Below are positions 1 through 64,000 of a stretch of DNA of 64,000 bases, in pieces. How positions within the stretch are numbered: position 1 is the first letter of the stretch; every line of letters starts with the position of its first letter. Origin of the DNA: Dehalococcoidia bacterium (GTDB lineage Bacteria; Chloroflexota; Dehalococcoidia; Bin125); contig JAJDTU010000011.1 in the NCBI GenBank assembly GCA_022826965.1, positions 62,001-126,000 of the forward strand, read 5' to 3'. Below the pieces are notes generated by a model. That model saw only the letters and a program-made list of their open reading frames with translations. It had not been told where the DNA came from and did no database searches. The position numbers and the translations under genes are program-made.

Positions 1-1
1 G

Positions 2-604
2 ACCTTCGGTGACAACGATCCCGAGGAAGCGACTGTTGTCGTGGCCGGCGATGTCAAGTCTGTGGAACTCGAAGCCAGCGCGACCACGGTTGCCATTGGT
101 GACATCATCACTGTCACCGCGACTGTGACTGACGCAGACGGCAACCTCTCGCCTGACGTTGGCGAAGTCGACTTCCAGGCCGTTGGGGCACTGGTGCTGA
201 ACGCGCTCGGTAAGGGTGCGGACGGCGGCTCGGTCTCGGTGGCCATCAATGATGGCGCAGCCAAGGCCCGATTCGTGGTCACTAACGGCAGCGGCACCTC
301 AACCATCATCGGTAGCGTCGGTGGCGTTGACGGTGTGACCTCCGTCTCCACCGAGGCTGTTGAAGCGGTCGACCGTGGCCCGGCGCTGGGCGACTTCACC
401 TCCTTCATGGGCGTGTCGGTCTACACCGGTCCGGACGCCTCGGCGAGCGACCTGATGGCCCTCCTGTCCGGCCGCGGCGCGAGCTCCATCTGGCTGTACA
501 GCAGCGGAGCCTGGGTTCCCTACTTCACCATTGACGGTGCGATGGGTCCGGGTGCCGTGAACTTCACGGCGACCGCGAACGACGTGCTCTACATCAGCCC
601 CTAG
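2..604 (+). CDS. C-terminal part of a large secreted Ig-like repeat protein
   Basis: The reading frame is open from the left edge (base 2), so the gene starts outside the window; a GTG at 41 is only an internal codon. The visible 200 residues contain one bacterial Ig-like/invasin-type beta domain (pattern V-T-A-T-V-T-D-A-D-G-N, then small residues and a G-x-V-G-G stretch) followed by a C-terminal module of about 65 residues with the pattern V-Y-T-G-P-D ... I-W-L-Y ... W-V-P-Y ... D-V-L-Y-I. That module recurs at the C-termini of three other exported proteins here (4508, 16101 and 17788). No enzyme motif is visible. Probable role: surface or extracellular structural protein. The specific function is unknown. 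Confidence 0.75.
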   Translation, partial: TFGDNDPEEATVVVAGDVKSVELEASATTVAIGDIITVTATVTDADGNLSPDVGEVDFQAVGALVLNALGKGADGGSVSVAINDGAAKARFVVTNGSGTSTIIGSVGGVDGVTSVSTEAVEAVDRGPALGDFTSFMGVSVYTGPDASASDLMALLSGRGASSIWLYSSGAWVPYFTIDGAMGPGAVNFTATANDVLYISP

Positions 605-619
605 CGAAAGGCGAAGGTT

Positions 620-664
620 CCTCACCCCCACTCCCTCTCCCCGAGGGAGAGGGCCGGGGTGAGG
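620..664. terminator. Nested inverted repeat between two surface-protein genes
   Basis: An outer 9-bp inverted repeat (620-628 with 656-664) encloses a perfect 9-bp hairpin (633-641 with 645-653, loop CGA). It lies 15 bases after the stop at 604 and before the next start at 716. Likely a transcription terminator or the same class of intergenic palindrome seen elsewhere. No T tract follows. Confidence 0.55.
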
Positions 665-715
665 GCCCACCCCCCAGCTAGTGAGCATGACAAGCGACCT
701 TGAAAGGAAGCTGAC

Positions 716-1288
716 ATGACCAAGATGAGCACGATGCCCAGGCTGGTAGCCGTTGCACTCGCAGCATTCATCGCGTTCGCTGCGCTAGGCGCATCCGCCC
801 TCGCGCAGCCGGCGCCGCCGCACCGCTTCGCCGGTACCGGCTTGGAAGCGGGCGACGTCGTCGGCCTCGGCGACGCCTCCGCGACCGCCGACGCGAACGG
901 CGACTGGTACATCGACGCCGCCGCCGAGGGCGTGGACGAGAACTCGTTCACCCTCAACGGCGCCTCCGCCTCCGCCACGTTGAGCGCGCACAGCGACAGC
1001 GTCACCCTGGTCACCCTCGAAGCGATGGCCATGGACGACTCCATGGGCGAAGGCGACCAGATGGGCGAAGGCGACGAAATGGGCGAAGGCGACCAGATGG
1101 GCGAAGACGAACAGATGCTCAACGAGGACGATGACTCGATGGGCGAGGACGTCGGAATGCCCTCCACCGGCAGCGGTGGACTCGCTGACTCCAGCGGCAT
1201 CTCGGCCGGCCTCATCGGCCTGCTGATCGCCCTGGGCGCAGCCGCCATCGCCGGCCTCGGCTACCGCCGAGTCCGCAACCGAGCCTAA
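716..1288 (+). CDS. Secreted protein, beta domain + acidic repeats + TG-x-GG/TM/Arg tail
   Basis: 190 aa; the ATG at 716 has an AAGGAAG ribosome site six bases upstream. Order: signal peptide (residues 1-30, ending A-L-A-Q), a small beta domain (about 33-100) with the family pattern H-R-F-x-G ... N-G-D-W-Y ... F-T-L-N-G, a Met-Gly-Glu-Asp linker of near-identical repeats (M-G-E-G-D-Q/E), then M-P-S-T-G-S-G-G-L, a hydrophobic helix and an Arg-rich end. The C-terminus looks like a tripartite sorting signal (motif, helix, positive tail) resembling but not equal to LPxTG or GlyGly-CTERM. Three paralogues lie at 1892, 24043 and 24746. No sortase or rhomboid protease is in the window. Function unknown; surface anchoring is inferred. 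Confidence 0.75.
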   Translation: MTKMSTMPRLVAVALAAFIAFAALGASALAQPAPPHRFAGTGLEAGDVVGLGDASATADANGDWYIDAAAEGVDENSFTLNGASASATLSAHSDSVTLVTLEAMAMDDSMGEGDQMGEGDEMGEGDQMGEDEQMLNEDDDSMGEDVGMPSTGSGGLADSSGISAGLIGLLIALGAAAIAGLGYRRVRNRA

Positions 1289-1301
1289 CCAGCTCAGCCG
1301 A

Positions 1302-1360
1302 GTCCCTCCTCCACCAGGAGGGACCGCATCAAGGGGCGGGGCCACCAGGCCCCGCCCCTT
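1302..1360 (+). terminator. Two hairpins ending the 716-1288 gene
   Basis: The first hairpin is a perfect 9-bp stem (1302-1310 with 1316-1324). The second is a perfect 13-bp GC-rich stem (1331-1343 with 1348-1360, loop ACCA) followed by a short T run. The second fits an intrinsic terminator well. Confidence 0.8.
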
Positions 1361-1380
1361 TCGCATGTCGGAGGGGAACC

Positions 1381-1774
1381 CCTCACCCGCACCACGCGCC
1401 GAGATGTCCCTTCCGAATTTCTTTCCCTTCCCAAGGGGGAGATGTCGCGCAGCGACAGAGGGGGCTCCCCCGAGGGAACCCCTCACCCGCTGCGCGGGAG
1501 CTCCCCTTGGAACGGGGAGCAAATTCCGAACCCCTCACCCGCACCACGCGCCGAGATGTCCCTTCCGAATTTCTCCCCCTTCCCAAGGGGGAGATGTCAC
1601 GAAGTGACAGAGGGGGCTCCCCCGCCCGAACCCCTCACCCGCTGCGCGGGAGCTCCCCTTGGAACGGGGAGCAAATTCGGAATCGTTCGCACCGCCGCAC
1701 GGCATCGAGCCACCCCCTCCGAATTTCTCCCCCTTCCCAAGGGGGAGATGTCACGAAGTGACAGAGGGGGCTCC
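1381..1774. repeat. Tandem 152-bp direct repeats built of palindromes
   Basis: The 602-base gap between genes 716-1288 and 1892-2515 is filled mainly by a 152-bp unit repeated twice (1381-1532 and 1533-1684, differing at few positions) plus a partial third copy (1711-1774). Each unit has two palindromic parts: a hairpin around CTCCCCTTGGAACGGGGAG, and a longer part reading CCCAAGGGGGAGATGTC then CGAAG and GACAGAGGGGGCTCCC. Open frames through the repeat on both strands show no ribosome site and repeat the same words, so they are not taken as genes. The same parts recur at 2524, 35172, 35617, 62349 and 63880. Confidence 0.85.
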
Positions 1775-1891
1775 CAACCCCCCACATTGCCCCAACGTAA
1801 CGACCGTATCCCCATGACCGATTATCGGCTGGCCTTGCGACTCCCGGTTCGACACACTCGATCCACTTGCGAACTCGGGAAGGAATTGACG

Positions 1892-2515
1892 ATGAAGCTC
1901 TCGATGAACTGGCGGACTCTGCGGTGGGTCGTGCTGGGCCTGGCGGCGGTGATTGCGCTGCTGGCCTGGGCCTCGGCTTCGGCTCAGCCGGAGACTCCGT
2001 ACCAGGTGTACGGCTACGGCGAACCGGGCGACGAGATCGCCATCTACGACGCCGACGGCAACGAGAAGGGCAGCGCCACGGTCAACGCGGCCGGCGAGTG
2101 GTACACGCAGATCGAATGCAGCGAGGACACCGTCCACCTGCTGACCTTCACCGTCAACGGCGCGCCGGCGACCGCTGAGGTCAACAAGATCAACTCGACC
2201 CTGGCCGAGGTCACGCTGACGACCGCCGTCGACGGAGACACCGCGATGCCCGACCAGGGCGACGACGCCCAGGTCTCCGAGGACGACGAGCTGACCGAAG
2301 AGGGCGACGAGCTGACCGAAGAGGACGAGGACACGCTGGAAGAGCCCGAGGCCGACTCAGGTCAGGCCGATCAGACGGCCGACGCCTACCCCGACTCAGG
2401 CAGCGGAGGCCTGGCCGACCAGGGCCCGTCAACCGCAGCCCTGATCGGAACCCTCCTGCTCGTCGCGACCTTGGTCGCCGGAGCCGGCCTCTGGGCCCTC
2501 CGCCGCCGAGCGTAA
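1892..2515 (+). CDS. Secreted protein, paralogue of 716 gene with TG-x-GG-like tail
   Basis: 207 aa. The ATG at 1892 has AAGGA at 1880-1884 (spacing 7); longer in-frame extensions run back through repeat DNA and are rejected. Signal peptide/membrane helix 1-32 (ends A-S-A-Q), beta domain about 33-115 with N-A-A-G-E-W-Y ... F-T-V-N-G, an acidic linker repeating E-E-G-D-E-L-T, then Y-P-D-S-G-S-G-G-L, a 22-residue helix and A-L-R-R-R-A at the end. It has S-G-S-G-G where the other paralogues have T-G-x-G-G. It follows the 716 gene after about 600 bases of repeats. Probably a surface-anchored protein; the substrate or partner is unknown. Confidence 0.75.
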   Translation: MKLSMNWRTLRWVVLGLAAVIALLAWASASAQPETPYQVYGYGEPGDEIAIYDADGNEKGSATVNAAGEWYTQIECSEDTVHLLTFTVNGAPATAEVNKINSTLAEVTLTTAVDGDTAMPDQGDDAQVSEDDELTEEGDELTEEDEDTLEEPEADSGQADQTADAYPDSGSGGLADQGPSTAALIGTLLLVATLVAGAGLWALRRRA

Positions 2516-2523
2516 GCGACAGC

Positions 2524-2772
2524 CCTCACCCCCCGCCACAAGGCGGGGGGAGGTGCCCCCTCCGAATTTCTCCCCCCGTCAAAGGGGGAGATGTCCCGAA
2601 GGGACAGAGGGGGCTCCCCGCCCGGAACCCCTCACCCGCTTCGCGGGAGCTCCCCTTGGAACGGGGAGCAAATTCCGAATCCCGTCCTCCCACCACGCCG
2701 AGGTGCCCCTTCCGAATTTCTCCCCCCGTCAAAGGGGGAGATGTCGCGCAGCGACAGAGCGGGTCCCCCCGC
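2524..2772. repeat. Cluster of palindromic intergenic repeats
   Basis: The 311-base gap between 2515 and 2827 holds two copies of the CAAAGGGGGAGATGTC ... GACAGAG part and one copy of the part with CTCACCCGCTTCGCGGGAG followed by CTCCCCTTGGAACGGGGAG. A further hairpin CCCCCCGCC/GGCGGGGGG lies at its start. No gene is seen. The promoter of the 2827 gene probably lies after 2772. Confidence 0.8.
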
Positions 2773-2826
2773 CGACGTGGTGTAGTCTGCTCTGAGTGTG
2801 AGCGTTATCACTAGAGGAGATTTCCC

Positions 2827-4491
2827 GTGGCAGAACTGAGTGGGGCGCAGATTGTCGCCAAGTCGTTGGCGACCCAGGGCGTTGAGGAAATGTTCGGCTT
2901 GGTCGGGGTGCCGGTGGTCCCGATTTCGATTGCCTGGCAGCAGGAAGGCAAGCCGTTCATCAGCGTGCGCCACGAGCAGGCCGCGGGCTACGCGGCGCAG
3001 GCGGCGTCGTACATGCGCGGTCACCTCTCGGCCGCGCTGGTGGTGTCGGGTCCGGGGATGACGAACGTGATCTCGGCGCTGGGCAACGCGCAGGCGAACT
3101 GCTGGCCGATGATCCTGCTGGGCGGCGCGGCGAACATCACGCTCTCGCAGATGGGCGACTTCCAGGATGCTCCACAGGTTGAGGCGGCGAGGCCGTTCGT
3201 GAAGTGGTCGGACCAGGCGCGCGACGTGCGTCTGATCCCACGACTGATCGCACAGGCCACGCGCGCGGCGATCAACGGTCGGCCGGGTCCGGTCTACCTG
3301 GATCTGCCGGGCGACATCATCGACGCGGTGGTGGACGAGTCGGAAGTGCAGTGGGCGCCGCGGGTCGAGGAGCCGCAGCGGCCGATGGTTTCGCAGGAGT
3401 CGGTGCAGGACGCGATCGAGGCGCTGAAGACGGCCTCGAACCCGCTGGTCATCGTGGGCAAGGGCATGGCCTGGTCGAAGGCCGAGCAGGAGGTCCAGGA
3501 GTTCGTCGACAAGACGGGCATTCCCTGGCTGGCCACGCCGATGGGCGCCGGCGTCGTGCCGGCGGACGCGCCGAACAACGCGGCCGCGGCTCGGACGCAC
3601 GTGCTCAAGAACGCGGACCTCGTGGTCCTGCTGGGCGCGCGCCTGAACTGGATCCTGCACTTCGGACGTCCGCCGCGCTTCAAGGAGGACGTGCGCATCA
3701 TCCAGCTCGACATCGAGCCGGAGGAGATCGGCACGAACGTGCCGACCGAGGTCGCGCTGGTCGGCGACGGCAAGGCCGTGATGGGTCAGTTGAACGCGCA
3801 CCTGGATGAGAATCCGTGGCAGTTCGAGGACACAACCGAGTGGATCGCCTCGATCAACGCCGAGCTCGAGCGCAAGGCGGCCGAGCAGGCCGAGTGGGCC
3901 TCGTCCAACGAAGCGCCGATGAACTACTACCGGCCGCTCAAGGAGATCAACGACCGCATGCCGCGCGACGCGGTGTTCGTCACCGAGGGTGAGAACACGA
4001 TGGCGATCGCGCGCCAGGTGATCCAGTCGTACGAGCCGCGCAAGCGTCTCGACGCGGGCACCTGGGGCACGATGGGCGTCGGCCCGGGCTTCGCGCTCGC
4101 GGCGCAGGTCGTCAACCCGGGCAAGCGCGTGATCGCGCTCGAGGGCGACGCCGCATTCGGTTTCGGCCCGACCGAGGTCGAGACCGCCGTCCGCCAGAAG
4201 CTGCCGATCACCTGGATCATTTTCAACAACAACGGCATCGGCGGCGGCTCGCCGGAGTTGCCCGAGGAGTACGAATCGGGCGCGCTCAATCCGGGTCAGC
4301 TGACGCCGTTGGCGCACTACGAGATGATCATCGAGGCCTTCGGCGGCAAGGGCTACTACTGCCGCTCGCCAGAAGAGCTCGAAGCCGCGCTGGACGACTC
4401 GTTCCAGCAGGAAGGCTCGACGCTGATCAACGTTGAGATCGCACCGGGCGCGCAGCGTCGGCAGCAGCAGTTCCGCTGGCTGCAGCGCTAG
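2827..4491 (+). CDS. Thiamine-pyrophosphate enzyme, 2-hydroxyacyl-CoA lyase / oxalyl-CoA decarboxylase family
   Basis: 554 aa; the GTG at 2827 has AGGAG eight bases upstream. All three domains of the POX/ALS-type TPP enzymes are present: an N-terminal Pyr domain with the catalytic Glu (R-H-E50-Q-A-A-G-Y-A), a central domain, and a C-terminal PP domain with the Mg-TPP motif E-G-D-A-x(n)-N-N-N-G. The segment M-G-D-F-Q-D-A-P-Q-V-E-A after the Pyr domain resembles the G-A-F-Q-E-x-P-Q-V-E of 2-hydroxyacyl-CoA lyases more than acetolactate synthase. The likely reaction is thiolytic cleavage of a 2-hydroxyacyl-CoA to formyl-CoA and an aldehyde, or decarboxylation of oxalyl-CoA. CoA-transferases of the formyl-CoA type elsewhere in the window would fit. 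Exact substrate is not determinable. Confidence 0.8.
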   Translation: MAELSGAQIVAKSLATQGVEEMFGLVGVPVVPISIAWQQEGKPFISVRHEQAAGYAAQAASYMRGHLSAALVVSGPGMTNVISALGNAQANCWPMILLGGAANITLSQMGDFQDAPQVEAARPFVKWSDQARDVRLIPRLIAQATRAAINGRPGPVYLDLPGDIIDAVVDESEVQWAPRVEEPQRPMVSQESVQDAIEALKTASNPLVIVGKGMAWSKAEQEVQEFVDKTGIPWLATPMGAGVVPADAPNNAAAARTHVLKNADLVVLLGARLNWILHFGRPPRFKEDVRIIQLDIEPEEIGTNVPTEVALVGDGKAVMGQLNAHLDENPWQFEDTTEWIASINAELERKAAEQAEWASSNEAPMNYYRPLKEINDRMPRDAVFVTEGENTMAIARQVIQSYEPRKRLDAGTWGTMGVGPGFALAAQVVNPGKRVIALEGDAAFGFGPTEVETAVRQKLPITWIIFNNNGIGGGSPELPEEYESGALNPGQLTPLAHYEMIIEAFGGKGYYCRSPEELEAALDDSFQQEGSTLINVEIAPGAQRRQQQFRWLQR

Positions 4492-4507
4492 CGCTCAGCG
4501 CAGCTGC

Positions 4508-5749
4508 TCAGGGCAACTGGGTCCAGACCGACCCGACCCGGACGACGATGTAGAGAGCGTCGCCGCTCTTGAGTTCGCTCAGCGTGTTGAGGAAGTCGGG
4601 CGCGTCGGGCGACCAGAACTGCCAGGTGTTGGTGTACGGGTCGTAGCGATAGGCACGGCTGAAGTGCGCGACGTTGCGCAGCGCATCGTCGATGTCGCGG
4701 TCGGGTCCCTGCCATGAGATCAGGTTCGCGCCGGTCCTCAGGCGGATCGTGACCTGTCGCGGCGCAACCGGTGGGGCAGGCAGCCAGGGCGCGTAAGGAT
4801 TGACCAGAGCCCAGACGGCCTCACCCGCGTTGAGCGATCGAACGGCGACGTCTGCGGAGGCGGGATCGTCGGGATCGAACCGGTGGTACGTGTTGCGCTG
4901 GGCGTCGTGAAAGACGAGCTCGCTGAGCGGCGCCTGGAGCAGCGAGTAGAGGCCCGCCACGGACGTATTGCGTTGCACGCCAACCGTGCGCCAGCCGCCG
5001 ATCGGCGCGTCGTCGGGAATTGTCCAGACCGGCACCGGCTCCGTGACCGACACCGGCGGCTGGTCACCCTCGGGCGGATCCTCGTCGGTCGGGTCGTCGG
5101 ACGGAGTAGTAACGGTCGGAGCGCTCCAGTTCTCGGCATTGGTCGAGGTGAACTCGACGCCGTAATGCTGGTTGTACTCGTCAGCCCAGTGGAGCTCGCG
5201 GCCCTCGATCGCGTACTCCCCGGTGAACGGACGCGAGCGGCCGAGATAGCCGCCGCCGTGCGTCGCGTGAATGGCGTAGTGAATGTGCGCCACCCCGCCG
5301 TTCGCGTCGAGGCCGGCTGGGAACACCAGGCCGACCTGCTCGCCAACCCTCACGCGCAGTCCGCGCGTGATGCGGTCGTCAGGGTCCAGGTGTACGAGCA
5401 GGTGCGCGTACCCGTTGCTGTCCTGGATGGCGAGGCCGTTGTTGTCGAACCAGGTGACCTCGCCGTCGACCGGTGAGAGCACGGGCGTCCAATCGGTGGA
5501 CGCGTCGATGCGAACGATGTCGATCGCATGCGGATCCTGCTGGTCGGCTTCAGAGTGTGTTGCCGTGTTGTACCCGGCGATGATTCGCCAGGTCGTGTCG
5601 GCCGGCGCCGGGATCGGAACGCCCCCCTCGGCGCGGGCAGAAATGACGTGGCCCAGCAGCGGGATTGCAACGAAGAGCGCGATGGCAAATGCCGAGAGCA
5701 ATGGCCCGGCAGGAATGGCTGTCCTGCACATCTGGATCAACGTGGTCAT
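4508..5749 (-). CDS. Secreted M23-type metallopeptidase with two C-terminal tryptophan-rich modules
   Basis: 413 aa. Signal peptide/membrane helix about 17-40, then an M23/LytM fold with the zinc motif H74-x-x-D77 and the second motif H155-I-H157. Such enzymes cut peptidoglycan cross-bridges or act as non-catalytic activators; here the ligands are present. After a Pro/Asp/Glu-rich linker (about 220-245) come two copies of the module shared with the proteins at 2, 16101 and 17788: one near 4796-4993 and one at 4511-4744 (G-A-N-L-I-S-W-Q-G-P-D ... Y-R-Y-D-P ... W-Q-F-W-S-P ... D-A-L-Y-I). It is convergent with the TPP enzyme gene (16-base gap). Confidence 0.8.
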   Translation of the reverse strand: MTTLIQMCRTAIPAGPLLSAFAIALFVAIPLLGHVISARAEGGVPIPAPADTTWRIIAGYNTATHSEADQQDPHAIDIVRIDASTDWTPVLSPVDGEVTWFDNNGLAIQDSNGYAHLLVHLDPDDRITRGLRVRVGEQVGLVFPAGLDANGGVAHIHYAIHATHGGGYLGRSRPFTGEYAIEGRELHWADEYNQHYGVEFTSTNAENWSAPTVTTPSDDPTDEDPPEGDQPPVSVTEPVPVWTIPDDAPIGGWRTVGVQRNTSVAGLYSLLQAPLSELVFHDAQRNTYHRFDPDDPASADVAVRSLNAGEAVWALVNPYAPWLPAPPVAPRQVTIRLRTGANLISWQGPDRDIDDALRNVAHFSRAYRYDPYTNTWQFWSPDAPDFLNTLSELKSGDALYIVVRVGSVWTQLP

Positions 5750-5785
5750 CCGCGCCCTTACTGACTGACTCTACAGAGCGATTCT

Positions 5786-5886
5786 TAGACAGGCAGGGCG
5801 GGCACCAAATCGTTGCCGAGGATCACAACGGCCGCCGCGGCTTGATGCTGCGGCGGCCGTTGTGGTCGACCTGGTCTGCCTGTCTA
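5786..5886. repeat. Nested palindrome: outer 11-bp inverted repeat around an 18-bp hairpin
   Basis: TAGACAGGCAG (5786-5796) is exactly inverted at 5876-5886. Inside lies a hairpin of 18 bp with one G-T pair (5821-5838 with 5850-5867, 11-base loop). The right outer arm overlaps the stop codon of the gene at 5884-6225. It probably terminates that gene, but the nested design and sharp ends also fit a small palindromic element. Confidence 0.65.
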
Positions 5887-6225
5887 CCACGGGCGACAAG
5901 AAATGCCCAGGAAGCAGGCGCTGGAGGCCTCCGCACCATATGCATCCTTGCCGAAGAAGGCGACTGATTGCTCGATCATGTCGCCCTCGCCGTAGAAGGG
6001 TGCGTACGGATCGATGGAACCGTTGGCTTCGGTGAATGACTCGAAGCCGTACGGTACGACATCCTCCTGGCTGAACGACTGTGACGAAGCTTCTGCGTCG
6101 CTACCGCCGGTCAAGGCAAAGGTGGACAAGGCCCCCAGGAGGGCAATCGTCAGAAGCAGGTAGACCCACCGATCGGGTATGCGAATCTGGCTGGCGACGT
6201 AACACGCGAGATAGATGACGTTCAT
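5884..6225 (-). CDS. Small single-helix membrane or secreted protein, unknown
   Basis: 113 aa from the ATG at 6225, which has GGAGG nine bases upstream; a GTG 15 bases earlier lies inside that ribosome site and is rejected. An N-terminal helix (about 20-40) is followed by a Ser/Glu-rich region and a short tail with two cysteines (A-C-F-L-G-I-S-C near the C-terminus). The tail is outside the membrane if the helix acts as a signal anchor. No family recognised. Confidence 0.55.
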   Translation of the reverse strand: MNVIYLACYVASQIRIPDRWVYLLLTIALLGALSTFALTGGSDAEASSQSFSQEDVVPYGFESFTEANGSIDPYAPFYGEGDMIEQSVAFFGKDAYGAEASSACFLGISCRPW

Positions 6226-6435
6226 CTTTCGTCCCTCCACTTTCCTTTGCTGGACCTCGCTGCCTGGTTGCGTGGTCCGATATCCGAGCTAATCCCAACG
6301 TATGCCTGCGCGTACCATCAATTCGCTCAGAGGCGGCCCATTCGGCGCAACCCTGGTCGGCGCTGTTCGACTGGAACCGTTGAGTAGTGAACCATTGGGC
6401 AATCAAGACGGATCTGTAAACGAGGAGGCGTGGCA

Positions 6436-7386
6436 ATGAAACACAGGAGACTCGGCAATTCCGGACTTCAGGTCTCTCTTGCCGGTCTGGGCACGAACAA
6501 CTTCGGCATGCGGCTGGACTACGAGGGGACCAAGTCGGTCGTCGACGCGGCACTCGATGCCGGGATCAACTTCTTCGACACCGCGGACATCTACGGTGGC
6601 GGCCTTTCGGAAGAGTTCCTCGGTCGAGCGCTCGGATCGCGTCGAGAGGACGTGCTGATCGCGACCAAGTTCGCCATGCCGGTGGGCGAGGGGCCCTTTA
6701 CTCGGGGCGGATCGCGACACTACATCGAGAAGGCGGTCGAGCGCTCGCTCAAGCGCCTGGGCACCGATTACATCGATGTCTACCAGATGCATCAGCCGGA
6801 CCCGGAGACGCCGATCGAGGAGACGCTGGATGCGCTTTCCGACCTCGTGCATCGGGGCATCGTGCGCTACATCGGGCACTCGAACTTCAGCGGCTGGCAG
6901 ATCGCCGACGCTGACTGGACGGCCCGTTCGAAGGGATACGTGCGGTTCGTCTCGGCGCAGAACGAGTGGAGTCTGCTGGAGCGCAAGGTTGAGCCGGAGA
7001 TCATGCCGGCCTGCCGAGAGTTCGGCCTGGGACAGCTTCCCTTCTTCCCGCTGGCGTCGGGCTTCCTGACTGGCAAGTACACGCGTAACGCCGACTTGCC
7101 TGAGGGCACGAGGCTGGCCGCGTGGCAACAGGCGATGCCAGCCCGGATCGACGCGCTGACCTCGGACGCGAACTGGAACAAGCTCGATGCGCTGACCTCG
7201 TTCGCGGAAGAGAACGGGCACACGATCCTCGATCTGGCGCTGAGCTGGCTCGCTTCCGATCCGGCCGTCTCGTCGGTGATCGCCGGCGCGACCAAACCGG
7301 AGCAGATCGAGGCCAATGTCGCCGCGACGATGAGCTGGGAGCTGACGCCGGACGATTTCGCTGCGGTTGACGAGATCCTGGGCTGA
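6436..7386 (+). CDS. Aldo/keto reductase
   Basis: 316 aa. The ATG at 6436 has GAGGAGG at 6422-6428; a GTG at 6430 is too close to it. This is a TIM-barrel NADPH-dependent oxidoreductase with the complete catalytic tetrad: D48 and Y53 (F-F-D-T-A-D-I-Y-G), K78 (A-T-K-F) and H119 (Y-Q-M-H-Q-P-D). The C-terminal cofactor-binding region (V-I-A-G-A-T-K-P-E-Q) is normal for the YghZ/Tas-like branch that reduces aldehydes and ketones. A phosphoesterase gene begins six bases downstream, so the two are probably co-transcribed. Substrate unknown. Confidence 0.9.
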   Translation: MKHRRLGNSGLQVSLAGLGTNNFGMRLDYEGTKSVVDAALDAGINFFDTADIYGGGLSEEFLGRALGSRREDVLIATKFAMPVGEGPFTRGGSRHYIEKAVERSLKRLGTDYIDVYQMHQPDPETPIEETLDALSDLVHRGIVRYIGHSNFSGWQIADADWTARSKGYVRFVSAQNEWSLLERKVEPEIMPACREFGLGQLPFFPLASGFLTGKYTRNADLPEGTRLAAWQQAMPARIDALTSDANWNKLDALTSFAEENGHTILDLALSWLASDPAVSSVIAGATKPEQIEANVAATMSWELTPDDFAAVDEILG

Positions 7387-7391
7387 AGTCG

Positions 7392-8309
7392 TTGAGCCTC
7401 GAGAAGCTGGCGGCCTGGGCGAGCGCCATCGGCGCCGGTGCGGCGCTCTACGCGTGGTGGGAGTCGACCGCGGTCGAAGTGACTGAGCATCGACTGGTGA
7501 TGCCGGACCTCCCGCCGGGCCTTGACGGGCTGCGCATCCTACATGTCTCGGACACGCACTTCCCCGCCGACGCCGACTCGGTCGGTCGCTTTGTCGAGTT
7601 GGTCCAGGATCTCGACTACGACCTGGTGTGCTGCACCGGGGACTACGTCGAGACGTCGGCTGGCTGGGACGCCGCCGCCGATGCGCTGACGCAACTCCGA
7701 GCGCCATTCGGCGTGTACGCGACGCTGGGCGCGCACGATTACTGTCCACCGGTGCGCACGTTTGACGACTGGCTCTCGTTCAACCTGGATCGCGCGCTGC
7801 GCTCGCCCCGGCTGTTTGTCAACCCTCAGCCGTTCATCAATCGCCTCGAATCGGCCGGCATTGTCGTGCTGCGCAATGAATGGCGCTCGCTGGAGATCGG
7901 CGGAGAGCTGGTGCGCCTCGGCGGAGCCGGCGATGATTCGGTTCGAATGGCGCGGTTGGAGTCGGCTGTGCCTGAGCCGGGCGGATTCTCGCTGTTGCTG
8001 ACCCATGCGCCGGACGCCGCGCTACGGATTCCAACGCAGGAAGAGGGCGGGCCGTCGCTAGTGCTCTGTGGTCACACCCACGGCGGCCAGATTCGAGTGC
8101 CGGGCTGGGGGGCGCCGCTGCGACATTCGCGGCTGGTCAATCGCACCCAGGCTGCCGGCGTGTTCGAGCGGGACGGGACGAAAGTGGTGGTGACTCGAGG
8201 CTTCGGCACGGCACATGTGCCCTTGCGGTTTGCCTGTCGTCCGGAGATTGGCCTGGTGATGCTTACCCGTGGCCCCGGCGACGGTACAGGATCCGCTCGT
8301 AGCGATTAA
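7392..8309 (+). CDS. Calcineurin-like metallophosphoesterase, membrane-anchored, with GAHD in place of GNHD
   Basis: 305 aa, TTG start six bases after the reductase stop. The N-terminal hydrophobic segment (5-23) suggests membrane anchoring. Metal-site motifs of the YkuE/YaeI-like branch are present: S-D54-T-H56, G-D84-Y-V-E, T-H205-A-P and G-H228-T-H230-G-G-Q. In the third motif, normally G-N-H-D/E, the metal- and phosphate-binding Asn is replaced by Ala (G-A114-H-D). An extra segment of about 50 residues follows it (118-170). Activity may be reduced or altered. Hydrolysis of a phospholipid-type phosphodiester is typical for the branch; the substrate here is unknown. Confidence 0.8.
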   Translation: MSLEKLAAWASAIGAGAALYAWWESTAVEVTEHRLVMPDLPPGLDGLRILHVSDTHFPADADSVGRFVELVQDLDYDLVCCTGDYVETSAGWDAAADALTQLRAPFGVYATLGAHDYCPPVRTFDDWLSFNLDRALRSPRLFVNPQPFINRLESAGIVVLRNEWRSLEIGGELVRLGGAGDDSVRMARLESAVPEPGGFSLLLTHAPDAALRIPTQEEGGPSLVLCGHTHGGQIRVPGWGAPLRHSRLVNRTQAAGVFERDGTKVVVTRGFGTAHVPLRFACRPEIGLVMLTRGPGDGTGSARSD

Positions 8310-8433
8310 CTGGCCTGAAATCGTGTCGTTCCGTGTTTCGATAGAATGTGACGTGAGCGAATATCAGTGGTAACGGTGGGCGCGCAGCTCATGCGGTCGT
8401 TTGAGCGTGCTGGCGCCGAAATGGAGCAATCGC

Positions 8434-9861
8434 ATGGTGAGCAAGCAATACGACGTAGTCAACATGGAGTCGCTCGACTTCGGTTCCGAGCAGTATCAGG
8501 CGATCAACCTGCATAACTTCGAGCAACTCGAGCAGATCCAGGCCCTGCCCGACGAGGTGGTCTACAACATCAACGTCGTCGGTCGGGTGCTGCCCTTCAA
8601 GTCGAACCGCTACGTCGTCGACCACCTGATCGACTGGTCTGACGCGCTGAACGACGGCATGTTCCGCCTCACCTTCCCACAGAAAGACATGCTGGCCCCG
8701 GCCGACTTCGACAAGATGGCGGCGGCGATTGACTCGGGCAAGAACTCGCGGGAACTCAAGGTGGTGGCGGATGAGATCCGGATGACGCTGAATCCGCATC
8801 CGGCGGGTCAGATGGAACACAACATGCCGCAGTACCAGAACGAGCCGCTGCCCGGCATGCAGCACAAGTACCGCGAGACGACGTTGTTCTTCCCCTCGCA
8901 GGGTCAGACCTGCCACGCGTACTGCACCTTCTGCTTCCGCTGGCCGCAGTTCGTCGGACTCGAGGGCAAGAAGTTCGCGATGCGCGAAGGCGAGCTGCTG
9001 CGCGGGTACCTGTCGGAGCACCATGAGGTCTCGGACGTGCTGTTTACCGGCGGCGACCCGCTGATCATGAAGACCAAGACGCTGCGCGAGTACATCGAGC
9101 CGCTGACCAAGCCGGACGCCGGCCACAACCTTCGCACGGTGCGGATCGGCTCGAAGGCGATCGCCTACTGGCCCCACCGCTTCGTCTACGACGAGGACGC
9201 AGAGGACCTGCTCGACCTGTTCCGCGAAGTGACCGACGCTGGCATGCAGCTGGCGCTGATGGCGCACTTCAACCATCCGGCCGAGTTGCGCACGTCGGTG
9301 TCCCTGGAAGCGGTCAGGCGAATCCGCGAGACCGGTGCACAGATTCGGACGCAGACGCCCCTGCTGAACCACATCAACGCCGATTCACAGCTATTGGCGG
9401 ACATGTGGGCCGAGCAGACACAGGCCGGCTGCGTGCCGTACTACCTGTTTGTTGCGCGCGACACCGGCGCGAAGCGCTACTTCGAGCTGCCGCTGGTCGA
9501 CTGCCAGGAGATCTTCCGCGGCGCGTACCAGCGCGTCTCGGGCGTTGCGCGGACAGTTCGCGGGCCGTCCATGTCGGCCGGCCCCGGTAAGGTCCAGATT
9601 CTCGGCGTCTCGGAGTTCCGCGGCGAGAAGCTGATCGTGCTGCGTTTCCTCCAGGGCCGCGACCCGGAGTGGGTGGGCAAGCCGTTCTTCGCCAAGTACT
9701 CCGACACCGCGAGCTGGCTGGACGAGCTCGAGCCGGCCGAGGGCGACGAGTTCTTCTTCGAAGCGCGGCTGCGCGAACTTCTGGCCGAGGAAGGCTCGCC
9801 CTGGTCTCGCGAGGAGACGCGGATTCAGCTGATGGACGCTGCCGCTGCGGGCGGACTCTAG
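8434..9861 (+). CDS. Lysine-2,3-aminomutase-like radical SAM protein (KamA family)
   Basis: 475 aa; the ATG at 8434 has GGAG seven bases upstream (a TTG at 8401 is less likely). The 4Fe-4S/SAM motif is C160-H-A-Y-C164-T-F-C167-F-R-W-P, then F-T-G-G-D-P-L. A late G-P-G-K-V segment stands where KamA proteins carry the P-G-G-G-G-K PLP lysine. The family moves amino groups by a radical mechanism; many members, including divergent ones like this, have unknown substrates. The N-terminal 90 residues are longer and different from classical KamA. It stands alone with the small cysteine protein at 9875 just behind it. Confidence 0.8.
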   Translation: MVSKQYDVVNMESLDFGSEQYQAINLHNFEQLEQIQALPDEVVYNINVVGRVLPFKSNRYVVDHLIDWSDALNDGMFRLTFPQKDMLAPADFDKMAAAIDSGKNSRELKVVADEIRMTLNPHPAGQMEHNMPQYQNEPLPGMQHKYRETTLFFPSQGQTCHAYCTFCFRWPQFVGLEGKKFAMREGELLRGYLSEHHEVSDVLFTGGDPLIMKTKTLREYIEPLTKPDAGHNLRTVRIGSKAIAYWPHRFVYDEDAEDLLDLFREVTDAGMQLALMAHFNHPAELRTSVSLEAVRRIRETGAQIRTQTPLLNHINADSQLLADMWAEQTQAGCVPYYLFVARDTGAKRYFELPLVDCQEIFRGAYQRVSGVARTVRGPSMSAGPGKVQILGVSEFRGEKLIVLRFLQGRDPEWVGKPFFAKYSDTASWLDELEPAEGDEFFFEARLRELLAEEGSPWSREETRIQLMDAAAAGGL

Positions 9862-9874
9862 GCTTCCGTCTTCC

Positions 9875-10300
9875 ATGAACGAGGACCCACGGCAGGGCGA
9901 CGATCCTGTCGTGCGTCCCGGCACGCTTTCATTTCAGTGTCTGGCCGAGGAATGCGGGGCGATGTGCTGCCGCAACCCGTATCGGGTCGACCTGGGTGAG
10001 AACGAAGTCAACCGGCTGGCTGGCGAAGTTGACGTTTCGGAGGTCCTGGACGAGCGGGCCTCGATGGTGCTGATGCGGCAGATTGACGATTCCTGTGCGC
10101 TGCTTCGCGATGATCTGCGCTGCGACGCGTACGAGGTCAGGCCGGATGGGTGTCGGGACTACCCGTTTCGGCTCGAGGTGGAGGAAGGTCTGTCACCCAG
10201 AGTCGTCCGGGACTTGGCCTGTCCGGGCTTCGTCGGACCTCCGATGACGGAGTCGGAGTACCGGACGCTGGTCGAACAGCTCACCAGGTGCGCGAGATAA
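9875..10300 (+). CDS. YkgJ-like cysteine-cluster protein
   Basis: 141 aa. Seven or more cysteines in the YkgJ/CxxxxxxxCC arrangement: C22, C27, C31-C32, C74, C83 and C93 followed by R-D-Y-P-F, then a late A-C-P-G. The family binds a zinc or iron-sulfur cluster; its function is mostly unknown. The start lies 14 bases after the radical SAM gene, so co-transcription is likely. Confidence 0.75.
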
Positions 10301-10359
10301 GGGGTGGGACCGCTTCGTATACTCGATGGATAGCGAGCGGTTCCAGGCGGGAGTTGGCG

Positions 10360-12036
10360 ATGCTTGATTCGGCGACCATTGATGCTCTGCGGAAATCGCG
10401 GTCGGAGTGGGACGCTCGCGTGGAGGCGGACGGGCGCGAACAGCCGGGACCGTTTATGACCGTGTCGTCGAGACCGATCGATCGGCTGTACGACGCGACC
10501 ACGCTCGACGACGCAGGCTGGAACGTGGAGCAAGACCTGGGCCTGCCGGGCGAGTATCCGTTTACCCGCGGCGTCCATCCGACCGGCTATCGCGGGCGTC
10601 CCTGGACGATTCGCATGTTTGCCGGTTTCGGCTCGGCCGAGGAGACGAACTCGCGCTTCAAGCGTTTGTTGGACGACGGCCAGACCGGCCTCTCGATCGC
10701 ATTCGACATGCCCACGCTGATGGGCTACGACCACGACGATGAGCTGGCGGCGGGCGAGTTCGGAAAGTGCGGCGTCGGCGTGTCGTCGCTGGCCGACATG
10801 GAGATCTTGCTGGACCAGCTGCCGCTTGATCAGATCACGACTTCGATGACGATCAACTCACCAGCGGCGCCGATCTGGGCGATGTACATCGCCGCTGCGG
10901 AGCAACGCGGGATCGACCGCTCGAAACTGGGCGGCACCTTGCAGAACGACATCCTCAAGGAGTACATCGCTCAAAACGAATTCGTCTTCCCGCCACGGCC
11001 TTCGATGCGATTGGTGACCGACACGGTCGAGTTCGCTTCGGAGTACATGCCGCGATGGAACTCCATCTCCGTTTCCGGTTACCACATCCGCGAGGCCGGC
11101 TCGACGGCCGCGCAGGAGCTGGCGTTCACGCTCGCGGATGGGCTTGAGTACGTGCGCTGGGCGCAGGAGCGCGGTCTCCACGTGGACGAGTTTGCACCGC
11201 GTCTGTCGTTCTTCTTCAATTCGCACAATGACTTCTTTGAGGAGATCGCGAAGTTCCGCGCGGCACGACGAATCTGGGCGCGTGAGATGCGGGAGACGTT
11301 CGGGGCGGAGAATCCGCGCTCGTGGTGGATGCGGTTCCACACGCAGACGGCCGGCGTCTCGCTGACAGATGTGCAGCCGGAAGTCAATCTGTTGCGCGTG
11401 ACGATCCAGGCACTGGCCGCTGTATTGGGTGGGACGCAGTCGCTGCATACGGATGCAATGGACGAGGCGCTGGCGCTGCCGTCGGAAAAGGCGGCGCGTC
11501 TCGCTGTGCGCACGCAACAGGTGATCATGCATGAGTCCGGTGCGATCAACACGGTCGACCCATTGGGCGGCTCCTACTTCGTCGAGCAGTTGACCAACGA
11601 CCTCGAGCGGGAGGTCTACCAGTACTTCGAACAGATCGATGCACTGGGCGGCGTGATCGCCTCGATCGAGACGGGCTACTTCCAAAAGGAGATCGCCGAC
11701 GCGTCGGCGAGGTTCCAGCGCGAGATTGAGCGCGGCGAACGGACCATTGTGGGTGTGAACGACTTTGAGATAGAGGAGCCGCTTGAGATTCCCATTTTGA
11801 AGATGGATCCGCAAGGCGAGGGTCGACACCTGGAGCGTCTGCGCCGAACCCGCGCGGAACGCGATCAAGATCAGGCCGACTCTGCCTTGGCTGCACTCGC
11901 CAATGTCTGTCGCGATCCGCGAGCCAACTCGATGCCGCAAATGCTCGACGCGGTGCGCAGCTACTGCACGTTGGGCGAAATCATGGACACGATGCGCGAG
12001 GTCTTCGGTGAACACCAGGAGCACGTGGTGCTCTAG
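10360..12036 (+). CDS. B12-dependent acyl-CoA mutase large subunit with isobutyryl-CoA mutase specificity residues
   Basis: 558 aa; the ATG at 10360 has GGGAG seven bases upstream. The upstream in-frame extension overlaps the previous gene and is rejected. It has the full TIM-barrel catalytic domain of the methylmalonyl-CoA mutase family ([23 protein letters not shown]) but no C-terminal B12-binding domain, so it needs a separate small subunit, which is not in the window. The two residues that set substrate choice differ from methylmalonyl-CoA mutase: the Tyr89 position is F87 (R-M-F-A-G-F) and the Arg207 position is Q205 (Y-I-A-Q-N). Phe plus Gln is the isobutyryl-CoA/butyryl-CoA mutase pair. 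A CoA-transferase follows 40 bases later. Confidence 0.85.
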
Positions 12037-12076
12037 TTGGGAACATCGTTCGGCGAGCGCGTGAGAGGAGCACACC

Positions 12077-13303
12077 ATGGCCGGCCCGCTTGATCGGATC
12101 AAGGTGCTGGAGTGCTCGACCTGGGGATTCGGGCCGATCGGCGGGATGATGCTCGGCGATCTGGGCGCCGACGTGATCAAGATTGAATCGCCAACTCGTC
12201 CGGACGCGGCGCGATTCGTGGAATCCGTGGCCGGAATTCCCAACATGATGCCGGACGGACATTCGGCGTTGTTCGAGGCCGTGAACCGTAACAAGCGATC
12301 GCTGGCCCTGGATCTCAAGTCGGAGCGCGGCCGCGAGTTGTTCCGTGAGTTGATCGTTGACACCGACGTGTTCATCGAGAACTACCGGCCGGGCACGTTT
12401 GAGAAACTCGGGCTCTCCACTGAGGCGCTGTCGGAGATCAATCCAAGACTGATCCACGCGGCAACGGCCGGGTACGGGTTCAAGGGCGCAGAGTCGCATC
12501 TACCGGCCCTGGATGCTGTCGGACAGGCCCGTGGCGGATTCATGTACTCGGGCGGCGGACCGGACGATCCGCCGAACTGGAACACCCTGGGCATTGCCGA
12601 CGTGATGGGAGCGACCTGTCTCGCTTACGGCGTGTTGGCGGCGATCTCGGGCCGCGAACTGAACGGCGGCAAAGGGCAGCGGATTGAAGTCTCGCACATC
12701 ATGGCGACGATGTGGCTGCAGTTCTGGGGGATCAGCGTGGGCATGATGCAGGGGCTCGACCTGTGGCCGCGCTTCGATCGGACGAAGGCGGCCAATCCGC
12801 TCTGGAATCTCTATCGCTGCGGCGACGACAAGTGGCTGATGCTCGGGATTCTCGAGGCGGAGCGGGACTGGGCGTCCTTCTGCCGAGCCGTGGGTCTGGA
12901 AGAGATCGTCGATGATGAGCGCTTCACGACGCTATCGGCGATGGGCGAGCATTGCGAAGAATTGATCGCGTTGCTCGAAGAGCGATTTGCGTCGGCGCCT
13001 CGCGACGAATGGGAGCAGCGTCTGCTGACCGAGCCGAACCTGATTTTCACGCGAGTACAGCAAATCAGTGATCTGCCTACGGATCCTGCTGTGATTGCCA
13101 ACGAATACCTGGTCGACCACGACCATCGGCACTACGGACCGATGCCGACGTTGACGCATCCCGTGCTGCTGCACGGCCAGCCGGCAACGCTGCGTCGGGA
13201 CGCGCCTGAACTTGGAGAACACTCAGGCGAAGTGTTGCAGGAGCGACTCGGCTTGTCGGAGGATGAGTTGGCGTCGCTATCGGCCGAGGGTGTGATCGGG
13301 TAG
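12077..13303 (+). CDS. Type III CoA-transferase (CaiB/BaiF family)
   Basis: 408 aa; GGAG precedes the ATG. Interlocked-ring CoA-transferase fold: N-terminal G-A-D-V-I-K-I-E-S nucleotide-binding motif, N-R-N-K-R-S-L-A-L-D-L, and the catalytic Asp at D146 (A-L-D-A-V-G-Q-A). The family moves CoA between carboxylic acids through an aspartyl-CoA anhydride. Its place directly after the mutase suggests that it activates or recycles a branched or hydroxylated acid in the same pathway. Acyl groups are unknown. Confidence 0.85.
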   Translation: MAGPLDRIKVLECSTWGFGPIGGMMLGDLGADVIKIESPTRPDAARFVESVAGIPNMMPDGHSALFEAVNRNKRSLALDLKSERGRELFRELIVDTDVFIENYRPGTFEKLGLSTEALSEINPRLIHAATAGYGFKGAESHLPALDAVGQARGGFMYSGGGPDDPPNWNTLGIADVMGATCLAYGVLAAISGRELNGGKGQRIEVSHIMATMWLQFWGISVGMMQGLDLWPRFDRTKAANPLWNLYRCGDDKWLMLGILEAERDWASFCRAVGLEEIVDDERFTTLSAMGEHCEELIALLEERFASAPRDEWEQRLLTEPNLIFTRVQQISDLPTDPAVIANEYLVDHDHRHYGPMPTLTHPVLLHGQPATLRRDAPELGEHSGEVLQERLGLSEDELASLSAEGVIG

Positions 13304-13344
13304 AGGGGGCAGCTCCCAACGGAGCGTCGCGAGTGATACCGCGA

Positions 13345-13456
13345 GGAAGTCGCCCCCGCGTAGGCGCGGAAGTGGCCAGCAATCGCGGCTGCACGGCCCC
13401 GCCTACGCGGGGCCGACTTCCGTTGGTTTGCACTTAGCTCCCCCACAGGGGGAGCT
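13345..13456. terminator. 22-bp inverted repeat plus hairpin between convergent genes
   Basis: Left arm 13345-13366 and right arm 13400-13421 are inverted copies of 22 bp with one mismatch, 33 bases apart. A separate perfect 9-bp hairpin lies at 13436-13444/13448-13456 (loop ACA). The element sits between the convergent CoA-transferase and thiolase genes and probably ends both. The long arms are unlike an ordinary terminator. Confidence 0.6.
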
Positions 13457-13464
13457 CTTGTCGC

Positions 13465-14691
13465 TTAGCGGCCGATGACCAGTGAGACCGATGTCGTGCC
13501 GGAGCCGCCGATGTTGAGCGTCGCCGCCCGGTCGGCGCCTTCGACCTGGTAATTGCCGGCGTTGCCGGTGACCTGTTTCCAGGCGTCGAGCGCCTGGCGG
13601 ACGCCGGTCGCGCCGACCGGGTGACCGCCCCCGATCAGGCCGCCAGATGGGTTCATCGGGATCTCGCCGTTGAAGTCGATGCGGCCGTCTTCGATTGCCT
13701 CGTAACACTTGCCCGGCTCAGTGATGCCGAAGTGGTCGATCGCCATGTAGTGGCTGGTCGTGAAGCAGTCGTGAGTCTCGATCACGTCGAGGTCCGACGG
13801 TCCGTCGATGGCTGCGCGGTCGTAGGCGTCGGTGATTGCGCGGCGAGTGTGCGGCAGCACGTACTCGTCGCCCTGCGCCTGGGCGATCTTCTCGTCGAAG
13901 GTCAGCGCGGCGGTGTGGTGTCCCCAGCCCTGGATCGTCGGGACATCGGCCAGGTCAATGCCGCGGGCTTCGGCCCACTCGGCTGCTCGTTCCTCGTTGG
14001 CGAGGACGAGCGCGGCGGCGCCGTCGGTGATCTGTGAGCAGTCGCGAAGCAGCAACCGACCGGTGATCGGCGCGACGTATTTGCCTTCCGAGAGGTCGGA
14101 GGGCACGTCGCCGAGCCACTTGCGGGTCTGGGCGACCGGGTTGCGCTGTGCGTTCTCGTAGTTGAGTTCGGCCAGACGCTGGAGGTGTGCGGGATCGAGT
14201 CCATAGCGGTCGTCATAGACATCGCCGAGTCGTCCGAACAGCTTGGGGAAGGGCAGCTCGACGCCTTCGGCCTCAAGCTCGTACCAGCCGGCGGTGCCGA
14301 GGAAGTCTCCGCCCTCGACCGGGCTGACGGTCTTCATCTGCTCAACGCCGAGGATCAGCGCGGTGCCGTAGCGCTCCGCCTCCAGTTCGGCCGAGGCCAT
14401 CAGGATCGAGATGCTACCCGAGGCGCAGGCGGCCTCGTGGCGAGAGGTGGGCAGCCCGCCGAAGTCGGGGCTGATCTCGGCGAAGAAGCCGCCCATCTGG
14501 CCCTGCTTGGAGTAGAGCTCGCCGGCGAAGTTGCCGACGTGCGCGGTGTCGATGTCGCCGGGCTCCATCGATACGGCGTCAAGCGCGCCGTGAACCGCCT
14601 CGGCCATCACGTCGCGCAGGTTGTGCTCTTCCTTGCGCCAATTGCGGGCAAAGTCGGACTGGAATCCGCCGAGAATGTAAGTCTTGGGCAT
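13465..14691 (-). CDS. Thiolase-family acetyl-CoA acetyltransferase (SCP2/archaeal-like)
   Basis: 408 aa; the start has GGAGCAACA before ATG. Thiolase fold: nucleophilic Cys C89 (E-A-A-C-A-S-G-S), E-T-H-D-C-F-T in the second half, and the histidine loop G-G-G-H-P-V-G-A-T-G. The pattern fits the SCP2-thiolase-like branch, whose members degrade or condense acyl-CoAs and in archaea sometimes act with a DUF35 OB-fold partner; none is seen beside it. It is transcribed away from the small helical gene upstream. Substrate not determinable. Confidence 0.85.
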   Translation of the reverse strand: MPKTYILGGFQSDFARNWRKEEHNLRDVMAEAVHGALDAVSMEPGDIDTAHVGNFAGELYSKQGQMGGFFAEISPDFGGLPTSRHEAACASGSISILMASAELEAERYGTALILGVEQMKTVSPVEGGDFLGTAGWYELEAEGVELPFPKLFGRLGDVYDDRYGLDPAHLQRLAELNYENAQRNPVAQTRKWLGDVPSDLSEGKYVAPITGRLLLRDCSQITDGAAALVLANEERAAEWAEARGIDLADVPTIQGWGHHTAALTFDEKIAQAQGDEYVLPHTRRAITDAYDRAAIDGPSDLDVIETHDCFTTSHYMAIDHFGITEPGKCYEAIEDGRIDFNGEIPMNPSGGLIGGGHPVGATGVRQALDAWKQVTGNAGNYQVEGADRAATLNIGGSGTTSVSLVIGR

Positions 14692-14739
14692 TGTTGCTCC
14701 TGGGTCACTCGTGGTTGATGGTGCTTGCGAGGCAGGATA

Positions 14740-15090
14740 TCAGGGCAGCGCTTCGAGCTTGTCGATGAGGCGCCGAACGTCTCCCAACCCGTCGGCGACA
14801 ATCTGCGGTTCCTCCGCGTCCTCATAGAAGTTGACGTGGAGCAGGTTCGCGCTGCGAAACAGTGGTCGGATCTCCAAATCGCCGGTTTCTTCCTCTAACC
14901 GTTTAGCTGCTCGCGCCAACGCCTTGTAGTTGCGATGCTGCCAACCTCGACGTTCGCAGATCGATTTGAGAATCTGCGTTGCGGCACCCCACCCCTTCTC
15001 CGAGGCTTGTCGGGCGTCCCCGAGTTGTAGCTCTGTCTCGGCTTGGCCCAACAGGTTTAGCGCGGCCTCGTGGTAGGTTTGCGTCGTCAC
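14740..15090 (-). CDS. Small all-helical protein, PaREP1/HEPN-like
   Basis: 116 aa. Predicted all-helical: an early A-L-N-L-L-G-Q-A-E-T-E-L, a central G-W-G-A-A-T-Q-I-L-K, R-N-Y-K-A-L and L-H-V-N-F-Y near the C-terminus. Such proteins resemble the PaREP1/HEPN-like group of small helical proteins, often of unknown role. No R-x4-6-H RNase motif is evident, so a toxin function is not claimed. It sits alone between crotonase and thiolase genes. Confidence 0.5.
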   Translation of the reverse strand: MTTQTYHEAALNLLGQAETELQLGDARQASEKGWGAATQILKSICERRGWQHRNYKALARAAKRLEEETGDLEIRPLFRSANLLHVNFYEDAEEPQIVADGLGDVRRLIDKLEALP

Positions 15091-15118
15091 TGACCCCTCC
15101 GAATCCCAGCGTAGTACC

Positions 15119-15946
15119 TCAGTAGCCGCGGAACACCGACGGGCGCTTTTCTCGCCAGCTTCGGCGACCTTCGTCGGCGTCGTCGGTGTAGCGGTAGCGA
15201 TCGGAGACCTGGACCTCGTGGGCGAGGCTGTCCTTGAGCGAGTGCTCGGCCGAATAGTCGATCATCTCCTTGAAGGCGGAGATGTTGAGGGTCGGCAGTT
15301 TGGTCAGGTTGTCGATGTAGTCGCCGGCCTCGCGGTCGAAGTCCTCGATCGCCCAGACGCGGTTGGCCCAGCCGGACTGGAGCGCCTCCTCGGCGAACAT
15401 GTGGCGACCGGTCATAAGCAGTTCGAGTGCGCGGCCGCGCCCCATAATCCTCGGCGCGAACCAGGTGGTGCCGCCATTCATGCCGATCGCGCGCTGGGCC
15501 CGGTGGTCACCAACCTCGATGTTGTCGGCGCAGAGGCGGATGTCGCAGGCACAGGCGATCTCCCAGCCGTGTCCCAGGGCCCAGCCGTTGACCAGCGCTA
15601 CGACTGGCTTCTTCAACTCGCGCAGCGAAATCAGGAACGGGTGGTGGACAGTGATCGAGGAATCGATGCCGGGGGTCGGCTCCATCCCGTACAGGTCATC
15701 GCCGGAGCAGAACGACCGCTGACCGGCCCCACGCAGGGTGACCACGCGGATGTCCGGGCGAGCGGCTGCGAAATCGACCAGCGCCTGAAGCTCGCGCAAG
15801 AGCCGATAGGACAGAGCGTTCAATCGTTCTGGGCGGTTGAGTGTGATCGACAAGACGCCGCTGTCGGAGATGTCCCAGATGGTGACTTGCCACTCGCCGT
15901 CGGCTAGCGGAGCTGGAGTGTCGGGCCAGGATTCTTGAGTCGACAT
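15119..15946 (-). CDS. Enoyl-CoA hydratase/isomerase (crotonase family)
   Basis: 275 aa from the ATG at 15946; upstream in-frame sequence runs against the 16101 gene and is rejected. Crotonase fold with oxyanion-hole segments F-C-S-G-D-D-L and V-N-G-W-A-L-G-H-G (usual G-G-G is G-H-G here) and the typical N-R-P-E-R-L-N-A-L start of the core. The family hydrates, isomerises or hydrolyses acyl-CoAs. It is near the thiolase, mutase and CoA-transferase, so a beta-oxidation-like side pathway is plausible. Confidence 0.85.
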   Translation of the reverse strand: MSTQESWPDTPAPLADGEWQVTIWDISDSGVLSITLNRPERLNALSYRLLRELQALVDFAAARPDIRVVTLRGAGQRSFCSGDDLYGMEPTPGIDSSITVHHPFLISLRELKKPVVALVNGWALGHGWEIACACDIRLCADNIEVGDHRAQRAIGMNGGTTWFAPRIMGRGRALELLMTGRHMFAEEALQSGWANRVWAIEDFDREAGDYIDNLTKLPTLNISAFKEMIDYSAEHSLKDSLAHEVQVSDRYRYTDDADEGRRSWREKRPSVFRGY

Positions 15947-16088
15947 GGAGAGACCTTTCTTAAGGGCGCAGCGCCGCACCGGGAGGTGGTCGATGGCAAG
16001 TGTAGGGCGGCGCGTGAAGGGACCGTAAAACCGGTCGCGATCGGGCGAGGCGTAACCGGCGTGCGACGGTGTCGCTTCGGGCGGTGCG

Positions 16089-16094
16089 TACACT
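16089..16094 (+). promoter_or_regulatory. -10 box of a leaderless transcript
   Basis: TACACT ends six bases before the GTG at 16101, the distance expected if transcription starts at the start codon. No ribosome site lies between. No clear -35 is visible. Confidence 0.55.
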
Positions 16095-16100
16095 GAATTT

Positions 16101-17762
16101 GTGATGATCCGGCCGAATTGCCGACTCCACGTGCGGATGACCGTCCGGTCAGGCGTCCTGTTTGCTGTGGCGGTCTTGGTGACCTCCGCCGCACTGGCGT
16201 GGTCCGGGCAAACCGCCGCGTCGTCGCAGCGAGTGCTGTCCGTGACCGCGTATCCGACCGCAATACCGGCCAGTGACGGCGTCTCCAGGGTCACAGTTCG
16301 GATTCCAGCTGCCGCCGCCGGCGACGAGTCGCGTGTCAATCTGTCGACCGATCGAGGGGCCTTCACAGCAGCGAGCGGTCCAACAGAGATCAATGCCCCG
16401 CTCTTTGACGTTGGCAACAACACACTCGGCGCCTCCGTCAATCTGGTCGCCGACGGACGGACGGGCGACTCGGTCGTAATCGCGCGTGTCGGCTCACTCG
16501 TGGACAAGGTCACGATCCGCTTTGTCGGAGAGCCGGCCGCCCTGCGGGTCGAGCAACCGGTGGACCAGGCGCGCCTGAGAGCCTCCGACCAGCACATCAT
16601 CAGGGTCGTCGCCAGCGACGAGACCGGATTCAGAACGCCGTCGGCAGATGTGTCGTTCGAGTTCCTCGCCGCACCTTCGGGAGCGCTATTGCGCAGCGGC
16701 GCGGATTCGTCAACGACGGGTCTGTCGGTCTCCACCTCTCAGAGCGGGGAAGCGCGGACCTGGCTGTTTTCCGAACCGGGTGAGGTGCGCATCCAGATAT
16801 CGAGCGGATCTGCCTCAGTCACATTGGAGTTGCAGCTCTACGGCGACCCGACCACTCTCAGGCTGGTGTCCCTGGCAGGTTCGGCGATGGAGGCTGGGAC
16901 AGCCGGAGGTCCAGGCTCGCTGCAAGTCCTCCTGTCAGATGAGCGCGGGCAGGGTGTGCCGAACGAGCGGATCAGGTTCTTGCCAGAGGGCGGACTGGTG
17001 GTGGCGTCGGACGGAGACGGCGAGACACTGGTCACGGACGACTCAGGGCGGGCTCGTGCGCACCTCGACGCCGCAACGGCTCGGCTGGGAGTGAGGACGT
17101 TGACCGCGACCTGGAGACGGGGCGATCAGGCGCTGAGCGATGCGTTGGAAGTTCGAGTGACCGGTCCACCCATCGCGATGTACCTGCGCGCCCGACCGGC
17201 GCTGACGGAGCTGGAAGAAGTGCTGATTGAGGAGTTCGCGGCCTCAACTCGGTATCGGTTGGAGGCGGAAGTTGTCGACGAGCTGGGACAACCGGTGGCC
17301 GGGTCGTACAAGGTTCGCTGGCGTCCGTTGATCTCGGAAGCGTCGGCGCAGGCATATCCCGACGTCAGCTTGACGCAGGACGGCATCGCGCATGCCATCT
17401 TCGACCTACAGCACGTGGATGGCGCACCGCAGACCGAATCGACGCGCGCTCAGGCCTGGCTGATTGCGAAGGCCCAGGTGAACTCGAACGGGATCATCGC
17501 CGATCTCCTCGGCGACGGGACACCCCTGCGCGCGAGTTGGAACAACCTGATCTGGCGCGGCCCGGCGACCACAGTGAGAGCGGCGGTCGCGGATATCGAA
17601 CACGTCGTCTCGGCGGCCTGGAAACGCAATCCTGACGGCGGGTGGCAGGCCTGGTTCACGGCAGACGTCCCGGGCGCCGTTGACTTCTCACTGGAGCCGG
17701 GAGAGAACTTCCTGCTCGTGCTGCGTTCCGGCGCCTTGCTCGAACACGCTGAACGTCAATAG
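16101..17762 (+). CDS. Secreted multi-domain Ig-like protein with C-terminal tryptophan module
   Basis: 553 aa (GTG at 16101 directly followed by ATG). Signal peptide about 12-40 (ends A-S-S-Q). Then at least three beta-sandwich repeats of the invasin/Big type, each with V-T-V-R, G-E-A-R or G-R-A-R-A-H-L turns and D-E-x-G-Q-x-V-P. The C-terminal 76 residues (17532-17759) match the shared module: W-N-N-L-I-W-R-G-P ... A-A-W-K-R-N ... G-W-Q-A-W ... F-L-L-V-L. No anchor follows. The next gene, with the same module, starts 25 bases later, but both have their own -10 boxes. Confidence 0.75.
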   Translation: MMIRPNCRLHVRMTVRSGVLFAVAVLVTSAALAWSGQTAASSQRVLSVTAYPTAIPASDGVSRVTVRIPAAAAGDESRVNLSTDRGAFTAASGPTEINAPLFDVGNNTLGASVNLVADGRTGDSVVIARVGSLVDKVTIRFVGEPAALRVEQPVDQARLRASDQHIIRVVASDETGFRTPSADVSFEFLAAPSGALLRSGADSSTTGLSVSTSQSGEARTWLFSEPGEVRIQISSGSASVTLELQLYGDPTTLRLVSLAGSAMEAGTAGGPGSLQVLLSDERGQGVPNERIRFLPEGGLVVASDGDGETLVTDDSGRARAHLDAATARLGVRTLTATWRRGDQALSDALEVRVTGPPIAMYLRARPALTELEEVLIEEFAASTRYRLEAEVVDELGQPVAGSYKVRWRPLISEASAQAYPDVSLTQDGIAHAIFDLQHVDGAPQTESTRAQAWLIAKAQVNSNGIIADLLGDGTPLRASWNNLIWRGPATTVRAAVADIEHVVSAAWKRNPDGGWQAWFTADVPGAVDFSLEPGENFLLVLRSGALLEHAERQ

Positions 17763-17775
17763 CCGGTTCCCGCCC

Positions 17776-17781
17776 TAGAGT
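17776..17781 (+). promoter_or_regulatory. -10 box of a leaderless transcript
   Basis: TAGAGT ends six bases before the GTG at 17788, with no ribosome site between. Same geometry as the box at 16089. Confidence 0.5.
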
Positions 17782-17787
17782 GAATCT

Positions 17788-20199
17788 GTGAGACGTTGGA
17801 CAGCCGTCGGCGTTGTGCTTGCCGCGTGCGTGGTCGTCTGGATGACGGCGTCGGCGCAAGCAACCTCTGAATGGATCGTTTCATCGGACGGGGACGGCGG
17901 CGCGGGAACGCTGCGCGGGGCCATCCTCGCGGCGAACGCGTCCGATGGCGACGATGTCATTCGTTTCGCCTCGGCGATGACGATCCGCCCGGAGTCTTCG
18001 CTGCCGGCGCTGGAGGACGACGGGATCACGATCGACGGGTCGTTCGGAGAGGCCTCGCCGGATGTGACGCCCGCAGTCTGGATCGATGGCTCTGGCGCCA
18101 GGGATTCGGCCGGCCTGGAGATCATCTCCTCGCGCGGCGTCGTTCGGGGGCTGGGGATCATCGGATTCCAGCGATACGGCATCGGCGTGATCGGCGCGGC
18201 GGCGACCGGTGCCGTGATCGAAGGCAACTGGCTCGGGCTGCGCGCGAATGGTCTGCCCGCAGCCAATCGGCTGAGCGGCGTAGCAGTGATCGGCGGAGCG
18301 GCCGGCGCTGCAATCCGGGACAACAGGATCGGCGGCAACAGTGATGAGCGCCGGACCGGGCACGGGATTGTGGTCGGAGGTGGCGGATCTGTCGAGGTCA
18401 GAATCGAAGGCAACGTGATCGGCATCGCGCTGGACGGCTCAGCCGCGCCGAACGACGACGGGATCCTGATCGTCGACTCCGCGCAGGCAACGATTCGAGA
18501 CAACGCGATCGGTTACAGCAACGTAGCCGGCATCGAGTTGCGCGAGACGCGGAAGGAGGTTCGGGTCGAGGGCAATCGAATCGGGGTCCGGCGAGACGGC
18601 GCTGCCGCCCCGAATGACATCGGAGTGTTCCTGGGTCCCGGTTCCTCGGAGGCCAGAATCGGTGGTTGGGGGGTCAACATCATCGCCGCCAATCGCGTCG
18701 GGATTGCCGTGGAGCAGGGCGCTCGCGAGGCGTCGATAGCGAACAACTGGATTGGATTGGTCCCGCTCCCTGGAGTCTCGACTCCTCGCGCGGCAGACCT
18801 GGCCGGGGCGCTGATCCGTCCGAATATCGAGCGCGGCATATCGATCATCGCCGGCGCGGCGGTGATTCTCGTCGAAAACAATCACATCGCGGCGGGCGAA
18901 TACGGGATCCTCGTTGGCGACGCTGCGACCGCGCGTATCAGCCTGACTCGAAATGTGGTCGCCGGTTCGCGGCAAGGTGTGACAACTGCCGCGATCGATG
19001 TCCGGTCCGGCACGGAGATTGTGATTGGCGGGGGCGACGAGCCGTTCGGCAACCACGTGTGCGGGGCTGAGTTTGGCATCCGCATCGCCGACACCGAGGA
19101 GCCACTGGTCGGGTTCAACGCGGTTGGCATGGGAGCCGCGAGCCGGGTGACGTTCGATAGCGACGCGCGAATGCAGTGGGGCATACGGCTCGAGGATCGG
19201 ACTCTGCGAGCGCAGGTTCAGCGGAACCACATCGCCGACGCGGGGCGGGCAGCGATCTCGGTGGTTGGCGATGGCGCACAGGACAACCGACTGTCTCTGA
19301 ATCGGTACTCCCGGAACGCCGTCGACATCGACCTCGGCGCGGACGGCAGGACGGAGAACGATCTCCGAGACCGAGACCGTGGCCCCAACGGTCTGCTGAA
19401 CGCTCCGACGATTGACGAGCACGACGTTCGACAAGTCAGCGCGAGCACCTTCAGTTCCACGTTTGGCGGAACTGCGACCCCTGGTTCGTACGTTGATGTC
19501 TATGAGTTGAACGGCGCTCGTTGGGACCGGATCGCCCGGAGCCAGCGCGCAGATCATCGAGGCCGATGGAGCGCCCGAACGCTGGAGCTGCCCAACGCTC
19601 CGATTCGAGCGCTTGCGATGACGGCGGCCGGTTCTACGTCGGAGTTCTCATCCCTCTACCTCCCATCACAGCGAGTGCGTCTGCAGTCAGGCACGAACTA
19701 CATCGCATGGACCGGTCCCGATATGCCGATTTGGGAAGCGATGTCACCAATCCTGCGCTGGGTAGAGACGGTCTGGCGCTGGGATGCCCAGGCGGAGAGG
19801 TGGAAAGGCTGGTCGCCGCAGATCTCGGCCGACGCGGCCGGCCGCAGCAGCGCCCTTGGCCAGGTGCGGACGGGGGACGTGCTGCGTCTGGGCCTGTCGG
19901 ATCGGCCGGGTCGAACATACTTCGTCCCCGCCGGGGGCGAAGTCATGGAACCGATCAGCGTCGACCTGGCCCGCGGGTTCAACCAGATCGCCTGGCTGGG
20001 CGGCAAGGTCGGTGCGCTGCAGATGATCTCCGACGTCGACCACCGACACCCCAGCCTGATCGCGTCGATCTGGCAATGGGACGGCGAGGGCTGGGAGTTG
20101 ATCTGGCCGCGATTGCGAGGCGCCTGGGATCCGGGGGTGTGGGGGTTCTCGACCCTGTGGATACGGGCGAGCGGCAGCGGAGAGCTGACCCTGCCCTAG
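17788..20199 (+). CDS. Secreted right-handed parallel beta-helix protein with two C-terminal tryptophan modules
   Basis: 803 aa, GTG start. Signal peptide 1-28 (ends A-S-A-Q-A). The next segment has the T-L-R-G-A-I-L-A-A-N ... D-V-I-R-F motif common at the start of secreted parallel beta-helix proteins. Residues about 75-540 are repeats of the form I-E-G-N-x-I/L-G with A-P-N-D turns, which fold as pectate-lyase-like coils. A short beta domain follows, then two copies of the shared module at about 19672-19953 and 19954-20196 (Y-I-A-W-T-G-P-D ... W-R-W-D ... W-K-G-W-S-P; Q-I-A-W-L-G ... W-Q-W-D ... W-E-L-I-W-P). Carbohydrate binding or cleavage is possible but no catalytic residues can be assigned. 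Confidence 0.8.
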   Translation: MRRWTAVGVVLAACVVVWMTASAQATSEWIVSSDGDGGAGTLRGAILAANASDGDDVIRFASAMTIRPESSLPALEDDGITIDGSFGEASPDVTPAVWIDGSGARDSAGLEIISSRGVVRGLGIIGFQRYGIGVIGAAATGAVIEGNWLGLRANGLPAANRLSGVAVIGGAAGAAIRDNRIGGNSDERRTGHGIVVGGGGSVEVRIEGNVIGIALDGSAAPNDDGILIVDSAQATIRDNAIGYSNVAGIELRETRKEVRVEGNRIGVRRDGAAAPNDIGVFLGPGSSEARIGGWGVNIIAANRVGIAVEQGAREASIANNWIGLVPLPGVSTPRAADLAGALIRPNIERGISIIAGAAVILVENNHIAAGEYGILVGDAATARISLTRNVVAGSRQGVTTAAIDVRSGTEIVIGGGDEPFGNHVCGAEFGIRIADTEEPLVGFNAVGMGAASRVTFDSDARMQWGIRLEDRTLRAQVQRNHIADAGRAAISVVGDGAQDNRLSLNRYSRNAVDIDLGADGRTENDLRDRDRGPNGLLNAPTIDEHDVRQVSASTFSSTFGGTATPGSYVDVYELNGARWDRIARSQRADHRGRWSARTLELPNAPIRALAMTAAGSTSEFSSLYLPSQRVRLQSGTNYIAWTGPDMPIWEAMSPILRWVETVWRWDAQAERWKGWSPQISADAAGRSSALGQVRTGDVLRLGLSDRPGRTYFVPAGGEVMEPISVDLARGFNQIAWLGGKVGALQMISDVDHRHPSLIASIWQWDGEGWELIWPRLRGAWDPGVWGFSTLWIRASGSGELTLP

Positions 20200-20720
20200 G
20201 CGCCGTCGTCGCCTGAAAGCGTCTCTACGGCGACGAGCACAACGATCGCCCGATCGCCCTCCTGGGCGATGCGAAGCTCACCGCGAAATGCGGGGTTGTC
20301 GGCGTCGCGGAAGGTAATGAAATCGACGCCCGCGCGCTGAGGATCGGCGGTGACGCGCCACGGGTCGGTGTCGAGTTTGGAGCGGAACCAGTTGTACAGG
20401 TCATCGGCACGCTCGCCGGTGCTCTGCCAGCCGACGATCAGCTCTCGTCGAGTTTCGGTATCGGTGAAGGCCGAGCCCAGCAGATCGAGGGCCTCGTGTT
20501 CGGGGAAGCTCGGCGGCAGCTCGTCAACCATCGCCTGGACGCGAACGTCAGAGATCGCCGTGCGATCGGACTGGATCAGGTAGTTGCGGAAGAGCCGCTG
20601 CGCGGCGAGGCGCTCGTCGTCGTCATCTCCGCCGCACGCCACGGTCACCAGCATCGCGCCGAACGCGAACAGCAGGAGACTGAGTGCGAGGCAAAGTCTT
20701 GAGGCTGGCTGTCGGCGCAT
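20196..20720 (-). CDS. Lipoprotein of unknown function
   Basis: 174 aa. Signal peptide with lipobox V-T-V-A-C29 followed by G-G-D-D-D-D. The rest is mixed helix/strand with a region D-L-Y-N-W-F and G-V-D-F-I-T-F-R-D. It should be a membrane-attached extracytoplasmic protein. Its stop codon overlaps the stop of the convergent gene in the palindrome CTAG (20196-20199). No family recognised. Confidence 0.65.
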   Translation of the reverse strand: MRRQPASRLCLALSLLLFAFGAMLVTVACGGDDDDERLAAQRLFRNYLIQSDRTAISDVRVQAMVDELPPSFPEHEALDLLGSAFTDTETRRELIVGWQSTGERADDLYNWFRSKLDTDPWRVTADPQRAGVDFITFRDADNPAFRGELRIAQEGDRAIVVLVAVETLSGDDGA

Positions 20721-20745
20721 CTCGCCTGAACTTCGTTGGGTATGG

Positions 20746-20820
20746 GGTGGACGGTGGGATTCGAACCCACGAATACCAGGGCCACAACCTGGCGCCTTAG
20801 GCCTCTAGGCGACGCCCACC
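20746..20820 (-). tRNA. tRNA-His (anticodon GUG)
   Basis: On the minus strand the 75 bases fold into a full cloverleaf: G-1 at 20820 paired with discriminator C73 (20746), a 7-bp acceptor with one G-U pair, D stem 4 bp, anticodon stem CCAGG/CCTGG with loop TTGTGGC (anticodon GUG), and T stem GTGGG with TTCGAAT. The CCA end is encoded at 20743-20745. The extra 5' G is the tRNA-His identity mark. Confidence 0.95.
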
Positions 20821-20911
20821 GCGCTGAACGAGCGCGCCGAGTCGACCCATGCGGTTCGAATCCGCGCCAAGTCAGAGTATCATCGCCCCTTCGCCCCGGA
20901 TGTCAACCAGG

Positions 20912-22309
20912 TCAAGCGATGCGCTCAATCAACAGGGCCGCGAGGCCGAGGAAAAACAGGAAGCCAAGCATGTCCGTCGCGGTGGTGACGAAGATGCTCG
21001 CCGCGAGCGCCGGATCGGCGCGGAGCGCTCGCAGGATCAGTGGGATCAGCAGTCCAAACAGACCCGCGACGATCATCGTGCCCAACATGGCTGCGCCGAC
21101 CGCGACGCCCAGCCAGGGGTTGTCCTGCCAGACCCAGCCGACCGCGCCGACGAGGAGGCCGAACGCGATCCCGGACGCAATCCCGATGATCAATTCCCGC
21201 GGCAGCACGAGCCGCGTGAAATGGCGGTCGAACTCGCCGAGCGCCATCGCTCGGACGGCGAGCGTAGTCACCTGCATACCGGCGTTGCCGCCCTGTCCGG
21301 CGATGATCGGCAGGAAAATCGCCAGCGCGGCGACCTGGGCCAGCGTGTTCTCGAAGGCGGCGACCACGGCGGCGGCGGCGAACGCAGTGGCGAGATTAAG
21401 CATGAGCCATGGCAAGCGCCGCCGGAGTGCGGTGGCGACCGGCGCGGTCAGGGCCTCGTCGTCAACCAGGCCGACGAGTCGATACATATCCTCGGTCGCT
21501 TCTTGCTGAGCGATGTCGAGCAAGTCGTCGGATGTCGTGACACCGACGAGGTGGCCGTCGGCGTCGAGCACCGGCAGCGCGTGCAGTCCGTAGCGCTGGA
21601 GGATTTGCAGGGCGTCTTCCTGGTCCATGTCGGTGGTGACCGTCGGCCCGATCGGTTCCATCAAATCGCGCAGGGCGGTCATCGGCGGTGCAAAGACCAA
21701 CGAATGCAGTCCGATCGAGCCCAGAAGCACACCATCGGTATCAACGATGTAGACCGTGTCGCGCACGGTCGGCGCCGGTGTGGTCGCACGCAAGAGGGTC
21801 AACGCTTGCTCGGCGGCGAGATGCGGGCCGAGGACCATCAACTCAGGCGCCATGATCCCGCCGGCGGAGTCGTCGTCGTGTTGCAGCAGCGGTCCGACCA
21901 GCCCCGCCTTGGGCAGGCGATCGAGTACCACCTCGGCGTCGTCCTCGGGAATCGCATGCAACACATCGGCGCCGAGCTGCGCGGTCGTCTGGTCAAGCGC
22001 CGCTGTCAACTGGGGGAGCGCGACATCGGGCGCGACGTGTTCGAGTTCCTCGGGCGTGAGGAAGGGAAGCAACTCCGCCAGCGTGTGCGAGTCGATCCGG
22101 TCCAACAGTCGCCGGCGTTCATTGCGGTCAAGCGCCGCCAGCGCGTCTGCCTGGTCGGCGGGATGGAGGTTGTGCAGCAGCGCGGCGGCGGTTGCCAGTT
22201 CGCCGGCGTCGACGCGGGCAACGACGTCCCAGACCGCGGAAGAGGGCTCGGCGCCCAGGTTGTCGCCGCGAGAGGATCGCGCGTGCTGGCTGGGTGTGCG
22301 TTGAGCCAT
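20912..22309 (-). CDS. mgtE: Magnesium transporter MgtE
   Basis: 465 aa from the ATG at 22309 (a TTG seven codons upstream is an alternative). Domain order of MgtE: helical N domain (about 20-125), two CBS domains (about 130-255) that sense cytosolic Mg2+, then five membrane helices (about 285-465) with the pore segment I-A-G-Q-G-G-N-A-G-M-Q. In known MgtE this protein is a homodimeric Mg2+ channel closed by Mg2+ binding to the CBS/N domains. It lies between the two tRNA genes. No Mg riboswitch was recognised. Confidence 0.93.
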   Translation of the reverse strand: MAQRTPSQHARSSRGDNLGAEPSSAVWDVVARVDAGELATAAALLHNLHPADQADALAALDRNERRRLLDRIDSHTLAELLPFLTPEELEHVAPDVALPQLTAALDQTTAQLGADVLHAIPEDDAEVVLDRLPKAGLVGPLLQHDDDSAGGIMAPELMVLGPHLAAEQALTLLRATTPAPTVRDTVYIVDTDGVLLGSIGLHSLVFAPPMTALRDLMEPIGPTVTTDMDQEDALQILQRYGLHALPVLDADGHLVGVTTSDDLLDIAQQEATEDMYRLVGLVDDEALTAPVATALRRRLPWLMLNLATAFAAAAVVAAFENTLAQVAALAIFLPIIAGQGGNAGMQVTTLAVRAMALGEFDRHFTRLVLPRELIIGIASGIAFGLLVGAVGWVWQDNPWLGVAVGAAMLGTMIVAGLFGLLIPLILRALRADPALAASIFVTTATDMLGFLFFLGLAALLIERIA

Positions 22310-22361
22310 GGTCGAATCCGCAACAGGCAAGCTGGCCGGGACGGGCGTAAGCTGAGACCGT

Positions 22362-22434
22362 GCGCCCGTAGCTCAGCGGAGAGAGCACCAGGCTTCGGAC
22401 CTGGGGGTCGGGGGTTCGAGTCCCTCCGGGCGTG
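22362..22434 (+). tRNA. tRNA-Arg (anticodon UCG)
   Basis: 73 bases: acceptor GCGCCCG/CGGGCGT (first pair G-U), D stem GCTC/GAGC, anticodon stem CCAGG/CCTGG with loop CTTCGGA (anticodon UCG at 22395-22397), 5-base variable loop, and a T arm with TTCGAGT. Discriminator G at 22434, CCA encoded at 22435-22437. Confidence 0.93.
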
Positions 22435-22547
22435 CCAGACCGCGAAACACCCACTCAGCCTCAGACTACAATCGCGTTCCAGCGCCCGCGCTGTCGTGCG
22501 GTACCTTTCAGGGCATCTGAGTTGCTGTTCGGCGTTGGGAGCGGATG

Positions 22548-23876
22548 ATGTTCATTGCCTGGTTCACGGAGCGCCCGTATCAGGATCCGCAGGCCTCGTG
22601 GTGGGGTCGCACCGGACGCCGACTCACCGACCTGGACTCCTCCAACGACGAGTATGACCCGGTGCTGGGCGCCAACCTCTATCACCGCTACCTCGACGAA
22701 GCGGTCGCGGCGGAAGAGGCCGGCTTCGACGGCATCGTCCTGAATGAGCACCACTCGACGCCGTTCTGCATGGGTTCGGTAATCAACGTCGAGGCCGCGA
22801 TTCTCGCCCGCATCACTCAGCGAGCGAAGATCTGCCTGCTCGGCAACATCCTGCCGATCTGGGACGATCCGCTCTGGCTGGCCGAGACGCTGGCTCAGAT
22901 TGACATGATCTCGGGCGGGCGACTGATCACCGGCTGGGTGCGAGGCACCGGCCGCGAATCGCTAGCCCACAACTCCCAGTCTCCGTACAACTGGGAGCGA
23001 TACCAGGAGGCGCACGACCTGGTCGTCAAGGCCTGGACCGACGCCGGACCGTTCCGCTGGGAGGGCGAGCATTACGACTATCGCTACGTGAACCCGTGGT
23101 CGAAGCCCTTGCAGCGGCCCCACCCGCCAATCTGGATTCCCGGAGCGGTCTCGCAACGAACCGTGGCCTGGGCGGCTGAACGACGCTATCCCTATGTGAT
23201 GCTGGCGACACGGCTTGCGCCGACCCGAGATTCATTCGCCTACTACGACAAGATCGCGGCCGAGTTCGGCTACGAGGCCGGACCTCAGCACCGCGGCTAC
23301 CTGTGGAAGGTCCACGTGGACGAGACCGAGGAGAAGGCCGAAGAGGTCGGACGCAAGTATCTCACCGGTCCGGGCAACATCTTCCTCGAGGGCTCCCGCG
23401 GCGATGTCAAGCGCCATATCCAGAATCTGCCGGGCATGATCGACCGTCGACGGCTGTTGCCGACGGCCGGCGTGCGACATGTCGAGCAGTCACGCGGCGC
23501 CGGCGAGGTCAACCCGGACGACTACAAGCGACTGACGCTCGATGCCGCCGAAGGATTCGCCGAGACCGAGGACACGTACCGCGGGTTGGAAGAGTCTTAC
23601 AGCATCATCTCGGGGACGCCGAAGACGGTGATTCCGAGGATTCGACACGTGCTTGAGTTCATTCGGCCGGGAAGCATTTGCTTCTGGGACGGGGACGGCT
23701 CGATGTCGCACGAGGACTCGATGCGCTCGCTGCGATTGATGGGCGAAGAGGTGCTGCCCGCAGTCCGCGAGATGGCCAAGGAACTCGACCTGCCGGGACC
23801 GTTCGATCTGCCCGACGACGCGGACCCGGTCGGTGTATCGCCCGCCGCGCTCTCCACGATTGGCAGCGGCGGCTGA
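22548..23876 (+). CDS. Luciferase-like flavin-dependent monooxygenase
   Basis: 442 aa; GGGAG at 22537 is better spaced from the ATG at 22548 than from the ATG at 22545. TIM-barrel bacterial-luciferase family: N-terminal W-F-T-E-R-P, early E-E-A-G-F-D-G-I-V-L-N-E-H-H, and Q-I-D-M-I-S-G-G-R-L-I-T-G-W-V-R-G, the F420/FMN pocket region. Members oxidise organic compounds, sulfonates or alkanes with FMNH2 and O2; expansions of such enzymes are typical of SAR202. Substrate not determinable. It is preceded by a tRNA and is probably its own transcription unit. Confidence 0.85.
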   Translation: MFIAWFTERPYQDPQASWWGRTGRRLTDLDSSNDEYDPVLGANLYHRYLDEAVAAEEAGFDGIVLNEHHSTPFCMGSVINVEAAILARITQRAKICLLGNILPIWDDPLWLAETLAQIDMISGGRLITGWVRGTGRESLAHNSQSPYNWERYQEAHDLVVKAWTDAGPFRWEGEHYDYRYVNPWSKPLQRPHPPIWIPGAVSQRTVAWAAERRYPYVMLATRLAPTRDSFAYYDKIAAEFGYEAGPQHRGYLWKVHVDETEEKAEEVGRKYLTGPGNIFLEGSRGDVKRHIQNLPGMIDRRRLLPTAGVRHVEQSRGAGEVNPDDYKRLTLDAAEGFAETEDTYRGLEESYSIISGTPKTVIPRIRHVLEFIRPGSICFWDGDGSMSHEDSMRSLRLMGEEVLPAVREMAKELDLPGPFDLPDDADPVGVSPAALSTIGSGG

Positions 23877-24042
23877 CCTCGCCCGTTTGACGTCCAACGG
23901 CTGACCTGCCTGACCTCCGTGGCCTCAGCCCAAGCGATTGTTGTACCTGGGTAAACCCCCCTCTCGACCCGTAATGCGCGGGTTGCTTGCGCGTGTGCGT
24001 AGAGCGCAAAGTGCAAACAATGCGTGTCGAGAGGACCGGTTG

Positions 24043-24738
24043 ATGCAGGTCGCGATAGCTCGGCGACGAATCGCCGCTGTGCTGGTGGCGCTGTCGATCG
24101 TCGCGGTCGGTTGGTCCGCGATCGGGGCGCAGGACCCTGAGGTGCATCGATTCTTCGGCTTCCTTGGCGACATAACGATCGATGGTGAACCGGTTGGGCC
24201 GGGCTCGACGATTGCCGCCCTCGTGGATGACGAATTGGTGGCCGAGACCGCTGTCAACGCGGCCGGCGCCTGGATCCTCGACGTCGAAACAGCAGTGTTC
24301 GGCGGCGGCGACTGCAACCTCACGTTCGTGGTCAACGGCCTGCGGGCCGAGACGGCCTGGGATACGTGCACGATGCGCGTGCGTCTGGCGCTGATCAGTC
24401 CCGATGGAGCGACCACGACAGACTCCGAGTCCGATGCACCGCCGAGCACAGCCTCCGACCAAGCGGACGATTCGGCCACGGAACCTGCCGCCGACGCTGA
24501 ACCCGATGTTGCAGAGGATGAGCTGGAGGAGGAGATCGCAGAGCCGGAAGACGACGGCGGCCCCGCTCAGTCCGAGGAACTCGTGCGGCCCAGGACGCCC
24601 CTCACCGGAACCGGCGGCGTCCTGGAAGAGGTCGGCAGCACGAACTGGGCTCGTACCGCGGCAGTCACCGCGGCTCTGACACTGATCGCCGCTCTGGCGG
24701 CCCTGCTGATCAGCCGACGCACCGACGGCCGGACGTAG
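24043..24738 (+). CDS. Secreted protein with TG-x-GG/TM/Arg tail, third paralogue
   Basis: 231 aa. The ATG at 24043 has GAGAGG eight bases upstream; an earlier TTG is rejected. Signal peptide about 1-30 (ends I-G-A-Q), beta domain (V-H-R-F-F-G ... I-D-G-E-P-V ... N-A-A-G-A-W ... F-V-V-N-G), an acidic D/E/A/S linker, then T-P-L-T-G-T-G-G-V, a hydrophobic helix and S-R-R-T-D-G-R-T. The beta domain has a pair of cysteines (D-C-N and D-T-C-T) also present in the next gene but not in the first two paralogues, perhaps a disulfide. The next gene starts 7 bases after its stop. Confidence 0.75.
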   Translation: MQVAIARRRIAAVLVALSIVAVGWSAIGAQDPEVHRFFGFLGDITIDGEPVGPGSTIAALVDDELVAETAVNAAGAWILDVETAVFGGGDCNLTFVVNGLRAETAWDTCTMRVRLALISPDGATTTDSESDAPPSTASDQADDSATEPAADAEPDVAEDELEEEIAEPEDDGGPAQSEELVRPRTPLTGTGGVLEEVGSTNWARTAAVTAALTLIAALAALLISRRTDGRT

Positions 24739-24745
24739 GACGATC

Positions 24746-25516
24746 GTGCGATCGATAGCGCATAGTTGCAAGAGGATGCTCGATTCGCTCGTGACCCGCG
24801 CCGTAGTCCGACTCCGTTTCCTGCAAGTCCGCGGATCTGATCCGGGCTTCGGTTCCAGCTCCGGTGCTGCCCCCCCGCGATGGCGGTTGCTGCTGGCCGT
24901 GATGGCGGCGTGTTTGATGCTGGTACTCGGCGCGGTGAGCGTCGAGGCTCAGGAACCGCAGCGCGAATTCAGCTTCACGGGCCGGGCCACGATCAACGGC
25001 GAGCCCGCTCCGCTGGGCACCACCATCGAGATCGAGGTGAACGGCAAGATCATCGGTGGCGGTGAGGTGTCCGGGGACAATGGCAAATGGGTCGTCCAGA
25101 TCGATGCGGCCCTGATTCAGGAAGGCGTCTGCGAGGCTGTCTTCTACGTCAACGGTCAACCGGCCGACCGGCAATGGAATCGGTGCGCGGTCGATATTCG
25201 GCTCGAGGTGGGTCCGGAAGTGGGGGACGAGGCCGAAACCGAGGATGCTCCCCAGATCCAGGTCGATCCGGACGAACCCGATCAATCGGATAGCTCGGAC
25301 GAACTGGAAGAAGCAGAAGAACCGCCGACCGAAGCGTCGGCCGATGATCCGGACGACTCCGCCCCGAAGGTTCAGCCCCGTTCGCCCAGGACCGGAACGG
25401 GCGGCCTGACGGCGGAGGAACGTCAAACCAGCTGGCCGCTTGCCGCCTTCGTCGCGCTCGGCGCGTTGGCGCTGGCCTCGTTTACCGTCGTACTGGTCAG
25501 GCGACGCTCCGTCTAG
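24746..25516 (+). CDS. Secreted protein with TG-x-GG/TM/Arg tail, fourth paralogue
   Basis: 256 aa from the GTG at 24746; an ATG at 24776 or 24902 could instead start it, since the signal helix begins only near residue 47. Same order as the gene before it: helix ending V-E-A-Q, beta domain (R-E-F-S-F-T-G ... I-N-G-E-P-A ... D-N-G-K-W ... F-Y-V-N-G, cysteines as in 24043), an acidic linker, R-S-P-R-T-G-T-G-G-L, helix, V-R-R-R-S-V. The two genes look like a tandem duplication that has diverged strongly. Function unknown. Confidence 0.72.
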   Translation: MRSIAHSCKRMLDSLVTRAVVRLRFLQVRGSDPGFGSSSGAAPPRWRLLLAVMAACLMLVLGAVSVEAQEPQREFSFTGRATINGEPAPLGTTIEIEVNGKIIGGGEVSGDNGKWVVQIDAALIQEGVCEAVFYVNGQPADRQWNRCAVDIRLEVGPEVGDEAETEDAPQIQVDPDEPDQSDSSDELEEAEEPPTEASADDPDDSAPKVQPRSPRTGTGGLTAEERQTSWPLAAFVALGALALASFTVVLVRRRSV

Positions 25517-25698
25517 TCGTGTCGATAGCGTCACGTCGAGCGAGTCGCCCGGCCGAATCATCCATACCGTTCGAATGCTTCGCGCATTGGGGGACGGATG
25601 GCCCGATTCCTCTCGTCGGCAGACTGGAAGTCCTGCTACGCTGGATTGCGAGTTTGCTAGCAACCGACGAGATTATCGACCAGAGGAACTGAGCGCCC

Positions 25699-25911
25699 AT
25701 GCTACTGGTGAGCCGCAAGGAACAGGAGAGCCCGGAAGCTCTCATTCGCCGCTTCAACAAGATGGTGCAACGTGACGGCGTGTTGCAGGAAGCGCGGCGA
25801 CGACGACGGTTCATCAGCAATCGCGAGAAGCAGCGCCAGGCCGAGCGCCGCGCCGCGCGTCGGCGTCGACGCGCGATGGTCAAGACGCGCCGCCCACGCA
25901 TGAGTCGCTAA
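25699..25911 (+). CDS. rpsU: 30S ribosomal protein bS21
   Basis: 70 aa, very basic. It has the bS21 core E-S-P-E-A-L-I-R-R-F-N-K-M-V and an Arg-rich C-terminal helix. It binds near the 16S anti-Shine-Dalgarno region and helps initiation. It stands alone; the 180-base gap before it holds no other gene and should contain its promoter. Confidence 0.93.
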   Translation: MLLVSRKEQESPEALIRRFNKMVQRDGVLQEARRRRRFISNREKQRQAERRAARRRRRAMVKTRRPRMSR

Positions 25912-25998
25912 ACCGAACCCTGAGTTGATTCCGCTTTACTGAACGCTCACGAGGGCCTGACCCTGGCCTGATGTCGCTGCGTACGCTCAACCTTGAGA

Positions 25999-26784
25999 AT
26001 GCGAGACGTAGCGAAGGGATCCAGCGTTGTGGCGCCAGTCGACAGCAGCGGTCGCACGGTTCTCGTCGTCGATGACGAAGCAAACATCCTCGAACTGTGT
26101 TCGCTCTATCTCGAACGCGACGGATTCAGCGTGATTACCGCCGCCGACGGCGAATCGGCGTTGACGGCGGCTCGAGAACAACAGCCGGATCTGATCGTCC
26201 TCGACCTGATGCTGCCGAAGAAGTCCGGTTACGAGGTCACCCGCGAGCTGCGCGCCGATCGCGGTCAGATCCGCGACGTGCCGATCCTGATGCTGACGGC
26301 CCGATCGGAGGATGTCGACCGCATCGTCGGTCTGGAACTAGGCGCCGACGACTACCTGGGCAAGCCGTTTCACCCGCGCGAGCTGACGGCTCGGGTGAAG
26401 GCGATCCTGCGTCGAGCGGCCAAGTCGCCCGGTCGCGTCAATGACCACCGTGCCGCTCGGAGCCGGATCGCCGTTGGTCCCTTGCAGGTTGACTGGGATC
26501 GGCGGGAGGTGACGCTGAACGGATTGAAGCTGACGTTGCGCAACAAGGAGTTCGAGCTGCTCAGGCAACTGGCCGAGTATGACGGCATCGTGCTGACGCG
26601 GGAGCAGTTGCTTGAACAGGTCTGGGGCTACGAGTACTTCGGCGAAACGAGAACGGTTGATGTGCATGTCAACCAGCTCCGACGCAAGCTCTCGCCCGAC
26701 GGCCGCGACCCGGGCGTCATGATCGAGACGGTGCGCGGAGTCGGATACAAGCTCGTGGCGACAGGCGGATACTCCCCACAGTGA
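25999..26784 (+). CDS. OmpR/PhoB-family response regulator
   Basis: 261 aa from the ATG at 25999; GTG at 26030 is an alternative. Receiver domain with acidic pair D25-D26, phospho-acceptor D69 (I-V-L-D-L-M-L-P) and the K-P-F lysine; C-terminal winged helix (about 155-258) with the K-E-F-E-L-L and V-R-G-V-G-Y-K signatures. The kinase gene overlaps its stop by four bases (GTGA), so the two form a two-component system. The signal is unknown. Confidence 0.92.
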   Translation: MRDVAKGSSVVAPVDSSGRTVLVVDDEANILELCSLYLERDGFSVITAADGESALTAAREQQPDLIVLDLMLPKKSGYEVTRELRADRGQIRDVPILMLTARSEDVDRIVGLELGADDYLGKPFHPRELTARVKAILRRAAKSPGRVNDHRAARSRIAVGPLQVDWDRREVTLNGLKLTLRNKEFELLRQLAEYDGIVLTREQLLEQVWGYEYFGETRTVDVHVNQLRRKLSPDGRDPGVMIETVRGVGYKLVATGGYSPQ

Positions 26785-28199
26785 CGGGCGGATATGGCCT
26801 GAGGCTCTTTGCCGGGTTCGCCGGCATCGTGCTGGTCATGGTGATCGTGTCCGCCGTCGTTTTTTTCTCCCTCTTCGGCGGCTATCGCGACGACATCGAC
26901 CGCTCGGAGCTGCGCACCGCAGGAAATGCCCTGAGCGTCGAGATCATTCGGATCCTGCGCCGCGCCGCCGAGTACGACCGTGAGCAGTTGATCACACTAA
27001 TCCGGGAACAGGCCGAGCACGCCGGGCTGATCGTCATCCTGACCGACGGCGAGGGACGCGTGATCCAGGGATTCGAGCCGGCTCGCGGGCTCAAGGACGA
27101 GCACATCGGGATCGGATACGCGGGCATCGCGCAGAAAGGCGATGCCTCAGGCTGGCACGATATGAAGCTGCACCTTGCCGACGAATGGCGACCCTCGCTG
27201 GTCCGGGTCCTGATTCCGCCGAATGCTTCCGGCCGAGGCGACAGCGGCGTGCTGATGGCCGTCACCTTCGGAAGCGAGCGCAGCTTCGGCTCGCTCGACG
27301 AACTGATCGGCCGCCTGATCGTCTCCGGGTTGGCCGGACTCGCGGCTGCAGTCGTCATCGCGATGGTCCTATCACGCCAGTTGATGCGCCCATTGGAGGC
27401 GTTGACCGGCGTCGTGAGACGCTTCGGCCCCGACCGCTACGACATGCGCGCAGCCGAAACCGGACCGACTCAGGTGCGCGAACTCGCCTCAGCCTTCAAT
27501 GCGATGGCCGACCGCGTTTCGGACAACGAGCGCGCGATGCGCGGATTCATCGCCGACATCTCGCATGAACTGCGCACCCCGCTCACGTCGATCCGAGGCT
27601 TCGTCGAAGCACTGCGAGACGGCACCGTCTCTGATCCGGAGCGACAAACCTCATCGCTCGAGGTCGTGCATGAGGAGACCCAGCGCATGCTGAGGATGAT
27701 CGAGCAGTTGCTCGATCTGTCCAGGCTGGAGGCCGGCGAGACCAGACTGCAGCGATCGTCGATCGATCTGCAGGAACTGTTTGGCTACGTAGATGCGATG
27801 TTCCGTTCGCGAGCCGAAGAGCGGGGCGTCGAGCTCAATCTCCACATTGAGCAGGATGCGCCGGCGGTTGAGGGCGATTACGATCGGCTGGTCCAGGTGC
27901 TCAACAACCTGCTCGACAATGCCCTGCGCCACACGTCTGAAGGGTCGGTCTCGATCAGCGCGAGAAGCGCGGAGAACGGGCTGCAGATCGCGGTGGTCGA
28001 CACAGGGGAAGGCATCGCGGCCGCCGATCTCGATCGGCTCTTCGATCGTTTCTGGCAACCTGAGTCGAGAACGGGTCCAGGCGCCGGCCTGGGCCTGGCA
28101 ATCTCGCGGGAGATCGTCAGGGCGCACGGTGGTCGCATCGCCGCAGACAGCGAAGTAGGTGGGGGAACGACCATCACCATCTGGTTGCCGGCGACCTAG
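26781..28199 (+). CDS. Sensor histidine kinase
   Basis: 472 aa; the GTG start overlaps the regulator stop (GTGA), which implies translational coupling. Two membrane helices (about 8-30 and 178-200) frame an extracytoplasmic sensor of about 145 residues; then HAMP (about 200-252), dimerisation domain with H262 (D-I-S-H-E-L-R-T-P-L), and a catalytic ATPase domain with N-N-L-L-D-N-A, D-T-G-E-G-I and G-A-G-L-G-L. It should phosphorylate the regulator encoded before it. Confidence 0.92.
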   Translation: MTGGYGLRLFAGFAGIVLVMVIVSAVVFFSLFGGYRDDIDRSELRTAGNALSVEIIRILRRAAEYDREQLITLIREQAEHAGLIVILTDGEGRVIQGFEPARGLKDEHIGIGYAGIAQKGDASGWHDMKLHLADEWRPSLVRVLIPPNASGRGDSGVLMAVTFGSERSFGSLDELIGRLIVSGLAGLAAAVVIAMVLSRQLMRPLEALTGVVRRFGPDRYDMRAAETGPTQVRELASAFNAMADRVSDNERAMRGFIADISHELRTPLTSIRGFVEALRDGTVSDPERQTSSLEVVHEETQRMLRMIEQLLDLSRLEAGETRLQRSSIDLQELFGYVDAMFRSRAEERGVELNLHIEQDAPAVEGDYDRLVQVLNNLLDNALRHTSEGSVSISARSAENGLQIAVVDTGEGIAAADLDRLFDRFWQPESRTGPGAGLGLAISREIVRAHGGRIAADSEVGGGTTITIWLPAT

Positions 28200-28303
28200 A
28201 CCTCTCCGCGGATGAGGCGTCGGCCAATGCTGCGCTAGATTACGGAGCGCTGCGCTCGTCGCGGCAATCAACGGATCCCACGCAGCGTTGAGGCCGGCAA
28301 TCC

Positions 28304-29554
28304 ATGCTCTACTTCCAGGCGGTGCTTGGGATCGTCCTGATCATCGCCGTGGCCTGGGCCTTGAGCGAGAACCGCCGCGCGTTTCCAGTGCGGACCGCGG
28401 CGGCGGGACTGATCGTTCAGTTTGCGCTCGCTGCCCTGCTGATCAAGGTGCCGGGTTCGCAGATCGTGTTCGAATGGATCGGCGACGGCGTTGATGCCCT
28501 GGTGCGCTCGACCGAGGCCGGCACGACGCTGGTGTTCGGTTACCTCGGTGGCGCGCCCCTGCCCTTCGAGGAGTCGTACCCGGGCGCGGCGTTCGTGTTC
28601 GCGTTCCGCTCGCTCCCGCTGGTCATCTTCGTCGGCGCGTTGTCGGCCGTCCTCTATCACTACAAGGTGTTGCCGCTGATCGTCCGCGGCTTTGCCTTTG
28701 TCCTCAGCAAGACGCTCAACATCAGCGGAGCGGCCAGCTTCTCGACCTCCGCCAACGTCTTCCTCGGCATGGTCGAGGCGCCGCTGCTGGTCCGTCCGTA
28801 CCTGCAGACGATGAGCCGCTCCGACCTGTTCATCGTCATGACCGGCGGCATGGCGACGATCGCCGGTACCGTCTACGTGTTGTTCTCGGTCATACTCGAC
28901 GGAATCATCCCTGATCCGGCCGGTCACTTGCTGACGGCGTCGATCATCAGCGCGCCCGCCGCGGTCGTGATCGCCCTGATCCTGATCCCACGCGGGGACG
29001 ACTCGGTGGACGAGACCACGGTCGAGTTCGCTCAGCTCTACGACAACGGGATTGACGCGCTGACCCGCGGCGCGATCGACGGGCTGCGCCTGCTCGCCTA
29101 CATCATTGGCATGTTGATCGTGTTCGTGGCGCTGGTCGAGCTGGCCAACATCATCCTCGGCGCGTTCCCCGATGTCGACGGCGCTGAGCTGACCCTCCAA
29201 CGACTCTTCGGCTGGGCCCTGGCGCCGGTCGTATGGGTGCTGGGCATCCCCTGGTCCGACGCCGTTGACGCCGGGCAACTCCTGGGCACGAAGGTGGTCC
29301 TGAATGAACTGGTGGCCTACATCGACATGTCAAACCTGCCCGACGGCGCGCTGACCGAGAAGAGCGCGCTGATCATGGCCTATGCGATCTGCGGATTCGC
29401 CAACTTCGGCAGCGTTGGCATCATGCTCGGCGGACTTGCGGCGATCGTCCCGGAACGCCGCGGCGAGTTGGCGCAGCTTGGTCTCAAGTCGATCATGGCC
29501 GGCACCATGGCGACCTGCATGACCGGCGCGATCGCGGGTCTGCTCTTCTGGTAG
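28304..29554 (+). CDS. Concentrative nucleoside transporter (NupC/CNT family)
   Basis: 416 aa, about ten hydrophobic segments. It has the CNT patterns F-V-G-A-L-S-A-V-L-Y-H, E-A-P-L-L-V-R-P-Y, G-G-M-A-T-I-A-G-T-V and T-K-V-V-L-N-E, which line the nucleoside and cation site. It imports nucleosides driven by H+ or Na+. No nucleoside catabolic gene is next to it. Confidence 0.9.
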   Translation: MLYFQAVLGIVLIIAVAWALSENRRAFPVRTAAAGLIVQFALAALLIKVPGSQIVFEWIGDGVDALVRSTEAGTTLVFGYLGGAPLPFEESYPGAAFVFAFRSLPLVIFVGALSAVLYHYKVLPLIVRGFAFVLSKTLNISGAASFSTSANVFLGMVEAPLLVRPYLQTMSRSDLFIVMTGGMATIAGTVYVLFSVILDGIIPDPAGHLLTASIISAPAAVVIALILIPRGDDSVDETTVEFAQLYDNGIDALTRGAIDGLRLLAYIIGMLIVFVALVELANIILGAFPDVDGAELTLQRLFGWALAPVVWVLGIPWSDAVDAGQLLGTKVVLNELVAYIDMSNLPDGALTEKSALIMAYAICGFANFGSVGIMLGGLAAIVPERRGELAQLGLKSIMAGTMATCMTGAIAGLLFW

Positions 29555-29581
29555 TCGTCAGTTGAGCGCTGGGCCCTGCGA

Positions 29582-29587
29582 TACGCT
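29582..29587 (+). promoter_or_regulatory. -10 box of a leaderless transcript
   Basis: TACGCT ends seven bases before the ATG at 29595; no ribosome site lies between. Confidence 0.4.
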
Positions 29588-29594
29588 GCGGGCC

Positions 29595-30524
29595 ATGGAC
29601 CCTCGGCAGCAGTTGACCTTACTCGCGGCGACGATGACGCGTGACGCGTTGATCGCGAACGGCGTGTCGGACGTGCGGTTCGAACCGCCCACGCCCAGTT
29701 CGCTGACTACCATGTTCCGCGCGAACGATGCGGATGGCGTGATCGCCGCCTGTCCGTTGTATGACCTGCTGGCGCTGCAGTTCGACGGCGCAACGCTTGC
29801 TCGCAAGGTCGAGCTCGAGGAGCGGCTGCACGCCTACGGCGCTCGCGACGTGGCGCTCTGGATTCCTCCGGGCGCACCGCTGCCCGAGGATGCCGACCAT
29901 GCCGCCGGCCTCGTGGCCGACGCCGCCCGCGAGTTGGACGTCGGCGCAAAAGGCGAAGTCACGTTCAAGGTTGATGTAGCGGTGCGCAAGACCGGCAGCG
30001 AGGGCTCGTACATGAGCGTCCTCGGCGGGTTGTCGCAACAGTGGGCGCGGTTCACCAACCAGGTGATGGGCGAGTACCAGCTCGACTCATCCAACATCCA
30101 CCGCCTGCCCGAGGACGAGCACCAGATCACGCAGATGGTCGACTTCCTCGTCCTCGTCGCCAACGGGATCCGCAAGGACGGCGTCGTGACCACGGTCAAG
30201 GGTGAAGACACTTGGCGCGTTCAACGACTGGACGGCGTTGAGGAGCCGATCGTGATCTGCGCGCCGCCGACCTCGGTCGCGGACGGCCGTACGGTCCGAC
30301 GACTGATGCGGCGCTCACTGCGTGAGGCGGAGGAAGCCATTGGCGGAGCGAGCGGCTTCCGTATCGCCGCGATGATCACACTGGCGAACAGCCTGGACCG
30401 CGAGTTGGTGACAACCGCGCTGCGAGGCATCGATCCGACATTGCTGGCCGGCTGGGACTATATGCCGCTCTTGGTCGACGGCCAGAGCAGATCGCTGCTT
30501 GAGCCTGCGCCGCCGCTGATCTGA
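29595..30524 (+). CDS. Conserved-looking cytoplasmic protein, unknown
   Basis: 309 aa from the ATG at 29595. No signal peptide or membrane helix. Early part: L-T-L-L-A-A-T-M-T-R-D-A-L-I, then C-P-L-Y-D-L-L-A-L-Q; middle: a strand-rich region with W-I-P-P-G-A-P; then a region with M-S-V-L-G-G-L-S-Q-Q-W-A-R-F-T-N-Q-V-M; C-terminal helix rich in Arg/Glu and D-Y-M-P-L-L-V-D-G. I do not recognise a family. Base composition resembles the neighbours. It is convergent with the phosphotransfer protein (stops five bases apart). Confidence 0.6.
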   Translation: MDPRQQLTLLAATMTRDALIANGVSDVRFEPPTPSSLTTMFRANDADGVIAACPLYDLLALQFDGATLARKVELEERLHAYGARDVALWIPPGAPLPEDADHAAGLVADAARELDVGAKGEVTFKVDVAVRKTGSEGSYMSVLGGLSQQWARFTNQVMGEYQLDSSNIHRLPEDEHQITQMVDFLVLVANGIRKDGVVTTVKGEDTWRVQRLDGVEEPIVICAPPTSVADGRTVRRLMRRSLREAEEAIGGASGFRIAAMITLANSLDRELVTTALRGIDPTLLAGWDYMPLLVDGQSRSLLEPAPPLI

Positions 30525-30528
30525 TGGC

Positions 30529-32643
30529 CTAGGCGCGCTCGACGATCGTGACCTGGCCGCTCGCGCCGTCGACTCTGAGCAAGTCTCCGGAGCGAATCTG
30601 CTGCGTGGCCTTCTGCACGTTGACGACCGCCGGGATGCCGAACTCCCTTGCGACGATGGCGCCGTGACTCAGGACGCCGCCGATTTCGGTGACCACGGCG
30701 GCGGCGAGCGGGAAGATCGGCGTCCAACCTGGATCGGTGAAGCGGGCGACCAGAATCTGTCCTGGAGTCAGCGCTCGACCCGTTACCGCCGAGTCGGCGA
30801 CATGCGCTCGGCCTTCTGCCTCGCCAGTTGACGCGGCGATACCGCGCAGAGTCAGCGGCAGATCGAGGTCGGATTCCTGCTCCGGCGCCGTTTCAGCTTC
30901 TACTGAGGCTGGTGGTTGCTCTCCAGTCACTGCCTCGGCGCTACCGATCGGATCGCCGAACCGGTCCCGAAGCGGCGGTGCCTGCGATTTCTCCCACTCC
31001 ACGAATTGCAGACGTCGCCGTCGAATCCGGCTGCGCATCCGGGCAGCAATGGTCGCATCACCGGAACGCCGGGTGAGCGTCGCCAGCTCGTCGAAGAGGA
31101 GGAAGTAGACGTCGTCGGGATCGTTGAGCAGATCGCGCTCGATCCAACGGGTCGCCAGCGTCTTCCACAGGCGCCGCTGTTGCAGCGAAAGCTCCAGCAG
31201 GCTGAACTTTGGGTTTTCGCGCAACGGCTGCAAGCGCCGGGCCTGCCTGATCTGAGCGTTGAACAGCATCCAGCGGAAGCGACCGAACGGGTGTTGACTG
31301 AGGTGCTCGCGGATTTCCGCTTCCGCTTCCACGCGGGTTGTCCGTTGCCGCTCGATCAGTTCGTCCGGGTTGTTGCGCTCCGGATGAAGCACGTAGTCGC
31401 GGAATGTGTCGAGGATCAGTTCGGGTTGCTCGACCCAGCGAGGCTCGGCAGCCTCCAGCTCCCCGGCGGCGCGGTGCCCGTACTCGGCCATGAAATCGTC
31501 AAGCTCATCGCGCAGCCAGGCAATCGAGCCGGGCAGCTGGTCGCTGTGGACCGCCCGCCAGAGACTGGCCGGTTCCTCACGTCGTACAAACTCGGCCGCT
31601 TCCGGACTCGCAGCAGTCCGTTGTGCGACGCGCCGCAGCGCGATGTTGCCCTCCTGGGTGCGGACACCCGGCAGGCCCTGCAACACCGACAGCACTAGAT
31701 CGCGTCGGTTGGATCCCAGCCATCGATCGGTCGCCCAGAGCAGGCCCTGCGCGGCGCTGAAGACGGCAGCTTGCGCTCGCATCAGGAACACGGTCTGTCG
31801 ATCGCTCTCCGCGCTCGATTGCGAGAGCTCCCGGAACATCTCCCGGTCGGACAACGCGTCGATATCCAGTCCCTTCAGCCGGTCCCGCTCGTCTTCGCAA
31901 GACTTGCGCTCTACCGGCCAGCGTTTGGGAAGCTGGTCCTGATCGCGCAGCCAGCGGATCATGTATGGAATCTCCCGGACCATGGTGAGCCAACGGATCT
32001 TTGTCGAACGCTCGCCGTTGCCGCCCGGCCGGACCACTTCGGCCGCTTCGGGGCCACCCACCGCTTCGAGGAAATGCGTACCCGTCAGGCCCAGTCGCTC
32101 CTGGATGATCTCCATCATCAGCCCGATGTTGAAGTAGGCGTAGCCGTCGTATAGCGCGACGAATCGTCGGCCCTCGCTCCACTCTCCCCAGGGCGCGTGG
32201 AATCCGCGGTCCAGCGCGTCGGCGATGACCGACCAGCTCAACGGGGTCATGACGTTGGGGATCACCTCGCCGGCGTTGGCCCGTGACCAGCGGTCGGTCG
32301 ACTGCGGAGCGTGGGGCAGTCCGCGGCCCGGGCCGCCGCCCCAGGGCAGCGGTTCGTCAATCAGTCGGGCGTCGGAGGCATCGATGTTGCCGGCCCCGTA
32401 GGCTCTCCAGCGAACGACCGCCGGTCCGCCGAGCGTGCGCTCGGCTTCCAGCAGTTCCTCGCGTACGGCGCCGAGCGTGTCGGCGTCGCCGTGATCGGCC
32501 AGGCTGATCGGGCCTCGCCTCGGTAGTGAGATCGATCTTGGCGCTGCGCCCTCGAAATCGATGCGCAGCGCGCTCAGTTCGCGTCCAAGTGGATCCTCGG
32601 ACCAGGCCAGCCCGCCCGCGTGTTCGGTTAGCGTCGCGTTCAT
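30529..32643 (-). CDS. PEP-utilising phosphotransfer protein with swivel His but no ATP-grasp domain
   Basis: 704 aa from the ATG at 32643; upstream in-frame sequence overlaps the divergent gene and is rejected. The last 90 residues are the mobile phosphohistidine domain of PEP synthase/rifampin phosphotransferase proteins: T-E-I-G-G-V-L-S-H-G-A-I-V-A-R-E-F-G-I-P-A-V with the swivelling His. The larger N-terminal part has N-A-G-E-V-I-P-N-V-M-T-P-L-S-W-S and Arg-rich helices like the middle region of rifampin phosphotransferase. The ATP-grasp domain that should phosphorylate the His is missing and not encoded beside it. A Pro/Glu-rich linker precedes the swivel. Substrate unknown. Confidence 0.75.
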   Translation of the reverse strand: MNATLTEHAGGLAWSEDPLGRELSALRIDFEGAAPRSISLPRRGPISLADHGDADTLGAVREELLEAERTLGGPAVVRWRAYGAGNIDASDARLIDEPLPWGGGPGRGLPHAPQSTDRWSRANAGEVIPNVMTPLSWSVIADALDRGFHAPWGEWSEGRRFVALYDGYAYFNIGLMMEIIQERLGLTGTHFLEAVGGPEAAEVVRPGGNGERSTKIRWLTMVREIPYMIRWLRDQDQLPKRWPVERKSCEDERDRLKGLDIDALSDREMFRELSQSSAESDRQTVFLMRAQAAVFSAAQGLLWATDRWLGSNRRDLVLSVLQGLPGVRTQEGNIALRRVAQRTAASPEAAEFVRREEPASLWRAVHSDQLPGSIAWLRDELDDFMAEYGHRAAGELEAAEPRWVEQPELILDTFRDYVLHPERNNPDELIERQRTTRVEAEAEIREHLSQHPFGRFRWMLFNAQIRQARRLQPLRENPKFSLLELSLQQRRLWKTLATRWIERDLLNDPDDVYFLLFDELATLTRRSGDATIAARMRSRIRRRRLQFVEWEKSQAPPLRDRFGDPIGSAEAVTGEQPPASVEAETAPEQESDLDLPLTLRGIAASTGEAEGRAHVADSAVTGRALTPGQILVARFTDPGWTPIFPLAAAVVTEIGGVLSHGAIVAREFGIPAVVNVQKATQQIRSGDLLRVDGASGQVTIVERA

Positions 32644-32740
32644 GATCTCAGCATATGCTTCGGCGCGTGCTCGGATTGGCCGATGTTGCGCCAACTCGAA
32701 CGAGTTCTCGCGCCGCGTGGAATCGTGTAAGCATGACCAC

Positions 32741-33709
32741 ATGACTGAACGACCGTTGCTCCCCGGCAAGGCGCCACCCGAAGTGCTCGCAGCGCTCGAT
32801 GCGATCGCGGCCGCGGAGGTCATACAAGGCCCCGGCGCCGGGAGGGACGCTGCGATCGTGGAGTTCGGCGGGCAAGCACTGGTGGCGACCTCCGATCCGA
32901 TCACGTTCGTTGATGCGGATGCCGGCAAGCTCGCGGTGACCGTCAACGCCAACGACATTCACGCGGTCGGCGCCGAGCCGCTCTGGCTGCTGGCGACGAT
33001 CCTCGCTCCGGTCGGCACGACACCGTCCGCGCTTGAAGCGCTGCTCCGCGATCTGCAGTCCGCCTGCGCCGAGGAAGGGATTGCACTGGTCGGCGGCCAC
33101 ACGGAGGTCACCGACGCGGTCACGCGCACGGTCGTGTCGTGCGCGTTGATCGGGCGGGCCGCGATGGACTCAGTCATTCCGTCAGACGGCGCGCTCGACG
33201 GCGACCTGATCATCCAGGCCGGAGCGGCGGCCGTTGAAGGGACGGCGATTCTCGGAAATCCGGACCTGCTCCAGACTCCGGGAATCAGCATCGCCAGGGC
33301 CGCGCGAACGCTGCGCGAGGTGAAAGGCGTGCACGCGATGCACGATGTGACCGAGGGTGGGGTCGCGACGGCAGCGCTCGAACTGGCTGAAGCGGCCGGC
33401 CTCTCACCGGAGCTGAGGTTCGACGACGTCATCTGGCTACCAGATACGTTACGTGTCTGCGAAACGCACGGCCTGGACCCGATGGGACTGCTGGGCTCCG
33501 GGACGTTGTTGGCTGCGATCTCGCAGGACACGGTCGACCGGGCGCTGTCGGAGTTGTCGCGGGCGGGTGTGCAAGCATCGGCGATCGGGCGGGTGAGGGC
33601 AGGGATACGCGCTACACTCAGTCACGGCGGCCAGACGATGCCGCTTCCGCGCTTCGTGCGCGATGAAGCGTTGCGGGCACTCGATGATGTCCGGCGCTCA
33701 GCACAGTGA
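32741..33709 (+). CDS. AIR synthase-related (PurM/HypE-like) protein
   Basis: 322 aa. Two-domain PurM fold: N-terminal part with G-R-D-A-A-I-V and S-D-P-I-T-F-V then N-A-N-D-I-H-A-V-G-A-E-P, and the ATP-binding G-G-H-T-E-V-T. C-terminal half has M-H-D-V-T-E-G-G-V and a G-S-G-T-L-L segment. The HypE C-terminal cysteine tail (P-R-I-C) is absent, so hydrogenase maturation is not supported. The Cys/Sec catalytic loop of selenophosphate synthetase is also absent. ATP-dependent phosphorylation or dehydration of an amide is the family theme. It starts 98 bases from the divergent phosphotransfer gene. Confidence 0.75.
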   Translation: MTERPLLPGKAPPEVLAALDAIAAAEVIQGPGAGRDAAIVEFGGQALVATSDPITFVDADAGKLAVTVNANDIHAVGAEPLWLLATILAPVGTTPSALEALLRDLQSACAEEGIALVGGHTEVTDAVTRTVVSCALIGRAAMDSVIPSDGALDGDLIIQAGAAAVEGTAILGNPDLLQTPGISIARAARTLREVKGVHAMHDVTEGGVATAALELAEAAGLSPELRFDDVIWLPDTLRVCETHGLDPMGLLGSGTLLAAISQDTVDRALSELSRAGVQASAIGRVRAGIRATLSHGGQTMPLPRFVRDEALRALDDVRRSAQ

Positions 33710-33761
33710 CGTGGCGTCGATCGCGTTCGAGCGAGCCGGTCGGCAGCGGACAGGAGTCGAT

Positions 33762-35159
33762 GTGAGCGCACAACCGGCCACCGTGGGACAGCTGAAGGAC
33801 TCCGGTTACCAACCGCGAACCGTCCGAGCAGAGATCCGCGACAATCTGATCAAGCGGCTTGAGGCGGGCGGACCGCTATTCCCGGAAATCCACGGCTACG
33901 AAGATACGGTCGTCCCGGCGCTCGAGAACGCGCTGCTTGCCGAACAGGACGTGATCTTCCTGGGCGAGCGCGGACAGGCCAAGAGCCGCATGATTCGCGC
34001 ACTGACCGGGTTGCTCGACGACGAGATTCCCGCCCTGGAGGGCGTCGAAATCTACGAGGAGCCGCTGGCGCCGATCTCCCTGGAGGGCCGGCAGAAGGCT
34101 GACGAACTCGGCGACGACGCGCCGATCCGCTGGATCTCTCGCGGAGATCGATACGGCGAGAAGCTGGCCACTCCCGACATCACGATCGCCGACCTGATCG
34201 GCGAGGTCGACCCGATCAAGGTGGCCGAAGGCCGCTACCTCTCGGACGAGATGACCATTCATTTCGGATTGATCCCGCGCACCAATCGCGGCATCTTCTG
34301 CATCAACGAATTGCCCGACCTGGCCGAGCGCATCCAGGTCGGACTGCTCAACATCATGGAGGAGCGCGACGTCCAGATCCGCGGTTTTCGCGTGCGGCTG
34401 CCGCTGGACGTGCTGATTGTCGCCTCGGCCAACCCCGAGGACTACACCAATCGCGGGCGAATCATCACCCCGCTGAAAGACCGCTACGGCGCGCAGATTC
34501 GCACGCACTATCCGTCCGAACTCGAGACAGAGCTTGAGATCGTCTCCCAGGAAGCCGCGCCGATGGCCGCTCCGGGGCGCAACATCAACACTCCCGACTA
34601 CATGGCTGAGATCGTGGCCGAGATCGTCCGACTCGCTCGTCGCAGTCCCGACGTCTCGCAACGCTCCGGTGTTTCGGTGCGAGCTTCGATTTCCGGCTTC
34701 GAAACCCTGACCGCGAACGCGATGCGCCGGGCGATTCTCGCCGGTGAGGACCAGGTCGCGCCGAGAATCTGCGACCTCTGGCACCTCGCTCCGGCGCTGC
34801 AGGGCAAGTTGGAGCTGGAGACCGTCGACGAAGGCGCGGACGAGAAGGTGATCGAGAAACTGATCGGCGGCGCAATCGCCGTCGTCTTCGGGCGCTACTT
34901 CGAACTTGGCGCACTGGAGCCGGTGATCGCGCAATTCAAGTCAGGACTGGCGGTCGAGGTCGGTGAGGCGCTCAAGGCCGGCGACTACGCGGCCATCGTC
35001 GCGCGTGTCGAAGGACTCGATGAAGCCCTGCAGCCGTTGAACGTCGGCGAAGATGCAGCGTCGCTCGCGGCCGCCATCGAGTTCCTGTTCGAAGGATTGC
35101 ATCTGAACAAGCGGCTGAACAAGGACGTCGTCGGCGGCAACGTCTTCTACCGCGCCTAG
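33762..35159 (+). CDS. AAA+ ATPase of the MoxR/magnesium-chelatase ChlI type
   Basis: 465 aa; the GTG at 33762 has AGGAG six bases upstream. Longer in-frame starts overlap the previous gene. Walker A G-E-R-G-Q-A-K-S, Walker B region G-I-F-C-I-N-E-L, sensor-1-like A-S-A-N-P-E-D-Y, and a helical C-terminal lid. The next gene encodes a VWA protein, the usual partner: such pairs remodel or insert metal into target proteins. Neither a chelatase H subunit nor a metalloenzyme target gene is adjacent. Confidence 0.85.
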   Translation: MSAQPATVGQLKDSGYQPRTVRAEIRDNLIKRLEAGGPLFPEIHGYEDTVVPALENALLAEQDVIFLGERGQAKSRMIRALTGLLDDEIPALEGVEIYEEPLAPISLEGRQKADELGDDAPIRWISRGDRYGEKLATPDITIADLIGEVDPIKVAEGRYLSDEMTIHFGLIPRTNRGIFCINELPDLAERIQVGLLNIMEERDVQIRGFRVRLPLDVLIVASANPEDYTNRGRIITPLKDRYGAQIRTHYPSELETELEIVSQEAAPMAAPGRNINTPDYMAEIVAEIVRLARRSPDVSQRSGVSVRASISGFETLTANAMRRAILAGEDQVAPRICDLWHLAPALQGKLELETVDEGADEKVIEKLIGGAIAVVFGRYFELGALEPVIAQFKSGLAVEVGEALKAGDYAAIVARVEGLDEALQPLNVGEDAASLAAAIEFLFEGLHLNKRLNKDVVGGNVFYRA

Positions 35160-35171
35160 ACTGCCTGCAAT

Positions 35172-35221
35172 CCTCCCTCTCCCCCCGCGAAGCGGGGAGA
35201 GATGCCAAAGGCAGAGGGGGG
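35172..35221. repeat. Palindromic repeat between AAA+ and VWA genes
   Basis: CCTCTCCCCCCGCGAAGCGG then GGAGAGATGCC and AAAGGCAGAGGGGG: the same element class as at 62349 and 63880. A 7-bp direct repeat GCAATCC flanks it at 35167-35173 and 35221-35227, which resembles a target-site duplication. It lies just ahead of the ribosome site (AAGGGA at 35231) of the VWA gene. Confidence 0.65.
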
Positions 35222-35243
35222 CAATCCAACAAGGGAACTGCCC

Positions 35244-37403
35244 ATGCCCACACGATTCCGATACTCGCAGTGGGATGGCACTCAGGACATTCCCGCGCTC
35301 GACGCCGACGATGTCCTGCAATCACTTTCAGACGATCTGCTCTCCTTCGGAGACCTGCAGCAGGCGCTGCGCAACATGATGCAGCGCGGCGTGCGCATGC
35401 CCAACGGCGATCGCACCGACGGCATGCGCGACCTGCTTCAGCGTCTTCGACAACAGCGGCGCCAACAGCTCGAGCGCTTCGACCTCTCCTCGGTATTCGA
35501 CGACATCCAGCGCCAGCTCGACGAGATCCTCGATCTTGAACGCGACACGCTCGACGATCGCCTGGACGACGTCGGGCCACGGCCGGAGCCTCAGCAGCCA
35601 ACCGATCAGCAGGATCAATCTGCTCCCCCCGAGGGGGGGAGTTCCCGCGAAGCGGGTGAGGCGGGTGACTCAGATGCTGGCCAACAGAGTGGGCAACAAC
35701 AGGCCTCGCCGCTGACGGAAGACGAAATGGAGCGCCTCAAAGAGGCCTTGCGACAGCGGCTGGAGCGCAAGCAGGAACAGATCGATCGTCTCCCCGAGGA
35801 CGCGGCCGGCCAGGTCAAGGAGTTGCAGGAGTACGAGTTCGAGGACGACGAGGCGCGGCAGAAGTACGAGGAACTGCTCGAACAGCTCAAACAATCGATG
35901 ATGAATCGCTTCTTCCAGGACATGAGCCAGATGATGTCCGACATGTCGCCCGAGGACATGGAGCAAATGCGCGAGATGATGCGCGATCTCAACGAAATGC
36001 TGGAGCGGCAGCGGCGCGGCGAGGACCCGCGCTTCGACGAGTTCATGGACAAGTGGGGCGACATGTTCGGCGATGACCCGCCGCAGTCGCTCGACGAGTT
36101 GGTCGAGCAGATGCAGCGTCAGGCCGCGCAGATGCAGAACCTGATGTCGTCGCTGCCCGGCGACATGCGCCAGCAGCTCGGCGACATGATGCAGCAGCTG
36201 ATGGGCGAGATGGGCATGGAGCAGGAGCTGGCTCAACTCGCGCAGAACCTGGAATCGCTCTATCCGATGCGCGATCTGCTCAACCAGTACCCCTTCCGCG
36301 GACAGGAAGAGATCGACCTGCAGGCGGCGATGTCGCTGATGGGCGACATGCAGCAACTGGATGAGCTCGAGCGGGCGCTGGAGCGCGTCCAGTACGGCGG
36401 CAACATCGATGACATCGACCCCGATCAGCTCGAAGAGCTCATGGGTGAGGAAGCTCGAGAAATCCTCGAGCAACTCAAGCAACTGCTTGAGCTACTCGAG
36501 GAAGCCGGCTACCTCGAGAAGAAGGGCAACGCCTGGGAACTGACGCCGCGGGGTAACCGGCGAATCGGCGAGAAGGCGCTGGCCGAGATCTACGCCAACC
36601 TCAAGCGGCAGAACTTCGGCAAGCACAACGTGCCCGAAACCGGCCGTTACGGAGACCGCGCCGACGATACCAAGCTCTACGAATTCGGCGACCCGTTCCA
36701 TCTCAATCTCAAGGAGACGATCTCGAACGCGATCCTGCGCACCGCCCCCGAGGGCGGACCGCAGGTGCCGGTCAACCTGACCCCTGATGACTTCGAAGTC
36801 TTCCGTTCCGAGACGCTGACGCAGACGGCGACGGTCGTGATGCTCGACCTCTCCTGGTCGATGGCGCTGCGCGGATCGTTCCAGGCGGCCAAGAAGGTCG
36901 CGATGGCGCTGAACAACCTGATCCGCATGCAATATCCGCGGGACTCGCTCTATCTGATTGGGTTCAGCGCCTACGCACGCGAGCTCAAGGCCGACCAGCT
37001 TCCGTACGTTCGCTGGGACGAGACCGTGCTGGGCACCAACATGCACCACGCTCTGCTGATCGCGCAGCAATTGCTGGCCAAGCACAAGGTCGGCACACGG
37101 CAGATCATCATGATCACCGATGGTGAGCCGACGGCTCATCTCGAGCAGGGGCGTTCATACTTCGCGTACCCGCCGTCTCCGATCACGATTCGCGAGACGC
37201 TCAAGGAGGTGCGTCATTGCACGAAGAAGGACATTGTGATCAATGTCTTCATGCTCGACCGCAGTTACTACCTGAAGGAGTTCGTTGACCGCGTGGCGCG
37301 GATCAACGGCGGCCGCGTCTTCTACAGCCAACCCGACGAGCTCGGAGAGTACGTCCTACACGACTTCGTGACCCACCGGCGAAAGACGCTGACCCGCTCC
37401 TGA
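35244..37403 (+). CDS. VWA-domain protein, partner of the AAA+ ATPase, with a repeat element inside the coding sequence
   Basis: 719 aa; ATG at 35244 with AAGGGA eight bases upstream. Long N-terminal coiled-coil/helical half rich in Gln, Glu and Met (many M-Q-Q/D-M-M repeats), then a VWA domain at about 528-715 with a full MIDAS: D535-L-S537-W-S539, G-T-N-M and I-T-D-G-E-P. It should bind metal and hold the target for the AAA+ protein. Residues about 127-144 (S-A-P-P-E-G-G-S-S-R-E-A-G-E-A-G-D) are encoded by a copy of the palindromic repeat at 35617-35661, read in frame in a linker. The gene still reads through without a stop. Confidence 0.88.
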   Translation: MPTRFRYSQWDGTQDIPALDADDVLQSLSDDLLSFGDLQQALRNMMQRGVRMPNGDRTDGMRDLLQRLRQQRRQQLERFDLSSVFDDIQRQLDEILDLERDTLDDRLDDVGPRPEPQQPTDQQDQSAPPEGGSSREAGEAGDSDAGQQSGQQQASPLTEDEMERLKEALRQRLERKQEQIDRLPEDAAGQVKELQEYEFEDDEARQKYEELLEQLKQSMMNRFFQDMSQMMSDMSPEDMEQMREMMRDLNEMLERQRRGEDPRFDEFMDKWGDMFGDDPPQSLDELVEQMQRQAAQMQNLMSSLPGDMRQQLGDMMQQLMGEMGMEQELAQLAQNLESLYPMRDLLNQYPFRGQEEIDLQAAMSLMGDMQQLDELERALERVQYGGNIDDIDPDQLEELMGEEAREILEQLKQLLELLEEAGYLEKKGNAWELTPRGNRRIGEKALAEIYANLKRQNFGKHNVPETGRYGDRADDTKLYEFGDPFHLNLKETISNAILRTAPEGGPQVPVNLTPDDFEVFRSETLTQTATVVMLDLSWSMALRGSFQAAKKVAMALNNLIRMQYPRDSLYLIGFSAYARELKADQLPYVRWDETVLGTNMHHALLIAQQLLAKHKVGTRQIIMITDGEPTAHLEQGRSYFAYPPSPITIRETLKEVRHCTKKDIVINVFMLDRSYYLKEFVDRVARINGGRVFYSQPDELGEYVLHDFVTHRRKTLTRS
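35617..35661 (+). repeat. Palindromic repeat inserted in frame in the VWA gene
   Basis: Reads CTCCCCCC(GA)GGGGGGAG (35623-35641) then CCCGC(GAA)GCGGG (35644-35656) and GTGAGG. On the opposite strand this matches the CCTCACCCGCTTCGCGGGA and CTCCCC-GGGGAGCA-ATT parts of the intergenic copies near 2630. 45 bases or so, so the frame is kept. Confidence 0.75.
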
Positions 37404-37437
37404 GTCGTCGTCCCGCGTCGTCGCCTGCGCGCAACGC

Positions 37438-37848
37438 CTACGCGTCGGACAACCCCAGAACCAGGTCGCGCAGCGTGACCAGACCCAGAGGGTTGCCGTC
37501 GTCGTCGATCACCAGCGCGCGGGATACGCCAAACTGGACCAGCAGCCGCACCGCGTAGCGCGCGAGCATGCCCGAGCGCACCGTCAGAGCGGGCTTCGAC
37601 ATGATCTCGTAGACATTGACCCGTTGGGGAGCGCGATCCTGCGTGATCACGTCTCGTGCCAGGTCGCTCACGGTGACGACTCCCAGTTCGTCGTTGCCGT
37701 GCCGCCGGTTGACCACCAAGGAACTGATCTGCAGCCGCTTCATCGACGCCATCGCCTCGGCTGCCGTCGCCAGCCCGTCGATCGTGTGCAGCTCCGTGCC
37801 CATCACGTCGGACACACGGAGCACCGGTTGGTCCTGCCGATCGGTCAT
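37438..37848 (-). CDS. CBS-domain pair protein
   Basis: 136 aa from the ATG at 37848. Two CBS motifs: V-S-D-V-M-G-T-E-L ... L-G-V-V-T-V-S-D-L and V-Y-E-I-M-S-K-P-A-L ... L-G-L-V-T-L-R-D-L. It should bind adenosyl nucleotides and regulate a partner. Its start overlaps the stop of the PII-like gene (ATGA), so it is the last gene of the DUF1538 operon and translationally coupled. Confidence 0.85.
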   Translation of the reverse strand: MTDRQDQPVLRVSDVMGTELHTIDGLATAAEAMASMKRLQISSLVVNRRHGNDELGVVTVSDLARDVITQDRAPQRVNVYEIMSKPALTVRSGMLARYAVRLLVQFGVSRALVIDDDGNPLGLVTLRDLVLGLSDA

Positions 37849-38195
37849 ATGGCTTCTTCCAACTCTTCCATCAGCCTCGGCAACTGCGTCGAGAGGCCGA
37901 CCGCGTCCTCGATCGTGATTTGAAAGGCCACGCCATCGCCATGCTCGCGATTCATGTCGCCCGCCTCCGCGATTCGCTCGAGGATGTCTCGCGCCCGCGA
38001 CTCGGCCACCAGGAACAGGATCATGTCCCGCCGTGATGACAGGTCTAGCCCCAGGAACGTCTTTTCGGGCTGCAGTCCCTCCCCGCGCACACCGCCGATA
38101 ATCGTGTCCCCTGTCGCGCCGCCCGCCCGCGCCGCATCGATGACATCGGTTGTCTTGTCGTCGCCGACCAGGGCGACGACCAGCGCCAACTTCAT
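37845..38195 (-). CDS. PII-like (GlnB-fold) regulator
   Basis: 116 aa. Ferredoxin-like fold: M-K-L-A-L-V-V-A-L-V-G-D-D-K, a T-loop region with G-A-T-G-D-T-I-I-G-G-V-R-G, and F-L-V-A-E-S-R-A-R-D-I-L. Classical PII signatures (the uridylylated Tyr) are absent, so it is a PII-like sensor rather than GlnB. It lies between membrane proteins and a CBS protein with 4-base overlaps on both sides. It probably gates the DUF1538 transporters by ligand binding. Confidence 0.75.
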   Translation of the reverse strand: MKLALVVALVGDDKTTDVIDAARAGGATGDTIIGGVRGEGLQPEKTFLGLDLSSRRDMILFLVAESRARDILERIAEAGDMNREHGDGVAFQITIEDAVGLSTQLPRLMEELEEAI

Positions 38196-38974
38196 AGCTC
38201 GACCTCCTGTTGTTCTTTCCGCCTGCGCCAGCGTTCCACCCAGTCTGCACTGATTGCATAGCCTAGTACCGTCATGATCGGGAAGACACTGGCGAACGCG
38301 ATCAAGCCAAAGCCGTCAATCAGCGGGCTCCGGCCCGGTATGTTGGCAGCCAGTCCCAACCCCAGCGCCGCGACCACCGGTACCGTCACGGTCGACGTCG
38401 TGACGCCCCCGCTGTCGTAGGCCAGCGGGACGATCGTACGGCTGGCCAGGTACGTTTGCACGATGACGATCACGTAGGCCCCCACGATGTACCACGGCAG
38501 CGGCGTGCCGGTCACGATCCGGAAGCAGCCCAGCGCCACGCCGGCGGCGACACCCACCGCCACGGCGAGCCGCAGCGCCCAGGCCTTCACTGCGCCGCCC
38601 GACACCTCCTCGGCCTTCAAACCGACGGCGATCAGCGAGGGTTCGGCCACGGTCGCCGCGAAGCCGATTGCCCCCGCGAAGAGATACACCAGCCAGTAGT
38701 CTTCCCAGCGCACGGCGCCCGCCACCGTCCGTGCCTCTTCCGTCAGCTGCCGCGCCATCGTCTCCCCGATTGGGAACAGTGCCTGGTCCAGCCCGATCAG
38801 GAACAGCGCCAGTCCCAGCAACACCATCACCGACCCGGTGACGATGCCCGCGATGTTGAGCGGCTTGCGCCGCAGCACCACCACCTGGAACACGACAAGG
38901 ATCGCGATGATCGGCGATACATCGCGAAGCGTGTACAGCAGGGTTTCGCCAAACAATGCGAGAGCATCCAGCAT
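38192..38974 (-). CDS. DUF1538 membrane protein, second copy
   Basis: 260 aa, about seven membrane helices. DUF1538 signatures: [26 protein letters not shown] and [12 protein letters not shown]. The repeated G-V-T-T-S motif and the T-V-A-E-P helix suggest a transporter core; no substrate is known. ATGA overlap with the PII-like gene downstream and TGATG overlap with the first DUF1538 gene upstream. Confidence 0.85.
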   Translation of the reverse strand: MLDALALFGETLLYTLRDVSPIIAILVVFQVVVLRRKPLNIAGIVTGSVMVLLGLALFLIGLDQALFPIGETMARQLTEEARTVAGAVRWEDYWLVYLFAGAIGFAATVAEPSLIAVGLKAEEVSGGAVKAWALRLAVAVGVAAGVALGCFRIVTGTPLPWYIVGAYVIVIVQTYLASRTIVPLAYDSGGVTTSTVTVPVVAALGLGLAANIPGRSPLIDGFGLIAFASVFPIMTVLGYAISADWVERWRRRKEQQEVEL

Positions 38975-39687
38975 CAGGACACCATCCCGTAGCCCAGCAC
39001 GCAGATCATCGGCGTGAGGCTGGCAAACGCGATCAGACCGAAGCCGTCGAGCATCGGGTTGCGCCCACGGATCGCGGAGGCCAGTCCCACGCCCAGCGCC
39101 GTGATCAGAGGCACTGTGATCGTGCTGGTCGTCACCCCGCCCGAGTCGTAGGCCACACCCACGATCTCCTCGGGCGCGAACACCGTCATCAGCATGACCA
39201 AGATGTAGCCGGCGATGATGAACCGGTGAATCGGCCAACCCTTGAGAATGCGCAGCACCCCCAGGACGATGGCGAGACCGACGGCGACCGCCACCACCAC
39301 GCGTAGTTCAAGCGCGTACCGGTCCTGAGCAGCCTCGCTGCGGCCGATGAACCTCGCTTCCGCCGCCACTTCCGCCGCCTCGCCCGCCACGGCGATCAGC
39401 GCCGGCTCGGCGACCGTCGTGCCGAAGCCGAGCGAGAAGGCGAGGGCGAGCAGCCAGAAGGTGCTGCCCTTTTGCGCCATCCCCTGAGCCAGCGCCTCGC
39501 CGAGCGGGAACAACCCACTCTCGAGACCCTGAACGAACAGCGCCAGCCCGACGATCACGCACACCAGGCCGACCGCCACCTCGACCACATCGGGAAACGG
39601 TTGGCGTATGACGACCACCTGGAACAGGACGATCACGGCGAAGATCGGAAGCAAATCCCGAACGGCGCCGAGGTGCCGCTTGGCCAT
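38974..39687 (-). CDS. DUF1538 membrane protein, first copy
   Basis: 237 aa from the ATG at 39687. A TTG at 39708 has GAGGAG six bases upstream and would add seven residues; either is possible. Same signatures as the following gene: [37 protein letters not shown]. The two copies probably form a heterodimer or the two halves of one transporter. First gene of the four-gene operon. Confidence 0.85.
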
Positions 39688-39844
39688 GACCAGCGCGAAG
39701 TTCAACAACTCGGACTCCTCGCGCCTGGGTGCACAGGATCGATGCGCCCGCACAGCGCGCCTGCGCAATGCGCATCGGCAAGAGACAGGTTATGCGTCCC
39801 TCGGCGAAGGCAATCGACCGGCCTGGGACACGGGAGTGCGTTGG

Positions 39845-40381
39845 TCAGCCTGCGCTCCGAGCCGCACCGCTCGATGCTTGCCACTGAGTCCACCGCTTGG
39901 CAAACATCTTCAGGCCCGCGCGGTACGCGAACCCCTGGATGAGCACGTTTCCGAAGAACACGCCGGCGAAGTATCCGCCCAGCACCAGGAAGATGACCGC
40001 GAATACCTTGGTCCAGCCGGGAAGGAAGAGGATCATCAGGATCGACAGCCCGGTCGCGAGCAGGATCCCCGTCCAGGCGGCGAGGTGGACGTAGAGACCC
40101 TCGCGCTTGCGCTTCGCGTGGTAAATCTGGGCCAGATCGCGGTCAATCTTGTCGACAGCCGGAGTGCGCTCGGTTGTCTCGCCACAGACGCTGCACGAGT
40201 CTTCATTCCCGAGCGGAGCAGAGCAGTAGCCGCAGAAGCGGCCGATGTTCGGAGCGTTGCCCGCCCGTATCTCGGCAATCATCTCGTCCAGCTCGGCAGA
40301 GAACGGCACCTCGCGAGTCGGAACGAAATCTCCGTCGCGAAACGTGGGCTGCGCAATCGACGGCGCGGATTGAGTAGACAT
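39845..40381 (-). CDS. Zinc-ribbon membrane protein
   Basis: 178 aa. A zinc ribbon C-G-Y-C-x9-C-S-V-C in the first third, then two membrane helices (about 105-150) and a basic tail. The N-terminus is Ser/Pro-rich. Unknown function; proteins of this design are common and uncharacterised. It ends 77 bases before any other gene start on its strand. Confidence 0.65.
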   Translation of the reverse strand: MSTQSAPSIAQPTFRDGDFVPTREVPFSAELDEMIAEIRAGNAPNIGRFCGYCSAPLGNEDSCSVCGETTERTPAVDKIDRDLAQIYHAKRKREGLYVHLAAWTGILLATGLSILMILFLPGWTKVFAVIFLVLGGYFAGVFFGNVLIQGFAYRAGLKMFAKRWTQWQASSGAARSAG

Positions 40382-40386
40382 CGTGT

Positions 40387-40842
40387 CTATTGCGGCCAGT
40401 CGGCCGGACGGCGTCCCGGCAGCCAGGAGTAAATCTGGACCAGCACGCCGCCGGTGTCGCGCGGGTGGATGAAGAACTGGTTCCACTCGAAATCGGAGTA
40501 TGGCTCGCTCAGCGGCTCGATGCCCATCTCCTCGCGCACAAACTCGCAGGCCACGTCGGCGTCCTCGACCTCGACCGTGATGTGGTGCATGCCCGGGCCG
40601 CGCTGGTCGATGAACTTCTGCACGAAGGACGACTCGTCGAACGGCCCGATGATCTCAAGCCCCACTTGCCGCCTGGGGAAGTGAAACTGGGAGACGCGGA
40701 AACCGCCCTCGTTAGAAACGGTCCAGTGATCAAGCTCGAGTCCGAAGAGCTGGCCCCAGAACTTGGACGCGGCCTTGGGATCTTCGGCCGCGATTGCGAG
40801 GTGGTCGAGCCGCACCCAGCCGAGACCCTTCTGGTCAGCCAT
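40387..40842 (-). CDS. VOC-superfamily protein, methylmalonyl-CoA-epimerase-like
   Basis: 151 aa. Two glyoxalase-type beta-alpha-beta-beta-beta units: L-D-H14-L-A-I-A at the start, G-M-H-H-I-T-V-E-V in the middle and H-P-R-D-T-G-G-V-L-V-Q-I at the end. Compared with methylmalonyl-CoA epimerases, the last metal-binding Glu (V-L-V-E) is Gln, while the first-half position often Gln appears as Glu (V-G-L-E). The metal site may be complete with the two swapped. It may be an epimerase or another VOC enzyme. It is far from the mutase gene (28 kb). Confidence 0.75.
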   Translation of the reverse strand: MADQKGLGWVRLDHLAIAAEDPKAASKFWGQLFGLELDHWTVSNEGGFRVSQFHFPRRQVGLEIIGPFDESSFVQKFIDQRGPGMHHITVEVEDADVACEFVREEMGIEPLSEPYSDFEWNQFFIHPRDTGGVLVQIYSWLPGRRPADWPQ

Positions 40843-40928
40843 GTCCTCCCTGCTCCAATCGAGACCAGCTTAGACGACGGCTGCCACGCTCCAGATGTCG
40901 CAGGAATGACGAGATTCGGACTTCCAAG

Positions 40929-40934
40929 TATGTT
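40929..40934 (+). promoter_or_regulatory. -10 box of a leaderless transcript
   Basis: TATGTT ends six bases before the ATG at 40941; no ribosome site between. Confidence 0.4.
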
Positions 40935-40940
40935 GCACAG

Positions 40941-41924
40941 ATGCAAGCGAACGACATCATCTTCGTCGTCAACCCAAACTCGGGACACGCTCTGCATCCA
41001 CGGACCCTGACGGCGCTGTGCCGCGCGGCCTGCGACCAGAGCGGTCGCACCGCGGAGGTGATCGCGACTCGCACGCCGGAAGAGGCGACCGAGACTGCCC
41101 GCCAGGCCCACGAATCGGGAGCAGCGGCGATCTTCGGATGCGGCGGAGACGGCACGCTGTCGTCAATTCTGCAGGGCCTGCCCGTCGGCTCGCCGACTGC
41201 GCTGGGCGCGGTCCCGCTGGGCACGGCGAACGTCTGGGCGTACGAAACGAACCTGCCCATGACGCCGATGGCCGCCATCTCATCACAACTGGCGGCCCTG
41301 GAAGGCAGGCAGGGCAACTCGATCTGGATCGACACAGGACGAGTCTGGTCGACCCAGGCAGACGACTCCGTCGTCTCCCAGCGTTTCCTGCTCATGGCGA
41401 GCTGGGGTCTCGATGCGGCCGCCGTGAACGGAATCGCGGGTAGCAACCGGCGATCGGGGATGAAGCGGATGCTCGGCGAGCCCGCCTACTTCCTGTCCGC
41501 GGTGCAGGAAGCGATCGGTCGCAAGGCGTGGCCGATCGCGTTCAGCCTCGACGGCGCTCCTCCTCGCACCGTTGAGGTTGGACTGATGACCGTCGGCAAC
41601 ACTCGGATGCTCGGGACCTGGCTGGAGGTCAATCCGAAGGCCAATGTCGTCGACGGCGAACTCGACCTGTTGATGTTCAAGGGCGCGCCCTGGCGGGCGC
41701 TTGCGCTCTCACCCTTCGCTCGTCACGGCTGGTTGCCGCACGGGCCGGGCGTCTCCAACCACCGCTTCCGCCGGCTCGAAATGACCCCGCTCAACGAGAC
41801 GCCGCCGATGCAGATCGACGGCGAAATCGGCCCGGCCACGGCCTACGCGATCGACATCGAACCGCAAGCCCTCAAGGCACTCTGCCCGGTGCCGACCTCG
41901 GAGGTCCTGGGCGGCTACGGGTAG
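40941..41924 (+). CDS. Diacylglycerol-kinase-like lipid kinase
   Basis: 327 aa from the ATG at 40941; earlier in-frame sequence overlaps the divergent VOC gene. N-terminal nucleotide fold with V-N-P-N-S-G, G-C-G-G-D-G-T-L and P-L-G-T-A-N, as in YegS/DgkB lipid kinases; C-terminal beta domain with D-G-E-L-D-L-L and M-Q-I-D-G-E. It should phosphorylate a membrane diacylglycerol or related lipid. It is convergent with the ferritin-like gene. Confidence 0.87.
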   Translation: MQANDIIFVVNPNSGHALHPRTLTALCRAACDQSGRTAEVIATRTPEEATETARQAHESGAAAIFGCGGDGTLSSILQGLPVGSPTALGAVPLGTANVWAYETNLPMTPMAAISSQLAALEGRQGNSIWIDTGRVWSTQADDSVVSQRFLLMASWGLDAAAVNGIAGSNRRSGMKRMLGEPAYFLSAVQEAIGRKAWPIAFSLDGAPPRTVEVGLMTVGNTRMLGTWLEVNPKANVVDGELDLLMFKGAPWRALALSPFARHGWLPHGPGVSNHRFRRLEMTPLNETPPMQIDGEIGPATAYAIDIEPQALKALCPVPTSEVLGGYG

Positions 41925-41932
41925 TCCCGGTC

Positions 41933-43171
41933 CTAGTTCTGGGCAACAGCCCTCACGGCGACGATCCCGCCTTCGAGCGGATCCTTGACCTGGCCGACCA
42001 GACCGGGATGCACCGTCGGACGGTCGAAGTTGATCGAGGCCAGATTGTCGACGTATGCGTCGTACTGCCGCTGCCGCAGCGTCTTCAGCTTGTCGACCCC
42101 GGCCTGCAGATTCTCGACGCCGCCGGCGAGTAACACGATCAGCGCCTCGCGCTCGGTCGTCGACAGCCGCATCTCCTGGACCAACGATGCTTCAGCGCGC
42201 AAGAACTGGATACCCAGGCGCTTGTCCGCCTCCGGCTTGAATCGCTCGTACCACTCAAGGTGGCTGAGCCCATAGGCGAGGTGTCTGCGCGAATCCTCCG
42301 CGATCTTCGCGAACATGTCGCGCTCGACCTCCGTCTGCGCCCACTCCGAGGCCGACTCAAACAACGTCACCTCGTAGCTCTTGTAGACCACGTCGAGCGC
42401 GATGACGAGATCAGTGAACGTCAGGCCCTGGTACCAACCTCGATAAATCTGACCCAGCGGCGCCTGTCCGAGGCCGCCGCCGTTGATCAGCGCGCGCTTG
42501 CGCAAGACTTCGACCTTACGGCCCGCATCGAATGCCTGGGTTGCCAGGAACAGCTTGACCTCGTGAAAGCCGTACGAGATTTCTTCCAGCCAGCGGCCGA
42601 TGATCTTCTGCTCGACCAGGCCGTTGTTCGAGTAGATCGTGCAGATTTGCCCGATCGCGCGTTCGAGCTCCTCCGGGAGCTCTTCGAGGCCGTTCTCCCA
42701 ATCGAGTTCGATCGCCGGAGTCCAGCGAGCCTTGATCGCGTCCTCGTACAGATCGACGGCGTTCTCCGACCAGACCTCCGCCTTGTCGAAGATCGAGTAT
42801 CCGGCGGCCATGATCTGGCCGGTCGTCTCGGTTCCGCGCGGCGCGTCGTTGGGCAGCTCCCAGCTGTCCGGCACAATTCCGTAGCTGCCAATGTTGATGT
42901 CGCGCAGGCGCAGGCCGTCTGGCCCGGGCGTCGCCTTGAGGCCGATTTCGGCCGGCGAGTTGAAGATGTTGAACGGCGCCTTGGCGAAAGGGTTGTCGGG
43001 ATGGTCCTCGAGGAAGTCGAGCCACCCGTTGAGCTTCTCTTCGCTGAGCTCGCCGCGAGCGAGGTTCTCGACCTGCTTGTCCGTGGCGGCGGACTCTTCG
43101 ATTCGCTCGATTAACTCCTCAGACCAGCCGGCCTTCTTGGCGCGCACCTTGGTCGTCGTCGACAGTTCCAT
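41933..43171 (-). CDS. Ferritin-like protein that has lost its diiron ligands, paralogue of the next gene
   Basis: 412 aa, helical. Aligns without gaps over 57 residues with the protein at 43272 (E-R-A-I/M ... L-R-K-R). Five of the six expected diiron ligands are replaced: G184 for Glu130, A216 for Glu162, K219 for His165, K264 for Glu208, S294 for Glu238; only H297 remains. It cannot hold the same metal centre and probably acts as a structural or regulatory partner, as beta subunits do beside alpha subunits in some diiron monooxygenases. It has an extra N-terminal 70 residues. Gene order: canonical copy first, this one second, 100 bases apart with a hairpin between. Confidence 0.78.
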   Translation of the reverse strand: MELSTTTKVRAKKAGWSEELIERIEESAATDKQVENLARGELSEEKLNGWLDFLEDHPDNPFAKAPFNIFNSPAEIGLKATPGPDGLRLRDINIGSYGIVPDSWELPNDAPRGTETTGQIMAAGYSIFDKAEVWSENAVDLYEDAIKARWTPAIELDWENGLEELPEELERAIGQICTIYSNNGLVEQKIIGRWLEEISYGFHEVKLFLATQAFDAGRKVEVLRKRALINGGGLGQAPLGQIYRGWYQGLTFTDLVIALDVVYKSYEVTLFESASEWAQTEVERDMFAKIAEDSRRHLAYGLSHLEWYERFKPEADKRLGIQFLRAEASLVQEMRLSTTEREALIVLLAGGVENLQAGVDKLKTLRQRQYDAYVDNLASINFDRPTVHPGLVGQVKDPLEGGIVAVRAVAQN

Positions 43172-43222
43172 GGTCCAACTCTTCCATCAAAGGGGGTTCG
43201 GTCCGCATCGCGCAAACGCGCA

Positions 43223-43243
43223 GGGCGCCCGCGAAGGGCGCCC
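43223..43243 (-). terminator. Hairpin between two ferritin-like genes
   Basis: Perfect 8-bp stem GGGCGCCC with loop GCGAA between the stop of the 43272 gene and the start of the 41933 gene. It may cause partial termination, or stabilise the upstream message so the two proteins are made in different amounts. Confidence 0.5.
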
Positions 43244-43271
43244 CGAGGTGGATGCTCCGCATCCCGCGAGA

Positions 43272-44318
43272 CTAGTTGTTCTCCGCCACAAGCTCCCGTA
43301 CCTCGGCCCCGAAGCGGTCGGAGCGATCCAGCCCAATCACTTCCAGCCGGTGCGCATACTCGACGAACTGCTTCTTGCGCATCAGCATGACCATGTTGTA
43401 GCCCTCGTCGAGGTGCTCAATGCCGCCGCCCGAGAGGATGGCCAGCGCTTCGCCGGTCAACGGGTTCGTGGTCAGCGAGGTCTGCTGCGACTGAGTGAGC
43501 AGCGCCTCCTGCATGTCGAGGATGTGGTGCAGTTCTTCCTTGCGCCACGGCTCGTTCTCGACGGTGTACTTGAGGTGTGTCACACCAAACGCGAGATGGC
43601 GCGACTCGTCCTGTGCGGAGAGTCGGAAGATGCGCTTCTCAGCCTCGTTCTGGGCGATCAGTTCGCCCATGCGGAAGAGAGTCTGCACGAAACCCTCGCC
43701 AACAAGGTGCAAGAGCGCCGTCATCTCAGTGAAGTCATCGGAGCTCAGCAGCTGCACCGCACCGATGCCCGCGCCGGACATGCCGCCGCCGTTGATCAGG
43801 ATGCGCTTGCGGAAGACGTCCAGGTGACGCGCCTCGTCCATCAGCTGCGTGCCGAGGAACAACTGCGACTCGAAGAACTCGGGGTGAATCTGCTCGAGGA
43901 AGCGGCCCGGCACGTCCGCCGCGATGAACTCCACCTGCGTCAGGAAGGTGCACAGCGTACACATCGCCCGCTCGAGGTCCGGGGACAGGTCATCGATCGT
44001 GTCCCAGGGAATGTCACGAGCCGAAGACCACTGACGCTGCAGCGCTTCCTCGTAGAGCAGCATCGCCGACTCGGTCCAGACATCCGCCTTGTTCAGGTGC
44101 TGGACGCTGTTCGAGGGCGAGCGCGGATCGGCCGCCGCGCCGCGCGGCGCCCACTGGCGCTGACGCGCCTGGTCGCGGTCGTCAACGCCGTAGGACATCT
44201 GGTTGATGGTCTCCAGCGTGAGGCCCTTTCGGCCGGTCTCGATCTCCATGCCCTGGTCGGTATCGACGTTGAGCCAGTCAAGGTTGATACCGGGGACATC
44301 GTGCTGAATCGTGGCCAT
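43272..44318 (-). CDS. Diiron ferritin-like protein (R2-like fold)
   Basis: 348 aa from the ATG at 44318; GGAG eight bases upstream. All six carboxylate/histidine ligands in the R2/R2lox spacing: E130 (T-Q-V-E-F), E162-x-x-H165 (D-E-A-R-H), E208 (V-G-E-G-F), E238-x-x-H241 (D-E-S-R-H). It should bind a dinuclear Fe or Fe/Mn centre that activates O2. Ribonucleotide reductase R2 is unlikely since no large subunit is near and the radical Tyr is not evident; a monooxygenase or oxidase function is more likely. Partner: the ligand-less paralogue directly downstream. Confidence 0.8.
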   Translation of the reverse strand: MATIQHDVPGINLDWLNVDTDQGMEIETGRKGLTLETINQMSYGVDDRDQARQRQWAPRGAAADPRSPSNSVQHLNKADVWTESAMLLYEEALQRQWSSARDIPWDTIDDLSPDLERAMCTLCTFLTQVEFIAADVPGRFLEQIHPEFFESQLFLGTQLMDEARHLDVFRKRILINGGGMSGAGIGAVQLLSSDDFTEMTALLHLVGEGFVQTLFRMGELIAQNEAEKRIFRLSAQDESRHLAFGVTHLKYTVENEPWRKEELHHILDMQEALLTQSQQTSLTTNPLTGEALAILSGGGIEHLDEGYNMVMLMRKKQFVEYAHRLEVIGLDRSDRFGAEVRELVAENN

Positions 44319-44412
44319 GGAAAAGCTCCAGTGGGATAGCGGGGTCCGCCGCCTGTACGTTGAGCGCATGGTACATCAGACCGCTGGTCGGCGCAGCCGA
44401 CAAGGCCGCGGA

Positions 44413-44418
44413 TACAAT
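44413..44418 (+). promoter_or_regulatory. -10 box of a leaderless transcript
   Basis: TACAAT, nearly the TATAAT consensus, ends six bases before the ATG at 44425, with no ribosome site. Confidence 0.6.
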
Positions 44419-44424
44419 GTTGGC

Positions 44425-44697
44425 ATGGCACTCCTCCCCGTCACGCTTCGTCGTCGGTTGCGCAGTTCAGGGTTCACTGAGGATCAGACCGACGCGCTCG
44501 ACGAAGCGAGTGAGGCGACGGCGGAGGCAGCCCGGAGCGGTATGGCCAGCGAGGCCGGAACCAACCAGCAGTTCGCGGCCCTGCTCGACGAAATCCAACG
44601 GCTCCGTACGGATATGTGGCGAATGTTCGGCACCATGGCAGCGCTCATCTTGGCTGCTACCGGCGCAATCATCGCCGCAATAGCGGCGTGGGGCTGA
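44425..44697 (+). CDS. Small coiled-coil protein with C-terminal membrane helix
   Basis: 90 aa. N-terminal basic segment (T-L-R-R-R-L-R-S-S-G-F-T), a helical region with heptad-like Ala/Glu/Leu spacing, and a C-terminal hydrophobic helix (about 68-90). Similar in design to the proteins at 52882 and 61119. No known family. It lies between the ferritin-like operon (divergent) and recF, which has its own -10 box. Confidence 0.6.
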   Translation: MALLPVTLRRRLRSSGFTEDQTDALDEASEATAEAARSGMASEAGTNQQFAALLDEIQRLRTDMWRMFGTMAALILAATGAIIAAIAAWG

Positions 44698-44705
44698 CCG
44701 ACTCC

Positions 44706-44711
44706 TACACT
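44706..44711 (+). promoter_or_regulatory. -10 box of a leaderless transcript (recF)
   Basis: TACACT followed by CCGACAT and the GTG of recF (seven bases). The gene at 53256 has the same TACACT then CCGACTC then ATG. Confidence 0.6.
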
Positions 44712-44718
44712 CCGACAT

Positions 44719-45864
44719 GTGCATCTGACTCGGCTGCAGCTCTCCAACTTTCGATCCTGGACCGAGCTTGAGCTTGACCTTGATCCCGGTATCACGCTGA
44801 TCAGCGGCGCCAACGCCGCCGGCAAATCCAACCTCGTCGAGGCGATCTACATGCTTGCCTCTCTACGCTCGACCCGCGCCCAGACCGAGGGTGAGCTGCT
44901 GCGTTGGGATGCGCCCCAGCCGCAGGTGATGCGTGTCGTCGGGACGGCACAGCGAGACGGAGAATCGGTCGAAGTGGAGATCGCGCTAGCCGCCCGCGAG
45001 GGTGGCAACGCCGGCGACGCCCGACGGCGCAGCGGCGCGCCACTGACGTCGAAGCGAATTCGCCTCAACGGCGTGGCGCGGCGAGCCTCGGACGTGCTGG
45101 GCGCGATTCGCGCCGCTCAGTTCACGACACTGGACATCGAGCTGCTGACCGGCGCAGCAGCATTGCGCCGCCGCTACCTCGACGTGGTGGTTGGACAGTT
45201 GCAGCCGTCCCATGCCGGGAACCTCAGTCGTTACCAGCGAGCGCTGTCGCAGCGCAATGCGCTGCTCAAGCGCATCGCCGAACGTCAGGCCGCCGAGGCC
45301 GAACTTGCGCAGTGGGATGATCTCCTCACGACGGCCGCCGAGCCAATCTGGCAGGCCCGCGCGGACGCGTCGGCGGCGCTCTCGCGCTTCGCATTCCTCC
45401 GCCACGAAGCTCTACGCGCTCCGGACGATCCTGCCGAGGAGCTGAGTCTGACCTACGTGCCCGCCAACGAGCAGTCGCTGGATCAGTCGCGAACTCGAGA
45501 TCTCGCCCGAGGTTCGACGAGCGTCGGGCCGCATCGAGACGAGCTGGAAATCAACCTCGGCGCACGACCAGCGGCCAACTTCGCTTCGCGCGCGCAACAG
45601 CGAGCAGTCGCGCTCAGCATGAGACTCGCCGAGGCGGACTATCTCGCTGCGCAATCCGCAGACTCGCCCATCCTCCTGCTCGACGATGTCTTCAGCGAGC
45701 TCGACCCGCCTCGCCGCGAAAGAACGGCGGAGGCGGTGTCGGACGTGGAACAGGTCATCCTGACGACCGCCGACCGCTCAGCCATCCCGTTCGAAGCCTC
45801 CGGCCTGGCTGCATCCGTTGTGATCGCCGACGGCCAGATTAAGCAGGCTCCGCCGCGTCGCTAG
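44719..45864 (+). CDS. recF: DNA replication and repair protein RecF
   Basis: 381 aa, GTG start. SMC-like ATPase: F-R-S-W near the N-terminus, Walker A G-A-N-A-A-G-K-S, signature region G-P-H-R-D-E-L followed by S-R-A-Q-Q-R, Walker B I-L-L-L-D-D-V-F-S-E-L-D. With RecO/RecR it loads RecA at single-strand gaps. It is not next to dnaN or gyrB here. Length is normal for RecF. Confidence 0.92.
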   Translation: MHLTRLQLSNFRSWTELELDLDPGITLISGANAAGKSNLVEAIYMLASLRSTRAQTEGELLRWDAPQPQVMRVVGTAQRDGESVEVEIALAAREGGNAGDARRRSGAPLTSKRIRLNGVARRASDVLGAIRAAQFTTLDIELLTGAAALRRRYLDVVVGQLQPSHAGNLSRYQRALSQRNALLKRIAERQAAEAELAQWDDLLTTAAEPIWQARADASAALSRFAFLRHEALRAPDDPAEELSLTYVPANEQSLDQSRTRDLARGSTSVGPHRDELEINLGARPAANFASRAQQRAVALSMRLAEADYLAAQSADSPILLLDDVFSELDPPRRERTAEAVSDVEQVILTTADRSAIPFEASGLAASVVIADGQIKQAPPRR

Positions 45865-45874
45865 GGCCGTATTC

Positions 45875-46045
45875 CTAGGGTCGCGGCAACGGCGTGCGTT
45901 GGCCGCGTTTGCAGCGCCGGCACCTCCAGACGATCGTCATGTGTTCGGAGTGTTCTTCGACCTTGCAGGCCAGCGCCCCTCTCTGCGTGTGCTTGCGGCT
46001 CGGACATTTCGGGTTCGTGCAACGGATCTCATGCTCGCTCGTCAT
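45875..46045 (-). CDS. Small zinc-ribbon protein, Com-like
   Basis: 56 aa from the ATG at 46045 (GGAG six bases upstream; an ATG two codons earlier is possible). C9-x4-C14 and W-R-C42-R-R-C45-K with C27 between: a zinc ribbon, basic. Similar small proteins (Com of phage Mu) sit beside phage head genes and regulate translation. It starts 34 bases after the portal-like gene on the same strand, which supports a phage origin. No similar protein is elsewhere in the window. Confidence 0.6.
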   Translation of the reverse strand: MTSEHEIRCTNPKCPSRKHTQRGALACKVEEHSEHMTIVWRCRRCKRGQRTPLPRP

Positions 46046-46078
46046 GCGCATCTCCGGTCGTTCGTTTCGCCTCTTCGC

Positions 46079-48112
46079 TTACGGATTCGCTGTGCGGTCG
46101 TCATCGATTGATGCCAGCCGGCCCAGCGGCGTCAAGTGACCCTTGAGCCGGCTTGAGGCCGGCACCTGCTGATCGCCGTTCTGTCCAGCCTCGTCGTCAT
46201 CGTCACCTCGCAGGACGCCGAGCTCGTGGTCGAATCGCGCCTGCTCCACGCGCCACTGGCGGTGCCGCGAGAGCACCTGTTCCGCGTGCTCCTCGCCGAT
46301 GTACTGCTCCAGGTACGCACGCTGATCGAGCGGATCGAGTGGATCGTTGAGCCGCGCTCGTCCGTGTTCCTGCACGGCGATTCGCTGCGCCGAGGAGTAC
46401 GGGTCGATCCAGACATCGATGTCGAGCGAGGGAATCTGGGCCGGCTCGACGCAGATGGTCTCGCGACGCTGGACGCGCCCGTTCGTGCCCTTGGCGAACA
46501 CCCAGATCGGGGCGCCGAAGCCACCTTCGGAAAGGGGCTTCGACATCACTAGCGCCATGTTGCGCAGCATCGTGCGGACGGCGCCGATCTGCGCCCGCTT
46601 CAGTTGCTGGACCTGCAGGTTCCTTGAACCCAACAACAGATTGAGCGTGTGCGGCTGGGTGTTCGGGCCGATCTCGCCGCGCTCGACCGCGCCCGAGTCC
46701 GGCGCAGCCGCGAGCAACTCATCGTGCGACATGCGCATGAACTCAACGAAGGCCGGATCGACGCGGAACTCAACGCGATGCAGCGAGGCGCCCGCGGGCA
46801 AGGACTCCGCCGATGCGGCCCCCGGCGTGACCTCCAACCGGTTCCCGTCATCGTCGGTCTGATAGCTGCCGTTCGCGAGCCGAATCCAGTAGAGCGGAAT
46901 CGCGGTCTGCTCGGCCAGATACATCCCCAGCGAGCGCTCGTAGTCGTAGCCCGGTTTCGCGCGGTAGATCCCCTCCATCGTCGGCTCCCAGCGGCGGAGC
47001 ATATCTGGATGATCGTTCACGTCGGCCTCGGCGATCGCGAACGGCGGCATCTCGTACGGATGCGGGTGCGACTTGATCAGCGTCCACTCGTGCCGGGGCT
47101 GCTCGCCCGCGCGCTGGACACGAGGCGTGTGACCCTCAAGTGCCGCCAGTTCGTAGTACTCGTGTCGAGTCCAGAGCGAGACGACGCGTACACGTTCGCC
47201 CCAGCCGCCGCCCGAGGGTTCCTCCGGCAGGGGTGCATCAACCCCGCTCGCAACAGCCAGCGTTGGATCGCCGGCGATGGCAGTCATGCGAAGTTCAAGA
47301 CCATCCTGCTCACGCAGCCGATTGCGATACTCGAACAGCCCGATCTCGTGCACGACTGCCGCAATGCCGAGCCCGTTGCCGCTGCCGTGGTCCTCCACGA
47401 ACGCGAACTGGTCGGGACGAATCACCGCGACGCTCCACGGGAATCCGGATGCAGCCCGGCGTCGACGGTCGCGGTCGCGGCGGCTCTCTTCGGTCTCGAT
47501 CCAGGGAAGAGACGGACCGTCCTCGGATCGTGAGCGCCGGAAGCGGCGACGATCCTCCGGATCCTGCGGTCGCGAGCCGCGCTGCTCTCTGGCGGGCAAC
47601 GTCGGCAGATGTTGCGGAGCCATCTGCCAGTGCAACACGCCGAAACAGAGGCAGACCTGTCCGTAGCCGAGGTCCGCCTGCAGCGAGAGGTGCGACCGCT
47701 CCTCAACCTGGCGCAGACCTTGCTCCAGCACATGCTCGAGGTTGTCGGCTGCCTGCCGGGCGGCAGGCGAGTCGTCCGGCGGCTCGACGTGTACGCGCAG
47801 CGGATGTTCGGTGACCCGCTGCCGCAACTGCGACCACGTCCGGCGCGGCAGATCGGTCTGCCAGGGCTGAGCCTGCAGATGCGGTGCGTGGAACTTGGGA
47901 TCGGTTTCTCGAGCGTTGTACAGGTGAGACTCGCGGTGCCGGATCCGCTCATGCAGCGCGGAAAACCGGCTCAGCACACCGAGCGGCGCGGATCGTCCGC
48001 CACCGAGTTGCCCCAGGATGTGGTTGAGGTCGGCCTCCGACAGCGTGGTCGCCAGGATCGCCCCAGCCGACTGCGGCTCAGCCGACGACATCTCGCGCAA
48101 GGTTGTCATCAT
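46079..48112 (-). CDS. Phage portal-like protein
   Basis: 677 aa. It lacks signal peptide or membrane helices. N-terminal helical stem with Q-L-R-Q-R-V-T-E-H-P-L-R-V and A-R-Q-A-A-D-N-L-E, a long loop rich in Arg/Asp, a middle segment of W-x-R-H-E-Y-Y-E, P-F-A-I-A-E-A-D-V-N, then a C-terminal clip region Q-V-Q-Q-L-K-R-A-Q-I-G-A-V and an acidic tail. This order fits portals of tailed phages or gene transfer agents. No terminase or protease gene is adjacent. The capsid genes are 11 kb away on the other strand. Confidence 0.6.
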   Translation of the reverse strand: MMTTLREMSSAEPQSAGAILATTLSEADLNHILGQLGGGRSAPLGVLSRFSALHERIRHRESHLYNARETDPKFHAPHLQAQPWQTDLPRRTWSQLRQRVTEHPLRVHVEPPDDSPAARQAADNLEHVLEQGLRQVEERSHLSLQADLGYGQVCLCFGVLHWQMAPQHLPTLPAREQRGSRPQDPEDRRRFRRSRSEDGPSLPWIETEESRRDRDRRRRAASGFPWSVAVIRPDQFAFVEDHGSGNGLGIAAVVHEIGLFEYRNRLREQDGLELRMTAIAGDPTLAVASGVDAPLPEEPSGGGWGERVRVVSLWTRHEYYELAALEGHTPRVQRAGEQPRHEWTLIKSHPHPYEMPPFAIAEADVNDHPDMLRRWEPTMEGIYRAKPGYDYERSLGMYLAEQTAIPLYWIRLANGSYQTDDDGNRLEVTPGAASAESLPAGASLHRVEFRVDPAFVEFMRMSHDELLAAAPDSGAVERGEIGPNTQPHTLNLLLGSRNLQVQQLKRAQIGAVRTMLRNMALVMSKPLSEGGFGAPIWVFAKGTNGRVQRRETICVEPAQIPSLDIDVWIDPYSSAQRIAVQEHGRARLNDPLDPLDQRAYLEQYIGEEHAEQVLSRHRQWRVEQARFDHELGVLRGDDDDEAGQNGDQQVPASSRLKGHLTPLGRLASIDDDRTANP

Positions 48113-48272
48113 TCGGACCCTTTCCAGCCATCAGCGCTGTTCGCATCCGAGCGCGCGAACAGTACGGATGTTCTTGAAGAAGTCCGATTATGAGCACCTA
48201 TGAGCGGCTTTGTCAAGCACGGGTTCTCTTATCCACAACCCTGCCGGTGCCCGCGGGTAACACAGATCACAC

Positions 48273-48308
48273 ACGACGCCGCGGATCACCCGCCGGGTGA
48301 GGCGTCGT
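48273..48308 (-). terminator. Terminator-like hairpin after the DsbA-like genes
   Basis: Outer 8-bp stem ACGACGCC/GGCGTCGT (48273-48280 with 48301-48308) and inner 6-bp stem TCACCC/GGGTGA (48286-48291 with 48295-48300), with an unpaired GCGGA on one side. It overlaps the stop of the 48308 gene and probably ends the operon. Confidence 0.6.
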
Positions 48309-49237
48309 CAGCCCTCAGCCTCCAGTTCGGCAGCCAGCGCCATCACCTGTTCGATCAGCCGATCGGCGACGATCGCACCGCCCTCGCCGTTGATGTGAAT
48401 CGTCGGCGTGCGGCGCACGCCCACCTCCGAAGCGGCGCGGTGCTGACCGTTGACGAGATCCAGGTGTGTCTCATCGTCCAGGCATTGCGCGAACTGCTCG
48501 GTGTCGAGCTCGAACGCGGCCGCCATTGCTATCGCGCCTTCGCGGCTGAAGTCCTGTGTCGTCATGTAATGGTCATGGAAGTTCCACCACTTGCCCTGGT
48601 CGCCGCCGCACTCCGTTGCCAGCGCCGCAAACACCGATGGCTGCCCGTGGTTGAGAATGTGCCGATACTCGAATCGCGCCAGACCGGTGCGAACCAACTC
48701 TTCAATCACGCGCGGCTCAACCTGAGCCGCGAACCGGCGGCAGTTTCCTCAAAGAAAATCTGAATATTCGGTGATCACGATCGCCGCGTCGGGATCGCCG
48801 ATCGAGTTGCGATTCGCAATCAGGCCGGCCCGATGACCCGACTCGATGATCTGAGCGACCATCGCCCCCTGTTCCGGCTCCTCATGCCCAGCCTGCTCAG
48901 CCTCTGTCTGGTCGGCAGCCGGCTCGGCCTGTTGCCCGGACTTCAGTTCGGCCTCCTGCTCGGCCTCCGGTTCGGCCTGTGCCTGAGCGGCTGTCTGTTC
49001 GCGCTCGGCCGACGGCTGCGCATGCGCCTGATCCTGCGCCTGATCCTGCGCGTGGTCCTGCGTCGATTCGCTCTGGCCCGCCGCGTACGACGTGGCCGAT
49101 TGCTCCTGTTGCTCGTGCTGCTCTGATTGCACGCTCGCCGCCGATTGCGGCTGCGACGGCGGCGCGTCGTCACCGCCGGAGGAACACCCCGCGACCAGGA
49201 GCGCGAGCGCCGCCGCGATCAGTCCGATCCTCGTCAT
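48308..49237 (-). CDS. DsbA-like lipoprotein, predicted selenoprotein (U-G-N-C), third of three
   Basis: 309 residues if the TGA at 48749-48751 is read as selenocysteine (residue 163). Start ATG at 49237 with GGAGG seven bases upstream. Lipobox L-V-A-G-C18, then a 120-residue Gln/Glu/Ala-rich linker, then G-D-P-D-A-A-I-V-I-T-E-Y-S-D-F-L-U163-G-N-C166 and the thioredoxin/DsbA domain with cis-Pro loop R-R-T-P-T-I-H-I-N-G. U replaces the attacking Cys of CxxC. Normal annotation would split it into a truncated lipoprotein and a headless thioredoxin. Two base gap from the upstream gene. It should act as an exported thiol oxidoreductase or isomerase. Confidence 0.82.
48711..48731 (-). promoter_or_regulatory. 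Predicted bacterial SECIS hairpin (gene 48308)
   Basis: Perfect 9-bp stem CGCGGCTCA/TGAGCCGCG with loop GGT. The loop begins 26 nt after the TGA. A G-rich apical loop at that distance fits bacterial SECIS elements. Confidence 0.75.
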
Positions 49238-49239
49238 GG

Positions 49240-50061
49240 TCAGCCTCCTTCTTGCCCCTCTGCAGCTTCAGCCGCCTCGGCAGCCTGGTGGACCTTGTCG
49301 AGAATCGCGCTCAGCGACCGTCCGCCTGGCTCGCCGTTCACTCGAAACGTCGGCGTCCCATTGACGCCCTCGGCGAAGCCCTGCTGTTGCATCTGCAGGA
49401 TGCGATCACGGTGCTCTTCGTTGTCGATGCACCGCGAGAACTGGGCGATGTCGAGACCCTCGCGCTCGGCGATCTCGATCGCCCCCGCCCGCGTGAATGT
49501 CCGCGCCCGGCCTTCGAGCAGGTACTCGTCGTGGAACTCCCACCAGGCCCCCTGGTCGCCGGCGCATTCCGTCGCCATCGCGGCAAACTCCGAGGCCGCG
49601 CCGAAGATGATGAAATGCCGGTACTCGTACCGTGCCAGTCCGGTGCGAATCGCTTCTTCCATGATTTGCGGCTCGAACCGAGACGCGAAACTCCGACAGC
49701 TCGGTCACTGGAAGTCCGAATACTCGACAATCACCACCGGCGCGTCCGGATCACCGACCGAGTTGCGCAGGTACGGCAGCCCCTCGCGATGACCGTAGTC
49801 AATCTCACCGACCTCGGTCACGCCGGCGATAGGCTCCTCCGCCGAGGGCGCTTCCGCCTGCACAACCTCCGCCTCGTCCTGCTGTGCTTGTTGAGCCTGC
49901 TGTTGCTGCATGATCGTCGCTTCGCGCTCAGCGCGCTCGCTGCGCGGTGTCTCGGTCGAGACCGGCTCTCCCTGCTGATCGACCGGTCCGCCGCCCGATC
50001 CACAGGCAACGACGACGCCCATCCCAACCGCCAGCACAACCAGCCACACATAGCGCCCCAT
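49240..50061 (-). CDS. DsbA-like lipoprotein, predicted selenoprotein (U-P-S-C), second of three
   Basis: 273 residues from the ATG at 50061; a GTG at 50112 overlapping the stop of the gene before it (GTGA) would add 17 and implies coupling. Lipobox V-V-V-A-C, Gln/Glu-rich linker, then G-D-P-D-A-P-V-V-I-V-E-Y-S-D-F-Q-U119-P-S-C122. The TGA codon is 49705-49707. The remaining domain has H-F-I-I-F-G and cis-Pro loop V-N-G-T-P-T-F-R-V-N-G. No other stop interrupts it. It shares about the same domain as its neighbours, but the linker is different. Confidence 0.82.
49668..49686 (-). promoter_or_regulatory. Predicted bacterial SECIS hairpin (gene 49240)
   Basis: Stem GCGTCTCG/CGAGCCGC with one mismatch (T-C) and loop GTT. 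The loop begins 26 nt after the TGA, the same position as in the two neighbours. Confidence 0.65.
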
Positions 50062-50108
50062 GCGTCGAGAGTACTCCAAACTCCCCCCGCTCGCGGTCGC
50101 GAACGGCG

Positions 50109-50966
50109 TCACTCCGCTGTGTCCTCCAGCGCTCGTTCGACCGCCTCCTCGATCGCCTCAAACGTCGCATCGACCTGCTCACCATCGACGAACACCGTGG
50201 GTGTGCCCGCGACTCCACGGGACTCCCCTTCGGCACGCGACGCCATCACCGCCGGCACGCTATGCCCCTCGTTCATACAGGTCACGAACTCGACGTAGTC
50301 GAGTCCTTCGAACGTGATCTGCCGGCGTAGCCCCGCCTCCGTGAATAGCGTCTCGTCGCCGGCCATGTAGCGGTCATGCAGCGGCCAGAATGCGCCCTGA
50401 TTGGCAGCGCACTCGACGACGTAGGCTGCGAAGTCCGCCGCGTCGCCGCGAACCGGGAAGTGACGGAAGACGAACCGCGCCTTCCCGGTCGCGACCAGTC
50501 GCTCGACGATCAACGGCTCAACCTGAGCCGCGAACCACTGGCAGCCGCCTCAAGTGAAGTCACCGAAGTAGCGGATCTCCACCGGCGCATCCGGCTCCCC
50601 GAGCACATGCCGCTCCGACCTCACACCCTTGTGCACCCCCACGATCTCCGCAGGAAGCTCGTCGACCGGTTCCGCATCCTCAACCTCCTCCTGCGCTTGC
50701 TGAGTTTGTTGCTGCTGTTCAACGTCCGCGACGGACTGTTGAGCCTGCTGAGCCCGCTGGGCCTGCTGGGCCTGCTGCGATTGTTGGACAGGCTCAGCCT
50801 CAACCGTTTCCTGTGGTGCCTGCGCGTCTTGCTGCTGAGCGACGGTCGCCTCACGTTCAGCCCGCTGCGACGTCGCCGTCCCGGTCGGCTGCGCCTGTTC
50901 ACCCGAGCCGCAGGCGGCCGCAAGAGTCACCAGGCTCAGCGCGACCAGCAGTAGAAGCCGTGCCAC
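50109..50966 (-). CDS. DsbA-like lipoprotein, predicted selenoprotein (U-G-G-C), first of three
   Basis: 285 residues from the GTG at 50966 (GAGG five bases upstream); an ATG at 50993 overlaps the previous gene. Lipobox L-A-A-A-C, linker of Gln/Ala repeats, then G-E-P-D-A-P-V-E-I-R-Y-F-G-D-F-T-U139-G-G-C142 and the DsbA domain with R-H-F-P-V-R-G and cis-Pro loop V-A-G-T-P-T-V-F-V-D-G. TGA codon 50550-50552. Start lies one base after the DUF885 stop, so the operon is DUF885 then three selenoproteins. Such proteins form or rearrange disulfides outside the membrane. Confidence 0.82.
50514..50530 (-). promoter_or_regulatory. Predicted bacterial SECIS hairpin (gene 50109)
   Basis: Perfect 7-bp stem CGGCTCA/TGAGCCG with loop GGT, loop beginning 26 nt after the TGA. 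Confidence 0.75.
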
Positions 50967-50967
50967 A

Positions 50968-52635
50968 TCAACCTCGCAACCGCGACATCTCATCGCGAAG
51001 CTGCTGCAGACCCATGGGGCCCAGATCCAGCGCCGCCTTGTGGAAGCTCTTCAGATCGAACTCGTCGCCCATCGACTCTCGCGCCGCCTCCCGAGCCGCC
51101 AGCCATTCGCGCTCGCCGACCTTGTACGAGATCGCCTGACCCGGCCAGCCGAGGTACCGATCCACCTCGCTCGCGAGCATCTTCTCGGGGAAGAATGAGC
51201 GCTCGATCAGGAACGGCAGCGCCAGCTCCGGTGTCCAGGTCTCGCCGCCGTGGTATTCCTCCCGCTCCGGAATCGGCAGTTCGAGGTGCATGCCGATATC
51301 GATCACCACGCGCACCGCGCGCAGTGCCTGGCTACTGAGCAGACCCATGTAGAACGCCGGATCCTCGAGGTAACCCAGCTCAGCCATGAGCCGCTCGGCG
51401 TACAGCGCCCAGCCCTCGACGTAACCTGATGTCCCGGCAAGCAACCGCTGATACCGCGTCAGTTGATCGCCCAGATACCGGGTCGTGCCAATCTGTAGAT
51501 GATGCCCCGGAACGCCCTCGTGATAGCAGACCGAGAGCTCGCGCCAGAGGGGGAAGCGAGTCTCGCCGCCCGTCGGATACCAGGTCCTCCCAGGCCGCGA
51601 GAAGTCCTCCGACGGCCCCGTGTAGTACATCGCGAGCGCCCCGCCCGGCGGCGCGATCATCGCCTCGATCTCTTGCACCGGCTCGGCGATGTCGAAGTGC
51701 GTGCCCAGCAGCGCCTGCATCGTCTCGTCCTGTGTCTGCTGCATCCACTCGCGGAAGGCGTCTTCGCCTTCAATCGCCCGCGCGTCGTCCGACTCCAGGA
51801 TCGCAATCGCCTCCGCCGCTGAGGCGCCCGGCGAGATTCGCTCCGCCGTCGCCGCCATCTCCGACTGGATCCGCCAGACCTCCTCCCAGCCCCATTCATA
51901 GGTCTCCTCCAGGTCGAGCTCAATCCCGTTGAACCCCCGCGACGCCGCCTGATACCGCTCGCGACCAACGGGATCTCGAGGATTCGCATTCTCCAGATAC
52001 TCCCGCTCCAACCAGTCGCCCATCGCCGCATAGCCCTGCTCTGCCGCCGTGACGTTCTCTCCGCCGTCGACCCCCAGCTCATCGCACAACTGCCGGAAGA
52101 ACGAAGCGCCCCCGCCCTGACCCGACCAGACCCGGCACTGCTCGATTCCGCCCCGCACCTGGCGCTGCGCCACGACGATCCCCTGGGCCATCCCCGACGC
52201 CAGCGAGGCCCGATACCGCTCCAACGCTTCCGGCACCGCCCCCATCCGCTCGACGATGTTCGCCTGGTCCTCCTCCGTCTCGCTCGGCATCAGGTCGAAC
52301 ACCTGCCGAGTGTTCTGCAGCGGCGACGCCAGGATGTTCAGTGAGCGCAGATGCTCCTGCTGAGCCTCCAACTCCGTCTCATAGGCAAACCGCTCCAGCA
52401 TCACATCGCGCGCCACTCGGTCGCGCTCGTTCTCGATGTTCAGCAGCCGCAGCGCTGCTTCCGCCTGCTGGCGAATCGCCGACCGCTCCGCATGACCATC
52501 CGGCGAGTAATCCGTCAGCTCCGTCTCTCGACCCGGAATCCCGAGCGCCGTCGCCATGTTCGGACTTGCGGTCGCCAGCGCATCAACGTACCAGTCGGAG
52601 ATCCGGGAGACGCTGTCGAGTGCCGTTGTCATCAA
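50968..52635 (-). CDS. DUF885-family zinc metallopeptidase-like protein
   Basis: 555 aa, helical, no signal peptide. Zinc motif H-E-G-V-P-G-H-H-L-Q (HExxxxH form of DUF885) and E-G-W-A-L-Y-A-E-R downstream give the usual two-His plus Glu set. DUF885 proteins are M3/M32-like peptidases of mostly unknown substrate. The selenoprotein genes follow one base after its stop. It might process peptides from proteins refolded by them, but no direct evidence supports that. Confidence 0.82.
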   Translation of the reverse strand: MMTTALDSVSRISDWYVDALATASPNMATALGIPGRETELTDYSPDGHAERSAIRQQAEAALRLLNIENERDRVARDVMLERFAYETELEAQQEHLRSLNILASPLQNTRQVFDLMPSETEEDQANIVERMGAVPEALERYRASLASGMAQGIVVAQRQVRGGIEQCRVWSGQGGGASFFRQLCDELGVDGGENVTAAEQGYAAMGDWLEREYLENANPRDPVGRERYQAASRGFNGIELDLEETYEWGWEEVWRIQSEMAATAERISPGASAAEAIAILESDDARAIEGEDAFREWMQQTQDETMQALLGTHFDIAEPVQEIEAMIAPPGGALAMYYTGPSEDFSRPGRTWYPTGGETRFPLWRELSVCYHEGVPGHHLQIGTTRYLGDQLTRYQRLLAGTSGYVEGWALYAERLMAELGYLEDPAFYMGLLSSQALRAVRVVIDIGMHLELPIPEREEYHGGETWTPELALPFLIERSFFPEKMLASEVDRYLGWPGQAISYKVGEREWLAAREAARESMGDEFDLKSFHKAALDLGPMGLQQLRDEMSRLRG

Positions 52636-52881
52636 GAGCCTCTTTCCAGGAACTCCCTGTTGTGATGGAGCTGTCGTGCGCAGGCCTGCTCTCAGCCGGA
52701 ACGCTGGACCAGCGCGTGTTCCCGCACGTCCCTACCATGCTACGTTCGCCTCGGCAGCGAAGGACGTGCTCACACAGCGGCGGCGGCAGTCGAGGGAATC
52801 ACACGGGCCCCTCGAGTAAGGGTTCCTGCTTCGCCGTCATCGCAGCAGGAGCCGGAGCCCCCTCACCGCATGGAATGCTGT

Positions 52882-53112
52882 CTACGCGAGAACGCCGAGA
52901 ATGATGCCCACAGCGACGCTCACGATCACGACGACCTCCAGGAGCAATTGCCGCCGATGGTCTGCAAGCATCCTCGCGATCCGGTCTTCGAATTGTTGCC
53001 GGCTGACGTAGATTTCGTCGATTGCGCTGGCAAACTCGTCGGCCTGGTCGGCACTGGCGCCGACCGAGCGCAACGCCCTTCGGATACGCAGGATCGGATT
53101 CGTCGTTGCCAT
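52882..53112 (-). CDS. Small protein: helical region plus C-terminal membrane helix
   Basis: 76 aa. Basic N-terminus (P-I-L-R-I-R-R-A-L-R-S-V-G), a helix with D-E-I-Y-V-S-R-Q-Q-F-E-D-R, and a hydrophobic C-terminal helix (V-V-V-I-V-S-V-A-V-G). Same design as the proteins at 44425 and 61119. No family. The 246-base gap before it (52636-52881) shows no gene. Confidence 0.55.
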   Translation of the reverse strand: MATTNPILRIRRALRSVGASADQADEFASAIDEIYVSRQQFEDRIARMLADHRRQLLLEVVVIVSVAVGIILGVLA

Positions 53113-53242
53113 GAGGCCAGCATAGCCCTGTTATCGATGATCCGTTCTATATTGCAAGCGCACCTCGTTCGCGAGAGAGAACAGTCCAGCGAGGCTCAGA
53201 TCGAGGATCGGAATCTTGGGCTGCCGTCGTCGTGGCTGCCCC

Positions 53243-53248
53243 TACACT
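53243..53248 (+). promoter_or_regulatory. -10 box of a leaderless transcript
   Basis: TACACT ends seven bases before the ATG at 53256; identical box and almost identical spacer to recF. Confidence 0.6.
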
Positions 53249-53255
53249 CCGACTC

Positions 53256-54476
53256 ATGCCCGACCAAACCGGCCCGCTCGATGGCGTGACCGTCCTCGAC
53301 ATCACCGAGCACATCGCTGGCCCGTATTGCACCAAGCTGTTTGCCGACTTCGGCGCCGATGTCATCAAGGTCGAACCTCCCGGCGGAGACCCGTCACGCT
53401 CGGTCGGGCCCTGGTACCAGCATGTCAGCGGGCCCGAGCGCTCCGGCACGTTCTTCTACTTCAACACCAACAAGCGCTCGCTCGTACTCGACCTGGAACG
53501 AGCCGAGGCGGGGCCGGTGATGGACCGGCTAATCCGACGGGCGGACATCATCGTCGAGTCGCAGCCGCCTGGCCGGCTCGACGCGCTGGGCTTCGGCTGG
53601 GAGCAGGTCAAGTCGCGGCGCGGCGATCTACCAATGGTCTCAATCACACCCTTCGGCCATGACTCGCCCTACCGCGACTACCGGGTTTCGGACCTGGTGC
53701 TCTACGGGTTCGCGGGCGAGATGTACTCGATCGGCGTGCAGGACCGCGAGCCGGTCAAGATGTACGGCACCGCCTCGTTGGTCGAGTGCGGCTCGGCGGC
53801 GGCCACGGCGGCGATGGGCGCGCTGACCTCGGCCGAACTGCAGGGGCTCGCCCAGCACGTCGATTTCTCCATGGCCGACGCCCAGTTCAACGGCGTCGAC
53901 CGTCGCCACGCGGCAACGATGGGTTGGGAGTACGCAGGCCGCAAGTCGCTGCGCGCGCCCGGTCCGGCGGCGGGCATGCTCTCGGGCGTCTATCCCTGCG
54001 CCGACGGCTACGTCGAGTTCTCCGGCGCGGCGATCCGCATCCCGCGCCTGGACGACATGCTCGGCAGTCCCGAGTGGCTGCAAGACGAGAAGTGGTGGCG
54101 CCCTGGAGCCGGCCTCAACCCGGAGCTGGTCGAGGAATTCAACGCCCACTTCCTGCCCTGGTCGTTGCAACGAACGAAGCGAGAAGTCTGGTCCGAGGCA
54201 CGCGAAGCCAGGGTCCTCTGCGGCCCGCTGTTCTCGGTCGACGAGCTGTTTGAGGACACGCACTTCAGCGATCGAGGCTTCTGGGCGACGGCCACGCACG
54301 AGGAGCTGGGCGATGTCCAGATCCCCGGCCGCCCATTCATGATGCCGGCCTCGCCGTGGTCGCTGAGGCGTCCTCCGCCGAAGCTCGGTGAGCATACGAA
54401 CGAGATCCTGTCCGAGTCCGGGTTTGCTGCCTCCGAGATTGAGGCGCTGCGAGCGGCGGGAGCGTTGGGTGAGTAG
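53256..54476 (+). CDS. Type III CoA-transferase (CaiB/BaiF), first of tandem pair
   Basis: 406 aa from the ATG at 53256. CaiB fold: G-A-D-V-I-K-V-E-P-P-G-G-D-P, N-T-N-K-R-S-L, and a catalytic-type Asp in R-V-S-D-L-V-L-Y-G. It is followed by a second CoA-transferase whose GTG overlaps its stop by 8 bases, so both are made together, and may form a heterodimer. Confidence 0.85.
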   Translation: MPDQTGPLDGVTVLDITEHIAGPYCTKLFADFGADVIKVEPPGGDPSRSVGPWYQHVSGPERSGTFFYFNTNKRSLVLDLERAEAGPVMDRLIRRADIIVESQPPGRLDALGFGWEQVKSRRGDLPMVSITPFGHDSPYRDYRVSDLVLYGFAGEMYSIGVQDREPVKMYGTASLVECGSAAATAAMGALTSAELQGLAQHVDFSMADAQFNGVDRRHAATMGWEYAGRKSLRAPGPAAGMLSGVYPCADGYVEFSGAAIRIPRLDDMLGSPEWLQDEKWWRPGAGLNPELVEEFNAHFLPWSLQRTKREVWSEAREARVLCGPLFSVDELFEDTHFSDRGFWATATHEELGDVQIPGRPFMMPASPWSLRRPPPKLGEHTNEILSESGFAASEIEALRAAGALGE

Positions 54477-55812
54477 CCATCCAACCACGGCGTTGCCGCT
54501 CGATGGCATCCGCGTCATCGACCTGACCGTCGTCTGGGCGGGAACCTTCGGCGCCACCTTGCTGGCCGATCTTGGGGCCGAAGTGATCAAGGTCGAGAAT
54601 GTACATGTCTGGCAACCGATGACCCGTGGCGGCCAGGCTCGTCCGTCGGCGGAGATGGTCAAAGCGGGCGCGGGCTGGGCGGCGGGATATCCGAACGCGG
54701 AACCGGGGCCGCGTCCCTGGAACTACTCCCCAACCTTCGTGCAGCAGTTCCGCAACAAACACTCGATGACGGTCGACCTGATCTCCGACGAAGGCCGCGA
54801 AGTCTTCGCCAACCTGGTCTCGAAATCGGATGCGCTCGTCGAGAACAATGCCTCGGGCACCTTGGAGAAGCTGGGCATTGGCCCCGACTTCCTACGCCAG
54901 GCGCGCGAGGACATCGTCGTGCTCCGGATGCCGGCATATGGCTCGGACGGACCATACCGATTCGCCCGTGCGCTCGGTGTGCATCTCGAGTCCGTCATGG
55001 GTCACACGCTGCTCCGCGGGTATCCGGACCTCGACCCGTCGCATATCTCCCCGATCTTCTCCGGGGACTACGTCGCCGGCGCCCACGCCGCCTTCGCGAT
55101 CATGTCTGCCCTCCGCCACCGCCGGCGGACTGGTGAAGGTCAGTTCATCGAGTTGGCCCAGGCCGAATGCGCCGGCGGCATGCTCGCCCAGGCGTTCATG
55201 GACTACTCGCTGAATGATGTGGTCCAGCAACGCATCGGCAACCGATCCGTGAACGGTCACGCGCCGTACAGCCTCTATCCCGCCAGATCGGACGGCGACG
55301 GCTCCGACGGCGGCGACCGCTGGATCTCAATCTCGGTGATCGACGACGAACAATGGCTCGGCCTGCGAGCGGCGATGGGCGACCCCGAGTGGGCCCGCGA
55401 TCCCGAGCTGCGGCGCGAAGCGGGACGGCTTGAGCGCCACGATGAGCTGGACACGCGAATCGGCGAGTGGACATCGACTCAGGACGACTACGAGCTGATG
55501 CAACTGTTGCAGGCGCACGGAGTCCCGGCTGCGCCGGTGCTGGACTCTTCCCGCATCTACGACGACCCGCACGTTCAGCATCGACGCCTCAACGAGGCGC
55601 AGGATCTGTTCGACGACATCGGCACGTTCCGCTACAACACGCCGTTCCTAAGGTTCTCCGAGACGCCGCTCAGCATTCGCAAGCCTGCGGTCGCGCTGGG
55701 CGAGGACAACGAGTACGTCTACCGCGACGTGCTGGGCTACTCCGAGGCGGAGATCGACGGCTTCCGCGAGCGCGGACACATCGGGATGGACTACGACCCC
55801 GAGATCCCCTAG
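54469..55812 (+). CDS. Type III CoA-transferase (CaiB/BaiF), second of tandem pair
   Basis: 447 aa from the GTG at 54469 (GGGAG seven bases upstream), overlapping the first by 8 bases. G-A-E-V-I-K-V-E-N near the N-terminus and S-M-T-V-D-L as usual. The catalytic Asp is not found at the expected site (R-A-L-G-V-H-L-E where D would be), so it may be inactive or use another residue. This fits a catalytic/non-catalytic heterodimer. Longer than the first by about 40 residues. Confidence 0.8.
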   Translation: MSSHPTTALPLDGIRVIDLTVVWAGTFGATLLADLGAEVIKVENVHVWQPMTRGGQARPSAEMVKAGAGWAAGYPNAEPGPRPWNYSPTFVQQFRNKHSMTVDLISDEGREVFANLVSKSDALVENNASGTLEKLGIGPDFLRQAREDIVVLRMPAYGSDGPYRFARALGVHLESVMGHTLLRGYPDLDPSHISPIFSGDYVAGAHAAFAIMSALRHRRRTGEGQFIELAQAECAGGMLAQAFMDYSLNDVVQQRIGNRSVNGHAPYSLYPARSDGDGSDGGDRWISISVIDDEQWLGLRAAMGDPEWARDPELRREAGRLERHDELDTRIGEWTSTQDDYELMQLLQAHGVPAAPVLDSSRIYDDPHVQHRRLNEAQDLFDDIGTFRYNTPFLRFSETPLSIRKPAVALGEDNEYVYRDVLGYSEAEIDGFRERGHIGMDYDPEIP

Positions 55813-55933
55813 CCGCTGGCAGAGTTCACCATCCCTTGACCGGCCGCATACAACGCCGGGACGGCGTGCTTACATCGCGTCCGTAGCGTTCTTGCATCGG
55901 GGACAGGCCCCGTACTCAAGAAAGGAACTGGCG

Positions 55934-56395
55934 GTGGAATCAACTTCGAATCGATGGCTTCGGTTGGCCTACAGGTGGTTGCTGCCGCTGGCATTGGCCG
56001 CGGCGATCGGCGTGGCCGCAGTCTCGGTGATCTCGGCCCGATCCGGCGGTGGCGACTGCGACAGCGGCGACGGACACGGCAAGTCCGGAGCCCGACTCTC
56101 AGCACTGGCCGAATTGGTCGGCACCGACGTCGACGGGCTGAAGGCGGAACTCGGAGAAGGCAAGACGCTGGCCGAGATCGCCCAGCAGAACGGCATCGAA
56201 GTACAGACCGTGATCGACGCGCTGGTCGAGAAGGCCAACGCGCGAATCGACGCCGCCGTTGAGGCCGGCAAACTGACCGCCGAGGAAGCGGAGACCAGGA
56301 AATCGGAGGCGGCCACCAGGATCGACAATCTAGTCAACAACGGCTTCGACAAGCAGAACCACCGAGGCTGGGGCAAGGGCCGCTGGCGCGGCTAG
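55934..56395 (+). CDS. Small secreted/anchored protein with DUF2680-like helices
   Basis: 153 aa from the GTG at 55934 (AAGGA upstream). Signal anchor (about 12-37), a Gly/Asp/Ser linker, then helical hairpins: G-K-T-L-A-E-I-A-Q-Q-N-G-I and G-K-L-T-A-E-E-A-E-T-R-K, a motif pair common in small exported proteins of Gram-positive bacteria (DUF2680-like). Basic Gly/Trp/Arg tail. It is convergent with the next gene: the stop codons overlap. Function unknown. Confidence 0.65.
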   Translation: MESTSNRWLRLAYRWLLPLALAAAIGVAAVSVISARSGGGDCDSGDGHGKSGARLSALAELVGTDVDGLKAELGEGKTLAEIAQQNGIEVQTVIDALVEKANARIDAAVEAGKLTAEEAETRKSEAATRIDNLVNNGFDKQNHRGWGKGRWRG

Positions 56396-58818
56396 CCCAG
56401 CGTTCCTGCGGCGGCGAGCCGGGTCAGGTCTGCGTCGCTGTAGCCCAGGAGGCTCGTGAGCACTTCCTCGGTGTGTTCGCTCCAGATCGGCGCGCGGACG
56501 GCGGGCAGACGTTCGCCGTCCCAGAGGATCGGCTCCTGCTGGATCTGGAATGTGCAGCCCTCAGGCGAATCGGCCGGATGGTAGTTGTCGCGCATCGCTC
56601 GGTCCTGACCGTCGAAGAAGTCTTCCAGCCGCTCGACCGGGCTGGCCGGCACACCGGCGTTGATCAACAGCCGGTAGCTGGTCCAATCGTCCCGCGACCG
56701 TGTCCACTCCGAGATAGCGCCCTCGATCTCGTCCTCGTTGGCCTGTCGGCCGGCGAGACTGTCCAGCTCCGCCCTCGACGTAAGGTCGGCGCGACCGATC
56801 ACTCGACAGAGCGTGCGCCAGTCGGACTCGTCGCGGCAGGCGATCGCGATCCAGCGCTCCTCGCCGGCCGCGGGAAAGACGCCGTGCGGCGACATGAAGG
56901 GCGAGCGATTGCCCATCCGAGCACGCTCGCCGCCTCCGTTGAGCGCTTCGATCAGTTCCGTGTCGAGCAGTTGCACGGCGGTTTCGTACTGGGCGATCTC
57001 GAGGTAACGGCCCTCGCCCGTCCGCTCACGGTGGTCGAGCGCCGCCATCACTGAGGTCGCCAGGTAGTACGGCACCGTGAAGTCGGTGTGTAGAGTCCCG
57101 AGGCCAATCGGCGCCTTGCCGGGGAAGCCGGAGCGCTGCGCCAGGCCGCACATGGCGACGATCCCGTTGCCGTACGAGCGCCACTCGGCGCGCGGTCCCT
57201 CAATGCCCATCACCGCGACGTTGCAGACGATGATGTCGGGTCTGATCAGGCGCAGGTCGTCGTAGCCGATGCCCCAGCGGTCAAGTCGGTACGGCGTGTA
57301 GTTGGAGGTGACCAGGTCTGCCTGTTTCGCCAGCTCGCGAACGGCTTCGATACCCTCCTCGGTCTTCAGATTGAGCGTGACCGATTTCTTGCCGCCGGCG
57401 CAGTCGTTGAAGGTGCCGTTGGTGTTGATCGAGAAGTGATCCGGCGGTTGCACGCCGCGGTAGCGAATCGGGTCGATCCGCGATTCCGACTCAATCTTCA
57501 ACACCTCCGCGCCGAGGTCGGCCAGCAGCCGAGTGCCCAGCGAACCGGCAATCGCCCACGTAAAGTCGAGCACGCGAACCCCGTCGAGCGGGCGTCTCGC
57601 TGGTGGAGCTGTGCCGTTGAAGAGCACCGACGCACGGCTTGCCGTGGGCCCGCTCCGCCGCTCCGCGGCGCCTGCCCCGGATGGCGGAGTTGGAAGAATC
57701 TGGTCGTTGTGTTCGCCGAGGGTCGGCGCTCGTCTGGCTCTCGGCTGCTCTCCACGGGTTCGGATCGGAGAGCGCGGCAGGATCAGGCTGGTTCCGAGCT
57801 GGGGGTGGTCAACAGACTGGTAGTATCCGCGAGCAATCAGGTGCGGATCGTTAGCGACTTCCTCAACCGTGTTGATTGGTAGCACAAGCAGGCCGAGTTC
57901 CTGGCCTGTGTCGTGCAGCTCGCTAACCGTCAGCGCCCGGCAGAGCCGATCGATCCAGGGAACGATCTCCGCCTGGTGCTGCTCGCGCCAGAACTCGTCG
58001 TCCCAGTCATCGCCGCGCAGCTCGCCCTCCTCGAGTCCAAGCACCTCGTCGACCCAGTTGACGAATCGGTACCAGTGCGGCGGATGGATCGTGAACGACA
58101 GCCAGTGACCGTCCTTGGCCTGAAAGGTGACGCCGGATCCGATGGGAATGTGTCGGCTGGGCGACGTGCCGTGCCAGGTCCACCAGTTGCCGCTCGCCGT
58201 CTGCAGCGTCGTGAACGTGACCGCCTCTTGCATGCCGACCGTAATCCGGCCCACGCCGCCGCCTCGGCGGCGCTGCATGATCAGCGCCATCGCCGCTTCC
58301 GCCATCGCGATCGAGCCCTGCTTGTACGAGAGGTTGCCGGCCGGCCAGACCGGTGGATCCTCCGGATGACCGTTGAGCACCACATGTCCGCCGGCCGCCA
58401 TCGCGGTCAGGTCGGTCATCGGCTCATTCGCGCCTCGGCGGAACTCCGCATCGACGATCGGTATCTCGGATGACCACTCGCCGTTGCGCCCGCGCTCCAA
58501 CCAATCCGACAGCGCCCCTGATGGTTCCAGCGGTGCGAGCACGACGTCGAAGCCCGGCAACATCGCTTCGACCCGTTGCCAGGTCGCCGGGTCATCGACA
58601 TCCACGGCAACCGAGCGTTTGCCCGCGTTGTACAGCAGGTGCGCCCAGCCCCGTTCGACCCGCGCAGCGTCGCCGCCGATCGCCGGCTCGCGCATCCGCA
58701 GATGGTCGCCGCGCGCGTCTTCGACACGAACGACGTCCGCCCCGATGTCGGCCAACATGCGAGCGCCGAGCGCGAGCGCTTCGTCGGTCAGGTCGAGAAT
58801 CCGCGTGTCGTTGAGCAT
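56392..58818 (-). CDS. Double-length type III CoA-transferase (fused CaiB/BaiF domains)
   Basis: 808 aa from the ATG at 58818; a longer frame runs through the phage promoter region and is rejected. Two complete CaiB domains: about 1-395 (L-A-D-I-G-A-D-V-V-R-V-E) and about 425-808 (L-A-D-L-G-A-E-V-L-K-I-E), joined by an Ala/Arg/Pro-rich linker. The second has S-Y-G-N-G-I-V-A-M at the position of the catalytic Asp; the first also lacks an obvious one. Third CoA-transferase of this cluster. An intramolecular pair of the same kind as the heterodimer at 53256/54469. Confidence 0.83.
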   Translation of the reverse strand: MLNDTRILDLTDEALALGARMLADIGADVVRVEDARGDHLRMREPAIGGDAARVERGWAHLLYNAGKRSVAVDVDDPATWQRVEAMLPGFDVVLAPLEPSGALSDWLERGRNGEWSSEIPIVDAEFRRGANEPMTDLTAMAAGGHVVLNGHPEDPPVWPAGNLSYKQGSIAMAEAAMALIMQRRRGGGVGRITVGMQEAVTFTTLQTASGNWWTWHGTSPSRHIPIGSGVTFQAKDGHWLSFTIHPPHWYRFVNWVDEVLGLEEGELRGDDWDDEFWREQHQAEIVPWIDRLCRALTVSELHDTGQELGLLVLPINTVEEVANDPHLIARGYYQSVDHPQLGTSLILPRSPIRTRGEQPRARRAPTLGEHNDQILPTPPSGAGAAERRSGPTASRASVLFNGTAPPARRPLDGVRVLDFTWAIAGSLGTRLLADLGAEVLKIESESRIDPIRYRGVQPPDHFSINTNGTFNDCAGGKKSVTLNLKTEEGIEAVRELAKQADLVTSNYTPYRLDRWGIGYDDLRLIRPDIIVCNVAVMGIEGPRAEWRSYGNGIVAMCGLAQRSGFPGKAPIGLGTLHTDFTVPYYLATSVMAALDHRERTGEGRYLEIAQYETAVQLLDTELIEALNGGGERARMGNRSPFMSPHGVFPAAGEERWIAIACRDESDWRTLCRVIGRADLTSRAELDSLAGRQANEDEIEGAISEWTRSRDDWTSYRLLINAGVPASPVERLEDFFDGQDRAMRDNYHPADSPEGCTFQIQQEPILWDGERLPAVRAPIWSEHTEEVLTSLLGYSDADLTRLAAAGTLG

Positions 58819-59025
58819 TGGCACAGGATATATGCAGCCTTTGTGACCTCCTGCTGTCGTGTCGCTCTGAACGCTCGAACTGAGGACTGTAACCGGCACC
58901 ACATATCGAGAACTTGTGTTCTTACCCAATAGCACGTAGATTCGACATATCAACGCCACGGACAGCGCGCCTCCGAGCGCCGAACGGACACGATCCGTCG
59001 GCGCTCGTGTTGTTTGGAGGCACGT

Positions 59026-59445
59026 ATGGACATATCCCAACCCGCTGCGTTGCAGGAGCCTCAGCCGCCGCCCGACTCCGGCGGCAACTCGCTGCGCGAG
59101 GCGATGCTGCACGCGATCGGCGAACTCTCCGACCCGGAGCGCGAACGCTTGTCGGCGGCAGACCAGCCTGATGAGCTGGCCAACACCTGGCGCGACCTGA
59201 TCGCCGAGCGTGCCGCCCGCGAGCGCGAGGCCACCGTCCGCGAGGAACTCGCCCGAGAAGCGGAATCGCGGTCGTTCGCCGCCAGGCAACGGCCGACCGC
59301 CGGGCTGCAAGGCGGTTCGCCGCCGGCGTTGCCGGCTTCGGTCACGGACTGGACTGACTTCATCCACTCCAGCGACGGTCAATCGCAGATGCAGCAGCGC
59401 CGCGCCCAGTTCGCCGACTGGCTCGCGGCCCATCCCGAGGCGTGA
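59026..59445 (+). CDS. Phage scaffolding-like protein
   Basis: 139 aa; TTGGAGG lies six bases ahead of the ATG at 59026. Highly charged helix with repeated A-A-R-E-R-E-A-T-V-R-E-E-L-A-R-E, flanked by Pro/Ser-rich ends. Such proteins lie directly before the major capsid gene and guide head assembly. The 207-base gap before it (58819-59025) has no gene and should carry the promoter of the phage-derived cluster. Confidence 0.55.
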   Translation: MDISQPAALQEPQPPPDSGGNSLREAMLHAIGELSDPERERLSAADQPDELANTWRDLIAERAAREREATVREELAREAESRSFAARQRPTAGLQGGSPPALPASVTDWTDFIHSSDGQSQMQQRRAQFADWLAAHPEA

Positions 59446-59519
59446 CGTGCACGCCTGGGAATCAACATTCCCGCGCTCGCGGGAACGAAGAAGTGAAGAA
59501 CTGAAGAAGGGAACCAAGT

Positions 59520-60401
59520 ATGGCTGACACTCTTTCGACCAACATCTCGGCGTCGTACACCGCGATGGTCGAGCGAACCATCGCTCAAATGCCGCAGTCG
59601 GCGCCGATGTTGTCGCTCGCACGCAAGCTGATCGTGCCCAAGGGTTCGAGCACCGCGCAGATCCCGCGTGTCTCGAGCGTCTCCAACGTGCAGACGCCCA
59701 CCGAGAGCGAGTCCTTGACAACGACCTCGCGCCTGACCCTGGCGAGCAACACGATCACTCCGACGTTTCGCGCCATCTACGTGCGCGTCCACGTCCGCGC
59801 GCTCAACTACTCCCAGGAAGACCTGATCCGTCTGGTCTCGGACGAGATGGCCCTCTCCCAGGGACAGGACATCGATACCGACCTCACCGGCGAGTTCGGC
59901 AACTGGTCCACCGACAACGACATCGGAGCGACCGGCGAGAAGCTCACCCTGGCCAAGTTGCGCCAGGCGCGACGCATCCTCCAGTCGGTCACGCGCTCCA
60001 ACGGCGGACCGCCTCGCGGTGATGTCGTCACCGTGTTGTCGCCGGTCGTCGCCGAGCATGTGCTCGAGGATCTCGGCGCCGCCGGTGTCGGCTCCGGCGC
60101 CCACTGGATCCCGGCCGGCGTCTCCGAACAGCTCATCCGCCGCTTCCACGTCTCCGAGATCCCGCTGATGGGCACGGCCGTGTTCGTCGATGGGTACATG
60201 ACCGTGGATGGCGCCGGCGACTACATCTGCTCGATGTTCGGCACCGAGGCGCTCGTCTGGGCCTGCTCGATGGATTGGCAGATGAAGCTCTACGACGAAG
60301 CCGACTGGCCCGGCGTGACCATCCGCTCACTCGCCGACTACGAGGCGGGCATCGCCGGCTTCAACCACCACGGCTGCCAGATCACCGCGGACGGAGGCTA
60401 A
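59520..60401 (+). CDS. Phage major capsid protein-like
   Basis: 293 aa, no signal peptide. N-terminal helix, then strand-rich E-loop region T-A-Q-I-P-R-V-S-S-V, an Arg/Val strand A-I-Y-V-R-V-H-V-R-A-L and a P-domain-like helix L-V-S-D-E-M-A-L-S-Q-G-Q-D-I-D, followed by T-V-L-S-P-V-V-A-E-H and C-terminal M-T-V-D-G-A-G. This layout fits HK97-fold coat proteins. Position after a scaffold-like gene and before small accessory genes supports it. About 5 kb of tail or lysis genes are absent. Confidence 0.65.
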   Translation: MADTLSTNISASYTAMVERTIAQMPQSAPMLSLARKLIVPKGSSTAQIPRVSSVSNVQTPTESESLTTTSRLTLASNTITPTFRAIYVRVHVRALNYSQEDLIRLVSDEMALSQGQDIDTDLTGEFGNWSTDNDIGATGEKLTLAKLRQARRILQSVTRSNGGPPRGDVVTVLSPVVAEHVLEDLGAAGVGSGAHWIPAGVSEQLIRRFHVSEIPLMGTAVFVDGYMTVDGAGDYICSMFGTEALVWACSMDWQMKLYDEADWPGVTIRSLADYEAGIAGFNHHGCQITADGG

Positions 60402-60403
60402 CC

Positions 60404-60721
60404 ATGCCGCTCGATCACCGCGGCCTCTGGTCGCCCGCCGACTTCTCCCAGCTGCGATCCCGCACCTTTGCGACCCCGCGGCTGGGCTGCGGCCTCCGCG
60501 CCCGACGCGCGTACCTGCGCGAGCCGAAGCGCGACCAACACGGGCGCGAATACGTCGGCCGAAACCATGCGCTCCTGGGCCACGGCTTCCACGACGTCCG
60601 CGAGGCGGAACGGCTGCTGCTCGACGCCGCCGCCGAACAAGGGCTCGGCCACGACTCGATTGAGATCGAAGGCCGGCCCTGGCTCGAAACCGATATCAAC
60701 GCCGGCCTCGGGCCGAGTTGA
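60404..60721 (+). CDS. Small phage-cluster protein, unknown
   Basis: 105 aa; starts 2 bases after the capsid stop. Basic: repeated R-x-x-R, Y-L-R-E-P-K-R-D-Q-H-G-R-E-Y and later acidic L-L-L-D-A-A-A-E. Position suggests a head or connector accessory protein. No family recognised. Confidence 0.5.
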   Translation: MPLDHRGLWSPADFSQLRSRTFATPRLGCGLRARRAYLREPKRDQHGREYVGRNHALLGHGFHDVREAERLLLDAAAEQGLGHDSIEIEGRPWLETDINAGLGPS

Positions 60722-60756
60722 CAGCAACAAACACACAGCAGAAACGGAGCAATCGA

Positions 60757-61116
60757 ATGACCACCAGGAACGAATCGGCCACCCAGCAGACGCAGCAGAC
60801 GCAGCGCCTGGTGCACCCCGGCGAACGGGCTGTCCTGCTCAGCCACGGCGAGTATCGCGAAGCTCGTGCGAACGGCCGCGGTCTCGACGACTACGACATC
60901 CTCATGCGCCAGCCGGACGACATCGGAACTGAAGGAGAGTCGACCTCGGAGGACGACTTCTGGCTGCCGGTCCCCGCGAACAAGTATCTCAAACATCGCG
61001 CCATCGGCTGGCGCGAGGCGGAGACGCCGTACGAACTGCCCGAACAGTGGTTCGAGCAGGCGATCGAGCGCGGAGCCTTCCCCGCGGAACAGGCCGAGAT
61101 CGAAGGAGGCGAGTAG
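60757..61116 (+). CDS. Small phage-cluster protein, unknown
   Basis: 119 aa; the ATG at 60757 has GGAG upstream. Thr/Gln repeats at the N-terminus (T-Q-Q-T-Q-Q-T-Q), then L-L-S-H-G-E-Y and D-D-F-W-L-P-V-P, acidic C-terminus. Perhaps head-to-tail joining; not provable. The next gene begins two bases after its stop. Confidence 0.5.
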   Translation: MTTRNESATQQTQQTQRLVHPGERAVLLSHGEYREARANGRGLDDYDILMRQPDDIGTEGESTSEDDFWLPVPANKYLKHRAIGWREAETPYELPEQWFEQAIERGAFPAEQAEIEGGE

Positions 61117-61118
61117 CA

Positions 61119-61331
61119 ATGTCACGACCGAGCTTCACGGACCGGCGGCCGCGGCCGCCGGATCCGGGAGCCGGCCAGGCCGACGCGCTGTGGCAGTACC
61201 TCAGGCGGATCGAACACGGGCTTGACCAGATCGATGCCCGGATCGATCGCCTGTACATCGCCCTCGGTGGGGGAACGGTGCTGCTCGCCGCGATCGGCCT
61301 CGGCTCGGCATTCATTGTGCGTGGCGGCTGA
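61119..61331 (+). CDS. Small protein with C-terminal helix, possible holin accessory
   Basis: 70 aa. Pro/Arg-rich start, a helix I-E-H-G-L-D-Q-I-D-A-R-I-D-R-L and a hydrophobic helix (about 47-66). Same design as XhlA-type haemolysin/holin accessory proteins and the proteins at 44425 and 52882. It sits before the amidase in the phage-derived cluster. Confidence 0.5.
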   Translation: MSRPSFTDRRPRPPDPGAGQADALWQYLRRIEHGLDQIDARIDRLYIALGGGTVLLAAIGLGSAFIVRGG

Positions 61332-61391
61332 GTCGTCGCGTCCGTCCTCGTCTGCGAGCGGGGACGGCAACCAACGAACGGAGAAACAGAG

Positions 61392-61640
61392 ATGGAACGA
61401 AGATCAGAGCTGTTGACAGCGCCGAAATCCGGAGACGCACCCGCGCCGGAGCCGCTCTGGCTGCCCAGGGGCAGTGTCCGCGCCATCATCGCGCTCGGCG
61501 TGATTGGCGTCTGGGCCGCCCTCGAGATCGGCGTGGTGGACGTCGCAGCGTCGGACGCGGTGCGTTCGATTGCCGTGGCGGTCGCGGCCGGCTACGGCGT
61601 GCTGCGCAGCCGCGAGCAGCAGAGTGGAGGGTCGGAATGA
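61392..61640 (+). CDS. Small membrane protein, possible holin
   Basis: 82 aa; begins W-L-P-R-G-S-V-R-A-I-I-A-L after a polar start, then two hydrophobic segments, ends polar. It overlaps the amidase start by four bases (ATGA). Phage lysis cassettes often pair a small membrane protein with an amidase; this is the basis for the call. Confidence 0.5.
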   Translation: MERRSELLTAPKSGDAPAPEPLWLPRGSVRAIIALGVIGVWAALEIGVVDVAASDAVRSIAVAVAAGYGVLRSREQQSGGSE

Positions 61641-62344
61641 CGACCGCTCCGCTCGCGGCTGCACCGGATTTGGTGCGGATGTCGGGCTTGCCGCCCGGCG
61701 CGCGCACAATCTGGCGGCCGGCCCATCCCTCGAACTACTACCCCGCCGCTTCGCGCCCCTATTCCGGCGCCGAGCGGCGCTTCGTCGCAATCTGCTACCA
61801 CACGCCCGAGGAACCGTGGGACGACAACGAGGTTACGCCGGCCTGGTTCGAGGATCCTCGAGCCAACGCCAGCACGCACTACTACGCCGACTCCGATGGC
61901 GACCTCTACCAGATGGTCCGCGATCAGGACTTCGCCTGGGCTCAGGGCGTCCGGCGCAAGGACTTGATCCTGCCGCGCCCGAGCTGGTGGCGGGACGAAT
62001 ACGTCAGCTACAACACCTGCATGATCTCGATCGAGATCGAGGGCTACGCCCGAGAGATTGGCGAGACATTCAAGCCCGGTAGCAGACAGTTCGAAACCGT
62101 CGCCGCATGGTCCGCCTACATCTGCGACAAGTACGCGATCCCCATCGATCGAGCCCACCACCTCGGCCACAGCGAGCTGACCAGGCAGAAGTCAGACCCC
62201 GGCCGCGACTTCCCCTGGGAAGCGCTGCTGGAGCGCGTGCGCGAGTTGGCGTCAAACGACGTCGAGTCCCGTATGGCGCGGCTCGAATGTCGAATCATCC
62301 ACCTCGAGTCGCACACCCATGGAGAACCGGTCGGCCTCGGATGA
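61637..62344 (+). CDS. N-acetylmuramoyl-L-alanine amidase (phage endolysin type)
   Basis: 235 aa. Amidase_2/PGRP fold: zinc ligands in I-C-Y-H-T-P, substrate loop S-I-E-I-E-G-Y, and H-H-L-G-H-S-E-L with D-P-G-R-D-F-P-W as the last ligands. It splits the lactyl-amide bond of peptidoglycan. Without signal peptide, so export would need a holin, as with the preceding gene. End of the phage-derived cluster. Confidence 0.82.
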   Translation: MTTAPLAAAPDLVRMSGLPPGARTIWRPAHPSNYYPAASRPYSGAERRFVAICYHTPEEPWDDNEVTPAWFEDPRANASTHYYADSDGDLYQMVRDQDFAWAQGVRRKDLILPRPSWWRDEYVSYNTCMISIEIEGYAREIGETFKPGSRQFETVAAWSAYICDKYAIPIDRAHHLGHSELTRQKSDPGRDFPWEALLERVRELASNDVESRMARLECRIIHLESHTHGEPVGLG

Positions 62345-62348
62345 GTTT

Positions 62349-62432
62349 CCTTTCTCCCCCCGCGAAGCGGGGGGAGATGCCGCAAGCCTGCCCCGCACTT
62401 GATGCGGGGGCAGAGGGGGGCTCGCCGCCAAG
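62349..62432. repeat. Palindromic repeat after the phage-derived cluster
   Basis: CTCCCCCCGCGAAGCGGGGG then GAGATGCCGC, an extra hairpin GCCTGCCCCGC/GCGGGGGCAG and AGAGGGGGGCTC. Same class as the elements at 35172 and 63880, with an added stem in the middle. Confidence 0.7.
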
Positions 62433-62464
62433 GCAACGTGAGACCCTGAGCCGTCGACCGCAAA

Positions 62465-63844
62465 TCACCGCCGCATCTTCTGCCCCGACATCAACGCCAC
62501 CGGTCGCAACATCGGAGGGGGCGGCATCGTCGGCGGCGAGGCCTCGCCGTTGGACGCAAGTTGCGCGCCTCTGATATCTGTGTCCGGCGTCAGCCGGATC
62601 TGCGGCAGCGCCGCCTCGTGCTTGCGAATCGTCAGCCAGCCCAGCACGCCGACTCCAACCACCACAAAGGTCAGCAGCGCGACCCCGGCCAGCACCTCGC
62701 GCTCGCCGAGCATGTCAGCGACCACGCCCGCCGGCCCGCCGCCCACCGACGAGATGCCATAGGCCATCATCGTGAAGGCCGTCACCCGACCGAGGTAGGC
62801 GGATTCGGTCGTCATCACGATCTTGGCCTGCAACAGCAGCGTCGGACCCTGCAGTCCGGGGCCGAGCAGCACCATCGAGGCGACCGCCGCGCCGTAGCTC
62901 TGCGATTGCGACATGATCAGGTATCCGAGCCCCATCACCGCCATCAGCACGAAGATCAACGGCCAGGACCAGCGCGAAGTCGCCAGGCCGGCGATCGCAA
63001 TCGCGACCACGGCGCTGGCCACGCCGAACACCGTCATCATCAACCCCATGTCGGTCGAGGCGCGGTCCAGATGCTGTTCCAGCAGCGCCGGGGTCAGCAC
63101 GCGGAACATGAAGCCGATCACCACTGTCGCCATGAACAGCAACAACATCAGGCGCAGCGGCGGCCGCTGCGTGACGTAGCGCACCCCGTCGATCAGGTCC
63201 GACATCGGGCCGCGGCGCTCGTTCTGCTGGGGCTTGCCCGTGTTGGGCATCACCACCATCGAGAGCACGCCGATCGAGACCAGCACGCCCATCACCACGT
63301 AGGTGCCGCCGCCGCCGGCCGCGGACTCCAGCAGTAGCGCCGCAATCATCGGCGCGACCGGTTGTCCCCAGCTATGGGCAAGCTGGTTCAGCGAGACCGC
63401 GTTGCCGATCAGCCGGGGCCCGACGATGTCGGCCGTGAAGGCGTTGCGCGCCGGCCCCATGAAGACGAACGTCGCGCCCAGGATCAGCGTCAGGATGAAC
63501 ATCAGGGGCAAGTTGACGAGGTCGAGCAGCAGCAGCACGCCGGTCAGCGCCAGCATCACGGCGCCGGAGCCCTGGCCGAGAATGATCAGGCGCTTACGGT
63601 TGACCCGGTCGGCGATCACGCCACCCCAGGGCGAGCCGATCAGCATCGAGATGCCGGTGCCCATCGAGACCAGGCCGACCGCCGAGTTGGTGCCGCCCAG
63701 GTCGTAGGCCACGACCGACATCGCGACGAACATCATCATGTACGCGAGCATCGCGAAGAGCGTCCCGCCGAACAGGATCCGGAACTGCGGATGCTCGAGG
63801 GCGAGGAACGTGTTCGACTTCCAGCCCGAAATGCTTCGCCTCAT
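62465..63844 (-). CDS. MFS transporter (drug/siderophore-export-like)
   Basis: 459 aa, about 12 hydrophobic segments, with the MFS loop G-G-V-I-A-D-R-V-N-R-K-R between helices 2 and 3. It resembles the EntS/MFS_3 exporters. Its C-terminal tail ends M-L-R-P-V-A-L-M-S-G-Q-K. The 17 codons at the right window edge encode the same tail, so a duplicate copy lies next to it. Substrate unknown. Confidence 0.85.
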   Translation of the reverse strand: MRRSISGWKSNTFLALEHPQFRILFGGTLFAMLAYMMMFVAMSVVAYDLGGTNSAVGLVSMGTGISMLIGSPWGGVIADRVNRKRLIILGQGSGAVMLALTGVLLLLDLVNLPLMFILTLILGATFVFMGPARNAFTADIVGPRLIGNAVSLNQLAHSWGQPVAPMIAALLLESAAGGGGTYVVMGVLVSIGVLSMVVMPNTGKPQQNERRGPMSDLIDGVRYVTQRPPLRLMLLLFMATVVIGFMFRVLTPALLEQHLDRASTDMGLMMTVFGVASAVVAIAIAGLATSRWSWPLIFVLMAVMGLGYLIMSQSQSYGAAVASMVLLGPGLQGPTLLLQAKIVMTTESAYLGRVTAFTMMAYGISSVGGGPAGVVADMLGEREVLAGVALLTFVVVGVGVLGWLTIRKHEAALPQIRLTPDTDIRGAQLASNGEASPPTMPPPPMLRPVALMSGQKMRR

Positions 63845-63879
63845 GCGAAGAGTCTACGGATGAAGCCGCAATATCGCGC

Positions 63880-63938
63880 ATCCCCTCTCCCCCCGCGCTA
63901 GCGGGGGGAGATGCCGAAGGCAGAGGGGGGCTCCCCGC
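63880..63938. repeat. Palindromic repeat between MFS copies
   Basis: CCCTCTCCCCCCGCGCTAGC then GGGGGGAGATGCC and GAAGGCAGAGGGGGGCTCCC; same class as 35172 and 62349. Confidence 0.7.
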
Positions 63939-63949
63939 CGAAGATCCAC

Positions 63950-64000
63950 TTAGCGATCGATCTTCTGCCCCGACATCAGCGCCACCGGACGCAGCATCGG
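63950..64000 (-). CDS. C-terminal end of a second MFS transporter copy (partial)
   Basis: The last 17 codons (stop TAA at 63950-63952) read P-M-L-R-P-V-A-L-M-S-G-Q-K-I-D-R, nearly the tail of the 62465 gene. The rest lies beyond the window. The copies are separated by a palindromic repeat. Confidence 0.7.
   Translation of the reverse strand, partial: PMLRPVALMSGQKIDR

Follow-up and report, generated by a model that had tools for sequence, protein, structure and literature searches.

Three adjacent genes on the minus strand of the window, the whole 64,000-nucleotide stretch of DNA that was analysed, each carry a single in-frame TGA. Are these genes broken, or are they translated through the TGA as selenoproteins, and what would a cluster of such proteins do? 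The sequence-only reading had favoured selenoproteins, with selenocysteine (Sec) in place of the first cysteine of a CxxC motif in each of three tandem DsbA-like lipoproteins. Its coordinates and motif contexts proved accurate: the TGA occupies the first Cys position in genes A, B and C, no internal TAA or TAG occurs in any frame, and translation with table 11 yields exactly the six broken fragments that it had expected of an automatic annotation. When TGA is read as a residue, the six open reading frames become three proteins, A with 285, B with 273 and C with 309 residues. The features of the locus are as follows.

50968..52635, minus strand: DUF885 protein (PF05960, 482 bits), the upstream neighbour
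50109..50966, minus strand: gene A, predicted Sec DsbA-like domain (U-G-G-C), Q/E/A-rich linker, lipoprotein-type signal (MARLLLLVALSLVTLAAAC); PF13462, 102 bits
50550..50552, minus strand: predicted Sec-UGA of gene A, from codon comparison with relatives
50513..50531, minus strand: candidate bSECIS hairpin of gene A, GCGGCTC-AGGTT-GAGCCGT
49240..50061, minus strand: gene B, predicted Sec DsbA-like domain (U-P-S-C), linker, lipoprotein-type signal (VVAC); PF13462, 101.7 bits
49705..49707, minus strand: predicted Sec-UGA of gene B, from codon comparison with relatives
49668..49686, minus strand: candidate bSECIS hairpin of gene B, GCGTCTC-GGTTC-GAGCCGC, with one mismatch and a G-C in place of the loop-closing A-U
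48308..49237, minus strand: gene C, predicted Sec DsbA-like domain (U-G-N-C), linker, lipoprotein-type signal (LVAGC)
48749..48751, minus strand: predicted Sec-UGA of gene C, from codon comparison with relatives
48712..48730, minus strand: candidate bSECIS hairpin of gene C, GCGGCTC-AGGTT-GAGCCGC
46079..48112, minus strand: 677-residue open reading frame, the downstream neighbour, conserved in most congeners at mostly 72-93% identity

Gene A most likely starts at the GTG at 50966, in agreement with the end coordinate first given for it; an alternative, longer ATG start at 50993 falls within the DUF885 gene. Alignment of the three proteins reveals a common plan, consisting of a lipoprotein-type signal with an invariant cysteine, a Q/E/A-rich linker, G-(D/E)-P-D-A, (S/G)DF-x-U-x-x-C-(R/Q)-x-F-A, a second conserved Cys pair and a T-P cis-Pro loop. 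The catalytic motifs read G-E-P-D-A...GDFT-U-GGC-QWFA in A, G-D-P-D-A...SDFQ-U-PSC-RSFA in B and G-D-P-D-A...SDFL-U-GNC-RRFA in C. The loop had been described as intact and is indeed present, as TP(T), in all three. Judged by eye, the lipoboxes of B (VVAC) and C (LVAGC) fit, and that of A (LAAAC) is weaker and less canonical. Pfam assigns all three to Thioredoxin_4 (PF13462) with 84-102 bits, against a gathering score of 23.2, and DSBA is also matched.

The array is a property of the genus. The locus was recovered from 14 genus genomes, the present one included, with three or four tandem copies in the order A-B-C, A-B-C-D or A-B-D, and 13 of the 14 also yielded a dispersed copy located apart from it; congener G002, an assembly in 470 contigs, gave no array. 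Between one and three copies are present in family members beyond the genus, and across most of the class the gene is a single copy with Cys. That three TGAs at one catalytic position are not easily explained by error or decay, as had been argued from the letters, can now be given a figure: about 92, 95 and 102 other single-base changes could have created a stop elsewhere in A, B and C, respectively, so that random nonsense at the same codon in all three would be a coincidence of about one in a million. Sequencing error or pseudogene decay, to which the six table-11 fragments and the derivation of the sequence from an assembly might point, is extremely improbable and was rejected, because the codon is TGA in 67 of 67 array and dispersed copies (from the genus, the family and two further genomes of the class), no further internal stop occurs within the domain among the copies compared, dN/dS between orthologues past the TGA is 0.03-0.32, and a hairpin behind the codon is conserved and covaries. 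At this codon, homologues in other families and phyla carry TGC, TGT or TGA and encode no other residue, as the proposed alignment of Cys homologues was expected to reveal. The TGA form occurs elsewhere too: in Desulfobacterota, DsbA-like homologues from Desulfofustis, Desulforhopalus, Desulfopila, Desulfobacula and two Deltaproteobacteria MAGs (L072, L086, L087, L100, L102, L103) have TGA at the first Cys of CxxC. Another arrangement is seen in a deltaproteobacterial, a myxococcal and an Omnitrophica MAG (L067:3314-5806, L079, L063), where single frames hold three to four successive Thioredoxin_4-like domains with Cys motifs.

The hairpin lies 18 nt past each Sec-TGA and has the sequence GCGGCTC-AGGTT-GAGCCGC or a variant of it. 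At least six of its seven pairs are kept at this exact offset in 63 of the 67 genes (at the runner-up offset, in 24 genes). Among 52 distinct sequences, 93.8% of the cells are paired, as against 38% at most in slid-partner controls, and covariation reaches 0.116, a value attained by none of 500 shuffles (0.055 +/- 0.006). Among the compensatory changes are U-A to C-G (five times), U-A to G-C (twice) and the loop-closing A-U to G-C (four times); the first replaces Glu by Gly in the protein and the second Glu by Ala. The pair at columns 25-37 is mismatched in 16 of the 52 sequences. Synonymous identity across the six hairpin codons is 0.81-1.00, compared with mostly 0.3-0.8 in the flanking codons. 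The published bSECIS model (PMC13188914) places the apical loop 16-37 nt after the UGA, with G in the first two loop positions, a stem of 4-16 bp and an MFE of -7.5 or lower, and the hairpins agree with these constraints (loop A-GGU-U, 25 nt from the UGA); that of gene B has a folding energy of -6.8 kcal/mol as an isolated 19-nt hairpin and of -13.2 in its 51-nt context. In this GC-rich DNA the stability of single hairpins is unremarkable (shuffle z-scores of -1.5, +0.3 and -0.7), and the case for the element therefore rests on comparison. A covariance model of the hairpin run against the whole genome gave high scores only at the three array genes and the dispersed copy (C13:107371), and an Rfam search over the array region gave no match.

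A UGA in front of such a hairpin could still be a sense codon other than Sec, through genome-wide recoding to Trp or Gly or through insertion of Cys by an unusual tRNA, giving CxxC or WxxC enzymes. Cys insertion would indeed make a working enzyme, since the UGA aligns with the Cys of homologues. However, A, B, C and the DUF885 gene themselves end in TGA, and Trp is encoded by TGG; with both used normally, an alternative genetic code was rejected. The hairpin accompanies solely the internal TGAs, being absent from the terminal TGAs of these four genes, and a free Cys or Trp reading would not need it. Furthermore, the genome (3.0 Mb, 97% complete) contains the full Sec machinery that the sequence-only reading had proposed to look for: profile matches to SelA (523 bits), SelB (347 bits, joined) and SelD (352 bits), and a tRNA-Sec(UCA) of 70.2 bits with anticodon tca according to ARAGORN. 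A non-Sec sense reading is thus very improbable. SelD (L019:1450-2619; C12:264989 in the genome) has an in-frame TGA at its own catalytic position (RCGG-U-GSK) and would itself be a selenoprotein. Across the class, 29 genomes have the TGA form (in seven of them the position of the TGA is unchecked), and all except G021 and G277, which are 54% and 72% complete, have SelA. This co-occurrence is weak support, because 196 of 294 class genomes carry SelA anyway. Taken on codon, hairpin and machinery, the predicted Sec assignment is near certain.

One may also ask whether the UGA serves as a regulated stop, such that without selenium the lipoprotein stub is the sole product and each half has a function. 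The N-terminal half would be suited to this, being an independent secreted low-complexity stretch, but it is poorly conserved and the domain past the UGA is the constrained part, which makes regulated termination hardly credible. Translation through the UGA as Sec remains the preferred reading. Copies of A from different species group together with support, as do those of B, of D and of the dispersed gene; the grouping of C is weaker. Since the copies group by paralogue across species, the duplications predate the genus, and these comparisons indicate that purifying selection has maintained the array, with A, B, C (and D) as distinct lineages, from a time before the radiation of the genus. The dispersed paralogue of the present genome (L154:1682-2809; C13:107218 region) has the motif GDPF-U-PNC and Gly, not Thr, before the cis-Pro; where the array proteins have the lipoprotein linker, it has an N-terminal repeat (RVIARLHENGRIEFGLRT / RIIARRTEDTRVEFGLRI). 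It adjoins a luciferase-like monooxygenase gene and a glyoxalase-domain gene.

What chemistry might the proteins perform? An AlphaFold2 model of the gene C domain, built with 40 homologues, has a pLDDT of 97.3 and a pTM of 0.91. Its best PDB match is BdbD of Bacillus subtilis (3eu3; TM 0.85), followed by Corynebacterium diphtheriae DsbA/TsdA (4pwo/7unn) and Wolbachia alpha-DsbA1 (3f4r), all with the same fold and the same CxxC and cis-Pro positions; sequence comparison likewise points to relatives of the DsbA/BdbD type. The difference is that these three enzymes have Cys where the array proteins would have Sec. The Sec/Cys, the resolving Cys and the Pro are conserved in all 65 array and dispersed rows of the alignment. 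So is a second Cys pair (C210 and C252 of gene C), aligned with Cys in alpha-DsbA1, which probably forms a structural disulfide. Very probably, A, B and C are paralogous selenoproteins with thiol-disulfide exchange chemistry. With the UGA at the attacking (first) CxxC residue of a BdbD/DsbA-like fold and a putative bSECIS hairpin 18 nt on, SelB with Sec-tRNA would read the UGA at the hairpin, giving full-length UxxC proteins. These would be exported as lipoproteins and tethered outside the cytoplasmic membrane by an acylated N-terminal Cys, a flexible Q/E/A-rich linker of 80-120 residues presenting the catalytic domain. The Sec would then attack substrate disulfides (or oxidised thiols), and the second Cys would release it, allowing fast thiol-disulfide exchange.

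The direction of the exchange is less certain. BdbD, C. diphtheriae DsbA and alpha-DsbA1 are oxidases with DsbB/BdbC/VKOR-type partners. Partners of this kind were not found here: VKOR was detected in none of 13 genus genomes searched (this one and 12 congeners) and DsbB was not found in this genome, which does have one CcdA/DsbD_TM protein. This distribution favours reductase- or isomerase-type action on proteins outside the cell, each of the paralogues A-D being adapted to substrates of its own, a lead to which we would give about an even chance. The array proteins could instead be true DsbA oxidases, with a quinone reductase of the membrane that is unrecognised, and neither VKOR nor DsbB, restoring their oxidised state. 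Their nearest folds are DsbA/BdbD oxidases; in about 20 genomes of the class the homologous DsbA-like gene typically stands directly before VKOR, so that those relatives are probably DsbA oxidases; and a Sec-DsbA gene lies beside VKOR at three related loci (L126, L167, L130). Against this stand the missing partners, the CcdA-type transporter and the general view that Sec at the attacking position favours reduction or isomerisation. An oxidase role is consequently somewhat doubtful, though a serious contender. The preference for a reductase or isomerase depends solely on the absence of known partners and is to be taken as a lead, since a quinone-linked partner of an unrecognised kind would reverse it.

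In another family of the class, a Sec-form DsbA-like gene (SDYQ-U-PYC; L233:1337-2541 in G026:C216) overlaps a VKOR gene by 4 nt. The only internal TGA of this VKOR gene (L233:2449-2451) falls on the first Cys of the VKOR CxxC (LQAI-U-PWC; LQAWCVWC and KAVCPWC in relatives) and is followed by a stable hairpin (z -2.2). The observation comes from one genome, with 9% contamination; the pair may be a double-selenium DsbA-VKOR relay. The 2026 selenoproteome review makes no mention of VKOR. A broader scenario, on the whole unlikely, is that the genus has a VKOR- and DsbB-independent extracellular thiol-disulfide relay of four to five specialised Sec DsbA paralogues, members of one tandemly amplified selenoprotein family; its origin would be a DsbA-VKOR pair, both partners of which turned into selenoproteins in the sister family.

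How much of this was known? Sec DsbA-like and DsbG-like proteins have been on record since 2006 (PMC1794560, PMC2398784, PMC13188914), and Sec at the first CxxC position of a DsbA-like fold is known from genomes and from the GOS survey ('DsbA 1', UxxC), with abundant Cys homologues (PMC1794560, PMC2398784, PMC5029168). Where they treat Sec DsbA, these papers give family counts, and a tandem or lipoprotein array is not described in those parts. The best NCBIfam match of all three proteins is NF041057 (Rcas_1661 thioredoxin-like (seleno)lipoprotein), entered as 'DsbG-like protein' (UxxC) in a review (PMC13188914), which shares the lipoprotein signal, linker, thioredoxin-like domain and UxxC. Membership was rejected: the scores of 109.1, 145.1 and 146.7 bits fall under the curated equivalog cut-off of 190, reached by none of 294 class genomes, which makes the array proteins relatives of this family. 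The array also differs from it in comprising three tandem paralogues and a dispersed one. Adjacent selenoprotein genes are found in the operons grdA-grdB, prdB-prdC, frhA-frhD-hdrA, SAO and Tso (PMC13188914); as described, these mix different families, whereas the array consists of paralogues of one family. No description of a tandem Sec-DsbA paralogue array was found in the literature covered, one relevant 2025 paper on selenoprotein neighbourhoods lying outside its scope. What appears to be new is the conservation of three to four Sec-DsbA paralogues in tandem, together with a dispersed one, in a genus in which no VKOR was found and a genome in which no DsbB was found.

The sequence-only reading had likewise taken Sec DsbA-like proteins as known and the tandem array as apparently new, and both points stand; its placing of the array behind a DUF885 gene holds as an adjacency and need not imply a function. 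The DUF885 gene is upstream in 11 of 13 fetched congener arrays, at 84-95% identity. Its product has no signal sequence by eye and, in congener G008, an NYN-domain open reading frame on the opposite strand sits between it and A. DUF885 was for these reasons set aside as a functional partner, and the linkage looks positional. The 677-residue frame downstream gave no match in Pfam, NCBIfam or PHROG.

Selenocysteine is costly and as a rule sparingly used. The system escapes notice because, under standard annotation, each gene falls into two pieces, and because the curated family model does not capture these proteins. With their natural hairpin variants, the orthologous A-D sets are well suited to clean tests of bSECIS rules, and in the absence of VKOR and DsbB the role of Sec-DsbA can be put to a direct test. 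Three to four conserved Sec copies of one extracellular redox enzyme, and one more elsewhere in the genome, suggest that the surface thiol system of these bacteria depends strongly on selenium.
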